From Chitinophagales bacterium (GTDB lineage: Bacteria > Bacteroidota > Bacteroidia > Chitinophagales > Chitinophagaceae), in the NCBI GenBank assembly GCA_026931325.1, contig JAIXLO010000009.1, forward strand, positions 1 through 48,536: 48,536 nucleotides of DNA, read 5' to 3'. The translations under genes were made by a program, and so were the position numbers. Positions 1 through 48,536 of this stretch are shown in pieces. The first letter of the stretch is position 1. Every line of letters begins with the position of its first letter. The notes beneath the pieces are model-generated. The model was given only the letters and a program-made list of their open reading frames with translations, did no database searches and had not been told where the DNA came from.

Positions 1-422
1 ATATCTAATAATGCTAATTCAAAAAATATACTTCTGTAAGGTAATTTTGGAATATTAATATTTAGAACAACATAATCTCCTACTCTTATATCATATCCTT
101 TTTTTGTTCCAGTTTTATCAACAGGTTTTATTGTTAAAAATGCAGTAGTATCAGTTAATGAAAAAATGCTTGCATAACCTATTTCTAAATTGCTTCTATC
201 CTCATCGCCTTTAAAAACACCTTTTACAACACCAGTGGTTCCATTTTGAATACCAAATTGTTTTCCTCCTTTAATAAAAGCAATTATACTATCATTTGTA
301 ATCTTTTTTACAGCAGCAATTCTTAAAAACATTTCCTTTTGTTCAAACTGATTATTCTGTTGAGCATTAATAGTTAATGATAACAGAAAAAGGCTAAAGA
401 GTAAAAGAATTATCTTTTTCAT
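1..422 (-). CDS. Secreted protein of unknown function (partial, C-terminus outside the window)
   Basis: The reading frame opens at an ATG whose complement is 420-422 and stays open for 140 codons to the left edge, so the stop lies outside the window. The N-terminus (MKKIILLLFSLFLLSLTINA, cleavage near AQQ) is a typical Sec signal peptide, so the protein is probably periplasmic or outer-membrane. The mature part alternates hydrophobic strands and turns (for example FIKGGKQFGIQNGTTG), suggesting a beta-rich domain. I do not recognise a family. The upstream region holds an ATACC...GGGTAT palindrome that also occurs before the next gene, so the two are probably co-regulated. Confidence 0.75.
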   Translation of the reverse strand, partial: MKKIILLLFSLFLLSLTINAQQNNQFEQKEMFLRIAAVKKITNDSIIAFIKGGKQFGIQNGTTGVVKGVFKGDEDRSNLEIGYASIFSLTDTTAFLTIKPVDKTGTKKGYDIRVGDYVVLNINIPKLPYRSIFFELALLD

Positions 423-470
423 TATTTATTATATTTACGGCTAAAAGTAAATTAATTTTTATATAGCTAC

Positions 471-490
471 AATACCTATTACAGGGTATT
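471..490. promoter_or_regulatory. Palindromic candidate operator, copy 1
   Basis: AATACC at 471-476 and GGGTATT at 484-490 form an inverted repeat with a 7-base spacer, about 50 bases upstream of the ATG at 422. The right half continues as GGGTATTTGCAA, which is repeated exactly at 1283-1294 in front of the next gene. A regulator-binding role is inferred from the symmetry and the recurrence. Confidence 0.45.
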
Positions 491-528
491 TGCAAAATAT
501 TTCACTTAGAAATTAGCAAAATTATTTT

Positions 529-570
529 TACAAAAAAGGTGCTTGAAATTTTCAAACACCTTTTCTTTTT
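529..570 (-). terminator. Rho-independent terminator of the 590-1195 gene
   Basis: AAAAAGGTG at 533-541 pairs with CACCTTTT at 557-564, and the stem continues inside as TTGAAA/TTTCAA after one mismatch. Read on the minus strand, it follows the stop codon at 590 by about 25 bases and ends in a run of T. Confidence 0.7.
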
Positions 571-589
571 CAATAAAACATTCTAATAA

Positions 590-1195
590 TTATAAACACT
601 TAAATATTCCTTGTATTTGTTGTTGATTACCTTCAGTAAATGATTTTACAACAGTTTTTTCTACCCCATCTAATCTCATGCTTCTAACTTTTTTTGTTTT
701 TAAAGACTCATACACATCCATATTTTTCAATAAATCATGCATATAAAGAGATACAATGCCTTTACAATTGTCTTTTTCTAAATTAGTTAATGTTGCTTGT
801 GTACCATCATCAAATGTAAATGTAACTTTAGAAGTATTATCTACACAAACTCCTGGTTCTAAAGCCATACCTCTTGCTATATACAATGTTTTTTCTTTGT
901 ATTGTAAAGTGTAAAATGTAAATGCAAAGCCTGTAACACCATCATTAGAAACAATCAAAAACTCTTTTGCTTCTGTATTAGATTCACCTTTGTCGTCTTT
1001 TTTGGTTGTTACAAATGCACCACACTCATCATCTGGAGAAACTGCTTTTAAAGCTTGTTGAGTTCCTTGGTTCTTTAAAGCAGATTGTGCTTTTTTACCA
1101 AAAATAGCAGCAGGTTCTAATCTTACTTTTACCTGTGCAGATACTGTTAATGTCATAACAGCAAAAATTGTTGAGAGGAATAATAACTTTTTCAT
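590..1195 (-). CDS. Secreted protein of unknown function, 201 aa
   Basis: The product starts with a clear Sec signal peptide (MKKLLFLSTIFAVMTLTVSA, cleavage before QVKV), so it is exported. The mature protein of about 180 residues has four cysteines (in DECGA, GVCVD, DNCKG and the terminal KCL), which could form two disulfides. The middle is strand-rich (FLIVSNDGVTGFAFTFYTL; VTFTFDDGTQATL) and the C-terminal third is charged and helical. I recognise no family. It is a single-gene unit with its own terminator downstream, and a palindrome upstream that it shares with the neighbouring secreted protein. Confidence 0.8.
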   Translation of the reverse strand: MKKLLFLSTIFAVMTLTVSAQVKVRLEPAAIFGKKAQSALKNQGTQQALKAVSPDDECGAFVTTKKDDKGESNTEAKEFLIVSNDGVTGFAFTFYTLQYKEKTLYIARGMALEPGVCVDNTSKVTFTFDDGTQATLTNLEKDNCKGIVSLYMHDLLKNMDVYESLKTKKVRSMRLDGVEKTVVKSFTEGNQQQIQGIFKCL

Positions 1196-1270
1196 GATTT
1201 TTAAATTTTAATGTTTAGAATTAATTTTTAAGATTTCGATGTAAAAATAATCGTGCCAAATTTTAATATG

Positions 1271-1294
1271 ATACCCTCTATTGGGTATTTGCAA
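1271..1294. promoter_or_regulatory. Palindromic candidate operator, copy 2
   Basis: ATACCC at 1271-1276 and GGGTAT at 1283-1288 form a perfect 6-bp inverted repeat with a 6-base spacer, followed by TTGCAA. It lies about 75 bases upstream of the ATG at 1195. The right half, GGGTATTTGCAA, is identical to the copy at 485-496. Confidence 0.5.
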
Positions 1295-1372
1295 TTTGTT
1301 TAATTCTATTTAACATTTTTACAACTTATTAAATATTAGCTGCTAATAAAGCAATTAAAAAATTATTTTAAA

Positions 1373-2395
1373 TTATTTTTCTACTTCAGCTACAGCAATG
1401 CCTTGCATTTCAGCCAATTTAGCTCTAATCTTTGTTTCTATTTCATTAGCTAATTCAGGGTTATCGTTTAATAGTTGTTTTACTGCATCTCTACCTTGAC
1501 CTAATTTTTCATTATTATAGCTAAACCAACTTCCACTTTTATTTACAATACCAAGTTCTACGCCCATATCTATAATTTCTCCAAGTTTGCTTATTCCTTC
1601 ACCAAAAATAATATCAAACTCTGCACTACGAAATGGAGGTGCTACTTTATTTTTAACCACTTTTACTTTTACATGATTACCTATTGCTGCATCACCATCT
1701 TTTATTTGTGAAGTACGACGAATATCTAAACGAACAGAAGAATAAAATTTTAAAGCATTACCACCTGTAGTTGTTTCAGGATTGCCAAACATTATTCCTA
1801 TTTTTTCTCTTAGTTGATTAATAAAAATACATACTGTTTTTGTTTTGTTAATTGTTGCTGTTAATTTACGCAAAGCTTGACTCATTAAACGAGCTTGTAA
1901 ACCCATTTTACTATCTCCCATATCTCCTTCTAATTCTCCTTTAGGTACTAATGCAGCAACAGAATCTATAACAACTACATCCAATGCACCTGAAAGTATT
2001 AATCTATCTGCAATTTCCAAAGCCTGCTCACCATAATCTGGTTGAGAGATTAATAAATTTTCAACATCAACTCCTAATTTTTGAGCATAAGCACTATCAA
2101 AAGCATGTTCAGCATCTATAATTGCACAAATACCACCTTTCTTTTGAGCTTCTGCTATAATATGTGTTGCAATAGTAGTTTTTCCGCTACTTTCAGGTCC
2201 AAATATTTCAATAACTCTACCTTTTGGTACACCACCAACTCCTAAAGCTGCATCTAATCCAATAGAACCTGTACTTATAACTTCAATTTGTCTATCTGCT
2301 TTATCACTCATCATCATTACACTACCCTTGCCAAAATCTTTATCTATTTTGTCAATCGTTAATTTTAATGCTTTTAATTTTTCTGTGTTACTCAT
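1373..2395 (-). CDS. recA: Recombinase RecA
   Basis: RecA coats single-stranded DNA and uses ATP to drive homologous pairing and strand exchange. It is central to recombinational repair. The 340-residue product is normal family length and shows the P-loop GPESSGKT at residues 66-73, the ADP/ATP-capping [11 protein letters not shown], the Walker-B strand [15 protein letters not shown] and the DNA-binding L2 region ([27 protein letters not shown]). It starts at an ATG at 2395 and is divergent from the UvrD-type helicase at 2579. The 183-bp gap between them carries repeated ACTAA motifs that could be a shared operator. Confidence 0.98.
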
Positions 2396-2441
2396 AATTG
2401 TATTATTTTAATCTGCTAAAATTAATTAAGTCTGTAAAGTT

Positions 2442-2499
2442 AATTAGTTTTTATTATCAACACTAATTTTTTTAGTATTTTTAAAAATAATTACTAATT
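2442..2499. promoter_or_regulatory. ACTAA/TTAGT repeat array between recA and uvrD
   Basis: AATTAGT (2442-2448), ACTAATT (2462-2468), TTAGT (2472-2476) and ACTAATT (2493-2499) lie in alternating orientation. 2462-2476 reads ACTAA-N5-TTAGT, a perfect dyad, and its ACTAA start repeats 31 bases later, about three helical turns. A regulator site serving both divergent repair genes is inferred, but the DNA is AT-rich and chance is possible. Confidence 0.3.
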
Positions 2500-2578
2500 T
2501 TTTTGTGTTTCATTTATTTTTTAATAGAACTTATCCCCCAAAGTATATTTCCAATTTTCGTATTACTAAATTGCAGCC

Positions 2579-4909
2579 ATGCAGGATTATTTAAAAGATT
2601 TAAACGAACAACAAAGAGAAGCTGTATTACACATTAATGGACCATTAATGATTGTTGCAGGAGCAGGAAGTGGTAAAACAAAAGTACTTACAACTCGTAT
2701 AGCCCATTTAATAGCCAGTGGCGTTGATACTTACAACATTTTGGCATTAACTTTTACTAATAAAGCTGCTGCTGAAATGAAAGAAAGAATTGAAAAAATT
2801 TTAGCAGAAAATACAACAGGAATTGCAAGTAGTGAAGCAAGAAACTTATACATTGGAACATTTCATAGTGTATTTGCAAGAATACTAAGAACTGAAGCTC
2901 CTCGTTTAGGATACCCAAACAATTTTACTATTTATGATACTGAAGATAGTCGTAATGTTTTAAAAACAGTTATTACTGAAATGGAATTAGATATTAAACA
3001 TTACAAACCAAATACTGTTCATAATAGAATTTCGGCAGCAAAAAATGCTTTAATAAATGCTGATGAATATTTAGAAGACACTTATATACAACAAGAAGAT
3101 AAAAGAGCTAACAGAGCAGCTATTGGTAAAATTTATAAAGCCTATACCGAAAGATGCTTTAGAAATGGAGCAATGGATTTTGATGACTTATTATTGAAAA
3201 TGTTTGAACTATTAAAAACATTTAATGAAGTATTGGTAAAATATCAACATAAGTTTAAGTACATATTAATTGATGAATTTCAAGATACCAACCCTGTTCA
3301 ATATCAAATAACAAAACTATTAGCAGCAGTGCATGAAAATATTTGTGTTGTTGGAGATGATGCTCAAAGTATATATAGTTTTAGAGGTGCTACGATTGAA
3401 AATATTTTACAATTTAAAAAAGATTACGATGATGTTACTATTATAAAATTAGAACAAAACTATAGAAGCACTCAAAGCATTTTAAATGTAGCTAATAAAG
3501 TTATTAGTAATAATAAAGGACAACTACCAAAAGAATTATGGACTAATAATGATACAGGAGATAAAATAAAATTAGTAAGAACTTTAACAGATAATGAAGA
3601 AGGCAGATTTGTTGCAGACTCAATAAAAGAACATCAGTTAAGATATCATTTCAACAACAGAGATTTTGCTATTTTATACAGAACAAATGCTCAAAGTCGT
3701 GCATTTGAAGAAAGTTTAAGAAAGCAAGGAATAGCTTATAGAATTTATGGAGGTATAAGCTTTTATCAACGAAAGGAAGTAAAAGATATGCTTGCATATT
3801 TAAGGTTAGTTGTTAATACAAAAGATGATGAATCTTTAAAAAGAATTATTAATTACCCAGCAAGAGGAATAGGAAAAACAACGATAGAAAAAATAGCTAT
3901 TTATGCTCACGAACAAAACATTACTATGTTTGATGTAATTGAGCAAGCTGCAAAGTATGGATTTAAAGCAGGTACATTAACTGCTTTAGAAAACTTTGCT
4001 ACAATGATTCAATATTTTCAAAGTATTCTTACTGATAAAAATGCTTACGATGTAGCAGTTTTGGTTGGTAAACATACAAAGTTAGTAAAAGAATTATTTA
4101 ATGATAAAACTACTGAAGGTTTAGCAAGATATGAAAATGTACAAGAACTTTTAAACTCAATAAAAGAATGGACAGAAATGCCAGATAATGAAGATGGAGA
4201 AGTAAGTTCAAAAAGTTTAGGAGCTTATTTGCAACAAATTACTTTATTAACTGATGCAGATAATGATAAAGAAAATGATGATACTGTAAAGCTAATGACC
4301 ATTCATGCTGCTAAAGGATTAGAGTTTGCTTGTGTTTTTGTTGTTGGTGTAGAAGAAATGCTTTTTCCCAATGCAATGTCCATTAATACAAGAGAAGAAT
4401 TAGAAGAAGAAAGAAGATTATTTTATGTAGCTATTACAAGAGCTAAACAAAAACTTTGGGTTACTTATGCTAATACCAGATATAAATTTGGTAGCCTTGT
4501 ACAAAATGAACCCAGCCGTTTTTTAGATGAAATGCCCGAAAGTTTTTTAGATAAAACTTATGCCGGTGGTGCTGCAAGAAATTCTTTAAATATGGGCTCT
4601 GCTTATGAAAGAATGAATAAGGGTTTTGGTTATGCTTCAAACACAAACAGTAAAGAAAAAAGACTAAGCTATTTACCAGCAAACCCTATTGCACCCAAAA
4701 ATGTTACACACATTCCAAGTGAAAATTTTGAAGTTAGTGATATTTCTCAGCTACAAGAAGGCGATAAAATTGAACATCAAAAATTTGGCTATGGCTCTAT
4801 TATTAAAATAGAAGGAAGTGCACACAACCCAATTGCTACCATCAGTTTTGAATTAAATGGAGAGAAAAAAATTATGTTAGGCTATGCCAAAATCAGAAAA
4901 GTAAATTAA
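2579..4909 (+). CDS. uvrD: ATP-dependent DNA helicase, UvrD/PcrA family (superfamily 1A)
   Basis: This is a 3'-5' DNA helicase acting in nucleotide-excision and mismatch repair and in clearing recombination or transcription intermediates. The helicase motifs appear in order: GAGSGKT at 28-34, DEFQDTNP, GDDAQSIYSFRGA, QNYRST, TIHAAKGLEF and VAITRAK. The C-terminal tail (about 735-776, EGDKIEHQKFGYGSIIKIEG) is the PcrA-type Tudor-like domain that contacts RNA polymerase in characterised relatives. The length of 776 aa is typical. The ATG at 2579 is divergent from recA, and the gene ends 18 bases from the convergent HerA-like gene. PcrA versus UvrD naming cannot be settled here. Confidence 0.95.
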   Translation: MQDYLKDLNEQQREAVLHINGPLMIVAGAGSGKTKVLTTRIAHLIASGVDTYNILALTFTNKAAAEMKERIEKILAENTTGIASSEARNLYIGTFHSVFARILRTEAPRLGYPNNFTIYDTEDSRNVLKTVITEMELDIKHYKPNTVHNRISAAKNALINADEYLEDTYIQQEDKRANRAAIGKIYKAYTERCFRNGAMDFDDLLLKMFELLKTFNEVLVKYQHKFKYILIDEFQDTNPVQYQITKLLAAVHENICVVGDDAQSIYSFRGATIENILQFKKDYDDVTIIKLEQNYRSTQSILNVANKVISNNKGQLPKELWTNNDTGDKIKLVRTLTDNEEGRFVADSIKEHQLRYHFNNRDFAILYRTNAQSRAFEESLRKQGIAYRIYGGISFYQRKEVKDMLAYLRLVVNTKDDESLKRIINYPARGIGKTTIEKIAIYAHEQNITMFDVIEQAAKYGFKAGTLTALENFATMIQYFQSILTDKNAYDVAVLVGKHTKLVKELFNDKTTEGLARYENVQELLNSIKEWTEMPDNEDGEVSSKSLGAYLQQITLLTDADNDKENDDTVKLMTIHAAKGLEFACVFVVGVEEMLFPNAMSINTREELEEERRLFYVAITRAKQKLWVTYANTRYKFGSLVQNEPSRFLDEMPESFLDKTYAGGAARNSLNMGSAYERMNKGFGYASNTNSKEKRLSYLPANPIAPKNVTHIPSENFEVSDISQLQEGDKIEHQKFGYGSIIKIEGSAHNPIATISFELNGEKKIMLGYAKIRKVN

Positions 4910-4927
4910 TATTTGAATTACTTTATT

Positions 4928-6493
4928 TTACCATAAACTTTTTCTTCTAACTCTTGTTGTAGAGCTAATACCTAAAGCCCCTAAAAGACTTCTAGTTATT
5001 ACACTTGCAGCAGTTCGCCCTATTTGCTTAACAGTTGGGTTATCAAAAAAACCTGGTTCTTTTTTTTCTTTTTTTGTTTCTTTTTCTTCTTCCTTTTCTT
5101 TTTCTTTTTGTTCTGCTTCTTCTTTAGTTCTTTGTGCAGCATCTTCAATTTTTGCATTCAAAATTTCGTAGGCACTATAACTATCTATTATTTCGCTATA
5201 TTTTTTTACTAATTTACTTTGATTAATGATAGTATCAATTTCTGCATCAGTTAAAACATCCATTCTGCTTCTTGGAGAGCAAAGTAAAGTATGCACTAAA
5301 GGTGTAGGAATTCCTTTTTCGTTTAATAATGTTACAAAAGCTTCTCCTATACCTAATTGGGTAAGTAATTCATCTGTTTTATAAAAAGAACTTTCAGGAA
5401 AATTTTCTGCTGCTGTTTTAATTACTTTTCTATCTGCTGCAGTAAATGCTCTTAAAGCATGTTGTATTTTTAAACCTAATTGTGCTAATACACTTGCAGG
5501 AATATCTTGAGGGTTTTGTGTACAAAAGAAAATGCCAATACCTTTACTTCTTATCAGTTTAATTACAGTTTCTATTTGCTGCATTAAAGCACTGCTTGCT
5601 TCTTGAAAAATAAGATGTGCTTCATCTATAAATAAAACTAATTTAGGTTTATCCAAGTCTCCTTCTTCTGGACAAACAGCATATAACTCTGCCAATAGTT
5701 GTAACATAAATGTAGAAAATAGTTTTGGTCTGTTTTGCATATCTGTTACTCTCAAAATATTAACCATTCCTTTTCCTTCATTATTAAATTTCATCAAATC
5801 TTCTACTTCAAAACTTTTTTCTCCAAAAAATATATCAGCACCTTGTTGTTGCAACTCTATTACTTTTCTTAAAATAGTGCCCAGACTTGTAGTAGATATT
5901 TTACCATAATCTTTTTCTAAAATTTCTTTTCCTTCATCACCTGCATATTGCAATACTTTTATAAAATCTTTCAAGTCCAATAAAGGCAATTTATTATCAT
6001 CGCAATATTTAAAAATAATAGAAACCAATCCTCCTTGTGTATCATTCAATCCTAAAATTTTACTTAGTAAAATAGGTCCAAATTCTGTAACAGTAGCTCT
6101 TAATCTAACTCCTTTTTCATCACTAAGAGTAAGAAACTCTACAGGAAAAGATGATGGTTTATAAGTTTCATTTAATAAAGCATAACGTTCTGTAATTCTA
6201 CTATTTTCTGTTCCTGCTTGTGCAATACCACTAAAATCTCCTTTAATATCCATTACTAAAACAGGAATACTATTATCGCTTAAACATTCTGCTAATACTT
6301 GTAAAGTTTTTGTTTTACCTGTACCTGTAGCACCTGCAATTAAACCATGTCTATTCATAGTTTTAAAAGGTAAATACACATTTGCTTCACTTACAGCTTT
6401 ACCATCTAACATACCAACACCAATTTTTACATGCTCTCCTTTAAATGTATAGCCTTGATTAATTGATTCAAGAAATTGCTCAGTTGTACTCAT
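4928..6493 (-). CDS. HerA-like ATPase, DUF853 (YjgR) family
   Basis: This is a P-loop ATPase of the HerA/FtsK superfamily. The Walker A motif GATGTGKT is at 54-61, the Walker B motif DEAH is at 290-293 (VLFIDEAHLIF), and an FFCTQNPQDIP segment follows. Its length (521 aa) and the opening (GVGMLDGKAV...PFKTMNRHGLIAG) fit the DUF853/YjgR family, whose cellular role is not established. The C-terminal region has a strongly charged Lys/Glu stretch at about 455-479, probably a helix or coiled coil, followed by a short tail (FFDNPTVKQIGRTAASVI). It is convergent with uvrD. Two hairpins lie upstream, separating it from the small gene at 6657. Confidence 0.88.
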   Translation of the reverse strand: MSTTEQFLESINQGYTFKGEHVKIGVGMLDGKAVSEANVYLPFKTMNRHGLIAGATGTGKTKTLQVLAECLSDNSIPVLVMDIKGDFSGIAQAGTENSRITERYALLNETYKPSSFPVEFLTLSDEKGVRLRATVTEFGPILLSKILGLNDTQGGLVSIIFKYCDDNKLPLLDLKDFIKVLQYAGDEGKEILEKDYGKISTTSLGTILRKVIELQQQGADIFFGEKSFEVEDLMKFNNEGKGMVNILRVTDMQNRPKLFSTFMLQLLAELYAVCPEEGDLDKPKLVLFIDEAHLIFQEASSALMQQIETVIKLIRSKGIGIFFCTQNPQDIPASVLAQLGLKIQHALRAFTAADRKVIKTAAENFPESSFYKTDELLTQLGIGEAFVTLLNEKGIPTPLVHTLLCSPRSRMDVLTDAEIDTIINQSKLVKKYSEIIDSYSAYEILNAKIEDAAQRTKEEAEQKEKEKEEEKETKKEKKEPGFFDNPTVKQIGRTAASVITRSLLGALGISSTTRVRRKSLW

Positions 6494-6536
6494 ATAAATA
6501 AAAATTTGGCTGAAAGTTAAAACAATTTATTTTGAT

Positions 6537-6566
6537 AAAAAGCATGATTTTTTAGAAATGCTTTTT
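6537..6566. terminator. Terminator-like hairpin upstream of the HerA-like gene
   Basis: AAAAAGCAT at 6537-6545 pairs with ATGCTTTTT at 6558-6566 (9 bp, 12-base loop). A/T runs on both sides would give a U tail in either direction. It follows a second hairpin at 6593-6615, making a tandem barrier between the small gene at 6657-6755 and the HerA-like gene. Confidence 0.5.
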
Positions 6567-6582
6567 GAGCATATTACTATAA

Positions 6583-6617
6583 TATAAAAAATAGCAATAG
6601 ACATACTCTATTGCTTT
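6583..6617 (-). terminator. Terminator of the 32-aa small gene
   Basis: AGCAATAG at 6593-6600 pairs perfectly with CTATTGCT at 6608-6615. Read on the minus strand the stem is followed by ATTTTTTAT. It lies about 40 bases past the stop codon at 6657, which supports that small gene being a transcription unit. Confidence 0.6.
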
Positions 6618-6656
6618 CAATAAAAAAGTTATCAATATAAAATAGTAAAGAAATTC

Positions 6657-6755
6657 TTAATGAATAAAGAAAGAAGTAATAGCTAAAATAATAACACCAA
6701 CTATAACATAAGCAATTTCAGATGTGCTGTTAGATGTTGTAATAAACTTTTTCAT
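6657..6755 (-). CDS. Small single-pass membrane peptide, 32 aa
   Basis: A short frame runs from an ATG (complement of 6753-6755) to TAA, 32 codons. The product begins MKKFITTSNSTSEI and then has a hydrophobic stretch (IAYVIVGVIILAITSFFI) long enough to span a membrane once, with a two-residue tail. That layout, positively charged start, Ser/Thr-rich spacer and one clean transmembrane helix, is unlike random translation. Two hairpin terminators follow at 6593-6615 and 6537-6566. I do not recognise a family. A small membrane regulator or a toxin-like peptide is possible, but nothing here decides between them. Confidence 0.5.
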   Translation of the reverse strand: MKKFITTSNSTSEIAYVIVGVIILAITSFFIH

Positions 6756-6868
6756 AATTAAAGGCTTTATTGTACAGACGTAAGTATAAAAAGAAAGGTT
6801 GCAATGAAATATTTTATATATCCTATTATTAAATATTTCACAATAGAATCAAGTAATCAGCAACCTCT

Positions 6869-6900
6869 TTTTTAATACGCTGTTTAGTTTGTTATCTTTG
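6869..6900 (+). promoter_or_regulatory. Bacteroidota-type promoter of rlmN
   Basis: A perfect TAnnTTTG box (TATCTTTG, 6893-6900) lies 20 bases after TTTT at 6869-6872, where the -33 TTTG is expected. The ATG at 6906 is only 5 bases beyond the box, so the transcript would be nearly leaderless. Confidence 0.55.
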
Positions 6901-6905
6901 CAATC

Positions 6906-7937
6906 ATGCAAAACATCAGACATTTATCTTACGAAGAAATAGAACAGCATTTTTTACAAATAGGCGAAAAAAAATTTAGAGCAAAACAAGTATGGGAATG
7001 GCTTTGGCAAAAACATGCTCATAGTTTTAATGATATGACAAACCTTAGCAAAGAACTTCGCCAAAAATTAACAGAACAATTTTCTTTTCCTGCACTAAAA
7101 ATTGATGTTACACAATATAGTGAAGATGGAACAATTAAATGTCGTTTTAATGCTTTTGATAATCAAAAAATAGAAGGTGTTTTAATACCAACCGAAGAAA
7201 GAAAAACTGCTTGTGTATCATCTCAAGTTGGTTGTAGTATGGGTTGTAAATTTTGTGCTACAGGTTATATGGGAGGGATAAGAAATTTAACCTTTGATGA
7301 AATTTATGATGAGGTAGTTTTAATCAATCAACAAAGTGAAAAAATATACAACCAAAAATTAACCAATATTGTTTTTATGGGTATGGGCGAACCTTTACTT
7401 AACTATAAAAATTTATTAAAAGCAGTAGAACGTATAAGTGCAGAAGATGGTTTATTTATGAGTCCAAAAAGAATTACAGTATCAACTGTTGGTATTGCTA
7501 AAATGATTAAAAAGTTAGGAGATGATAAAGTTCGTTTTAAATTAGCACTAAGCCTTCATGCAGCAAACGATAAAAAACGTAGCGAAATAATGCCTATCAA
7601 TGAAACAAATAATATTAAAAGCTTAACAGAAGCATTAAATTATTTTTACAAACAAACAGGCAATGAAATAACTTTTGAATATATTTTATTTAAAGATTTT
7701 AATGATAGTTTAAAAGATGCCGATGAATTAGTGAAATTATATAGACAAATTCCTGTAGATCTCGTAAATATTATTGAATACAACCCAATAGATAAAGCCC
7801 CATTTAGTAAACCAGATGAAGAAGTTATAGAAAACTTTATGAAATATTTAGAAAGTAAAAAAGTAAATGCCAGATTAAGAAGAAGTAGAGGAAAAGATAT
7901 TGATGCAGCTTGTGGTCAATTAGCTAATAAAGGTTGA
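6906..7937 (+). CDS. rlmN: Dual-specificity 23S rRNA/tRNA adenine C2-methyltransferase RlmN
   Basis: RlmN is a radical-SAM enzyme that methylates C2 of A2503 in 23S rRNA and of A37 in some tRNAs. The radical-SAM cluster motif CxxxCxxC is at C110, C114 and C117 (VGCSMGCKFCATG). A SAM-binding GMGEPLLNY and a SLHAAND segment follow. The conserved C-terminal cysteine that forms the methyl-transfer intermediate is present at residue 336 (DAACGQLANK). The length of 343 aa is standard. The ATG at 6906 sits directly behind a TATCTTTG promoter box, and pdxA follows 43 bases downstream on the same strand. Confidence 0.97.
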   Translation: MQNIRHLSYEEIEQHFLQIGEKKFRAKQVWEWLWQKHAHSFNDMTNLSKELRQKLTEQFSFPALKIDVTQYSEDGTIKCRFNAFDNQKIEGVLIPTEERKTACVSSQVGCSMGCKFCATGYMGGIRNLTFDEIYDEVVLINQQSEKIYNQKLTNIVFMGMGEPLLNYKNLLKAVERISAEDGLFMSPKRITVSTVGIAKMIKKLGDDKVRFKLALSLHAANDKKRSEIMPINETNNIKSLTEALNYFYKQTGNEITFEYILFKDFNDSLKDADELVKLYRQIPVDLVNIIEYNPIDKAPFSKPDEEVIENFMKYLESKKVNARLRRSRGKDIDAACGQLANKG

Positions 7938-7980
7938 TATACAAATAAATTTTACTTTCGCTTTAAAATAATACAACAGC

Positions 7981-9066
7981 ATGAGTAGTGAATTGCAAAA
8001 ACCAGTAATAGGATTTTCTTGTGGCGATTTGAATGGAATAGGTATAGAATTAATTATTCGTTCATTACACGATAACAGAATTTTAGATATATGCACACCA
8101 GTCATTTTTGCCAGTAATAAAAGTATAAATTTTTATCGCAAAAGCTTACCAGATATTAATTTTTCTTACACAAGCACAAAAGATTTTCAAAGATTAAATA
8201 CCAAACAAGTAAATGTTTTTAATTGTTGGGAAGAAGAAGTAACTATTTCACCTGGACAGCTAAATGAAACTGGTGGTAAGTATGCATTAATATCTTTACA
8301 AAATGCAACACAAGCATTGAAAAATGGAAATATAGATGCATTAGTTACTGCTCCAATTCATAAAAAAAATATTTATACCGAACAATTCAAATACACAGGG
8401 CATACACCTTTCTTAAAAGATTATTTTAATGTAAAAGATGTTGCCATGTTAATGGTTGCAGAAAATTTAAAAGTAGGCTTAGTTACAGAACATGTTTCTA
8501 TTGCCAATATTGCAAAGCATATTACCAAAGAAAATATTCTTAGTAAATTAAACATTATAAATAACAGTTTACAAAAAGATTTTGGAGTTATTAAACCTAT
8601 CATTGCTGTATTAGGACTTAATCCTCATGCAGGTGATGGAGGATTAATAGGACAAGAAGAAGAAGAAATTATAAAACCAGCTATTAGAGAAGCTAAACAA
8701 CAAATGATGGTTTTTGGACCATATAGTGCAGATTCTTTTTTTGCAAGAGGTCAGTATCAAAGGTTTGATGCAGTATTAGCAATGTATCACGATCAAGGAT
8801 TAATACCATTTAAATCTTTAGCCATTGGCGAAGGTGTAAATTATACTGCAGGTTTACCAGTTGTTAGAACAAGCCCCGATCATGGAACTGCTTTTGATAT
8901 TGCAGGTAAAGGCAAAGCAGACCACAGCTCTTTTTTAGCAGCAATTTATGAAGCAATAGATGTTGTAAGAAGAAGAAATGGCTATGAAGAAATGAGAAAA
9001 AATCCTTTGAAAAAACTTAGTGCAAAATTATTTGCAAATGTTACTGATGATAAAATTGAGGAATAA
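7981..9066 (+). CDS. pdxA: 4-hydroxythreonine-4-phosphate dehydrogenase PdxA
   Basis: PdxA oxidises 4-phosphohydroxy-L-threonine with NAD+ in the DXP-dependent pathway to pyridoxal 5'-phosphate. The three metal-binding histidines fall in the expected motifs: H141 (GHTPFLKDYF), H216 (NPHAGDGG) and H270 (MYHDQGLIPFK). TSPDHGTAFDIAG closes the active site. At 361 residues it is slightly longer than the usual ~330, through its middle and C-terminal tail. The gene starts at an ATG 43 bases after rlmN, behind a weak TACTTTCG box, and ends at a hairpin terminator. Confidence 0.96.
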   Translation: MSSELQKPVIGFSCGDLNGIGIELIIRSLHDNRILDICTPVIFASNKSINFYRKSLPDINFSYTSTKDFQRLNTKQVNVFNCWEEEVTISPGQLNETGGKYALISLQNATQALKNGNIDALVTAPIHKKNIYTEQFKYTGHTPFLKDYFNVKDVAMLMVAENLKVGLVTEHVSIANIAKHITKENILSKLNIINNSLQKDFGVIKPIIAVLGLNPHAGDGGLIGQEEEEIIKPAIREAKQQMMVFGPYSADSFFARGQYQRFDAVLAMYHDQGLIPFKSLAIGEGVNYTAGLPVVRTSPDHGTAFDIAGKGKADHSSFLAAIYEAIDVVRRRNGYEEMRKNPLKKLSAKLFANVTDDKIEE

Positions 9067-9086
9067 AAAATTATCAACTTATCAAT

Positions 9087-9124
9087 AAAAAAACACTATC
9101 TAAAAAATGATAGTGTTTTTTATT
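9087..9124. terminator. Bidirectional terminator between pdxA and the DUF6089 gene
   Basis: ACACTATC ending at 9100 pairs with GATAGTGT starting at 9109. The stem is flanked by A and T runs so it can act on both strands. It lies between two convergent genes. Confidence 0.75.
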
Positions 9125-9147
9125 TATCCTATAAAAACAACATCCTA

Positions 9148-10134
9148 TTAAAAAAGACTTCTTCTACCTGATGGACAACTCATATCTGTATCTCTTGCAC
9201 CAAAACGAAACCCTAATTTTAAAAACACTGATAAATAATAATCATTATTAGTAGCATCTCCTCTATTTTTACCAATAAAATCAGTTACAGGTCTATTATT
9301 GATTAATGCTCTTTTAAACATCATTTGTTCTGCTACTTGTGCTTGGTCTTTAGGTAAATATTTTTTAAACAATGTTGGGTCAATATACGTTTTACTTACA
9401 TCATCTACATAATCTGTAAAGGTATAACGCTGCATTACTTCTGCTGCTAAATACCATTTTTCATTTAAAAAATATTTTATCCCAAAACCAAAAGGTATTT
9501 GAAATGCGATGTTTGAATATTCTTTTCTATCAGGATATTCTTCCATGCCTTGACCTTCTAAACGTAACGGTTTCAAATCTACCCACTGTTTAGTGCCATT
9601 TGGGTTTTCATAAATTCCTTGAGGGTTAAAACGAAAAGCACCAAAACCTACTGTAAAATATGGGCGAAGTTTATTATTGAAAAAACTTTCTTTACGTACA
9701 AAATAAGCTGTTGGATATATTTCAATTGAAAGGTTTACTTCAGTTATATTACTTCTAAATCCTAAGTTCCTATTTTTTCTATCTCTTTCTACATTACCTT
9801 GATTTTTGATTAAACTATCAAAACCAGAAAGTTTACCCATATTAAAACTACCTCTTATGCCCAACCATTGATTTGGATAATAAGTAACATTTACGCCATA
9901 AAATAAATTAGTAGAAGCAATATTGATATCTTTTAAAAACAAAGTTCCTTTTCCCTTGCCTCCTCCTACATCACCTAAGAAATTTGTAGGACCAACGTTC
10001 ACATCAAATTCCCATTGACGATCACTTCTAACAAAATCGTTATAATAAATTTGTGAGTTTGCTTGAGTTGTTTGAAGTATTATAATACTGCATACAATAC
10101 AACGTATTAAAAACGTTTTAAAATTTGGCTTCAT
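9148..10134 (-). CDS. Outer-membrane beta-barrel protein, DUF6089-like
   Basis: A hydrophobic N-terminal export signal (cleavage near TQANSQ) is followed by a strand-rich protein of about 300 residues. Its opening segment (YYNDFVRSDRQWEFDVNVGPTNFLGDVGG) is typical of the DUF6089 outer-membrane proteins common in Bacteroidota. Alternating aromatic/polar strands (FQIPFGFGIKYFLNEKWYLAAEVMQRYTFTDYVDDV) and the closing YYLSVFLKLGFRFG fit a small transmembrane barrel. The function of the family is not established. The gene is convergent with pdxA and divergent from pyrH, with palindromes in the intergenic region. Confidence 0.82.
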   Translation of the reverse strand: MKPNFKTFLIRCIVCSIIILQTTQANSQIYYNDFVRSDRQWEFDVNVGPTNFLGDVGGGKGKGTLFLKDINIASTNLFYGVNVTYYPNQWLGIRGSFNMGKLSGFDSLIKNQGNVERDRKNRNLGFRSNITEVNLSIEIYPTAYFVRKESFFNNKLRPYFTVGFGAFRFNPQGIYENPNGTKQWVDLKPLRLEGQGMEEYPDRKEYSNIAFQIPFGFGIKYFLNEKWYLAAEVMQRYTFTDYVDDVSKTYIDPTLFKKYLPKDQAQVAEQMMFKRALINNRPVTDFIGKNRGDATNNDYYLSVFLKLGFRFGARDTDMSCPSGRRSLF

Positions 10135-10273
10135 AGAATAATGATATTGGATATTAGAAAATTCTTACTACAAACTACCATTAAATAAACTTGTAGTTTT
10201 TAAGAAACGCAGAAAAATATATTCTATTATAAAAAATCAAAAAAAACTTAAAAAATTTAAAAAAAGGAATTTT

Positions 10274-10335
10274 TACTAATAATGTTATTAGTAGAAATAC
10301 GTAATTTATTACCCTAATTTCTGCTAAATGGTAAT
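10274..10335. promoter_or_regulatory. Palindromes between the DUF6089 gene and pyrH
   Basis: 10274-10293 reads TACTAATAATGTTATTAGTA, a perfect palindrome with 9-base arms about a TG centre. Just downstream ATTACC (10308-10313) and GGTAAT (10330-10335) form a second inverted repeat with a 16-base spacer. The 280-bp region has no gene. Regulator binding is inferred from symmetry only. Confidence 0.35.
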
Positions 10336-10414
10336 ACATTTAATAGGATAAATAATATTTTACAGTTGGTTACATAATAAAAAATGTAGTTATTTGCAAA
10401 CAAAATAATCAGCT

Positions 10415-11128
10415 ATGTTGCCTAAATATAAAAGAGTACTTCTAAAATTATCTGGAGAAGCATTATTAGGAAAAAACTCTGGCGATCCATTTGACCCAAA
10501 AGTAATAGAGCAATACGCTTATGATATAAAAGAAGTTATCAACTTAGGAGTTCAGGTTGCAATAGTAATTGGAGGAGGCAATATATATAGAGGTATGAAT
10601 GAAGCTGAAAGTGGTATTGAAAGGGCTCATGGAGATTATATGGGAATGTTAGCAACTGTTATTAATGCTATGGCTATGCAAGCAATGCTTGAAAAAATTG
10701 GTGTTTACACACGTTTGCAAAGTGCAATTAATATGGAGCAAGTTGCAGAACCTTATATAAGAAGAAAAGCATTAAGACATTTAGAAAAAGGACGTGTAGT
10801 AATTTTTGGTGCAGGTACAGGAAACCCATATTTTACTACTGATACTGCAGGTAGCTTACGTGCTATAGAAATGAAAGCTGATGTTATATTAAAAGGAACA
10901 CGTGTAGATGGTATTTATAATGCTGATCCTGAAAAAGATACTTCTGCTACTAAATATGATAAACTTAGTTTTCAGGATTGCATAACCAAAAACTTGAAAG
11001 TAATGGATATGACAGCTTTTACGTTATGTATGGAAAATAAATTACCCATTATTGTTTTTAATATGAATCAACCTGGTAATTTATTAAGTGTTGTACAAGG
11101 ATTAAATGTTGGAACTTTAGTAAGTTAA
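10415..11128 (+). CDS. pyrH: UMP kinase PyrH
   Basis: This enzyme phosphorylates UMP to UDP with ATP in pyrimidine nucleotide synthesis. It belongs to the amino-acid-kinase fold, unlike eukaryotic UMP kinases. The protein starts [19 protein letters not shown] (phosphate-binding KLSGEAL) and shows [43 protein letters not shown] and the nucleotide-binding [12 protein letters not shown]. The length of 237 aa is exactly typical. In many bacteria pyrH adjoins tsf and frr, but here folE follows on the opposite strand with only 8 bases between the stops. Confidence 0.97.
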
Positions 11129-11136
11129 AATTCTTC

Positions 11137-11862
11137 TTACATACTTAAAGTAAAATCAACATACTTAAAAAATTCTGTTTTCTTTTCTTCATTATTAAAT
11201 GCACCACCATAAAAAGCAGTAACAGTAGTACTTGTATCATCTTTAATGCCTCTACTTGCAACACATAAATGTTTTGCTTCTAAAATTACTGCAACATCAT
11301 CAGAGTTTAAAACACTTTGTAACTCTTTGCCTATTTGTATAGTAAGGCGTTCTTGTACTTGTGGTCTTTTAGCAAAATATTGTACAATTCTATTTAATTT
11401 ACTTAACCCAATTACTTGACCATTGTTAATATATGCTACATGAGCTTTGCCAGCAAATGGCACAAAATGATGCTCACAAGTAGTATAAAAAGAAATATTT
11501 TTTTCTACCAACATTTCTTTATACCCATATTTATTTTCAAACATTGTTGCCTTAGGCTTATTAGCAGGATTTAAGCCACTAAAAAATTCTTGCACATACA
11601 TTTTAGCAACACGTTTTGGCGTGCCTCTTAAACTATCATCAGTTAAATCAAGTCCCAAAATATTCATAATACTCTCAAAATGTTTTTCAATAGCAACAAT
11701 TTTTTCAGCATCTGTTAAAACAAAAGCATCGTTACGCATAGGTGTATCAATGCTTGTGCTAATATGCTCATTACCCATTTCATCAATCACAACATCACTC
11801 AATTCAATTTTATTTTTTAAGTCATTTAACTGAATGTTCACTAAAGTTTCTTTTTGTTTCAT
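11137..11862 (-). CDS. folE: GTP cyclohydrolase I FolE
   Basis: FolE converts GTP to 7,8-dihydroneopterin triphosphate, the entry step to folate and other pterins and, through QueD, to queuosine. The zinc ligands are visible in FYTTCEHHFVPF and in KHLCVASRGI (the second Cys). VAYINNGQVIGLSKLNRIVQYFA and ERLTIQIGKEL are the conserved core. At 241 residues it carries about 40-50 extra N-terminal residues (KETLVNIQLNDLKNKIELSD...) compared with the core enzyme. The gene is convergent with pyrH and starts at an ATG at 11862. Confidence 0.97.
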   Translation of the reverse strand: MKQKETLVNIQLNDLKNKIELSDVVIDEMGNEHISTSIDTPMRNDAFVLTDAEKIVAIEKHFESIMNILGLDLTDDSLRGTPKRVAKMYVQEFFSGLNPANKPKATMFENKYGYKEMLVEKNISFYTTCEHHFVPFAGKAHVAYINNGQVIGLSKLNRIVQYFAKRPQVQERLTIQIGKELQSVLNSDDVAVILEAKHLCVASRGIKDDTSTTVTAFYGGAFNNEEKKTEFFKYVDFTLSM

Positions 11863-11889
11863 ACTATAAAAAATTTTCTCATTGTAATT

Positions 11890-12060
11890 AGCTGGTCAAT
11901 ACAGTAATATTTTTTTTATGTTACCAGCTGCATATACTTTATTCATCTTTCTGTTGCGTCGCACACTTCAACATACTAAAACATTAATGAACAAGTTTAC
12001 AATAAATAAGTTTATGATTAATTAAATTACTACAACTGAAACAAAAGTGTGTTGTTCAAG
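11890..12060. repeat. Possible dispersed intergenic repeat element
   Basis: This gene-free stretch between folE and tatD has AGCTGGT (11890-11896) paired with ACCAGCT (11923-11929), then an unusually GC-rich island for this genome, GTTGCGTCGCACACTTCAAC, at 11953-11972. I recall closely similar GTGCGACGCAACAG strings between genes in other Bacteroidota, which suggests a dispersed repeat. No second copy is present in this window, so this rests on recollection. Confidence 0.3.
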
Positions 12061-12139
12061 TATATAGTATTTATGAAATTTATTTTATTAATATTTACGA
12101 AGATAATAAAAAGAAATAAATCTATAAGTTTATGCGATA

Positions 12140-12907
12140 TTATAAATGTTGAAAAATTTGTAGAGCATTATTGCTTGTTATTGTTGCAATTTCTTCTTTA
12201 GATATTTCTTTTACTTCGGCAATTTTATCAATAATAAAACTTAAATAAGCACTCTCATTTCTTTTACCTCTAAAAGGTACAGGAGTTAAATAAGGTGCAT
12301 CTGTTTCTACAACAATATGTTTTAAATCTATTTGCTTTATCACTTCTGCTAATCCAGCTTTTTTATAAGTTACAACACCTCCAATGCCCAATAAAAATTG
12401 CATATTAATTATTTGGTTAGCTTGTTCAAAACTACCAGAAAAACAATGAAAAATTCCTCTTAAACCTTTATTTGCAAAAGGCTTTACACAATCAATAGTT
12501 TGCTGCATTGCTTCTCTTGTATGAATTACAATGGGTAAATTAAATTCTAAAGCCCACTCCATTTGTTGTTCAAAAGCTATTATTTGTTGTTCTTTAAAAG
12601 TAGTATCCCAATAAAAATCTAACCCAATTTCACCCATAGCTACAAACTTTCTTTTTTGCAACCACATATAAACCATTGAAAGTTCTTTTTCTACATCTTC
12701 TTTTACAGAACAAGGATGTAAGCCCATCATAGAAAAACAAATTTCAGGATATTCATTTTCCATTTTAAACATAGCTTTTGTGTGAGTGCTATCTATAGCT
12801 GGTAAATAAAATTGTTGAACATTAGCTTGTTTAGCTCTTTCTATAACTGCATTTCTATCAATATCAAATTCTTGTAAATATAAATGGCAGTGTGTATCTA
12901 TAATCAT
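12140..12907 (-). CDS. tatD: TatD-family metal-dependent hydrolase (DNase)
   Basis: TatD-family enzymes are metal-dependent TIM-barrel hydrolases with 3'-5' exonuclease activity linked to DNA repair and fragmentation. The product shows the HxH motif at the start (IDTHCHL), the glutamate in MGEIGLDFYWD, histidines in IVIHTREA and GIFHCFSGS, and the aspartate in VVETDAPYLTPVPFRGKRNES. The length of 255 aa is standard for the YcfH/YabD-type subgroup. It stands alone on the minus strand. The 337-bp region between it and aspS holds only the aspS terminator near its right end; the rest is AT-rich with no gene I can support. Confidence 0.94.
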   Translation of the reverse strand: MIIDTHCHLYLQEFDIDRNAVIERAKQANVQQFYLPAIDSTHTKAMFKMENEYPEICFSMMGLHPCSVKEDVEKELSMVYMWLQKRKFVAMGEIGLDFYWDTTFKEQQIIAFEQQMEWALEFNLPIVIHTREAMQQTIDCVKPFANKGLRGIFHCFSGSFEQANQIINMQFLLGIGGVVTYKKAGLAEVIKQIDLKHIVVETDAPYLTPVPFRGKRNESAYLSFIIDKIAEVKEISKEEIATITSNNALQIFQHL

Positions 12908-13177
12908 TCAATGTATATTTTAAAATGTTTCAATTGTTTTCCCAAAATGGTACTAATAAAAAATTTATATGTTAAATAAAATAAAATTGATAGTACTCCG
13001 TTTATATATGTACAATTACTTTTTTAGTAATAAAAAATAAATAAAATCCAATAGATTCTATATATCTTCTTCAAAGTTATTTCAGACGCTGATATATTGT
13101 TTTGAAATTGGGTAAATCAAGAAAAATATTTAGATAAATATAGCATATTTATAAACTCGTTTTCATAGGGTACGGAT

Positions 13178-13214
13178 TAAAAACGAGCTGGAGTTTCTAC
13201 TCTGGCTCTTTTTG
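13178..13214 (-). terminator. Terminator of aspS
   Basis: GAGCTGGAG (13185-13193) and CTCTGGCTC (13200-13208) form a 9-bp stem with two wobble pairs around a 6-base loop, flanked by AAAAA and TTTTT. On the minus strand it lies about 35 bases past the aspS stop and ends in GTTTTTAA. It is GC-rich against its surroundings. Confidence 0.7.
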
Positions 13215-13244
13215 TTTTAATAAAATATGATTAGAAATTATCTT

Positions 13245-15071
13245 TTATTTCAAATCCAACTTTATCTGCAACTCATTTAATTGTTTTTCATCAATAGAAC
13301 TTGGTGCATCAAGCATTACATCTCTGCCACTATTATTTTTGGGGAATGCAATAAAATCTCTAATACTTTCACTGCCTCCTAAAATAGCACATAATCTATC
13401 AAAACCAAAAGCAATACCACCATGTGGTGGAGCACCATATTCAAATGCTCCTAATAAAAAACCAAATTTATGTTGTTGCTCTTCTTCATTCATGCCTAAA
13501 GCTTCAAACATTTTCTGCTGTAATGCTTTTTGATAAATACGAATTGAACCTCCACCAATTTCATTTCCATTTAAAACCATATCGTAAGCATTGGCTTTAA
13601 TATTTGCATAAGGGTGTTTTAAATATTCAGCAGCATTTTCAATAACAGGGCTATTATTAATCATCGTATCAATATCACTTGGCTTAGGGCTTGTAAATGG
13701 ATGATGACGTGCAACCCATCTATTTTCTTCTTCTGCATATTCAAACAAAGGAAAATCTAAAACCCATAACAATTTAAATTCATTTTCATTTCTTAATCCT
13801 AATCTTTTTCCCATTTCTAACCTTAATTCAGATATGGCTTTTCTTGTTCTTTCTTCTGCTCCTGCTAAAATTAAAATTAAATCTCCTGCTTTTGTATTAG
13901 CTGCTTCTGCAATGGCTTTTAATTGTTCTGGTGTATAAAATTTATCTATACTACTTTTAAATGTACCATCAGTATTACACTTAATAAATACCAACCCTTT
14001 CATACCTACTTGAGGACGTTTTACCCATTCAGTAAGTTCATCAATTTGTTTGCGTGTATATTCACTACAATTAGGTACAGCAATGGCTAAAACAGAAGCT
14101 CCCTTGCCTCCAAAGGGGGGAATATCAAACATCTCTGCATCAAAAAAATTTTCTTTACTTGGAAACATGTTTTTATCAAAAACAAGATTACAAATCTTCA
14201 TACCAAAACGTGTGTCTGGTTTATCATTACCATATTGCCACATTGCTTCTTCCCAAGTTATTCTTTCTACAGCATCTGAATAATTAATTCCTTTTACATC
14301 TTTAAAAATTCTTTTTACCAAACCTTCAAACATGTTTAAAATATCTTCTTGCTCTACAAAACTCATTTCACAATCAATTTGCGTAAATTCTGGTTGTCTG
14401 TCTGCTCTTAAATCTTCATCTCTAAAGCATTTTACAATTTGAAAATATCTATCATAACCACTAACCATTAAAAGCTGTTTAAAGGTTTGAGGACTTTGTG
14501 GTAGTGCATAAAACTCTCCTTCATTCATTCTGCTTGGAACAACAAAATCTCTTGCACCTTCTGGAGTTGATTTTATTAAAAAAGGAGTTTCAATATCTAT
14601 AAAATTATTTTCGTGCAAATAATTTCTTGCACTTCTATTTACAGCATAACGAAGTTCTATATTTCTTTTTACTGCATTTCTTCTTAAATCTAAGTAACGA
14701 AATTTCATTCTTAAATCATCGCCCCCATCAGTATCATCTTGAATAGTAAATGGTGGTACTTCACTTTTATTTAAAATAGTAAATGATGATACAGTAATTT
14801 CAATATCGCCTGTTGGAATATTTTTATTTTTATTGCTACGCTCATTAACAATACCATTTACTTGCAAAACATATTCACGACCTAAAGGATTTTCTTCTAA
14901 CTGTTTGTTTAATTCTTCGCCAAACAAAAGTTGTGTAATTCCATATCTATCTCTTAAATCTATAAAAGTAATAGCTCCAAATTTTCTGATAGTTTGTACC
15001 CAGCCTGCAAGTGTAATTTGCTGACCAATATTTTCAATTCTTAATTCTCCGCAAGTGTGTGTTCTAAACAT
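13245..15071 (-). CDS. aspS: Aspartyl-tRNA synthetase AspS
   Basis: AspS charges tRNA-Asp with aspartate. The 608-residue protein is the bacterial long type: an N-terminal OB-fold anticodon-binding domain ([23 protein letters not shown]), a class II catalytic core (motif 2 [23 protein letters not shown] region), a GAD insertion in the middle, and motif 3 ([14 protein letters not shown]) near the C-terminus. Whether it is discriminating (Asp-specific) or also charges tRNA-Asn cannot be told from this window. It starts at an ATG at 15071, behind a TATATTTG box on the minus strand, and has its own terminator. Confidence 0.98.
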
Positions 15072-15111
15072 TTGTGTTTATTATTTAGTGGGCAAATATA
15101 ATCAAATAGAA

Positions 15112-15141
15112 AAAGGGAAATATTGATGAATATTTCCCTTT
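15112..15141. terminator. Strong hairpin upstream of aspS
   Basis: AAAGGGAAATAT (15112-15123) pairs perfectly with ATATTTCCCTTT (15130-15141), 12 bp with a 6-base loop. It lies between divergent units, so it is not an obvious end of any gene here. It could terminate antisense transcription or be a remnant of a lost neighbour. Confidence 0.5.
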
Positions 15142-15207
15142 CGTATTTTTCTTAAAAAAAGTAGGGGAAAAATTTGGAAATGTCATTTTTTTTTAGGTTC
15201 GTTTTTT

Positions 15208-15540
15208 AAACACCATTCAAGAAATTTTTTAACCAATTAAAAATTTTAATCATGACAAAGAAATTATTATCACTGACTTTAATGCTTATGTTAAGCTATT
15301 TATCATTTGCAAACAATTCTAATAAAGAAATAAGTTATTAGCAGGCGGAAATACTTATGTTTTTGAACGAATAATGGCAAATTGTGGTGGGCAACCACCT
15401 CGTTTTGTACAAATAGGAACTAGAGTAAAGACTTATGATGAATGTGGAAACCTTGTACAGGTTGATGAAAGTTATAATGGAAACAGTTGCGATGAATTAG
15501 TATTTGATATACCTTAATTAATTATTTTTGAATGGTGTTT
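15208..15540. repeat. 13-bp inverted repeats flanking the small peptide gene
   Basis: AAACACCATTCAA at 15208-15220 is the exact reverse complement of TTGAATGGTGTTT at 15528-15540. The arms are about 307 bases apart and enclose the frameshifted small gene at 15252-15517. I see no convincing target-site duplication. A MITE-like unit or a long-range RNA stem are both possible. Confidence 0.45.
15252..15517 (+). pseudogene. Frameshifted small Cys-containing secreted peptide
   Basis: An ATG at 15252 opens a clear signal peptide (MTKKLLSLTLMLMLSYLSFA) and 29 codons, ending at a TAG at 15339. A one-base shift at about 15338 continues as LAGGNTYVFERIMANCGGQP and runs 59 codons to a TAA at 15515-15517. 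Together they would make an ~87-residue exported protein with three cysteines in the mature part (ANCGG, DECGN, NSCDE). No slippery heptamer is visible, so mutation or a sequencing error is likelier than programmed frameshifting. It lies between 13-bp inverted repeats and directly before the GLPGLI-family gene. No family is recognised. Confidence 0.55.
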
Positions 15541-15564
15541 TCTATTCTTAAAACTATAAAAATT

Positions 15565-16278
15565 ATGAGAGTTGTTTATTTAATTGTAGTTATAACAATT
15601 TTAGCAACTAAGGGTTATGCTCAGCAAAATGATAAACAAGCCCTTTATATACAATATCAACGTATCAATAAAACAGATGGATATCATCAATGGTTTACAA
15701 GAGATGTAACAGTTTATAGTTTTTTACATGGAGAAATACCCCCTGTAAATATTCCCTTAGTAATTGATGGCAAATTAATTTATACGAGTGATACTGTTGT
15801 ATATAAAGAAGAAATTAAAGAATATATAAAAAATGAAACTTTAAAGGCTCGTAAAATAAAACAAGTTGATGTGTTTAGATATAACAATAGTGATATTATT
15901 TTTTATCAAGCATTAAAAAAAATTAAGGGTAAGAATTATATAGTTGTAGATACATTAAAGAAAATGTCTGAATGGGAGATAGAAGATGATACAACAACTA
16001 TATTAGGGTATAAATGTCAAAAAGCAGTAACTAAATTTTACAATACTACTTATATAGCTTACTTTACTACAGATTTACATTTTGTAGGAGGTCCTAAAAA
16101 CTTTAGAGGCTTACCTGGTATTATTTTAAAAGTAGTAACTTCTGATGGTAAATTTGGTTTTGCTGCAACCGAAATTCAGTATCCTTATAAGGGAGAGCTT
16201 ACAGCTATGCCAACAAAAGGAGTCAAGATTAGTATTAATGAATTTAGTAAGTTAGAAGAAGCAGAGAAAAATAACTAA
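15565..16278 (+). CDS. GLPGLI family protein (secreted)
   Basis: The protein carries the family signature as RGLPGIILKV near residue 180, preceded by AYFTTDLHFVGGPKNF. GLPGLI-family proteins are exported proteins of unknown function found in Bacteroidota, often next to TonB-receptor-like barrels, as here. I choose the ATG at 15565 because it gives a proper signal peptide (MRVVYLIVVITILATKGYAQ). An in-frame ATG at 15532 lies inside the inverted-repeat arm and would add 11 residues. The frame appears complete (237 aa) although the genes on both sides are broken. The end (NEFSKLEEAEKNN) is 18 bases before the following frame. Confidence 0.8.
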   Translation: MRVVYLIVVITILATKGYAQQNDKQALYIQYQRINKTDGYHQWFTRDVTVYSFLHGEIPPVNIPLVIDGKLIYTSDTVVYKEEIKEYIKNETLKARKIKQVDVFRYNNSDIIFYQALKKIKGKNYIVVDTLKKMSEWEIEDDTTTILGYKCQKAVTKFYNTTYIAYFTTDLHFVGGPKNFRGLPGIILKVVTSDGKFGFAATEIQYPYKGELTAMPTKGVKISINEFSKLEEAEKNN

Positions 16279-16296
16279 GTAATAAATTATTTTATC

Positions 16297-18880
16297 TTGT
16301 TAAAGTATATAATATTTATTTTTTGTATTTTTTTTAGTTATCCATCTTTAATAGCACAACAAGTTGTAATTCAGGGGATGGTAAAAGATACAACTAATAA
16401 ACCTATAGTTGGAGCATCGGTAATATTAAGGGCAAATGATAGTAATGGAATAATAAAGTATTATAAAATAACAGACGAAAATGGAATTTTTAAAATAACC
16501 ATTTCAAATATTAATCAACAATTATTTTTTCAAATTTCCTCTGTAGGTTTTGTTACTTATTCAGAGCATCTTACCAATCCTCTAATTTCTCTCAATAAAA
16601 TTTTTACACTTCAATCATATTTAGGAAATTTACCTGAGGTTTTTATAAAAGATAATCCTGATATCATAAAAAAGAATGACACTACAACATACATGGTAGC
16701 AGCTTTTGAAAGAGGAAATGAAAATAATATTGGAGATTTGCTTAAAAACTTGCCTGGTATAATTGTTACAGATAATGGTAAAGTAATTTTTAATGGGAAA
16801 ATGATAGATAGGGTTTTGATTGAAGATGATGATATTTTTGGAAATAACTATGCAGCATTAATAAAAAATGTTAGCACCAATGGTTTAGATAAAATAGATA
16901 TTATAGAGCATTATAATGATAGGTCAAAAATAGAAAATAGTAAGAAAGAAAAAGGTAACGAAACTGTACTTAATTTGAGGTATAAAAAAAAGAAATTAAG
17001 GTTATATAGTAGCATTAATTCAGCAGGTGGTTATTCTATTGAAAATTATGAAGTTAAAGCAGATATTGTAAGTCTTATTCCTAATGCAAAATTTGTATCT
17101 ACTGCAAATATGAATAGCTTGGGGACAACAGGAAGTTATTTATTAGGGAGAGAAAATAATTTGAATTTATTTGAAAACTACAATGAAGAGCCTATAACAA
17201 AAGTTGCAACAGTATCAAATCCTGTGAATTTTCATGATATAACACCAAATAATATTTCTACATCAAGGGCACTCTTTAATACAAGTAAATTTATTACAAT
17301 TAACAGTCAGTTAAAGGTCAGTAAAAAAATTATGGTAAAAGAATCTGTATCAATAATTGCAGACGATTATACACAAAGTAAAAAAACAATAGAAGTATTT
17401 AATAATCCATTACAACCATTAGTTATAGAAGAAGATGAAAAATTGGTAAAAAATAATAAACAATTTGATGTTGCTTTAGAAGCATCATGGTTGCCAAATG
17501 CAAAATTTCAATCAGTTTTAAAATACAATATAAGTTCTATTAATGCTACACATCAAAATAATGGCTTTTTATTTCAAAGCCCATTTTTTCAAAATTTGTA
17601 TCTAAAAGCCAAAAATCATCAACTTACTTTGAAAAATACAAAACTTATAACAGAAAAATCTTTATCAACCTTATGATGCACAAGAAGCTACAACTTTAAC
17701 TTAGGTATGATATGATTTTTATTCAGAAATATAGAAAATCTTTACAATTAACAGGTGTTCAAGATAATTATAAAATAAATAGTGAAGTTTTTCTTTATAA
17801 TAAAGAAAATAATTTGCAACTTACCAAGCACATATAATAATACCATTTTAATTTAACTAAAATAACATTCAGTTCAGTATGAACATTGTTTTTAATGATA
17901 GATGAAAACTGGGAATTTCACAATGGTCTGGACCAAGAAATGAGCAGCAAGTATTTAATAATATAATAACTGATAATAAATTACAATTACTGCCATCATT
18001 TAATTTTGAATATAGAATTAATAATGATAAGAGTTTATATCTCTATTTTCAGACACAGCCAATTTTCCCTCAAGTATATAGTTTAGGAAAATCTTATGTT
18101 TTTACAGGTCTTAACAGTATAGTTAAAGGAAGTAATGATTTGAAAATTTCAAGAGGCTTTACTTCAAGTATTTCTTACCATTATTTTGGTTCGGTAACGA
18201 AAAAAAGCATTTTTACAGTTTATTTATCTGTTAGTAATAATGCTATTAACTATCTTCAAAATTTAACCAATAGAGGGTTATATAGTTTTACATCTTTTGA
18301 AACAGCAAATGAAAAAAATTTATTTACAAATTGCTTTATTAAAGCAGAGCAAAAAATTGCAGAAAGTAAATCATGGCTAATTTTTACTACAAATGTATCT
18401 ATGTACAAAACATATAGCTTAGTAAATTATCAAAAAAATACCAATTATGGAAACTCTATTAAAACAGAATTAAGATGGAAAACTGATTGGAAAAAATGGT
18501 TTAATATCAATACTGGTATTATTTATAGCTATCAAACCTTAAATACATTTTCCAAGAGTATCAAAATAAATACCTTTTTTTCAAAAGTTCTAACATCTAA
18601 CACAGTCATAGGCTTTAAGTTTTTCAAAAAATTAAATGCAGATATATTAGTAGATTATCTTTTAAATAAATCTGATAATAAAGAAGTTAAACAAATCATT
18701 TTTACAGATGCACAGGTTATCTATAATGTAAGCAAAAGAATAAAATTTGGGGTAATAGCAAAAAATTTTTTTAATCAAAAAGAATTTATGCTTAATCAGT
18801 TTAATTCATTACAAAACACTATTAGCTATTTTAATCTTCAACCAGCATTTTACTTACTAACTTTTGGTATAAAACTTTAG
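16297..18880 (+). pseudogene. Decayed TonB-receptor-like outer-membrane barrel protein
   Basis: The first part (16297-17676, opening at TTG with no in-frame ATG nearby) encodes a signal peptide, a carboxypeptidase-regulatory-like domain (VVIQGMVKDTTNKPIVGASV) and a plug-like region (NIGDLLKNLPGIIVTDNGKV). It ends at a TGA at 17674. Homologous-looking sequence continues in other frames: LYQPYDAQEATT from 17660, YDMIFIQKYRKSLQLTGVQD from 17706, and a long C-terminal barrel from 17906 to 18880. At least three frameshifts and several stops are therefore present. An intact version would be roughly 850 residues and the partner of the GLPGLI protein. The accumulation of lesions argues for real decay. 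Confidence 0.75.
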
Positions 18881-18887
18881 TATTATT

Positions 18888-19586
18888 CTATTTCACAACT
18901 CCATTATTATTCCAATCTCTTCCAAAAACCTTTTGTAGTGTAGGGCTTGTTCTGGCTTCTGCTTTTGTTCTTATAGCTACTTCTTGTTCAGCTATTTTAT
19001 TAAACATGGCATTGGTTACAACACCTGCTAATAAATTATCCAAATTCAAATTAAGTTTTACTTTATCGCCTAAAACCATTTTTGCAGGAGCTACTAATTT
19101 GTCCCATTCTTTGGTTACATTATATTGGTCTAAGGCAGTTTTCATAATTGGTGTTACAGTTGTTCTAAGTTCTGTGCCAATAGTATTTCTAAAATAATCT
19201 GTTGCTGCTGTTCCGCCATTTTTTACAATATTTAATGCATCAGTAATATTCATTCTTTTAATACCACTTACAAAAACTGGTATTGAATTAGTAGCTGTTT
19301 GAGAAGCAGCAGTTGTAAGAGTGTTGGTAAATTTATCAATATCCTTACTCAATCCAAGTTGTTGCAATCTTTGTAAAACAGTATTTACATCTTTAGGTAA
19401 AATAGCACTCATTAAAGCATCTTTACTAATTAAGGCATTGCCATTACTGCCAATAGTCAATAATTCTTTTATGCCACTTATAGCATCTTGCTCTGTTAAA
19501 ACATTGCTGGCAATTTTTTGTATTGTATCGCAACTACTAAACATCATTCCAAAACTAATTAGCAGTATTAATGTTATACGCTTCAT
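18888..19586 (-). CDS. DUF4197 family lipoprotein
   Basis: The N-terminus is a lipoprotein signal peptide with Cys19 as the lipidation site (MKRITLILLISFGMMFSSCD). The rest matches the DUF4197 pattern: EQDAISGIKELLTIG, ILPKDVNTVLQRLQQLGLSKDIDKFTNTLTTAA, MNITDALNIVKNG, ATDYFRNTIGTELR, and the ending LQKVFGRDW. The domain is widespread in proteobacteria and Bacteroidota, and its function is unknown. The length of 232 aa is typical. It is tail-to-tail with the decayed barrel gene, 7 bases apart, and looks intact. Confidence 0.88.
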   Translation of the reverse strand: MKRITLILLISFGMMFSSCDTIQKIASNVLTEQDAISGIKELLTIGSNGNALISKDALMSAILPKDVNTVLQRLQQLGLSKDIDKFTNTLTTAASQTATNSIPVFVSGIKRMNITDALNIVKNGGTAATDYFRNTIGTELRTTVTPIMKTALDQYNVTKEWDKLVAPAKMVLGDKVKLNLNLDNLLAGVVTNAMFNKIAEQEVAIRTKAEARTSPTLQKVFGRDWNNNGVVK

Positions 19587-19672
19587 ATTACTTACATTTT
19601 TTATTGCTGCAAATGTAAGTTTTTCATTTTTGGTAGTATATAAAAAAGGTTATTGATTAAAGGAAAAAATTG

Positions 19673-20542
19673 TTATTGCTTTTTAGCAATTAACTTACCC
19701 GAATACTTTTTATCAATAGCTAATAAAATAAAGGGTTTAGTAGTATATGTTTGTTTTTCTCCAACCTTTGTTGAGTAGTTTAAAATTATATTATTACCAG
19801 CATCTAACATTAGATTTGATAATTGAATTGTTGTATTTTTAGTTGTTTCATTTAAAATAATAGTAACAACCGTTTGTTTTGAAAAATCAATTTTGGTTGG
19901 CTTACCATTTTTTCCCATTACTGTTGCAGCACCAAAAAATTTATCAAACTCATTTTGAGATGTTATTTTAAATGCTCCTTGTTGCTTAACATTATTTTTT
20001 ACAAAATAATTATTAAGTGTAGTATAATTTATTTTATTTACAGATGATGTTTCTTTTGTTGATGCTTCCTTTGCATGATACAATTTACTATCAGCTTTAA
20101 AAATTTTATACTTTATAACAAAGTCATTTGGTACATATAATACAATTGGTAGTTTACTATTGTATCTTAATAATAATGGTTGTAGATAAACAAATTTGTT
20201 AGTCAACTTTTCTTGTGGACAAGCCATTTTTGTTCCCCCCATTTCTCCTGAAGATTCTATCTCATAAAAGTTATAACCCCAACCATCTAAATTTTTTTCA
20301 GTTATATTTCCTATTAAAAAATATTTATTACAATCGAGCAATGCTTCTTTACCAACAAAAACTTCTACTTTAAAATTTTCTTCATTTTTTTCAATAGGCA
20401 CTTGTATATACACTTTTTTAAAACCTTCCTTAGCTTCAGGAAACATATTAATTTCTAATTTTTCGTATTTCATTTGTTGAGCATAAACATTTACACAAAC
20501 TAACATTAATAAACTTACAATAATTTTTTTTGTTTTTATCAT
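19673..20542 (-). CDS. Secreted ecotin-type protease inhibitor fused to a PrcB-like C-terminal domain
   Basis: Residues 1-21 are a Sec signal peptide. Residues about 24-155 align motif by motif with ecotin, the periplasmic inhibitor of trypsin-fold serine proteases: LDCNKYF, LDGWGYNFYE, the reactive loop TKMACP at 104-109, and RYNSKLPIVLYVPND at 126-140. The disulfide cysteines are kept (C71, C108). The residue at the P1 position is Lys105 where E. coli ecotin has Met, implying preference for trypsin-like proteases. Residues about 166-289 form an extra domain (INYTTLNNYF... KIDFSKQTVVTIIL...) resembling the C-terminal domain of PrcB, a subunit of the Treponema dentilisin protease complex. Ordinary ecotin ends near residue 160. 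Confidence 0.85.
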   Translation of the reverse strand: MIKTKKIIVSLLMLVCVNVYAQQMKYEKLEINMFPEAKEGFKKVYIQVPIEKNEENFKVEVFVGKEALLDCNKYFLIGNITEKNLDGWGYNFYEIESSGEMGGTKMACPQEKLTNKFVYLQPLLLRYNSKLPIVLYVPNDFVIKYKIFKADSKLYHAKEASTKETSSVNKINYTTLNNYFVKNNVKQQGAFKITSQNEFDKFFGAATVMGKNGKPTKIDFSKQTVVTIILNETTKNTTIQLSNLMLDAGNNIILNYSTKVGEKQTYTTKPFILLAIDKKYSGKLIAKKQ

Positions 20543-20629
20543 TTCTATTAAATTTTATTTAAGATACAAATAGTGTTGCTTTTACATAAATACAACACAA
20601 TAAACGAGCCATTTTTATTAAAAAATAAT

Positions 20630-21532
20630 TTATGCTTTTGGATGTGCTTTTTTGTAAATATCTTTTAACTGCTCAATAGTGTTATGAGTATAAACTTGTG
20701 TAGCTGCAAGACTACTATGACCAAGCAATTCTTTTACTGCATTAAGGTCTGCACCATTGTTCATTAAATGCGTAGCAAAACTATGACGTAAAATATGAGG
20801 GCTTCTTTTTTGAACTGTTGTTACTAATGACAAATATTTTTTCACAAAACCATATACTTGTCTTGGATTAAGAGTTTTACCTTTTTCTGTAATAAACAGT
20901 TGTGGCAAGTGTTTCAACTCTTCTGGCTTTAATGAAATATAATTTTTTATTTCATTCATCAACTCTTTAGAAATTGGAATTATACGTTCTTTATTTCCTT
21001 TACCAATTACTTTTATTTGTTGATAATAAATATCAATATACTCTTGTTTTAGCTGAATTAATTCACTTAAACGAATACCTGTATTATAAAATAATTCTAA
21101 TACTAATTTTTCTGTTTTGCCTTTCCAATCATCTGTAAATTCAACATGTTCAAGCAAAGTGTGTATATTATCTTCTTGAACAAAAACAGGTAATCTTTTA
21201 TTTATTTTAGGAGATATTATTGTTGTCATTGGCGACTTTGTAATAGCTTCTTTTTTAAGATGAAATTTAAAAAAAGATTTTAGGGCAGAAATTTTTCTGT
21301 TCAAAGTTTTGGCTGTAAGGTTTTCATCTCCTTTTAATGTAGCTAACCAACTTCTTATCATCATAGCATTGATGGCAGTAATAGAGGGATTTTCATAGTT
21401 TGTATTGATGAAAGAAAAAAATTGTTCTAAATCGTTTTGATAGGCAATCAGTGTGTGAGCAGAATATCGTTTCTCAAACTTTAAATAGTTGAGAAAACTT
21501 TGTAGAAAGATATTTGGCTCAGTTGTTTGCAT
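20630..21532 (-). CDS. xerC: Tyrosine recombinase XerC/XerD
   Basis: This is a site-specific tyrosine recombinase of the type that resolves chromosome dimers at dif. The N-terminal SAM-like DNA-binding domain (FLNYLKFEKRYSAHTLIAYQ) is followed by the catalytic domain with all six residues: R154 (TGIRLSEL), K178 (VIGKGNKER), H246 and R249 (HILRHSFATHL), H272 (LLGHSS) and Y281 (TQVYTH). The length of 300 aa is normal for a housekeeping Xer protein, not a phage integrase. rpsU lies just upstream but a hairpin separates them. XerC versus XerD cannot be decided here. Confidence 0.92.
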   Translation of the reverse strand: MQTTEPNIFLQSFLNYLKFEKRYSAHTLIAYQNDLEQFFSFINTNYENPSITAINAMMIRSWLATLKGDENLTAKTLNRKISALKSFFKFHLKKEAITKSPMTTIISPKINKRLPVFVQEDNIHTLLEHVEFTDDWKGKTEKLVLELFYNTGIRLSELIQLKQEYIDIYYQQIKVIGKGNKERIIPISKELMNEIKNYISLKPEELKHLPQLFITEKGKTLNPRQVYGFVKKYLSLVTTVQKRSPHILRHSFATHLMNNGADLNAVKELLGHSSLAATQVYTHNTIEQLKDIYKKAHPKA

Positions 21533-21533
21533 A

Positions 21534-21575
21534 AAAAAAGTAGTCTAAGTTACTTATACTTACACTACTTTAAAT
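21534..21575 (-). terminator. Terminator between rpsU and xerC
   Basis: AAAGTAGT (21537-21544) pairs with ACTACTTT (21564-21571). Inside, TAAGT and ACTTA pair across a single mismatch. On the minus strand the stem ends in TTTTTTT and lies about 25 bases past the rpsU stop, so rpsU is probably terminated before xerC. Confidence 0.65.
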
Positions 21576-21596
21576 ATGTTGGGCATAAAAGGTTTA

Positions 21597-21794
21597 TTAA
21601 CCTTCTATTTTTCCACTTACTATTTGTTGCTTGTAAATTGCTTTTAAAACTTGGTCTCTGCGTTTAACAGAAGGTTTTGTAAACGTTTGACGTTCTCTTA
21701 ACTGTAACAAGATTTTACTTTTTTCAAATTTTTTCTTGTACTTTTTTAAAGCTTTGTCAATGTTTTCGCAATCTTTTGAATCAATAATAAGCAT
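21597..21794 (-). CDS. rpsU: 30S ribosomal protein S21
   Basis: A 65-residue basic protein with the S21 pattern: an N-terminal MLIIDSKDCENIDKALKKYKK, a KFEKSKILLQLRERQTFTKP middle and a KRRDQVLKAIYKQ tail. S21 sits near the anti-Shine-Dalgarno on the 30S platform and helps initiation. Bacteroidota S21 is known for its place in ribosomes that do not rely on Shine-Dalgarno pairing, which fits the lack of such sites in this window. The start is an ATG at 21794. The gene is followed by a hairpin terminator before xerC. Confidence 0.95.
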   Translation of the reverse strand: MLIIDSKDCENIDKALKKYKKKFEKSKILLQLRERQTFTKPSVKRRDQVLKAIYKQQIVSGKIEG

Positions 21795-21938
21795 TTGTTT
21801 ATACCTCCTTTGATGATAAAATGGGGTGCAAAGATAGGTGCAATGATGACAAATCCAAATATTTTGTAATTGTTTATTGTCTTTGGCTTAGTTTTACCCT
21901 TATCAAAATACAAAGACTTAGTTTAATTTTTGTTTAAA

Positions 21939-23984
21939 ATGCCTTTAAAAGCTGGTTTAAAATACATTAATAAACATCAGTGGTTAATACCTTTAATAGG
22001 TATTTTGCTTGCTTATTTACCTTTATTAAGTTCTATAATGTCTTTAAAAAATGACACTACAGTTCTATCCTATCCTATTTTTTATTATTTCAGTTCTCAA
22101 ATACATCATGGTATTTTTCCTTTTTGGCATTATAATATGCACTTAGGTTTTGCATTATATGCAGACCCAGGTACACCTTTTTTAAATCCTTTGTTTTGGC
22201 TTTTTGCTTTAATAGGAAATTCAATCAGTATATATTCTTTTTACATTTTCATTCATTTACTTATTGGTGTATATGGAATGTATCTTCTTAGCAAGCAATT
22301 AGGCTTTGAAAATAGAACAAGTTCAATTTTATCAATTGCATATATTGCTGGAGGTTATTTTGTTTCACATTTACAACATTCAAATCATATTGTTGAATGT
22401 ACTTATTTGCCTTGGGTTATAAATTATTTATTTGCACTTTTTAAAAAGCCTTGTTTTAAAAATGCAGTTTTATTAGGCTTATTTTTTTATTTGTTTACCA
22501 TTAGTGGTTATCCAGGTTTTGCAATAGGTATGCCTTATTTTATTATAATACTTGGTATAGGCTATTTTATTGTATCGCCAACAAAAAAAACAATTAAACA
22601 AAATAGCAAAGCATTATTGCTTTTTGGATTAAGTGTATTAATAGCAGTTATTCTTTGTTTGCCTTTTTTAAATGCTTTATATCATAATTTAGAGAACTTT
22701 CAAAGAAGTTCTGTTTTTACAGGAGGTAGTTATTTACACGAAGGAGGAGCAAGCCCTGCTCTTGGATTAATAAGTTTTATTTTACCATTGGCAAGTGTTG
22801 TACAAAAAACACCTTTTGCCTCATCTGATATTTCTTGGAACAATATGTATTTTGGTTTAGTGCCTTTTATATTTTTATTATCTGCATTAAAATATAAAAA
22901 TATTCGTAGCCTTTTACCTCACTTGTTGGTTATTGCTTTCTTTTTAGACATGTCGTTTGAAGGGCAGATAAAGCAACTTTTTTTTAAAATTCCACTTTTA
23001 AATTTTCTTCGTTATAATGGAGGTTTAAGAATTTATGCAATCTTAAGTTTTTTGATAATTGCTGGAACAGCATTGAACAATTATTTTTCTGAAGAAAAGC
23101 CTTTGATTATAAAACATAAAAAAATTATTAAGGTTTTACTATTTATTATAAGCATAACATTTTTATCAGCATTTATAATTGGAATAATCAATCATCAACT
23201 ACTATTAAATACAAAAGATGGTTTTGTAAAAGCTATTTTACATATTGGATTTATACCTGCTGTTTTATTACAAAGTGCTTATGTAATAATAATGTTATTA
23301 CTTATAAAAAAATGGATTCATCAAAAACATAAATTATTGTTATTAGCTATTGCAGATATTATTATATGTTTTTGGGTAAACTTACCATTTACAGGGCTAA
23401 GTATTAAATCAATGCCATCAATTAAAAAAGATATTGAAGCATCTACAAAATATATACAAAACATACAAGGCTATGAAATTATAACAAAGGAACTGCAACA
23501 GCCAGCAGTAAATCATGTTGTATATGCACCTGCATTAATGAGTAATAAAGTTGGTGTTATTCCTTTACATGCTTATCCTTCAGGGAAAAAAACATATTTT
23601 GATTTTGTAGAAAAAAATGGATTTAATTATTTTAATCATCGCCCTGTTTGTTTTTTATTTTCAGATTCTTTAAAAGCATTGCCTTATACAATTGATGCTG
23701 CAAATATGTTTATTCAATGCTCTACAAGTGTTGAAGATACTTTATACATTCATCAAAACTTTGATAAAAATTGGTATGCATTTTCAAATAATAACCCTTT
23801 AAAAATAGAAGTATGGCAAAATACTTTTATGAAAATTATATTGCCTTCCAATACTAACAATATTACATTGAAGTATCAAGATGCAATAAGCAATAAATTA
23901 TTATTTATTCCATTCATTGGTATAATAACGATAGCTATTTATTTTTTGATACTTTATTTTAAAAGAAAAAATAGCCACACATAA
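21939..23984 (+). CDS. YfhO-like polytopic membrane protein
   Basis: A large integral membrane protein (681 aa from the ATG at 21939; a TTG three codons upstream is less likely). It has about a dozen hydrophobic helices, then a C-terminal extracytoplasmic region from about 500 and a last helix at the very end (LLFIPFIGIITIAIYFLIL) followed by KRK. The opening layout (LIPLIGILLAYLPLLSSI, then DTTVLSYPIFYYFSSQIHHGIFPFWHYNMHLGFALYADPG) matches YfhO-family proteins, which have a GT-C glycosyltransferase-like fold. A role in transferring lipid-linked sugars to an envelope polymer is likely from the family. It is followed by ribE after 20 bases. Confidence 0.8.
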   Translation: MPLKAGLKYINKHQWLIPLIGILLAYLPLLSSIMSLKNDTTVLSYPIFYYFSSQIHHGIFPFWHYNMHLGFALYADPGTPFLNPLFWLFALIGNSISIYSFYIFIHLLIGVYGMYLLSKQLGFENRTSSILSIAYIAGGYFVSHLQHSNHIVECTYLPWVINYLFALFKKPCFKNAVLLGLFFYLFTISGYPGFAIGMPYFIIILGIGYFIVSPTKKTIKQNSKALLLFGLSVLIAVILCLPFLNALYHNLENFQRSSVFTGGSYLHEGGASPALGLISFILPLASVVQKTPFASSDISWNNMYFGLVPFIFLLSALKYKNIRSLLPHLLVIAFFLDMSFEGQIKQLFFKIPLLNFLRYNGGLRIYAILSFLIIAGTALNNYFSEEKPLIIKHKKIIKVLLFIISITFLSAFIIGIINHQLLLNTKDGFVKAILHIGFIPAVLLQSAYVIIMLLLIKKWIHQKHKLLLLAIADIIICFWVNLPFTGLSIKSMPSIKKDIEASTKYIQNIQGYEIITKELQQPAVNHVVYAPALMSNKVGVIPLHAYPSGKKTYFDFVEKNGFNYFNHRPVCFLFSDSLKALPYTIDAANMFIQCSTSVEDTLYIHQNFDKNWYAFSNNNPLKIEVWQNTFMKIILPSNTNNITLKYQDAISNKLLFIPFIGIITIAIYFLILYFKRKNSHT

Positions 23985-24004
23985 TTTTATAAAAAAATAA
24001 TACA

Positions 24005-24595
24005 ATGTTTACAGGAATTATTGAAACAACAGGAAAAATAAAAGAAATTTTAACTAACGGAAGTAATAAAACTTTTGTAATAGAAAGCAATATAAGCAAT
24101 GAACTAAAAGTTGATCAAAGTGTTGCACATAATGGCATTTGTCTTACTATAGAAGCCAGTAACAACAACACACATACTGTAACAACTGTTGATGAAACTT
24201 TACAAAAAACAACTGCTGCCTTATGGAAGGTGAATGATATAATTAATATAGAAAGATGCTTAATAGCCAATAGCAGAATAGATGGACATTTTGTACAAGG
24301 ACATGTAGATGATATTGCAATTTGTACAGATAAAAAAGATCTTGATGGCAGCTACTTATATCAATTTGAATTTGATAAAAAGTTTGCAACATTAATAATA
24401 GAAAAAGGCTCTGTGTGTATCAATGGTATTAGTCTTACTTGTTTTAATGTTACTAATAATAGTTTTCAAGTAGCTATTATTCCATATACATTTCAACACA
24501 CAAATATTCAATACATTGCTATTGGGAGCAAAGTAAATATTGAGTTTGATGTCTTAGGTAAGTATATCAACAGAGCTTTAGCATTAAAGAATTAA
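24005..24595 (+). CDS. ribE: Riboflavin synthase, alpha subunit
   Basis: The enzyme dismutates two 6,7-dimethyl-8-ribityllumazine molecules into riboflavin and a pyrimidine. The protein has the two tandem lumazine-binding repeats expected: MFTGIIETTGKIKEI with VAHNGICLTI in the first, and DGHFVQGHVDDIA with GSVCINGISLTCFNV in the second. The length of 196 aa is typical. The conserved N-terminal MFTGIIE fixes the start at 24005. Its stop codon interlocks with that of the convergent gene at 24592 (shared TTAA). It is 20 bases after the YfhO-like gene, so the two may be cotranscribed. Confidence 0.97.
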   Translation: MFTGIIETTGKIKEILTNGSNKTFVIESNISNELKVDQSVAHNGICLTIEASNNNTHTVTTVDETLQKTTAALWKVNDIINIERCLIANSRIDGHFVQGHVDDIAICTDKKDLDGSYLYQFEFDKKFATLIIEKGSVCINGISLTCFNVTNNSFQVAIIPYTFQHTNIQYIAIGSKVNIEFDVLGKYINRALALKN

Positions 24596-25413
24596 TCTTT
24601 CTTGTAAATAATTAATCCTTCTTCTGTTAAAGTGTATAGCAGCCTTTCTGTTTGTATAATTTTTTTAACTTCTTGTAATGAAATATTTACAGAAAATGTT
24701 TTTAGCTCTTGTAGTGCAATATCAAAAATTAAAAGTTGGTTATTTTTTCTTCCAAATAATTTTCCTTTAAGCACTTGCACATCTTGCCAATCTAACAAAT
24801 TTGTATAACTATTTTTCAAAGAACCATAATAGTCAAAAACAAGCCAACCATAGTTTTTATTATATAAATAAAGTAACCCATCTGCATCAATAATTTTTGA
24901 TGGGTTGGGTACATCATTAAATAATACTCTAAAATCAGAACTTGAAAAAATTACTCTCCCATAATCATTTACTTTTTTAATTACAGCATTTTGCTCATCA
25001 AAAATCCAAATATTATTATCATAGCTTTGAGCTATTGCTTTTACTTGTGTAATATTTAACTGCCTTAAATCTATTATAGCTTTGAAAGATAAAAACCTAT
25101 CTAAAACTAAAATTGTAGAAAAGTTTTTGTAATAGGCAAGAATCTTTAAAGGATTTGAAACATCAATAAAATCAATAGTACTATACTGTTTAATATCATT
25201 AAAAATACTTACACTATCTAAATTAGCATTTAGTTTTTTTATTTGATTAGTTGGTGTAACAAGAAAAATATTTCCTAAATTATCAATATTAAAGTTTGTA
25301 AAATTTCCTTTTACAGATTGATATAATGAATAGTTTATGGTAGTATCATTTGCATTAACTCTTATACTAAATAGGCAACAAAATAAAATATTTATAAAAA
25401 TTATTCTTTTCAT
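24592..25413 (-). CDS. Secreted protein, probably beta-propeller-like, unknown function
   Basis: A signal peptide (MKRIIFINILFCCLFSIRVNA) precedes about 250 residues with repeated strand patterns that read like propeller blades: FTNFNIDNLGNIFLVTPTNQIKKLN, KAIAQSYDNNIWIFDEQNAVIKKVN, and NPSKIIDADGLLYLYNKNYGWLVFD. I do not recognise a named family. The ATG at 25413 overlaps the stop of the LpxH-like gene (ATGA), which implies translational coupling as the last gene of a three-gene operon. A link to the envelope is inferred from that context only. Confidence 0.78.
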   Translation of the reverse strand: MKRIIFINILFCCLFSIRVNANDTTINYSLYQSVKGNFTNFNIDNLGNIFLVTPTNQIKKLNANLDSVSIFNDIKQYSTIDFIDVSNPLKILAYYKNFSTILVLDRFLSFKAIIDLRQLNITQVKAIAQSYDNNIWIFDEQNAVIKKVNDYGRVIFSSSDFRVLFNDVPNPSKIIDADGLLYLYNKNYGWLVFDYYGSLKNSYTNLLDWQDVQVLKGKLFGRKNNQLLIFDIALQELKTFSVNISLQEVKKIIQTERLLYTLTEEGLIIYKKD

Positions 25414-26162
25414 TTTTTTATTTCTATTGTATTACCATCAAAAACTGCATAAGTAAAATTATTTATCCAATCACCAATATTTATATAGTAGCTATTTTCA
25501 GAAATTGAAAGTTTTATTGGATAGTGTCTATGACCAAAAATAAAATAATCAAAATGTTCTTCTTTTAATTTTTCTTTAGAAAAAATATATAACCATTCTT
25601 TATCTTCTCCTAAAAAGTGTTCATCAGAAGTACCAGTTTTTTCTCTACTTTTTCTACTGAAATAATTAGCAATGCCTATACCCCAAGAAGGATGCAATGC
25701 ACCAAATAACCATTGACATATTTTATTTCTAAAAATTTTTTTGATGAACTTATATCCATGATCTCCTGGACCTAAGCCATCTCCATGACCAATAAATAAT
25801 TTTTTTCCAAAACGCTCAAATATTTTTGGTTCATAATAAACTTTAATGTTCAATTCTTTTTCAAAATATCCGTTCATCCACATATCATGATTGCCAACAA
25901 AAAAATAAATAGGTATTCCTGTATCTGTAATTTCAGCTAATTTTCCTAACAATCTTGTATAACCTTTTGGTACAACCGTTTTGTACTCAAACCAAAAATC
26001 AAACATATCGCCAAGAATAAAAATTTCTGAAGCAGATTGTTTAATACTATCTAAGAAAGCAACAATTTTTTTTTCTCTTTCAAGGCTGCTTTGATAATCT
26101 GGAGCTCCTAAATGAAAATCAGAAAGAAAATAAATATTTTTAGAAGTATCGGATATAGTCAT
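25410..26162 (-). CDS. UDP-2,3-diacylglucosamine diphosphatase-like metallophosphoesterase
   Basis: A calcineurin-type phosphoesterase in the LpxH-like group. LpxH hydrolyses UDP-2,3-diacylglucosamine to lipid X in lipid A synthesis. The metal-binding motifs are complete: SDFHLGAPD near the N-terminus, LGDMFDFWFEY, VGNHDMWM, GHGDGLGPGD and FGHRHYP. The length of 250 aa is normal. The start ATG at 26162 overlaps the upstream gene's stop (TAATG). The ATGA overlap with the following gene makes this the middle member of a tight operon. A sister phosphatase with another substrate cannot be excluded, so I give no gene symbol. Confidence 0.88.
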   Translation of the reverse strand: MTISDTSKNIYFLSDFHLGAPDYQSSLEREKKIVAFLDSIKQSASEIFILGDMFDFWFEYKTVVPKGYTRLLGKLAEITDTGIPIYFFVGNHDMWMNGYFEKELNIKVYYEPKIFERFGKKLFIGHGDGLGPGDHGYKFIKKIFRNKICQWLFGALHPSWGIGIANYFSRKSREKTGTSDEHFLGEDKEWLYIFSKEKLKEEHFDYFIFGHRHYPIKLSISENSYYINIGDWINNFTYAVFDGNTIEIKK

Positions 26163-26599
26163 TAAGAATTATCCTTTTGTTGTTCAATATAAAATTGCAA
26201 TACATCGCCACTTTCAATAATTGGTCTCCCTTTTACATCACCATTATACCAATAAACCCATGCTTCTGTAGTTTGATTATCATAATATACAGTAGTAGTT
26301 GTTCTTATAAATAAAGGAAGTTCTCCTTCTTCCATACATACACCCTCATAATCATCTAACTGAGCAATAGCAAAACTAAATTCATCTTTATTTTTAATAC
26401 AATATAATTCTCCTTTAATAAAGTTATCAGTTTCTGTAGCTTTTGCAACAGGATAATCTCCCATATTGTATAATAAACCTTTTACCTTAGCATCACTTGA
26501 AACCAAACTAAAATATTTACTTATATAATTATAAGCAAACTGCTTAAAGCCACTTCTTAAAGAACCATAAACAAATAAATAATATAAATTTGGTTGCAT
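26162..26599 (-). CDS. Gamma-glutamylcyclotransferase-like (AIG2/GGCT fold) protein
   Basis: The protein opens with LFVYGSLRSGFKQFAYNYI, the substrate-binding YGSLR motif of the GGCT/AIG2 fold, and keeps the catalytic-type glutamate region in LDDYEGV, with EAWVYWYNGDV near the end. Family members cyclise gamma-glutamyl compounds or act on related amides; the exact substrate is unknown. I choose the ATG at 26599 rather than a TTG five codons upstream, because that TTG lies inside a very good promoter (TTTG-N20-TATCTTAG). The resulting 145-residue length is normal. It is the first gene of the operon with the LpxH-like gene. Confidence 0.82.
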   Translation of the reverse strand: MQPNLYYLFVYGSLRSGFKQFAYNYISKYFSLVSSDAKVKGLLYNMGDYPVAKATETDNFIKGELYCIKNKDEFSFAIAQLDDYEGVCMEEGELPLFIRTTTTVYYDNQTTEAWVYWYNGDVKGRPIIESGDVLQFYIEQQKDNS

Positions 26600-26603
26600 A
26601 TCG

Positions 26604-26635
26604 CTAAGATACAATTTGTAAATTGATTATTCAAA
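26604..26635 (-). promoter_or_regulatory. Bacteroidota-type promoter of the 26599-24592 operon
   Basis: On the minus strand TTTG (26635-26632) is followed after exactly 20 bases by TATCTTAG (26611-26604), close to the -33 TTTG / -7 TAnnTTTG consensus. Only 4 bases separate the box from the ATG, implying a near-leaderless mRNA. Confidence 0.6.
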
Positions 26636-26708
26636 AAGTATTTAATACAAAATAGAAATAATAATTTCTAAAAAAATTAACCCTATTAAAATGAATTTAT
26701 TTTTAAAA

Positions 26709-27482
26709 CTAATCCAAAACCCATTCAACTTCTCCAAAATCAAAAGATTCTTCTTTACCATTTTTTACAGCTAAATGGCCTTCATCTGTAACACCATTTA
26801 AAGTGCAAGAAAACACAATACCATTTTTTTTAAGTTTTATTTTTTGTCCTTGTTTATATAGTTTTTGATTATACTCTTTCATTATTTCCTCTCCATTGCC
26901 ATTCATTAATTGCTTAAATCTAATATCTAAATGTTCGCAAAGCTTATGAGCAAGGCTTAATATTTTATATTTTTTATTCGTAATTAATGTTAATGATGTA
27001 GGATTTGGAATAGATTCATGAAAAGCGGTTTGATTAATATTTATTCCAATACCTACTATTGACCATTGAAGTTTATTTCCTCTAATATTATTTTCAATTA
27101 ATATTCCACCAATTTTTTTATTTATATAATAAATATCATTAGTCCATTTTATACTAATTCCTTCTTTTACCTGACTTTTTAAAAAATCATAAGTAGCCAA
27201 GCCCATAGCTGCACTAAGATAAAATTGTTTATTAACAGAAAGCCAAGAAGTATTTAATATAGTGGATAACATAATATTACTACCTGTTTGAGAGTGCCAG
27301 GCTTTTCCTCTACTTCCTCTGCCATTTGTTTGAGTATAAGCAAAATATACAACACCATGTTCTGCCAATTTTGTCTTTATTTGCTGCATGGCATAAGTAT
27401 TGGTACTGTCTATTGAAATTAATTCAATAAAAGTGTTACCAATAGGTGGCAAAGAATTAATATCTATGTTATGTGTTGACAA
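26709..27482 (-). CDS. birA: Biotin-[acetyl-CoA-carboxylase] ligase
   Basis: The enzyme adenylates biotin and transfers it to the carrier protein of biotin-dependent carboxylases. The signature GRGSRGKAW is at 54-62, with ISIKWTNDIYYINKKIGGILIE around the lysine at 112 and GIGININQ. The protein (257 aa as drawn) lacks the N-terminal helix-turn-helix of E. coli BirA, so it is the non-repressor type usual in Bacteroidota. No ATG occurs near the 5' end. The frame opens at a TTG at 27482, with another TTG at codon 11, so the start is uncertain by several residues. Confidence 0.92.
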   Translation of the reverse strand: MSTHNIDINSLPPIGNTFIELISIDSTNTYAMQQIKTKLAEHGVVYFAYTQTNGRGSRGKAWHSQTGSNIMLSTILNTSWLSVNKQFYLSAAMGLATYDFLKSQVKEGISIKWTNDIYYINKKIGGILIENNIRGNKLQWSIVGIGININQTAFHESIPNPTSLTLITNKKYKILSLAHKLCEHLDIRFKQLMNGNGEEIMKEYNQKLYKQGQKIKLKKNGIVFSCTLNGVTDEGHLAVKNGKEESFDFGEVEWVLD

Positions 27483-27593
27483 AAGAGTATTACTTTTGCC
27501 AAAAGTATAAAATAGTTAGTTTATATTAACAAAAGCAATCATCAAATTTTGATATTATTGCAAAAAATTAAATAATTAAAAAACATTTATTAT

Positions 27594-27995
27594 TTGGCTA
27601 CAAAATCTGTCTTAAACGTTTCGAAGAAAAGGGCAATTACCCGACTTACACGTAATTCAAAAATTTTCAAAACAATTATTAGAGCAATTGAAGATAAAAA
27701 AGGAGAAAATATAGTTAGTCTTGACTTACGTAAAATACCAGAAGCTGTTGCAGATTTTTTTATAATTTGTCAGGCTTCTAGCACTATACAAATAAAAGCC
27801 ATAGCAGATTTTGTAATTGAACAAACAAAACTACAATGTAACGAAATACCATATAAACAAGAAGGGAAACAAGCTATGCAATGGGTTTTGATAGATTATG
27901 TAAATATTGTTGTTCATATAATGCATCCTCAAACAAGAAGTTTTTATAAATTAGAAGAAATGTGGAGTGATGCTGGAATAATTGCACACGAATAA
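27594..27995 (+). CDS. rsfS: Ribosome silencing factor RsfS
   Basis: RsfS binds ribosomal protein L14 and blocks 50S-30S joining under nutrient limitation. The conserved core is present: FKTIIRAIEDKKGENIVSLDLRKIPEAVADFFIICQASSTIQIKAIADFV, then MQWVLIDYVNIVVHIMHPQTRSFYKLEEMWSDA (shown here as two segments of the family pattern). The region before FKTII is a basic extension of about 24 residues (ATKSVLNVSKKRAITRLTRN). The frame opens with TTG at 27594 and no ATG is available in the N-terminal part. The gene lies just before ftsH, an arrangement common in Bacteroidota. Confidence 0.92.
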   Translation: MATKSVLNVSKKRAITRLTRNSKIFKTIIRAIEDKKGENIVSLDLRKIPEAVADFFIICQASSTIQIKAIADFVIEQTKLQCNEIPYKQEGKQAMQWVLIDYVNIVVHIMHPQTRSFYKLEEMWSDAGIIAHE

Positions 27996-28060
27996 TTAAT
28001 TTTAAACAAAAAAATCAAAATAAAGATTTGAAAAATACATCAAATCAAAAATGAAAAAAT

Positions 28061-30160
28061 ATGGAAGAGCAAAAGCCAAAAAATTTTAGACCTAATTTAA
28101 GTCCTGAAGGGAATAGACCAAAAAGAACGCCTAACTTTTCAATATATTGGATATATGGAATTATTATAGTTTTATTATTAGGCTATCGCTTGTTAGATTT
28201 AGGAAGCCCAGAAACTATTACTATTACATCATTAGATTTTAAAAATGAGATGCTTGCAAAAGGCGATGTTAAAAAGATTGATCAAATAGATAATGCTGGA
28301 AGAAAAAGTATTGCAGTTTATATAATTCCTGATAGCTTAGATAAACCCTATTACCAAGAAAAATTTAAAAACTCTCCAATAAAACCTAAAGAAGTAGCAC
28401 AAAAGGGTTATCCATTATTTGAATTTAAAGTAGCTGATTTTAAAAGTTTTGAAGATGAAATGAATACTTTTTATGCTGAACATAAGGATATTAAAGAAGT
28501 TCCAAAAAGTTATAGACAGGAAGGAGAATTTTGGGGACCTATTGCAAACATTGTTGTAACCTTAATTATTATAGTTGGTTTTTGGGTTTTAATGATGCGA
28601 AAAATGGGTGGAGGAACTGGAGCTGGTGGTGGTGCAGGCGGTATTTTTAGTATTGGCAAAAGCAGAGCTCAATTATTTGAAAAAGGGGCAAAAGTAAACA
28701 TTAATTTTGGCGATGTTGCTGGGCTTGATGAAGCAAAAGTAGAAGTAATGGAAATTGTAGATTTCCTAAAAAACCCAAAAAAATATACAGCATTAGGAGG
28801 AAAAATTCCTAAAGGAGCTTTATTAGTTGGACCACCAGGAACTGGTAAAACTTTATTAGCAAAAGCAATGGCTGGTGAAGCACAGGTACCTTTTTTTAGT
28901 ATTAGTGGTAGCGATTTTGTGGAAATGTTTGTAGGTGTTGGAGCAAGTCGTGTAAGAGATTTATTTAAACAAGCAAGAGAAAAAGCACCTTGTATAATTT
29001 TTATAGATGAAATTGATGCAATAGGTAGAGCAAGAGGTAGAAATGCAATAATGAGTAATGATGAACGAGAAAATACCTTAAACCAATTACTTGTAGAAAT
29101 GGATGGTTTTGCAGGAGATGCTGGCATCATTATTCTTGCAGCAACCAACAGACCTGATGTTTTAGATAGTGCATTATTAAGACCAGGAAGATTTGATAGA
29201 CAAATATCTATTGATAAACCCGATGTTAATGGTCGTGAAGCAATTTTTAAAGTTCACTTAAAACCAATTAAAGTATCTGAAACTTTAGATGTACATAAAT
29301 TAGCAGAACAAACTCCTGGTTTTGCAGGTGCAGATATTGCAAATGTATGTAATGAAGCTGCTTTAATAGCTGCAAGAAAAGATAAAGCTGCTGTGGATAT
29401 GAGTGACTTTCAAGATGCAATTGATAGAGTAATTGGTGGGCTTGAAAAGAAAAACAAAATTATTGCCCCACACGAAAAAGCTATTATTGCCTATCATGAA
29501 GCAGGACATGCAATATGTGGTTGGTTTTTAGAACATGCTTATCCATTATTAAAAGTAACTATTGTACCAAGAGGTACAGCAGCATTGGGTTATGCTCAAT
29601 ACACACCAAAAGAACAACATTTATATAATACAGATCAATTAATGGATCAAATATGTATGACTTTAGGTGGAAGAGCAGCAGAAGAAATTTTCTTTGGCAA
29701 AATTTCAACAGGTGCTGCAAACGATTTACAACAAATTACCAAAATTGCATACAGCATGGTTACTGTTTATGGCATGAATAGTAAAGTTGGTAATATTAGT
29801 TTTTATGACCCAACAACTGAAAATTCTTTTACAAAACCTTATAGTGAAGAAACTGGAAAATTAATTGATGAAGAAGTAAGAAAATTAATTGACATAGCTT
29901 ATGAAAGAACTAAAAATTTATTAATAGAAAAAAAAGAACAAGTTGAAAAATTAGCTCAGGCATTGTTGGAAAAAGAAGTTTTACACCAAAGCGATGTTGA
30001 AGAACTAATTGGTAAAAGACCTTTTGAAGAAAAGAAAATTATAGATGTAGAAGAACATAAAGAAGAAGGAAAGAAAGATGAAACAGCAAATGCTTCAACG
30101 CAAAATTTAGAAACAAATATTGAAACTTCTGCTACAACTAATCCAACTGAAAATAGTTAA
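28061..30160 (+). CDS. ftsH: ATP-dependent zinc metalloprotease FtsH
   Basis: FtsH is a membrane-anchored AAA+ hexameric protease that removes damaged membrane proteins and short-lived regulators. Two transmembrane helices are visible at about 28-46 and 161-179, enclosing a periplasmic domain. The AAA+ module has GPPGTGKT at 257-264, IIFIDEIDAIG around 312-322 and a second region of homology through RPGRFDRQ. The protease motif HEAGH is at 479-483. The tail after about 640 is acidic and Asn/Thr-rich. The length of 699 aa is typical for the phylum. It starts at an ATG 65 bases after rsfS and ends before a strong terminator. Confidence 0.98.
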   Translation: MEEQKPKNFRPNLSPEGNRPKRTPNFSIYWIYGIIIVLLLGYRLLDLGSPETITITSLDFKNEMLAKGDVKKIDQIDNAGRKSIAVYIIPDSLDKPYYQEKFKNSPIKPKEVAQKGYPLFEFKVADFKSFEDEMNTFYAEHKDIKEVPKSYRQEGEFWGPIANIVVTLIIIVGFWVLMMRKMGGGTGAGGGAGGIFSIGKSRAQLFEKGAKVNINFGDVAGLDEAKVEVMEIVDFLKNPKKYTALGGKIPKGALLVGPPGTGKTLLAKAMAGEAQVPFFSISGSDFVEMFVGVGASRVRDLFKQAREKAPCIIFIDEIDAIGRARGRNAIMSNDERENTLNQLLVEMDGFAGDAGIIILAATNRPDVLDSALLRPGRFDRQISIDKPDVNGREAIFKVHLKPIKVSETLDVHKLAEQTPGFAGADIANVCNEAALIAARKDKAAVDMSDFQDAIDRVIGGLEKKNKIIAPHEKAIIAYHEAGHAICGWFLEHAYPLLKVTIVPRGTAALGYAQYTPKEQHLYNTDQLMDQICMTLGGRAAEEIFFGKISTGAANDLQQITKIAYSMVTVYGMNSKVGNISFYDPTTENSFTKPYSEETGKLIDEEVRKLIDIAYERTKNLLIEKKEQVEKLAQALLEKEVLHQSDVEELIGKRPFEEKKIIDVEEHKEEGKKDETANASTQNLETNIETSATTNPTENS

Positions 30161-30197
30161 TAATAGTAGTTTAATTTTAAACTATTTTTAATTAAAC

Positions 30198-30234
30198 TAA
30201 AAAAGCCAAAGATTAATTTCTTTGGCTTTTATTA
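30198..30234. terminator. Bidirectional terminator between ftsH and dnaN
   Basis: AAAAGCCAAAG (30201-30211) pairs perfectly with CTTTGGCTTTT (30220-30230), an 11-bp stem with an 8-base loop and U-rich tails in both directions. It lies between the convergent ftsH and dnaN genes. Confidence 0.8.
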
Positions 30235-30251
30235 TTTTGGTTGAAAAATTT

Positions 30252-31367
30252 TTAGCTATTCAACATTAATGGCATTACTAACATCAACAAATCTTCACCT
30301 TCTGCTTGTTCTGTAGGTATTAATATTCCAGCTTTTGATGGTGTGCTTAATTCTAATCTTACTTCTTCACTATCTGCTGCATTCAACATATCTATTAAAA
30401 ATTTTGCATTAAATGCTATTTTCATATCCTCTCCATTATATTGACAACTCATGCGTTCATTGCCTTCAAAACTAAAATCAACATCTTGTGCAGCAAGATG
30501 CATTTCGTTGCTTGTAATACTTAATGCTACTTGATTAGTGCTTTTATTACTAAATACACTTACACGGCGTAATGCACTTTGAAAATCTGCTGTATTGACA
30601 ATTAAATGATAAGGGTTTTCAGTAGGAATTACTACTTTATAATCAGGAAATCTTGCATCAATTAATCTGCAAATCATTTGTATTTCACCATGATTTACAA
30701 AAAGATGATTTGTATTATAACTGATAGAAAGTTCATCATCATTATCGGGTAAAGCATTTTTTAAAATGTTTAATGGCTTCTTAGGCACTATAAAAGAATC
30801 TTCTCTTGTTGCTTTTGCATCAGTTCTTTTATAACGTACAAGTCTGTGTGCATCAGTAGCTACAAACTGAATTTCATTTTCACTCAATTCAAAAAATACA
30901 CCAGTCATTGCAGGGCGTAAATCATCGTTACTTGCAGCAAACAAAGTTTTATTAATGGCAGTTACCAATGCAGTGCTACTCATTGTAAAGCTTGAAGTAT
31001 CATCAGCATTTGGTTCTTTAGGATAGTTGTCAGGATTTTCTCCCATTACTTTATACTTACCATTATCACTTGTAATTTCTACTCCATAATTTTTATCAAT
31101 ATTAAAAGTCAATGGTTGATCTGCAATATTTTTTAAAGAGTCTATTAAAATTTTTGCTGGAATACAAACTTTACCATTTGCCTTACTTTCAATATCCATT
31201 TGAACCCTCATTACAGTTTCCAAATCTGTAGCAGTAATATTTAATTTTTTATCCTGAATTTCAAATAAAAAATCTTCTAAAATTGGTAAAATAGTATTGG
31301 TACTAATTACGCCATTTATTTGTTGCAAATGTTTTAAAAGAGAAGATGATGATACAATAAACTTCAT
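30252..31367 (-). CDS. dnaN: DNA polymerase III sliding clamp (beta subunit)
   Basis: The beta clamp encircles DNA and tethers polymerase III and repair factors. The 371-residue protein fits the three-domain clamp. It starts MKFIVSSSSLLKHLQQINGVI, has the typical LPILEDFLFEI, TDLETVMRV and VATDAHRLVRY segments, and ends in the characteristic LLMLVMPLMLNS, the C-terminal element that forms part of the partner-binding pocket. The ATG is at 31367. It is divergent from recX across 181 bases and convergent with ftsH. No dnaA is next to it, unlike in many bacteria. Confidence 0.97.
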   Translation of the reverse strand: MKFIVSSSSLLKHLQQINGVISTNTILPILEDFLFEIQDKKLNITATDLETVMRVQMDIESKANGKVCIPAKILIDSLKNIADQPLTFNIDKNYGVEITSDNGKYKVMGENPDNYPKEPNADDTSSFTMSSTALVTAINKTLFAASNDDLRPAMTGVFFELSENEIQFVATDAHRLVRYKRTDAKATREDSFIVPKKPLNILKNALPDNDDELSISYNTNHLFVNHGEIQMICRLIDARFPDYKVVIPTENPYHLIVNTADFQSALRRVSVFSNKSTNQVALSITSNEMHLAAQDVDFSFEGNERMSCQYNGEDMKIAFNAKFLIDMLNAADSEEVRLELSTPSKAGILIPTEQAEGEDLLMLVMPLMLNS

Positions 31368-31548
31368 AAATATTTTTTTGGTTTAAAACAAAACTGACAA
31401 TTTTCAGTTTGAGCAAACCTAATGTAAAATGATTAATTTCGTACGAATTTTTATAAAATCATTCAGGTTATTCACATCATTTTTGTTTATGTGTGAATTG
31501 ATAAAGATTTTATAAGAAAATTTATTCTATAAATTTTCAGTTATCATT

Positions 31549-32037
31549 ATGCTGCAACCTAAATTTTTAACTCCACAACAAGCACTACAAAAAATTCAAC
31601 ATTATTGCAGCTATCAAGAAAGAAGCCATGCAGAAGTAAAAGAAAAACTCTACTCTTTTGGATTAAAAAAAATAGAAGTAGAAACCATTTTAGCTACTCT
31701 TATTGAAAACAATTTTTTAAATGAAGAAAGATTTGCTACATTATTTGCTGGTGGAAAATTTAGAATAAAAAAATGGGGAAAAATAAAAATACAATATGAG
31801 TTAAAACAAAAAAATATTAGTAGCAGAAACATACAAAAAGCTTTAGCTGAAATTAATGATGAAGACTATTTTAAAACATTATTAAAACTTGCCAATACTA
31901 AATGGAAAAGTTTAAAAGGAGAAACTACTATTTCTAAAAAAATTAAAACCACTCGTTATCTATTACAAAAGGGATTTGAGAATAATTTGATTCAACAAGC
32001 TATTATAAAAATTTGTACAGAAACTAACACCAACTAA
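31549..32037 (+). CDS. recX: Regulatory protein RecX
   Basis: RecX binds RecA filaments and limits or reverses their extension. The 162-residue protein is built of repeated three-helix RecX modules: ALQKIQHYCSYQERSHAEVKEKL, then VETILATLIENNFLNEERFATLFA, RIKKWGKIKIQYELKQKNIS, and a final module ending in QQAIIKICTE. The ATG at 31549 is preceded by AT-rich DNA without a clear Shine-Dalgarno. recX is not next to recA here, which lies about 29 kb away on the other strand. It is followed at 28 bases by the LpxR-like gene, which may be cotranscribed. Confidence 0.9.
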   Translation: MLQPKFLTPQQALQKIQHYCSYQERSHAEVKEKLYSFGLKKIEVETILATLIENNFLNEERFATLFAGGKFRIKKWGKIKIQYELKQKNISSRNIQKALAEINDEDYFKTLLKLANTKWKSLKGETTISKKIKTTRYLLQKGFENNLIQQAIIKICTETNTN

Positions 32038-32065
32038 TTATATTGCCTTAATATCTTACTCACTT

Positions 32066-33019
32066 ATGAGATTAATTCTTATTTTATTATTTATATTTTT
32101 TGCAGATAGTTCTAATGCTCAAAATAATAAAAATTATAGTAAAGAATTTTCTTTTGTAAATGAAAATGATATTTACATTCTTCAACATAAAGATGGTTAT
32201 TATACCAATGGTTTTTTATTACAGTTTAGTAAAGCACTTTTAAAAAACAATCATAAAATAATTAATAGATTTTCTTTAGGACAAAAGATGTACACAGTTG
32301 GCAATAGACAAGCAACTTATAATGGAGAGCAACCTTTTGACAGACCATATTGTGGTTATTTATTCTTAAATTATACACACGATAATTTTTTAAATGCTCA
32401 CTCTTTATTAAGCATTTCTACAGAGCTTGGCGTTACTGGAGATTTATCGTTAGCACGTCAACTACAAGATTGGTATCATAAAACAATTGATGTTACAAGT
32501 GCATCTTTTTGGGATAAACAAATTGCCAACAATATGGGCATAAATGCAGCAATAAAATATGCAACAACCATTCAACCCCAAAAAGCAGAAAAAAGTTTTT
32601 TTAAAATAGTTCCTACAGTTGCAGCAAATATTGGTACACTTTTTAACAATGCACAAGCAGGTGCATATTTTTGTTTAGGTAATTTTGAGAATAACAATAA
32701 CAGTGTTTTATTTAATGCAACTATCAATAAAAATAATGCTGCAACAAAACATCAGTACGAATTATTTGTTTATTTCTTTCCAAATCTTACATATCAAATT
32801 TTTAATACTACAGTACAAGGAAATATTTTTAAGCAAGAAACTAATCCAAATATTTTTACAACAGATGTAATGCCTATTATGTATCAACAAACATTGGGTA
32901 TTGCTTATGCAAAAAAGAGATGGTCGGCAAAAGTTGAAATAATTTTTCAAACCAAAGAAGCAAGGTCTCAAATAGCTAATCATCAGTATGGAGGGTTACA
33001 TCTTGCATATTTGTTTTAA
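32066..33019 (+). CDS. Lipid A deacylase LpxR family outer-membrane protein
   Basis: After a signal peptide (MRLILILLFIFFADSSNAQ) the protein shows the DUF2219/LpxR pattern: SFVNENDIYILQHKDGYYTNGF near residues 29-50, including the Asn34-Asp35 pair that matches the active-site ND of Salmonella LpxR. DRPYCGYLFLNY, STELGVTGDLSLARQLQDWYH and a barrel-like tail ending in GGLHLAYLF follow. LpxR removes 3'-linked acyl chains from lipid A at the cell surface. The length of 317 aa matches the family. It is the middle gene between recX and the nitrilase-like gene. Confidence 0.85.
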   Translation: MRLILILLFIFFADSSNAQNNKNYSKEFSFVNENDIYILQHKDGYYTNGFLLQFSKALLKNNHKIINRFSLGQKMYTVGNRQATYNGEQPFDRPYCGYLFLNYTHDNFLNAHSLLSISTELGVTGDLSLARQLQDWYHKTIDVTSASFWDKQIANNMGINAAIKYATTIQPQKAEKSFFKIVPTVAANIGTLFNNAQAGAYFCLGNFENNNNSVLFNATINKNNAATKHQYELFVYFFPNLTYQIFNTTVQGNIFKQETNPNIFTTDVMPIMYQQTLGIAYAKKRWSAKVEIIFQTKEARSQIANHQYGGLHLAYLF

Positions 33020-33055
33020 AAAACAATCTTACTTTTATCATTCATTCAATAAATC

Positions 33056-33853
33056 ATGAACAATACACTTACATTTAGTTTAATACAAACTAATCTTTAC
33101 TGGGAAGACAAAATGGCCAACCTTAAAATGTTGGAACAAAAAATAAACAGCATAAAAGAAAAAACTGAAGTAGTGGTTTTACCAGAAATGTTTAGTACAG
33201 GATTTAGTATGCAGCCTGAAAAATTTGCTGAAACTATGCAAGGCAATTGTGTAAACTGGATGAAAAAAATAGCCTCTCAAAAAAGAATTATTCTTACAGG
33301 CAGTTTAATGATAAAAGAAAATAACAATTACTACAACCGATTAATTTGGATGTTGCCAAATGAACAATTTGGATATTATGATAAACGTCATTGCTTTGCT
33401 TATGCACAAGAAGATAAATATTATACAGCAGGCAATAAAAGATTAATTACAAGTGTAAATGGTTGGAAAATTAATTTACAAATTTGTTATGATTTACGTT
33501 TTCCTGTTTGGGCAAGACAACAAATTGCTGATAAAAATAATCAACCAGAATATGATGTGTTATTGTATGTAGCCAGTTGGCCACAAAGAAGAAATTATGC
33601 TTGGAAAACTTTGCTTACTGCAAGAGCAATAGAAAATCAATGTTATGTAATTGGTGTAAACAGAGTTGGAGAAGATGGTAATAAAATTAATTATAGTGGC
33701 GATAGTATGATAATAAATCCTTTAGGTGAAATTGTATATTCAAAAGCTGATGATGAAGATATTTATACCATTAGTTTACAAAAAGAACATCTGCAAGATG
33801 TTAGAAATAAATTTCCTTTTCTTGCAGATGCAGATAATTTTACAATAGAATAA
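33056..33853 (+). CDS. Carbon-nitrogen hydrolase, omega-amidase (YafV/NIT2-like)
   Basis: A nitrilase-superfamily amidase with the Glu-Lys-Cys catalytic triad visible: E44 (VLPEMFSTGF), K110 (YYDKRHCF) and C144 (LQICYDLRFP). This pattern and the 265-residue length fit the omega-amidase branch, which removes the amide from 2-oxoglutaramate or 2-oxosuccinamate formed by glutamine/asparagine transamination, a repair-type reaction. The closing segment (YTISLQKEHLQDVRNKFPFLADAD) is typical. It starts at an ATG 36 bases after the LpxR-like gene and is convergent with the next gene. Confidence 0.9.
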   Translation: MNNTLTFSLIQTNLYWEDKMANLKMLEQKINSIKEKTEVVVLPEMFSTGFSMQPEKFAETMQGNCVNWMKKIASQKRIILTGSLMIKENNNYYNRLIWMLPNEQFGYYDKRHCFAYAQEDKYYTAGNKRLITSVNGWKINLQICYDLRFPVWARQQIADKNNQPEYDVLLYVASWPQRRNYAWKTLLTARAIENQCYVIGVNRVGEDGNKINYSGDSMIINPLGEIVYSKADDEDIYTISLQKEHLQDVRNKFPFLADADNFTIE

Positions 33854-33861
33854 TTTTTTGT

Positions 33862-34512
33862 TTATAATCTTACCATTATTCTTAGTCCTATTGGAAAATA
33901 AGCAGAAGTTTGATTGTCTTTATAATTTGGTGTTTCTCCAAAACCTGCATCTTTAGGTACAATAAATGTATTAGCTGGTGTATTATCTCTTTGAATATTT
34001 TTAAATCTTAAACCTATACCTGCTGTAAGCTCTAAAGCCCATCTGCTATTTTCTCCTAAATCCCATTGTTTACCTATAAGCCCTGCAAAGCCTTTTACAG
34101 AAGTATTATTTTTAAAATTATAATCTTTTATTGTTTTACCAGAAGCCTTATCTGTAAAATCTGCAACATCATCATAACTAAATTGTTTGTATCTAAATTC
34201 AGCACCTACAAAAGTTCTGCTCTTTGTGTATTCATTAATGTCAATAGAATACTTTATGGCATAAGTAGTTTTAAACCCTTGAATGTTAGTGTATTTTCCT
34301 TCACCCATCCAAAGACTTGGTTTTAGTTGAGAATATTCTGCAGAAACTTCCCAATCTTCATTAAATCTATAACCAACTGCTCCACCATAAGATGCTTGAA
34401 CTTCTAAAATTCCTAAAGGGTTGAAAGATAAATAAAGTCCATTTTTTTGTTGAGCATTAATTGAAGTACATAATATAATTACTGATAGAAATGAAATTAA
34501 TTTTGCTTTCAT
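33862..34512 (-). CDS. Small outer-membrane beta-barrel protein, unknown function
   Basis: A signal peptide (MKAKLISFLSVIILCTSINA) precedes about 195 residues with regular amphipathic strands: GAVGYRFNEDWEVSAEYSQL, TTYAIKYSIDINEY, FVGAEFRYKQFSY, VKGFAGLIGKQWDLG, RWALELTAGIGLRFK, and the terminal YFPIGLRIMVRL. The C-terminal strand ending in an alternating hydrophobic pattern fits a Bam-inserted barrel of about eight strands. No specific family is recognised; it resembles DUF3575-like barrels. It is a single gene facing the nitrilase-like gene and divergent from nadC. Confidence 0.78.
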   Translation of the reverse strand: MKAKLISFLSVIILCTSINAQQKNGLYLSFNPLGILEVQASYGGAVGYRFNEDWEVSAEYSQLKPSLWMGEGKYTNIQGFKTTYAIKYSIDINEYTKSRTFVGAEFRYKQFSYDDVADFTDKASGKTIKDYNFKNNTSVKGFAGLIGKQWDLGENSRWALELTAGIGLRFKNIQRDNTPANTFIVPKDAGFGETPNYKDNQTSAYFPIGLRIMVRL

Positions 34513-34599
34513 TTTGCACGGATTTGTATTATTAGACGATATAATATTAAAAAAAGATGCAAGTACAATAAAAATAAAAACTTGCCATTACTTTGCACT

Positions 34600-35463
34600 A
34601 TGCAAAATTTTGATAGCCAATTACAACACTTAATTACACAAGCTTTACAAGAAGATGTAGGCAATGGAGATCATAGCACATTAAGTTGTATTCCTTCTAT
34701 TAAAAAAGGAAAAGCCGTTTTAAAAATTAAGCAAGCAGGAATATTAGCTGGAGTTGTTGTTGCAGAAAAAATATTTAAACAAGTAGAACCATCAACAATA
34801 TTTACAGCCTATAAAAAAGATGGCGAAAATATGCAAGTTGGTGATAAAGCATTTGAAGTAGAAGCCTCTATTCATACTATTCTTTTATGTGAAAGATTGG
34901 TGCTTAACTGTATGCAAAGAATGAGTGGCATCGCTACTTTAACACATACTTATTCCGAAAAATTAAAAGGCTATCATACCAAACTTTTAGATACTAGAAA
35001 AACAACGCCCAATTTTAGATTATTAGAAAAAGAAGCTGTAAGAATTGGTGGAGGTTTAAATCATCGCTTTGGATTATTTGATATGATTATGCTAAAAGAT
35101 AACCATATTGATTATGCAGGAGGTATTGAAGCTGCTATTAATAAAGCTTGGCATTATGTTTCGTCCAATAATTTATCATTAAAAATAGAAGTTGAAACTA
35201 GAAATTTAGAAGATGTAGAAAAAGTTTGTACCGTAGGAATAGGAAAAGTTTTTAGAATTATGTTAGATAATTTTTCGCCAGAGATGATACAAAAAGCTTT
35301 ACAAATTATTCAACACAAATTTGAAACAGAAGCCAGTGGAGGAATAAATTTAAACACAATACAATCTTATGCTGCAACAGGTGTAGATTATGTAAGTGTT
35401 GGTGGTTTAATACATCAAGCTACAAGTTTAGACCTTAGTTTAAAAGCTATTATCTGTGATTAG
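34600..35463 (+). CDS. nadC: Nicotinate-nucleotide pyrophosphorylase (quinolinate phosphoribosyltransferase)
   Basis: NadC joins quinolinate to PRPP, giving nicotinate mononucleotide and CO2 in de novo NAD synthesis. Conserved segments are EDVGNGDHST, LNCMQRMSGIATLT, LDTRKTTPNFRLLEKEAVRIGGG, HRFGLFDMIMLKDNH, IEVETRNLEDV and EASGGINL with the final VDYVSVGGLIHQA. I start at the ATG at 34600 (287 aa). A TTG six codons upstream lies in the probable promoter, since TTACTTTG at 34588-34595 ends only 4 bases before this ATG. nadA and nadB are not in the window. Confidence 0.96.
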   Translation: MQNFDSQLQHLITQALQEDVGNGDHSTLSCIPSIKKGKAVLKIKQAGILAGVVVAEKIFKQVEPSTIFTAYKKDGENMQVGDKAFEVEASIHTILLCERLVLNCMQRMSGIATLTHTYSEKLKGYHTKLLDTRKTTPNFRLLEKEAVRIGGGLNHRFGLFDMIMLKDNHIDYAGGIEAAINKAWHYVSSNNLSLKIEVETRNLEDVEKVCTVGIGKVFRIMLDNFSPEMIQKALQIIQHKFETEASGGINLNTIQSYAATGVDYVSVGGLIHQATSLDLSLKAIICD

Positions 35464-35507
35464 CAGTTGTTTAAAAAGTATTAAAATACACAACAAATAA
35501 AGATTTG

Positions 35508-35540
35508 TTTGGAAGTATTCATTTTTAAACAATACCTTTG
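35508..35540 (+). promoter_or_regulatory. Bacteroidota-type promoter of queA
   Basis: TTTG at 35508-35511 and TACCTTTG at 35533-35540 match the -33 and -7 boxes, with a 21-base spacer. The ATG of queA lies 39 bases downstream. Confidence 0.6.
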
Positions 35541-35579
35541 CAGCCTTTCATTATTCACTAAAATAAATCATGCCGTAAC

Positions 35580-36629
35580 ATGAAACTATCACAATTCAGG
35601 TACGACCTGCCCTTAAACCTTATTGCTCAAAACCCAACAAAAAGACGTGAAGACAGTCGTTTGTTAGTTGTAAATCGTAAAACAGGAGTTATGGAAAACA
35701 AGCATTTCTATAACATACTTGATTATTTTGACGATAAGGATGTTTTTGTTGTAAATAATACAAAAGTTTTTTCTGCTCGTATGTATGGACGAAAAGAAAA
35801 AACAGGTGCTAAAATTGAAGTATTCTTATTAAGAGAATTAAATGCTCAAAATCGTTTGTGGGATGTTATTGTAGATCCAGCTCGTAAAATACGTGTTGGC
35901 AATAAACTTTACTTTGGCGATAGCGAAGAGTTGGTTGCTGAAGTAATTGATAACACTACAAGTAGAGGAAGAACCATAAAATTTTTATGGGAAGGAGATG
36001 ATGCAAGCTTCAAAAAAATGTTAGAAAGTATGGGTGAAACTCCTTTGCCTAAATACATTAAACGTAAACCAGATGATGAAGATAAAGAACGTTATCAAAC
36101 CGTATATGCTAAATATGAAGGAGCAGTAGCAGCTCCAACTGCTGGTTTACACTTTAGTAAAGAACTTATTAAACGTTGTGAAATTAAAGGAATACGTTTT
36201 GCTGAAATTACACTACATACTGGATTAGGTACTTTTAGACCAATAGAAGTAGAAGATTTAAGCAAACATAAAATGGATGCAGAATATTATAACATTCCAG
36301 AAGAAGCTGTAAAAATTGTAAACAAAGCAAAAGAAACAGACCATAGAATTTGTGCAATTGGTACTACAACTATGAGAGCTTTAGAAACAAATTTTACTGC
36401 TCAAAAACTATTAAAACCAAGTGAAGGCTGGACAAATCACTTTATACACCCTCCTTATGATTTTAGTATAGCAGATAGTTTAGTAACAAACTTTCATTTA
36501 CCTAAAACCAGTTTATTAATTATGACTTGTGCTTTTGCAGGTTATGATTTAACAATGGAAGCTTATAAAAAAGCCATAAAAGATAAATACAGATTTTTCA
36601 GTTATGGCGATGCTTTATTAATTATATAA
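35580..36629 (+). CDS. queA: S-adenosylmethionine:tRNA ribosyltransferase-isomerase QueA
   Basis: QueA transfers and isomerises the ribosyl part of SAM onto preQ1 in tRNA to make epoxyqueuosine. The 349-aa protein is of normal length and starts [20 protein letters not shown], with [62 protein letters not shown] and [11 protein letters not shown]. An ATG-CCG-TAA mini-frame at 35570-35578 lies one base before the queA ATG at 35580, between promoter and start, and could affect initiation. The gene ends at a very long hairpin terminator. Confidence 0.97.
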
Positions 36630-36654
36630 GCATTATCAGAATATTTTATACAAA

Positions 36655-36695
36655 TTAAGAAAGCTGTTTTATGTAACATAAAACAGCTTTCTTAA
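36655..36695. terminator. Long bidirectional terminator after queA
   Basis: A perfect 19-bp stem, 36655-36673 with 36677-36695, encloses a 3-base loop (TAA). It lies 25 bases past the queA stop and 50 bases before the stop of the convergent gene at 36747. The A/T ends serve both strands. Confidence 0.85.
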
Positions 36696-36746
36696 TTATG
36701 TATGTTTTCAATCTCTTCTTAGTTCAAAATCCAAGAATTAGATTAT

Positions 36747-36950
36747 TTAAAATTTCTCTTCTTTCTTTTTCTTATTATCTCTTAATTTTTTAGCACCATA
36801 ACCTACACCTGCTGCTAATAGCAAAGTTAATCCTCCATCTACTGGTATATCATCTTCTGGTGGATCAAAATCATCTTGAGCTTTTACTGGCAAAGACAAT
36901 ACCATTAATAAAGACATAATACCTATCAATTTAAATAACTTGGTTTTCAT
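36747..36950 (-). CDS. Small exported protein with PID-CTERM-like sorting tail
   Basis: The 67-residue product from the ATG at 36950 has a signal peptide (MKTKLFKLIGIMSLLMVLSL, cleavage near VKAQ). A short acidic mature part (DDFDPPEDD) is followed by a tripartite C-terminus: IPVDGGLTLLLAAGVGYGAK, then a basic tail (KLRDNKKKKEEKF). This motif-helix-basic layout is like the PID-CTERM protein-sorting signals of Bacteroidota, which are thought to be processed and anchored by a membrane enzyme. Almost nothing remains as mature protein, so it may be mostly a sorting signal carrier. A TTG start at 36974 is less likely. Confidence 0.72.
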   Translation of the reverse strand: MKTKLFKLIGIMSLLMVLSLPVKAQDDFDPPEDDIPVDGGLTLLLAAGVGYGAKKLRDNKKKKEEKF

Positions 36951-37180
36951 AATAAGTAGTTTTATAAAGTTCAAACTTGGTGCGAAGATAAGTAAGAAAT
37001 TGTTTCAATTTATATTAAAATCAAATTTTTTTTCATTTAGTTTACCTAATTAAACTTTAAAATAGATATTATAAGTTTAAAAATAGTAAAAACAAATTGT
37101 TACGTCTATGAATAAATGGTATTAAATAACATCCCAAATTATTTTCCTTTATTTTGCACTACTTAAAAAAATATCATTGT

Positions 37181-38143
37181 ATGAAATGTTCTGATATACA
37201 AGTACTCAACGAAAAAGAAACACGTGCAGGCTTTGGTGATGGTGTATATGAAATAGGAAAAGAAAATTCAAATGTTGTAGTTTTAACTGCAGACCTTGCA
37301 GGCTCTATGAAAATTGGTTCTTTTATTAAAGAATTTCCAGAACGTTTTATACAAGTTGGTATTGCTGAAGCTAATATGATTGGTATTGCAGCAGGATTAA
37401 CTATTGGTGGTAAAATTCCTTACACAACCACTTTCGCTAATTTTAGTACAGGTCGTGTTTATGATCAAATAAGACAAAGTGTTGCATATAGCAATAAGAA
37501 TGTAAAAATTTGTGCAAGCCATGCTGGGCTTACATTAGGTGAAGATGGTGCTACTCACCAAATTTTAGAAGATATTGGTTTAATGAAAATGTTACCTGGC
37601 ATGACAGTTATTGTACCTTGCGATTATAACCAAACCAAAGCAGCAACAAAAGCAATAGCTTCTTATGAAGGGCCAGTATATTTACGTTTTGGTCGTCCTA
37701 AATGGGCAAACTTTACTAAAGAAGATGGTAGTGATTTTATTATAGGTAAAGCACAACAATTAAGTGAAGGAAATGATGTAAGTATTTTTGCTTGTGGACA
37801 CATGGTTTGGAAAGCTATTGAAGCAGGTAAAATTTTAGAAGAAAAAGGTTATACAGTAGAAGTAATAAATATTCATACCATAAAGCCAATAGATACAGAA
37901 GCTGTTCTTAATTCTATTAAAAAAACAAAATGTGCTGTAACAGTAGAAGAGCATAATATAATTGGAGGCTTAGGTGATAGTATAGCACAAATTGCTGCAA
38001 CACATTTTCCTATTCCTATTGAATATATAGGTACAAAAGATACTTTTGGCGAAAGTGGTAAACCATTAGAACTACTAAAAAAATATGGTTTAGATACACC
38101 ATTTATAGTAAATGCAGCAGAAAGAGTAATGAAAAGAAAGTAG
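37181..38143 (+). CDS. Transketolase, C-terminal subunit
   Basis: In many Bacteroidota transketolase is split in two genes. This product (320 aa from the ATG at 37181) matches the C-terminal half: VVLTADLAGSMKIGSFIKEFPERFIQVGIAEANMIGIAAGLTIGG contains the pyrimidine-binding region with its conserved glutamate, followed by GEDGATHQILEDIGLMKMLPGM and a C-terminal domain (AVTVEEHNIIGGLGDSIAQ). It would act in the non-oxidative pentose phosphate pathway with the thiamine-diphosphate-binding N-terminal subunit. That subunit is not next to it; the upstream neighbour is the PID-CTERM-like gene. Other dehydrogenase-like halves are possible but less likely. An upstream TTG at 37154 lies within the promoter region. 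Confidence 0.88.
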   Translation: MKCSDIQVLNEKETRAGFGDGVYEIGKENSNVVVLTADLAGSMKIGSFIKEFPERFIQVGIAEANMIGIAAGLTIGGKIPYTTTFANFSTGRVYDQIRQSVAYSNKNVKICASHAGLTLGEDGATHQILEDIGLMKMLPGMTVIVPCDYNQTKAATKAIASYEGPVYLRFGRPKWANFTKEDGSDFIIGKAQQLSEGNDVSIFACGHMVWKAIEAGKILEEKGYTVEVINIHTIKPIDTEAVLNSIKKTKCAVTVEEHNIIGGLGDSIAQIAATHFPIPIEYIGTKDTFGESGKPLELLKKYGLDTPFIVNAAERVMKRK

Positions 38144-38277
38144 AATTTTTTTTAAAAAATTGAAAAGAAGATTTTTCTATTAAGTAATCTTTTTACATAA
38201 TACATTCTATTTTCTGTTATTCTATAATTATTACAATATTAAAGAACATATACAGCCTGAAAAATACTTAATTCTAT

Positions 38278-39327
38278 ATGAGGAATGTTCTTATAGATAT
38301 GCATAGATTAAAACATAATCCATATAATGGGTTATATACTTTTTCTGAAAACTTAGGCAATGCATTGGTAAAAAATAATCCAAACGATTTGCAATTATAT
38401 TTTTATTCACCCAAAGAAAAGTTTGGTATATTTGGAGAAAAAGAATCTTATGTTCCACATCATTCAAAAGATAAGTTTTACATGTTTGGAACAAATAAGT
38501 ATGATGTTTGGCATATAACTACTCAAATATCTTGGTATAAGCCATTTAATAAAAAAACTAAAATAATTTATACCATTCACGACCTCAATTTTTTGATAGA
38601 AGATAAAGAAAATTTTAAAAGAAATAAAAGGTTATTAAAACTCATTCAATCTCGTATTAACAGAGCTCATTTTATTACGGCAATTTCTCAATACACTATG
38701 AATTGTATTGAAGATCATTTACAATTACACAATAAGCCAAGAGCTATAATATACAATGGTTGCAATATTGCAGTCAATAAAAATATAAATGCAACAAAGT
38801 ATAAACCATCAGTTCCTTTTTTATTTAGTATTGGATTAGTACAACCACGAAAAAATTTTCACGTTTTACCTGCTTTACTAAAAAATAATAATATGGAATT
38901 AATAATTGCAGGATTAAATAATTTTAGTTATAAAGATGAAGTATTGGCTGCTGCAAAAAAATTTGGTGTTGAAAATAGGGTTATACTTATTGGTCCAGTT
39001 GATAATGATGAAAAACAATGGTACTATAAAAATTGCGAAGCTTTTGTTTTTCCATCTTATGCTGAAGGTTTTGGATTACCTGTAATAGAAGCAATGTATT
39101 ATGGTAAACCTGTGTTTTTATCTAAGCTTGCAAGCTTACCTGAAATAGGAGGAAAATGTGCCTACTATTTTGATAATTTTGAACCAACTATAATGCAAAA
39201 AAACTTTGAAGATGGCATGAATGACTATTATTTAAGAAATCCTCAAAAAGAAATTATACAACAAGCAGAAAAATTTAATTGGAATGATGTAGCTAAACAA
39301 TACATCAATATTTACCAAACAATATAA
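38278..39327 (+). CDS. Glycosyltransferase, GT4-type (family 1)
   Basis: A GT-B-fold glycosyltransferase that retains anomeric configuration. The C-terminal half has the nucleotide-sugar-binding region with the EX7E motif in FPSYAEGFGLPVIEAMYYGKPVFLS, preceded by FSIGLVQPRKNFHVLPALL and ELIIAGLNN. The N-terminal half includes IIYTIHDLNFL. The length of 349 aa is typical. The sugar and acceptor are unknown. The gene starts at an ATG at 38278 and ends 3 bases before the GT2 gene, so the two are very probably cotranscribed and act in one surface glycan pathway. Confidence 0.9.
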   Translation: MRNVLIDMHRLKHNPYNGLYTFSENLGNALVKNNPNDLQLYFYSPKEKFGIFGEKESYVPHHSKDKFYMFGTNKYDVWHITTQISWYKPFNKKTKIIYTIHDLNFLIEDKENFKRNKRLLKLIQSRINRAHFITAISQYTMNCIEDHLQLHNKPRAIIYNGCNIAVNKNINATKYKPSVPFLFSIGLVQPRKNFHVLPALLKNNNMELIIAGLNNFSYKDEVLAAAKKFGVENRVILIGPVDNDEKQWYYKNCEAFVFPSYAEGFGLPVIEAMYYGKPVFLSKLASLPEIGGKCAYYFDNFEPTIMQKNFEDGMNDYYLRNPQKEIIQQAEKFNWNDVAKQYINIYQTI

Positions 39328-39330
39328 TTT

Positions 39331-40245
39331 ATGAACTATCCTCTTATATCAATTGTTTTATGTACTTATAATGGGGAGAAATTTTTACTTCAACAACTTC
39401 AATCTTTATTTGAACAAACTTATCCAAACATTGAAATTATTATTTCTGATGATGCCTCTACTGATAATACAATTTCCATTTTAAAAGAAATGCAAAACAG
39501 ACAAAATGTAAAAGTTGTTTTTCAAAAACAAAATATTGGAGCTGTAAAAAATTTTGAATTGGTTATTTCACTTGCTCAAGGTGATTATATTGCTTTTTGC
39601 GACCAAGATGATATTTGGTTGTCTAATAAAATAGAAATACTATATAAAAATATTGGCACTTCTTCACTAATATATTGTGATAGTTTATTGATAGATGAAA
39701 ATAACAATAGCCTACATAAAAAACTTTCTGGTTTAAGAAAAATGTATAGTGGCACAGACACTAAGGGTTTTATTTTTAGCAACACAGTTTGGGGTCATGC
39801 AGCTATGATAAAAAAAGAATTATTATCTAAAGCATTACCAATTCCTGCACAAACACCACACGATATTTGGATGGCCGTTAAAGCTGCTGTTAATGGTGGC
39901 ATAAAATATTTAGATGAAGTGCTTACTCATTATAGACAACATAGCAATACTGTAACTACTACAATTACAGTAAAAGCAAAAACCAGGAAAAAACAAATTC
40001 GTTACAATGATTTTATAAATAAACTTTATTGGATTGGTTTATTAAAACAAAATGCACCTTCTCAAGAGTTTGATTTTTATAATAAACTGTATGCACTTTA
40101 TAGTTTAAAGGAAAAAGGAAATTTTGTTTGGACCTTATTCTTCTTTATGATAAAACACAGAAAGTCATTATTTGCTTTTACTAGAAAAAAATTCTTTAGC
40201 CAACTAATTGAAATTAGAAAACAATGCAGAGGAGAGGTTGCCTAA
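39331..40245 (+). CDS. Glycosyltransferase family 2
   Basis: A GT-A-fold inverting glycosyltransferase: ISIVLCTYNGEKFLLQQL, IIISDDASTDNTI (the nucleotide-binding DDAS) and FCDQDDIWLSNKIE carry the metal- and substrate-binding aspartates. The later part (GHAAMIKKELL, TPHDIWMAVKAAV, HYRQHSNTVT) resembles the rhamnosyltransferase-like branch that builds polysaccharide O-chains. No transmembrane helix stands out, though FVWTLFFFMIKHRK near the end could associate with the membrane. It follows the GT4 gene by 3 bases. Its stop overlaps the stop of the convergent methyltransferase gene by 4 bases. Confidence 0.9.
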   Translation: MNYPLISIVLCTYNGEKFLLQQLQSLFEQTYPNIEIIISDDASTDNTISILKEMQNRQNVKVVFQKQNIGAVKNFELVISLAQGDYIAFCDQDDIWLSNKIEILYKNIGTSSLIYCDSLLIDENNNSLHKKLSGLRKMYSGTDTKGFIFSNTVWGHAAMIKKELLSKALPIPAQTPHDIWMAVKAAVNGGIKYLDEVLTHYRQHSNTVTTTITVKAKTRKKQIRYNDFINKLYWIGLLKQNAPSQEFDFYNKLYALYSLKEKGNFVWTLFFFMIKHRKSLFAFTRKKFFSQLIEIRKQCRGEVA

Positions 40246-41204
40246 GCTTTTCTTAAATAAATAGCTGCTGTATCGCCATTATTATTCTTATTTTCTTTTG
40301 CAATTTCTTTTCTCATTCTTTTAATATCTTCTTTAGAATAATTACTTTTTTCTTGATTTATCATGTGGCTATTTGGATGATGTAAATACATTCCTTTTGT
40401 ATATTGTTCACTACTCCATATTACATAATCTCCACTATCATAAATAAATTTCTCTACTACAAATCCACTTTTTTCAACTAATAATCTCATTCCTTTTTCA
40501 GAAGGAATAAATATATGCCTTGGAGCATCAATGCCACACCAAAACTCACCAAATCTTTTCCAACCATAATTACCCATTATTGGAATTCTAATTAAAAGTT
40601 TTCCATCAATATTTAGTAACTCATAAATTCTTTTTAAAACTTTTATAGGTTCTGTCATGTGTTCTAAAGAATGATGCATCATTATTGTATCAAACTTTTG
40701 ATCAATTTCATAAATGTCTTTCTTTAAAACTTTTATTGCTCCATAATCTTTACTATCATTAATAAAAGGATCTATTCCTGTAAGGTTAGTATATCCGACC
40801 TGAAAAAGTTTAGTTAGCAAACTTCCATTGCCTGTTCCTATATCCAAAATAGCATCATCATATTGTGTATTAGTATTTTTCATCCACTCATAATAATCTG
40901 GCATTTTATAACCAATGCTTAATAAACTACCAACCAATGGATTTTTTCCAAATAATAAATAAGATGCTTTAATTTTTCTTAATAAATCTGCTTTCTTTCT
41001 TACGTTTAATCCTAAATTAAAAGAATAATAATTTTCATTAGGATAATACTTACCCAAATTCTCAGGAATATTTACTATTTGCATACTACCACAATTACCA
41101 CATAATTGGTATAAAAAAGTTTCATCTAAACCTAATTGCAATTCTTTAATAGTATATTCTTTATTGTTTTCAGAGTTATTGCAGATAATACAATTTGATG
41201 CCAT
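40242..41204 (-). CDS. Class I SAM-dependent methyltransferase with N-terminal zinc ribbon
   Basis: Two CxxC pairs at C5/C8 and C35/C38 (NCIICNN...LCGNCG) form a probable zinc ribbon. A Rossmann methyltransferase domain follows with the SAM-binding AILDIGTGNGSLL, the acidic GIDPFI and the post-motif TIMMHHSLEHMTEP. Such fusions are common among enzymes that methylate sugars or lipids in polysaccharide clusters, which fits the adjacent glycosyltransferases on the opposite strand. The exact substrate is unknown. The length is 320 aa, starting at an ATG at 41204. Confidence 0.88.
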   Translation of the reverse strand: MASNCIICNNSENNKEYTIKELQLGLDETFLYQLCGNCGSMQIVNIPENLGKYYPNENYYSFNLGLNVRKKADLLRKIKASYLLFGKNPLVGSLLSIGYKMPDYYEWMKNTNTQYDDAILDIGTGNGSLLTKLFQVGYTNLTGIDPFINDSKDYGAIKVLKKDIYEIDQKFDTIMMHHSLEHMTEPIKVLKRIYELLNIDGKLLIRIPIMGNYGWKRFGEFWCGIDAPRHIFIPSEKGMRLLVEKSGFVVEKFIYDSGDYVIWSSEQYTKGMYLHHPNSHMINQEKSNYSKEDIKRMRKEIAKENKNNNGDTAAIYLRKA

Positions 41205-41440
41205 AATAAATAAGTTATTCTAATAGATATGAAATTGTTGCCTTTATATTCAAAGGTAATCTTAAAGCATAATTTAGATAATAATATTTTTCAATTAGCT
41301 TAAAGAATTCAATCAATTAAATGTAAAATAGTAAGAACTATAAACTCTGTAACAATTCTAATTTTTCTATAAAAAGTTGTTTAATTATATTACAAAATTA
41401 TTTTAATGTACTTTGCACTACTAAATAACAATTTCACTGA

Positions 41441-43264
41441 ATGAAAACTTTTTTTAGATTATTAAGTTTTTCAAAACCTTATCATCATTATGTACCTGAG
41501 TACATTGTTTATATATTTCTTTACATCATTTTCGGATTAGTAAATTTTAGTTTATTAGCTCCTTTATTAGATGTTTTATTTAACAATAATTTTCCTGTAA
41601 TTGAACATGCTCCTCATTTTTCATTAAGTGCTGGTTTCTTTAAAGATTACTTCTATTTTATTTTAAATAAGTATATACAAAGCAGTGGAAAATTTGGTGT
41701 GCTTGTTTATGTATGTGCTATCATTTTTATTTCTATTTTTTTGAAAAATTTATTTGGCTATTTAAGTCAGAAAGTTTTAACAAGAATGAGGGTAAACCTT
41801 TTAAGAAAGTTAAGAAGTCAATTATTTTTTCAATATAGCCATCAATCACTTTCTTTTTTTCATAAAGAAAAAAAAGGAGATTTATTATCATCTTTTAGTA
41901 GTGATGTAGTAGAAGTGGAAGGTTCTGTAGTTAATTCAATTCAAATAATTTTCAGAGACCCTTTAGTTATCTTATCTACTTTTGCAATGTTATTTTATAT
42001 TTCAGCAAAGCTTACCTTTTTTACACTTTTATTTTTTCCAATATCTGGCTTCATTATTTCTAATCTAACTACTAAACTTAGAAAAAAATCGCACGAAAAT
42101 CAAACGTTAATTGGTGTTTTATTAAACATGGCAGAAGAAGCAATTTCTGGTATCAGAATTATTAAAGGGTTTGGTGCAGAAAAAGTTGTTACAAAAAAGT
42201 TTGATACAACTAATAACTCTTTAACCAAAACTTTAAAAACAATAACCAATCAAAAAGAACTAGCTTCTCCAATTTCAGAAGTTTTGGGAGTTACTGTTGT
42301 ATTAGTAATTATAGTGTATGGTGGTCATTTAATTCTTGATGGTACAAGTGGTATAACTGCTGCTGCATTTATAGCTTACATAGCTTTTTATTTTCAAATT
42401 ATTGCTCCAGCAAAAAACATTGTTAATGCTGTTGCAGCTTTGCAAAGAGGGCTTGCTGCTGGTGAGCGTGTTTTAAGAATAATTGATAGTAAACAAGTAA
42501 TTACAGAAAAAGAAAATGCAATAGAAAAAAAATCTTTTAATGATAAAGTTGAATTTAAAAATGTAAGTTTTGCATATAATGAGGAAGTTGTAATAAACAA
42601 AGTAAACTTCACCATTGAAAAAGGAAAAACTATTGCATTAGTTGGTGAAAGTGGTGCAGGAAAATCTACTTTATCCGATTTAATTCCACGTTTTTATGAT
42701 GTAACAAGTGGTGCTATTTTAATTGATGGAATTGATATTAAAGATTTAACACTTAAAAGCCTTCGTTCTCAAATTGCTATTGTATCGCAAGAAGCTATTT
42801 TATTTAATGATACAGTTTTAAACAACATAGCTTTTGGTGCAGAAGTAATAGATAAAGAAGCAGCTATACAAGCTGCAAAAATTGCTAATGCTCATAATTT
42901 TATTATGGAACTTGATAATGGCTATGAAACTACTATTGGTGATAGAGGTATGAGATTAAGTGGGGGACAAAGACAAAGGCTTACCATTGCAAGGGCAGTG
43001 TATAAAAATGCACCAATATTAATTTTAGATGAAGCTACCAGTGCATTAGATACAGAAAGTGAACGCCTTGTACAAGAAGCTATTGATAATATGATGAAGA
43101 ATAGAACTTCTTTAATTATTGCACATAGACTTAGCACTATTCGTCATTCAGATGAAATTATTGTAATGCAAAAAGGGCAAATTGCAGAAAGAGGAACACA
43201 TGAAGAACTTATTGCTAAAGATGGTATTTATAGTAAGTTAGTAAGAATGCAAGAGTTGAAATAA
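41441..43264 (+). CDS. ABC exporter, MsbA-like fused permease and ATPase
   Basis: A half-transporter with an N-terminal six-helix exporter domain (hydrophobic segments to about residue 330) and a C-terminal ATPase: Walker A GESGAGKST at about 402-410, Q-loop IAIVSQEAILFND, signature LSGGQRQR at about 506, Walker B ILILDEATSALD at about 527, and switch IAHRLSTIRH. The 607-aa length and layout match MsbA-type lipid flippases and related multidrug exporters. Next to the glycosyltransferases, export of a lipid-linked sugar or lipid A precursor is plausible. It starts at an ATG at 41441, about 26 bases after a TACTTTGC box. Confidence 0.92.
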   Translation: MKTFFRLLSFSKPYHHYVPEYIVYIFLYIIFGLVNFSLLAPLLDVLFNNNFPVIEHAPHFSLSAGFFKDYFYFILNKYIQSSGKFGVLVYVCAIIFISIFLKNLFGYLSQKVLTRMRVNLLRKLRSQLFFQYSHQSLSFFHKEKKGDLLSSFSSDVVEVEGSVVNSIQIIFRDPLVILSTFAMLFYISAKLTFFTLLFFPISGFIISNLTTKLRKKSHENQTLIGVLLNMAEEAISGIRIIKGFGAEKVVTKKFDTTNNSLTKTLKTITNQKELASPISEVLGVTVVLVIIVYGGHLILDGTSGITAAAFIAYIAFYFQIIAPAKNIVNAVAALQRGLAAGERVLRIIDSKQVITEKENAIEKKSFNDKVEFKNVSFAYNEEVVINKVNFTIEKGKTIALVGESGAGKSTLSDLIPRFYDVTSGAILIDGIDIKDLTLKSLRSQIAIVSQEAILFNDTVLNNIAFGAEVIDKEAAIQAAKIANAHNFIMELDNGYETTIGDRGMRLSGGQRQRLTIARAVYKNAPILILDEATSALDTESERLVQEAIDNMMKNRTSLIIAHRLSTIRHSDEIIVMQKGQIAERGTHEELIAKDGIYSKLVRMQELK

Positions 43265-43296
43265 AAAAAGAGGCCTGCTCTAAAAAGAGCTGGCCG
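43263..43296 (-). terminator. Terminator of the ECF sigma operon
   Basis: GGCC-T-GCTCT (43272-43281) pairs with AGAGC-T-GGCC (43286-43295), a 9-pair stem with one T-T mismatch and an AAAA loop. On the minus strand it lies about 50 bases past the stop at 43343 and ends in CTCTTTTTTAT. It is notably GC-rich. Confidence 0.7.
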
Positions 43297-43342
43297 TTGC
43301 TAACCTATGAAAAACACCTATATAAAATAGTTCTCAAAAGTA

Positions 43343-43741
43343 TTACTTTTTATTAATCTTTTGCTTTTGTTGCATTCTTTTTCTTATTTCTTTTTGCATG
43401 GCTGTTAAAAAATCCTGTTCAGCTTTATAAACTAAGTTCACACGGGAATCATCTTTTAAAACTTTTTTAAACTCAGGTTTATATTTCTTTTTAATATTTA
43501 AAACTTCTTCTTGATATTGTAATTCATCACTCATAAAATCTTGTCTAGCTTTTTTTATTTCTTCAAAATACCTATTATAAATAGGCCAAAAACTTTGTGC
43601 TTCTTCTGGTGTAAGTTTTACAACCTGTGTTATATATGCAATTTTAAGAGCTTGAATTCTCTCACCACGTTTTCCTGCTTGTGCAGAAATACCTGATATT
43701 GTTCCTACAAATATCATTAAAAATAAAATTCGTTTAAGCAT
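43343..43741 (-). CDS. Small periplasmic protein of the ECF operon
   Basis: A signal peptide (MLKRILFLMIFVGTISGISA) precedes about 110 strongly helical, charged residues with the motif VVKLTPEEAQSFWPIYNRYFEE, seen in many small exported proteins of Bacteroidota encoded after ECF sigma and anti-sigma genes. The pattern recalls the Spy/CpxP-type helical envelope proteins but I cannot assign it firmly. As the last gene of the sigma operon, 56 bases after the anti-sigma-like gene, it may report or buffer the envelope signal. It ends Lys-rich (MQQKQKINKK). Confidence 0.75.
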   Translation of the reverse strand: MLKRILFLMIFVGTISGISAQAGKRGERIQALKIAYITQVVKLTPEEAQSFWPIYNRYFEEIKKARQDFMSDELQYQEEVLNIKKKYKPEFKKVLKDDSRVNLVYKAEQDFLTAMQKEIRKRMQQKQKINKK

Positions 43742-43797
43742 GTTTGTATAATTTATATTCCTTTAATAAAATTTTCGTCTGTTTTAGTTTGGCTATT

Positions 43798-44442
43798 TTA
43801 ATAAAAAATTAATTCGTCTGTATCTAATCCTTGAAATAAATCAGCAATATTATCTTCTTCATTAAGTGAAGCGTATGATACAGTATTATTTGTTTTTAAA
43901 TAATCATTTAATTCATCATCCGTTGTTTTTGCAAATTCTTTTTGTAAGTTTAATGTGTTAAGGTTTTTCATAAAATTAATACTGCTTACTAATGCAATAC
44001 TTGCAAATACAGCAGCTACAGCATATTGCATCCATCTTTTTATTCTCTTTCTTTCTGAATGATTATTAGATATAGTTTTATTAATTTCTATTTTATCAAA
44101 ATAATTTTCTGGGACAGAATAAACTTGTTTTTTAGAAATTGTATTTAACAATGGAGCTACTTCATTTAACTCATTGTCTATTTCAGAATTACTTGACTGT
44201 TGGTTTGTAGCAAGATTTAAAATTTTTTGAGGAAACTCTGTAAAATAACCATTAGGGATATTAAAAGGAGTTTCATAACCCTTAGATAATAAAGTTGAAT
44301 TAGCTTTAACAACTGATATAATTTGTTGAGGAAAGTTTATAAAATAGTTATCAGGAATATTATAAATATTATTCTTAGTTAAAGCTGCTATAACAGATGA
44401 AACTTCTTTTAATTCTTCTTGTATGATTTTGTTATAATTCAT
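43798..44442 (-). CDS. Anti-sigma-factor-like membrane protein with repeated NYF motifs
   Basis: A 214-residue protein with one transmembrane helix at about 139-158 (AVAAVFASIALVSSINFM), a cytoplasmic-side N-terminal part and an acidic C-terminus. The N-terminal part contains three related motifs: YNIPDNYFINFPQQI, FNIPNGYFTEFPQKI and YSVPENYFDKIE, each preceded by a helical LKEV/LNEV or related stretch. The position directly after the ECF sigma gene and the single helix suggest an anti-sigma factor. No zinc-binding ZAS motif (HxxxCxxC) is present, so the assignment rests on context. Confidence 0.7.
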   Translation of the reverse strand: MNYNKIIQEELKEVSSVIAALTKNNIYNIPDNYFINFPQQIISVVKANSTLLSKGYETPFNIPNGYFTEFPQKILNLATNQQSSNSEIDNELNEVAPLLNTISKKQVYSVPENYFDKIEINKTISNNHSERKRIKRWMQYAVAAVFASIALVSSINFMKNLNTLNLQKEFAKTTDDELNDYLKTNNTVSYASLNEEDNIADLFQGLDTDELIFY

Positions 44443-44477
44443 AATTATTTAATAAGACTAATAAAATTGTTTATAGT

Positions 44478-45023
44478 TTAATTATTGATAATAAATTCTT
44501 CTATTTTTTTTGCTGCATGATGATAACTTGCTTTTAAAGCACCTTCACTGGTATCTAAAATTTTGCTCATTTCTTCATAAGGCATTTCATCATAATATCT
44601 TAGCGTAAAAACTGCTCTTTGCTTTTCTGGTAATTGCTGAATGGCTAATTGTAATTTCCATTCAAGTTGATTGGCATTAAAATTATTTTCTGCTTTTATT
44701 TTATTGCTCAAGCTATCTTCTATTTCTGTTATATCAATTACAGGTTTTTTCTTTTGTTTATCTAAAAATGTTAAACATTCATTAGTAGCTATTCTATAAA
44801 GCCATGTATAAAGTTTGCTATCTTCTCTAAAATTTTCTAATCCATTCCACACTTTTATAAATACATTTTGCAGTACATCATTTGCATCATCATGTGTTAC
44901 AACTAATCTTCTAATATGCCAATATAATTTTTCTTGATATTTTTTTACAATATCAGTAAAAGCCTTTTCTTTTAAGTCTGGCTGTTTAAACTGTTGTATA
45001 AGTGTTATATCATCTAAGTGCAT
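44478..45023 (-). CDS. ECF-type RNA polymerase sigma factor
   Basis: A 181-residue sigma-70 family factor of the extracytoplasmic-function group, with only regions 2 and 4. Region 2 is at about 20-90 (KLYWHIRRLVVTHDDANDVLQNVFIKVWNGL, LYTWLYRIATNECLTFLDKQ) and region 4 at about 125-175 (LPEKQRAVFTLRYYDEMPYEEM, then a SEGALKASYHHAAKKI recognition helix). It would direct transcription of an envelope-related regulon under control of the membrane protein encoded downstream. Divergent, 172 bases away, lies the TonB-receptor gene, a possible target. Confidence 0.94.
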   Translation of the reverse strand: MHLDDITLIQQFKQPDLKEKAFTDIVKKYQEKLYWHIRRLVVTHDDANDVLQNVFIKVWNGLENFREDSKLYTWLYRIATNECLTFLDKQKKKPVIDITEIEDSLSNKIKAENNFNANQLEWKLQLAIQQLPEKQRAVFTLRYYDEMPYEEMSKILDTSEGALKASYHHAAKKIEEFIINN

Positions 45024-45131
45024 TAGGGTAGTTTTTACAATAACTTGTTAGACAAGTTTAAGTTACAAAAGTTTATTGTGAATCATAAAATAAATATAAG
45101 TCTTCTTTCTTACATTTTTGACAATTCTGTG

Positions 45132-45162
45132 GCAGTAAAAAAATACTGCAACTATACTTTTG
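45132..45162 (+). promoter_or_regulatory. Promoter and dyad operator of the TonB-receptor gene
   Basis: A perfect TAnnTTTG box, TACTTTTG, lies at 45155-45162. Directly upstream GCAGTA (45132-45137) and TACTGC (45144-45149) form a perfect dyad with a 6-A spacer, in the position between -33 and -7 where a repressor would block RNA polymerase. Iron or heme control is a guess from the genes downstream. Confidence 0.5.
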
Positions 45163-45195
45163 CCAGCATTCATAAAACTGCTTTAATAAATATTT

Positions 45196-47268
45196 ATGCA
45201 TCATTCATTTTTAAAACCAGCTATTTCTTTATTAACAATATTTATCTGCTTTATAAGCAAAACGGCTAATGCACAAAAAGATACTTTGCAAGGAAGGGGA
45301 GATGAAGTTATTGTTACAGGTCAATACACGCCACAACCTTTAAAACAATCTGTATATAAAATAAAAACCATAGATGCTAACCAAATTAAAATGCATGCAG
45401 CTACTGATGTTATAGCAGTTTTAAATAATGAATTAGGTCTTCATTTTTCGCCAGATAATACTTTAGGAGAAACAGATATAAAAATTATGGGAGTTGGTGG
45501 TAGTCGTGTAAAAGTATTATTAGATGGAGTGCCTTTGGCTGATAGAGATGCAACAAAACAAAGTCTTTCTCAAATTGATATTAACAGTATTGAAAAAATT
45601 GAAATAGTAGAAGGACCAATGAGTGTAGTTTATGGAACAGATGCTTTAGCTGGTGTAATAAATATTATAACTAAAAAAGGATATAAAGGAAAAAATAATT
45701 TATCTGTTACTGCAAAATTTCAAGAAGAAACAATTGGTAAAACTTATTATCCTTTTGTTGATGATGGTATTCATCAAGAAAGTTTAAATGTTAATTGGAA
45801 TAATCATCAATGGAGGGTTTCTGCTTACTTTACAAGAAATAATTTTGGTGGCTTTGCAGATACTGCATTTTTTCCTGCAAAAGTTTTTAAACCCAAAGAG
45901 CAATTTATGAGTGGTGCAACACTTGGTTTTAAAACAAATAGTTTTAATGTTTGGTACAGATTAGATTATTTGAATGAAGAAATTTTTTCTGCAAGTCCTA
46001 TGAACATTAATACAGGATTGAGTTTTAGACAATACTATAAAACAAATAGATATACTCATATAGCACAGGCAAATTGGAATATCAATTCTTCTACTAAACT
46101 AAATACTTCTATTTCTTATCAAGATTATCAACGTAATACAGAATCTTACACAAAGAATTATAAATATGGAACTACAGAACGTGATGATACTCCTGAAGAT
46201 ATTGCAAATGGATATTGGGATATTACAAAATTTAAAACTTGGTTTTTAAGAAGCACAGTAGCTTGGATTGCTAATCCTAAATTTTCAATACAACCAGGCG
46301 TAGAAGTAAAATATGATTATACAAGTGGCAACAGAGTTGAAGGAAATCCTTCTATTACAGACTATTCATTTTTTGTATCATCAGAAATAAAACCTTCATC
46401 AATTATAAATATTCGACCAGGAATAAGGTTCAGTAAAAATACTGTTTACGATGCTCCACCAGTTATTCCCTCAATCAATACAAAAATTCAGCTTACAAAA
46501 AATATAGATGCACGTTTGTCTTATGGCAGAGGTTTTAGAGCTCCAATTTTAAGAGAGTTATATTTTAAGTTTAATGATGTAAACCATAAAGTGTTTGGTA
46601 ATCTATTATTAAAAGCTGAAACATCTCATAGCTTTATGGCTTCTTTCAGTTATACCAAATCTATTACAACAAATAAAAAATTCAACTCTACACTTACTGG
46701 TTTTTTAAATAATTATACCAATTTTATTGAGTTGTATCAAAAAGGTATTTCAGATACATTCTCTTACTTTAATATTAATAAGTATAAAACAGTTGGTGTA
46801 ACACTTGAAAACGCTTTTACTTGCAAAAATCTTTCAGCAAGTATAGGGGTTTCTTATATTGGTTATTATAATGAGTATAGAGATAATAAAACTATTATGT
46901 CAGATGATTTAAAATACTCTTGGTCTCCAGAAATTACTTCTAACATTTTCTATAAAATTGAGAAATTAAAAACCAATATTGGATTTTATTACAAGTTTAC
47001 AGGAAAAATACCTACTTATATTTTAGATGAATTAGGTGGTGTTATTTTATCTAAAAAACAAGCATTTCATTGGGCTGATTTAACTATTTCAAAAGAGTTT
47101 TTAAAGTATATAACACTACAAGGTGGAGTAAAAAATTTATTTGATGTTACTAAATTAAACAACAATGTTACCAATCCTAATGGTATTCACAGCAGTGGGT
47201 CATCTATCAATTATTCTTATGGTCGTTCTTATTTTTTAAGTGTAATTCTTCAATGGACTAAAAAATAA
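45196..47268 (+). CDS. TonB-dependent receptor, probable heme/hemoprotein receptor (HmuR-like)
   Basis: An outer-membrane active transporter energised by TonB. After the signal peptide (FICFISKTANAQ) comes the plug domain: EVIVTGQYTPQPLKQS, VIAVLNNELGLHF, VLLDGVPLADRDA, IEIVEGPMSVVYGTDALAGVINIITKK. The 22-strand barrel follows and ends RSYFLSVILQW. The barrel contains YGRGFRAPILRELYF, the FRAP motif known from heme receptors including Porphyromonas HmuR. The NPNL motif that follows FRAP in those receptors is replaced by VFGNLLLKAE. A HmuY-family lipoprotein gene follows after 34 bases, which supports heme uptake. The length of 690 aa is typical for heme receptors. Confidence 0.9.
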   Translation: MHHSFLKPAISLLTIFICFISKTANAQKDTLQGRGDEVIVTGQYTPQPLKQSVYKIKTIDANQIKMHAATDVIAVLNNELGLHFSPDNTLGETDIKIMGVGGSRVKVLLDGVPLADRDATKQSLSQIDINSIEKIEIVEGPMSVVYGTDALAGVINIITKKGYKGKNNLSVTAKFQEETIGKTYYPFVDDGIHQESLNVNWNNHQWRVSAYFTRNNFGGFADTAFFPAKVFKPKEQFMSGATLGFKTNSFNVWYRLDYLNEEIFSASPMNINTGLSFRQYYKTNRYTHIAQANWNINSSTKLNTSISYQDYQRNTESYTKNYKYGTTERDDTPEDIANGYWDITKFKTWFLRSTVAWIANPKFSIQPGVEVKYDYTSGNRVEGNPSITDYSFFVSSEIKPSSIINIRPGIRFSKNTVYDAPPVIPSINTKIQLTKNIDARLSYGRGFRAPILRELYFKFNDVNHKVFGNLLLKAETSHSFMASFSYTKSITTNKKFNSTLTGFLNNYTNFIELYQKGISDTFSYFNINKYKTVGVTLENAFTCKNLSASIGVSYIGYYNEYRDNKTIMSDDLKYSWSPEITSNIFYKIEKLKTNIGFYYKFTGKIPTYILDELGGVILSKKQAFHWADLTISKEFLKYITLQGGVKNLFDVTKLNNNVTNPNGIHSSGSSINYSYGRSYFLSVILQWTKK

Positions 47269-47302
47269 TTTCGTTAAAAAATTAATTATTTAAAAACAAA
47301 GT

Positions 47303-48364
47303 ATGAAACATACATTATTAAATATCATTTTCTTTTTAAGTTTAAGTATTCTTTTATTTTCTTGTAGAAAAGAAGAAAAAATTCCAGAAATAGTTCCATC
47401 AGAAGGAACAACTATTACATTTGATGGAGGCTCTGGTGGTGCAAGTGCTCCAAAAGCAGCATGTATAGATTTAAGTTCTAACACTACTTACTATACTATT
47501 CGTTCTTCTTGGGATTTAGGTTTTTATTGTGGGTCAGAGTTTAGAGTAATTTTAAATAATACAACAAGTGCAGCTGCAAAAGTTACAAATGCTACAGAGC
47601 TTATTAATGTTAGTGCTTCAGATACAATGGGTATTACTTTGGCTATAAATCAAATGGCTCCTGTACCTGAGCATTATGCAAATATTGATGACATTAATGG
47701 AAATATTAACAACACAGCTATACCTGCTATTTCAGAAAATATTGCAGATAATAAAGTAGTAATCATTAATCGTGGTACTGGTGGTGGTATTGCTGCAAGA
47801 CCTTGGATTAAAGCTAAAATTACACGAAATACAAATGGTGGATATACCATACAATTTGGTACAATTAATCAAACAAACAATTTTAAAACAGTAGATATTG
47901 CAAAAGATGCAAACTATCATTTTAAGCTTTTATCTTTTGATGGTGGAAATATTTTAAGTGGTGTACCTAAAAAAAATGACTGGGATTTTACTTGGTGTTA
48001 TTCTGTATTTGATGCAACATTTAGTGGCGTTACTGTTCCTTACAATTTTTCTGATTTAATTGCAGTAAATTATTTAAGTGGTGTAAAAGTTTCAGAAAAA
48101 ATTTATGCTAATGCTACCACTCGTAATAATGCTTTTACTGCTTTTAATTTGGATAGTATAGCTAATGCAGTTTTCACTTCAAATCGTTGGGCTATTGGCA
48201 GCAATTGGCGTAGTACACAACCTGCAACAGGTGTAAGAACAGATCGCTTTTATGTAATTAAAGATAGTGAAGCAAATTACTATGCTGTAAAATTTTTATC
48301 AATGGGTGTAAATGATGGTGGTGTAAGAGGCAAACCAGTTTTTGAATACAAATTAATTAAGTAA
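47303..48364 (+). CDS. HmuY family heme-binding-type lipoprotein
   Basis: A lipoprotein signal peptide with lipidation at Cys21 (LSLSILLFSCRKEEK) is followed by acidic residues close to the cysteine, like the surface-export signal of Bacteroidota lipoproteins. The rest matches the HmuY family: LSSNTTYYTIRSSWDLGFYCGSEFRVILNN near the start, NYHFKLLSFDGG, and KKNDWDFTWCYSVF with YNFSDLIAVNYLSGV. HmuY in Porphyromonas gingivalis binds heme at the cell surface and passes it to HmuR. Here the TonB-receptor gene lies immediately upstream. At 353 aa it is longer than HmuY of P. gingivalis (about 216 aa). The heme-ligating histidines cannot be placed by eye. Confidence 0.85.
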   Translation: MKHTLLNIIFFLSLSILLFSCRKEEKIPEIVPSEGTTITFDGGSGGASAPKAACIDLSSNTTYYTIRSSWDLGFYCGSEFRVILNNTTSAAAKVTNATELINVSASDTMGITLAINQMAPVPEHYANIDDINGNINNTAIPAISENIADNKVVIINRGTGGGIAARPWIKAKITRNTNGGYTIQFGTINQTNNFKTVDIAKDANYHFKLLSFDGGNILSGVPKKNDWDFTWCYSVFDATFSGVTVPYNFSDLIAVNYLSGVKVSEKIYANATTRNNAFTAFNLDSIANAVFTSNRWAIGSNWRSTQPATGVRTDRFYVIKDSEANYYAVKFLSMGVNDGGVRGKPVFEYKLIK

Positions 48365-48438
48365 TCTTTGTTTAGGTAGTTTAATGAAAAATTGAAAGTA
48401 AGAGCCACTTCTAATCTTTTCAAGAGAAGTTTCACCTA

Positions 48439-48464
48439 TCCTCTCCTTAGAGAGTTTTTTTTCG
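48439..48464 (+). terminator. Probable terminator of the receptor-HmuY operon
   Basis: CTCTC and GAGAG form a short stem around CTTA near 48441-48454, followed by eight T. The stem is short (5 bp), so the call is moderate. It lies about 75 bases past the HmuY stop. Confidence 0.45.
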
Positions 48465-48481
48465 TATTCTAAAATAAAATA

Positions 48482-48536
48482 TGTCTTGTCCTAAAATAGG
48501 TTGACGAAAATTCGTTACTTAAATTTGGACAAAATA
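48482..48536. mobile_element. Possible terminal end of an insertion sequence
   Basis: The last bases start TGTCTTGTCCTAAAATAGG and continue GTTGACGAAAATTCGT, which looks like the terminal inverted repeat of IS3/IS150-type elements (TG start, then a ...GTTGAC block). An ACGAA/TTCGT dyad follows. No transposase is within the window, so the call is tentative. Confidence 0.3.

Follow-up and report, generated by a model that had tools for sequence, protein, structure and literature searches.

Descriptions of bacterial ecotin usually present a protease inhibitor with a single domain, and a conserved bacterial fusion departs from them. The question is raised by one gene in a stretch of 48,536 nucleotides from a Chitinophagales bacterium (contig JAIXLO010000009.1, the whole stretch analysed and hereafter called the window), in which an ecotin is followed by a second module, the C-terminal domain (CTD). 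Are the two parts really one protein, to what is the second part related, and what could it do for the inhibitor? The features of the locus are collected in Table 1.

Table 1. Features of the fusion gene and its neighbours in the window (residue numbers refer to the 289-residue protein)
Feature	Position	Strand	Basis
Whole gene, predicted exported ecotin/PrcB-like fusion, 289 aa plus stop, ATG start	19673..20542	-	Open reading frame
Export signal, residues 1-22	20477..20542	-	By eye, and alignment with the E. coli ecotin signal
Ecotin domain (PF03974), residues 31-150	20093..20452	-	Pfam match and alignment with solved E. coli ecotins
Cys71, expected disulfide partner of Cys108	20330..20332	-	Sequence and E. 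coli alignment
Cys108	20219..20221	-	Sequence and E. coli alignment
Lys105, P1 residue of the reactive loop	20228..20230	-	Aligned with ecotins
Linker, residues 151-167	20042..20092	-	Comparison of window and KLAP28 proteins
CTD, residues 168-289, Bacteroidota CTD family, remote PrcB relative	19676..20041	-	Profiles
Upstream neighbour, XerC/D-type tyrosine recombinase	20630..21532	-	Adjoins the fusion in both genomes
Downstream neighbour, DUF4197 gene	18888..19586	-	Pfam

The preliminary description of this DNA had proposed that an ecotin and a second module share one reading frame, and the frame indeed occupies exactly 19673..20542. An assembly or gene-calling artefact that merged two adjacent genes, conceivable in a draft genome of 182 contigs, is virtually impossible, being refuted by the recurrence of the unbroken fusion, 60% identical across residues 1-289, in another species and another assembly, the public MAG KLAP28 of the same genus (G008, contig CAUJDL010000012.1). 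The identical residues number 12/22 in the signal, 87/128 in the ecotin half, 2/17 in the linker and 71/122 in the CTD; the extra C-terminal part, first put at some 125 residues, measures about 122. Nei-Gojobori estimates, which are rough with dS near 1, gave a dN of 0.21 and a dS of 0.96 for the ecotin half (dN/dS about 0.22), and 0.32 and 1.16 for the CTD (about 0.27); both halves are under purifying selection. In trees computed by a quick method the two fusion copies were sisters, both for the ecotin half (21 rows, SH-aLRT 97) and for the CTD (43 rows, SH-aLRT 99), and a single fusion event is therefore likely. The two-domain anatomy is real and conserved in two species, chance being excluded by the E-values given below together with the second genome at 60% identity.

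A signal peptide had also been claimed, and by eye the hydrophobic N-terminus, which ends near VNVYA/QQ, fits that claim and aligns with the signal of E. coli ecotin. The protein contains cysteines at positions 16, 71 and 108. Cys16 is preceded by valine and thus lies in no canonical lipobox, and the KLAP28 fusion has no cysteine at that place; by eye, the signal of the window protein looks to be of the soluble type.

The ecotin half is complete and exceeds the curated PF03974 cut-off (131.7 bits against 22.2, E 1.7e-38, profile positions 2-122 of 122), and in a search of PDB sequences all 17 matches at E<=0.01 were ecotins or ecotin-like proteins. The NCBIfam equivalog of stand-alone ecotin, NF002987, was not reached (152.5 bits for the window protein and 160 for the KLAP28 fusion, cut-off 162). 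E. coli K-12 ecotin, a member of MEROPS family I11, is 35% identical to the window ecotin and shares with it the signal peptide, a single cysteine pair, the P1/P1' loop and the secondary-site stretch RYNSKLP; the window protein differs from it by a lysine in place of methionine at P1, by the additional CTD of about 122 residues and by its Bacteroidota host. Each landmark listed in the preliminary description proved correct against the E. coli protein: C71 and C108 align with both of its cysteines, the TKMACP loop is present and RYNSKLPIV is retained.

Aligned with E. coli K-12 ecotin, Lys105, which sits in EMGGTKMACPQEK, falls on P1 and Met106 on P1', the loop reading GTKMAC in the window and STMMAC in E. 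coli. Lys105 had been said to predict trypsin-like targets, and as reasoning this stands as reasonable by analogy: the M84R variant of E. coli ecotin is reported to bind three trypsin-like MASPs with affinities raised 17- to 7000-fold (PMC9136129). As a trait of the fusion it does not stand, and Lys105 was rejected as a key feature. Among 21 ecotins, those of E. coli and the window included, P1 is methionine in 8, lysine in 6, leucine in 3, glutamine in 2 and arginine in 2, and the KLAP28 fusion carries methionine as in E. coli; lysine at P1 thus does not characterise the fusion.

The C-terminal half had been called PrcB-like, after the subunit of the Treponema dentilisin complex, with a comparison against PF14343 (PrcB_C) as the suggested check. 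Membership in that family was not borne out: neither the window protein nor any of the 43 CTD rows matched PF14343 at E<=1, and the CTD of the window protein reached 19.8 bits (E 5.6e-4) on the dentilisin PrcB model NF033596 (denti_PrcB), whose cut-off is 125 bits. Remote homology, by comparison, is supported by profiles. When the CTD family was compared by hhalign with 18 PF14343 proteins from 15 of 148 phylum genomes, 97.0% was obtained over 99 columns, and a separate alignment of 16 of them (A4, from which L091 and L092, both inside the 18-protein profile, were left out) gave 96.3% over 94 columns; removal of the two fused rows likewise gave 96.3%. Controls yielded at most 0.2% with reversed profiles and with ten column shuffles, 0.5% with a single-sequence ecotin, at most 5.0% in 100 column shuffles and at most 0.9% with unrelated families (an ecotin alignment and XerC).

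Searches with HMMs worked in both directions. In 5355 frames the PrcB HMM found the window protein at 1.2e-6, and the CTD HMM found three PF14343 proteins at 4.8e-7 to 6.5e-6. The PrcB HMM also matched five CTD loci at E<=1e-4 (L024, L037, L052, L065 and L068); on the KLAP28 fusion 1e-4 was not reached. Among NCBIfam models, denti_PrcB was the best and the sole one matched by more than one of the 43 CTD rows (13/43 at E<=1). The same model matches all 16 aligned PF14343 proteins at E<=0.1, so that the chain from the window CTD through the CTD family and PF14343 to PrcB is tied computationally. The pattern KIDFSKQTVVTIIL...TTKPFILLAI, singled out in the preliminary description, lines up with PrcB-family proteins. 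The CTD lacks [SG]GY, a stretch with which the PF14343 region typically opens in the aligned proteins, and this absence may be why a Pfam match is missing.

That the CTD is unrelated to PrcB and resembles it by shared beta-strand composition is a very improbable reading; it could draw on the failure of PF14343 to match and on the want of a convincing solved structure by sequence, but it is opposed by profile-profile values of 96-97% far above those of the shuffles and unrelated families, by the reciprocal HMM matches and by the prominence of denti_PrcB in NCBIfam. The CTD is thus best described as a remote homologue of PrcB rather than a family member, and the part shared by both would correspond to a common fold. 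Against PDB sequences at E<=5, the CTD matched four entries, two of Tako8 (6.9e-5 and 7.1e-5), myelin P2 protein (0.21) and internalin-J (0.34); these were taken as chance, Tako8 having no stretch that passed alone. PF14343 members matched no solved structure by sequence at E<=1.

The CTD is normally a separate protein, mostly with a predicted lipid anchor. A scan with its most conserved peptides through a named-genome collection of 84,980 species, which is pattern-based and reaches closer relatives only, recovered at least 48 loci, namely the KLAP28 fusion and 47 stand-alone genes; the host titles were Bacteroidota for 47, and one (L032) read only "bacterium". A profile search of 395 phylum genomes found six CTDs, including that of the window. 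Among the 47 stand-alone proteins, 44 are predicted lipoproteins from a lipobox-like cysteine, which a loose pattern picked out in 41 and inspection by eye in 3; the remaining three look like soluble exports. Identity of the window CTD to stand-alone CTDs is 32-47% in the best segment, and the conserved stretches of the family, NYFVKN and FGxAxxMGxxGxPTxxDF, are intact in it. Stand-alone members such as those of Olivibacter domesticus (L030), Flavobacterium (L031) and Chryseobacterium (L053) share these stretches with the fusion and differ from it in being separate proteins, mostly of the lipobox type.

The CTD alignment (A3) held 43 rows, the window and 42 of the 48 loci, after the redundant L036, L060, L061, L063, L068 and L074 had been dropped. 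Against these rows Pfam listed 10 families, each matched by one or two rows, and the Pfam copy used has no model for the CTD. Other C-terminal additions were seen on stand-alone CTDs: a pyridoxamine-oxidase-like part in L048, and another part in L068, L069 and L071, for which no Pfam match was obtained in L069. The L048 gene (2875-3780), from a Prevotellaceae MAG, joins a CTD lipoprotein with a domain resembling pyridoxamine 5'-phosphate oxidase.

The same domain order was sought in other genomes, and one further fusion was found, that of KLAP28. In the genus the fusion occurs in 2 of 10 genomes and stand-alone ecotin in one (G006), while the CTD occurs in the two fusion genomes and there only in fused form. 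Overlapping samples, each of which counts the window genome, had ecotin in 11 of 394 genomes at family level, in 9 of 396 at order level and in 3 of 395 at class level. None of the loci fetched yielded a further ecotin-CTD fusion. Plasmid records gave 23 matches, 22 to the ecotin half (Proteobacteria) and one to the CTD half (Prevotella), none covering 80% of the fusion; among phages, one unannotated Salmonella phage record of 1676 bases matched residues 31-157, and no viral contig matched the fusion. The fusion is accordingly real yet rare, a new arrangement of parts already known. Bacteroidetes ecotins have been reported as horizontally acquired (PMC9904509).

Unrelated extensions occur on other ecotins of the family, N-terminal in G284 and G323 and as a C-terminal tail in G157, and ecotin therefore tolerates additions at both ends. 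The first two (L018 and L021) have an N-terminal extension of about 100 residues, another architecture in the same family; in L018 the only Pfam match is ecotin. These extensions, the restriction of the fusion to two genomes and the patchy occurrence of ecotin in the family would agree with a functionally neutral fusion, in which an ordinary ecotin has acquired a passenger domain, gaining stability or size but no new activity. Such a reading is unlikely, because the CTD has kept 71 of 122 residues and a dN/dS of about 0.27 while the linker drifted, and has preserved the conserved stretches of its stand-alone relatives.

A working dimeric ecotin with a partner-binding module that keeps the inhibitor near the cell surface is the reading preferred here, to which we would give about an even chance. 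An exported, disulfide-bonded ecotin would bear a second folded module at its C-terminus; the ecotin half, like its E. coli counterpart, would dimerise and trap S1-family (trypsin-fold) proteases that reach the cell from outside. Ecotin dimerises through its C-terminal strand, which in the window protein immediately precedes the linker, so that two CTDs would project from one dimer, one from the end of each protomer. Each CTD could then bind a partner in the cell envelope, and this binding would retain the inhibitor at or near the surface. In the fusion, ecotin and a soluble-type signal would have replaced the lipoprotein signal, and the CTD would hold the inhibitor in place instead of serving as a lipid-anchored protein. 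Ecotin dimers are described as engaging two proteases through primary and secondary sites (PMC9904509, PMC9136129).

That the CTD serves as a dock, a localising and partner-binding module, we infer by analogy with PrcB, which is reported to interact with the protease PrtP, to be needed for PrtP expression, and to have been proposed to help anchor and stabilise the dentilisin complex at the outer membrane (PMC8167434). PrcB and the window protein share profile similarity over 94-99 columns and are both exported; the window protein differs in falling below both curated cut-offs, in having neither [SG]GY nor a lipobox, and in its surroundings, where no prcA, prtP or other protease gene lies directly beside the fusion.

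The remote PrcB homology also allows a two-headed regulator: its ecotin part would inhibit S1 proteases, and its PrcB-like part would bind a second protease and stabilise or inhibit it, perhaps one of the cell's own, in the manner of PrcB with PrtP. We regard this as unlikely. The partner of PrcB is a subtilisin-family protease (PMC8167434) and not an S1 enzyme, the genes adjoining the fusion encode XerC and DUF4197, and the homology itself is remote, with [SG]GY missing. Nor was an S1- or S46-type protease gene detected beside the CTD genes fetched; the models used, built within the genus from six trypsin-family and four S46 proteins, could overlook distant relatives. As possible targets of the inhibitor inside its own bacterium, the window genome has one PF00089 match, a 371-aa frame judged HtrA-like by size only, and two S46 matches; S46 matches number 1 to 3 in each of the 10 genus genomes.

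Retention of the inhibitor by a docking CTD would gain a context from one locus in which the two parts are separate and adjacent. In an uncultured Dysgonomonas (L064) a separate ecotin gene (frame 1495-2004) lies directly upstream of a CTD lipoprotein gene that also stands alone and reads in the same direction (frame 2114-2626, ATG near 2147). A strong hairpin of the terminator type, T-run included, separates them (-16.1 kcal/mol, z -5.6), and for this reason the two genes are probably separate transcripts. The halves of L064 were not sisters of the fused halves in the trees, with weak support, and the pairing likely arose independently of the fusion. Plasmid records gave no match to the L064 CTD protein.

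A direct ecotin neighbour among 47 loci would be expected by chance about once in 7,000 such surveys, an estimate that takes ecotin as present in 2 of 394 other Bacteroidia genomes with an assumed 3,500 genes each, and that is post hoc and ignores a possibly higher frequency of ecotin in the Dysgonomonas lineage. Within flanks of up to 3 kb, L064 was the only one of 47 stand-alone CTD loci with an ecotin nearby, the other two Dysgonomonas loci (L037 and L052) having none. Conversely, no CTD was found around 17 other ecotin genes (searched to at most about 8 kb in either direction, less where a contig ended), taken from 18 further genomes with G1013 left out for a borderline 22.2 bits and an inner stop. 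The L064 adjacency is a hint of functional pairing. A wider claim, tentative and unlikely, is that ecotin and the CTD work as partners in Bacteroidota: the inhibitor would diffuse and a PrcB-like module at the surface would retain or direct it, the two being encoded side by side in Dysgonomonas and as one protein in the genus of the window. If it were true, the PrcB-like lipoprotein family would be a general Bacteroidota surface docking module for proteases or their inhibitors.

Within the paper collection searched, no paper joined ecotin with PrcB or used the phrase "PrcB family protein", and the four papers on ecotin, fusion and domain architecture included, by title, none on such a fusion; in that collection it does not appear as an already well-described ecotin subfamily. 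A published ecotin with a C-terminal domain is Leishmania ISP3, whose addition is described as lacking known relatives at the time (PMC2659362); ISP3 of L. major differs from the window protein in being a eukaryotic protein of 41.8 kDa (PMC9904509). The fusion offers a first handle on a lipoprotein family absent from the Pfam copy used, suggests that inhibitors may sit at the cell surface and not only fill the periplasm, and would link the PrcB superfamily, studied mainly in one protease complex of an oral spirochete, to a second protease-related setting.

In both genomes the gene ahead of the fusion is of the XerC/D type, and ahead of that one stands a gene resembling ribosomal protein S21 (named by eye). 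This upstream order is kept in all 10 genus genomes and the slot downstream of it is variable: it holds the fusion in two, an S46 peptidase in two and other or unclear genes in six. At L104 (G006) and L105 (G002), S46 peptidase-type genes fill the slot behind xerC that the window genome uses for the fusion. Folding of the leader that separates xerC from the fusion is no stronger than in shuffled sequence (z -0.64). In this AT-rich DNA, promoter-like sites, counted with a consensus not made for Bacteroidota, numbered 25 against 16.5 (sd 3.2) in shuffles, and terminator-like sites 2 against 1.0; these counts are given no weight.

Among the genes beside CTD loci, the 15 largest groups mostly reflect synteny in Chryseobacterium and Epilithonimonas or antisense frames. 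Across distant loci there is one group of six, led by a large frame in L032, one of four with an RND-type frame (L035, L036, L039 and L074, three of them identical DNA) and another of four (L042, L053, L062 and L063); a conserved CTD neighbour gene among these groups is possible. The three identical records share 6342 bases at 100% identity under the titles Pedobacter nanyangensis (L035), Chryseobacterium ureilyticum (L036) and Sphingobacterium alimentarium (L074), and contain the genes for a CTD lipoprotein and for an RND-type efflux-like protein (named by eye); either very recent transfer or shared contamination accounts for them. In the window itself, a gene with a CarboxypepD-regulatory-like start (16297-18880, + strand) lies in two pieces, 16297-17676 and 18140-18880, with stops in three frames between them, and looks decayed.
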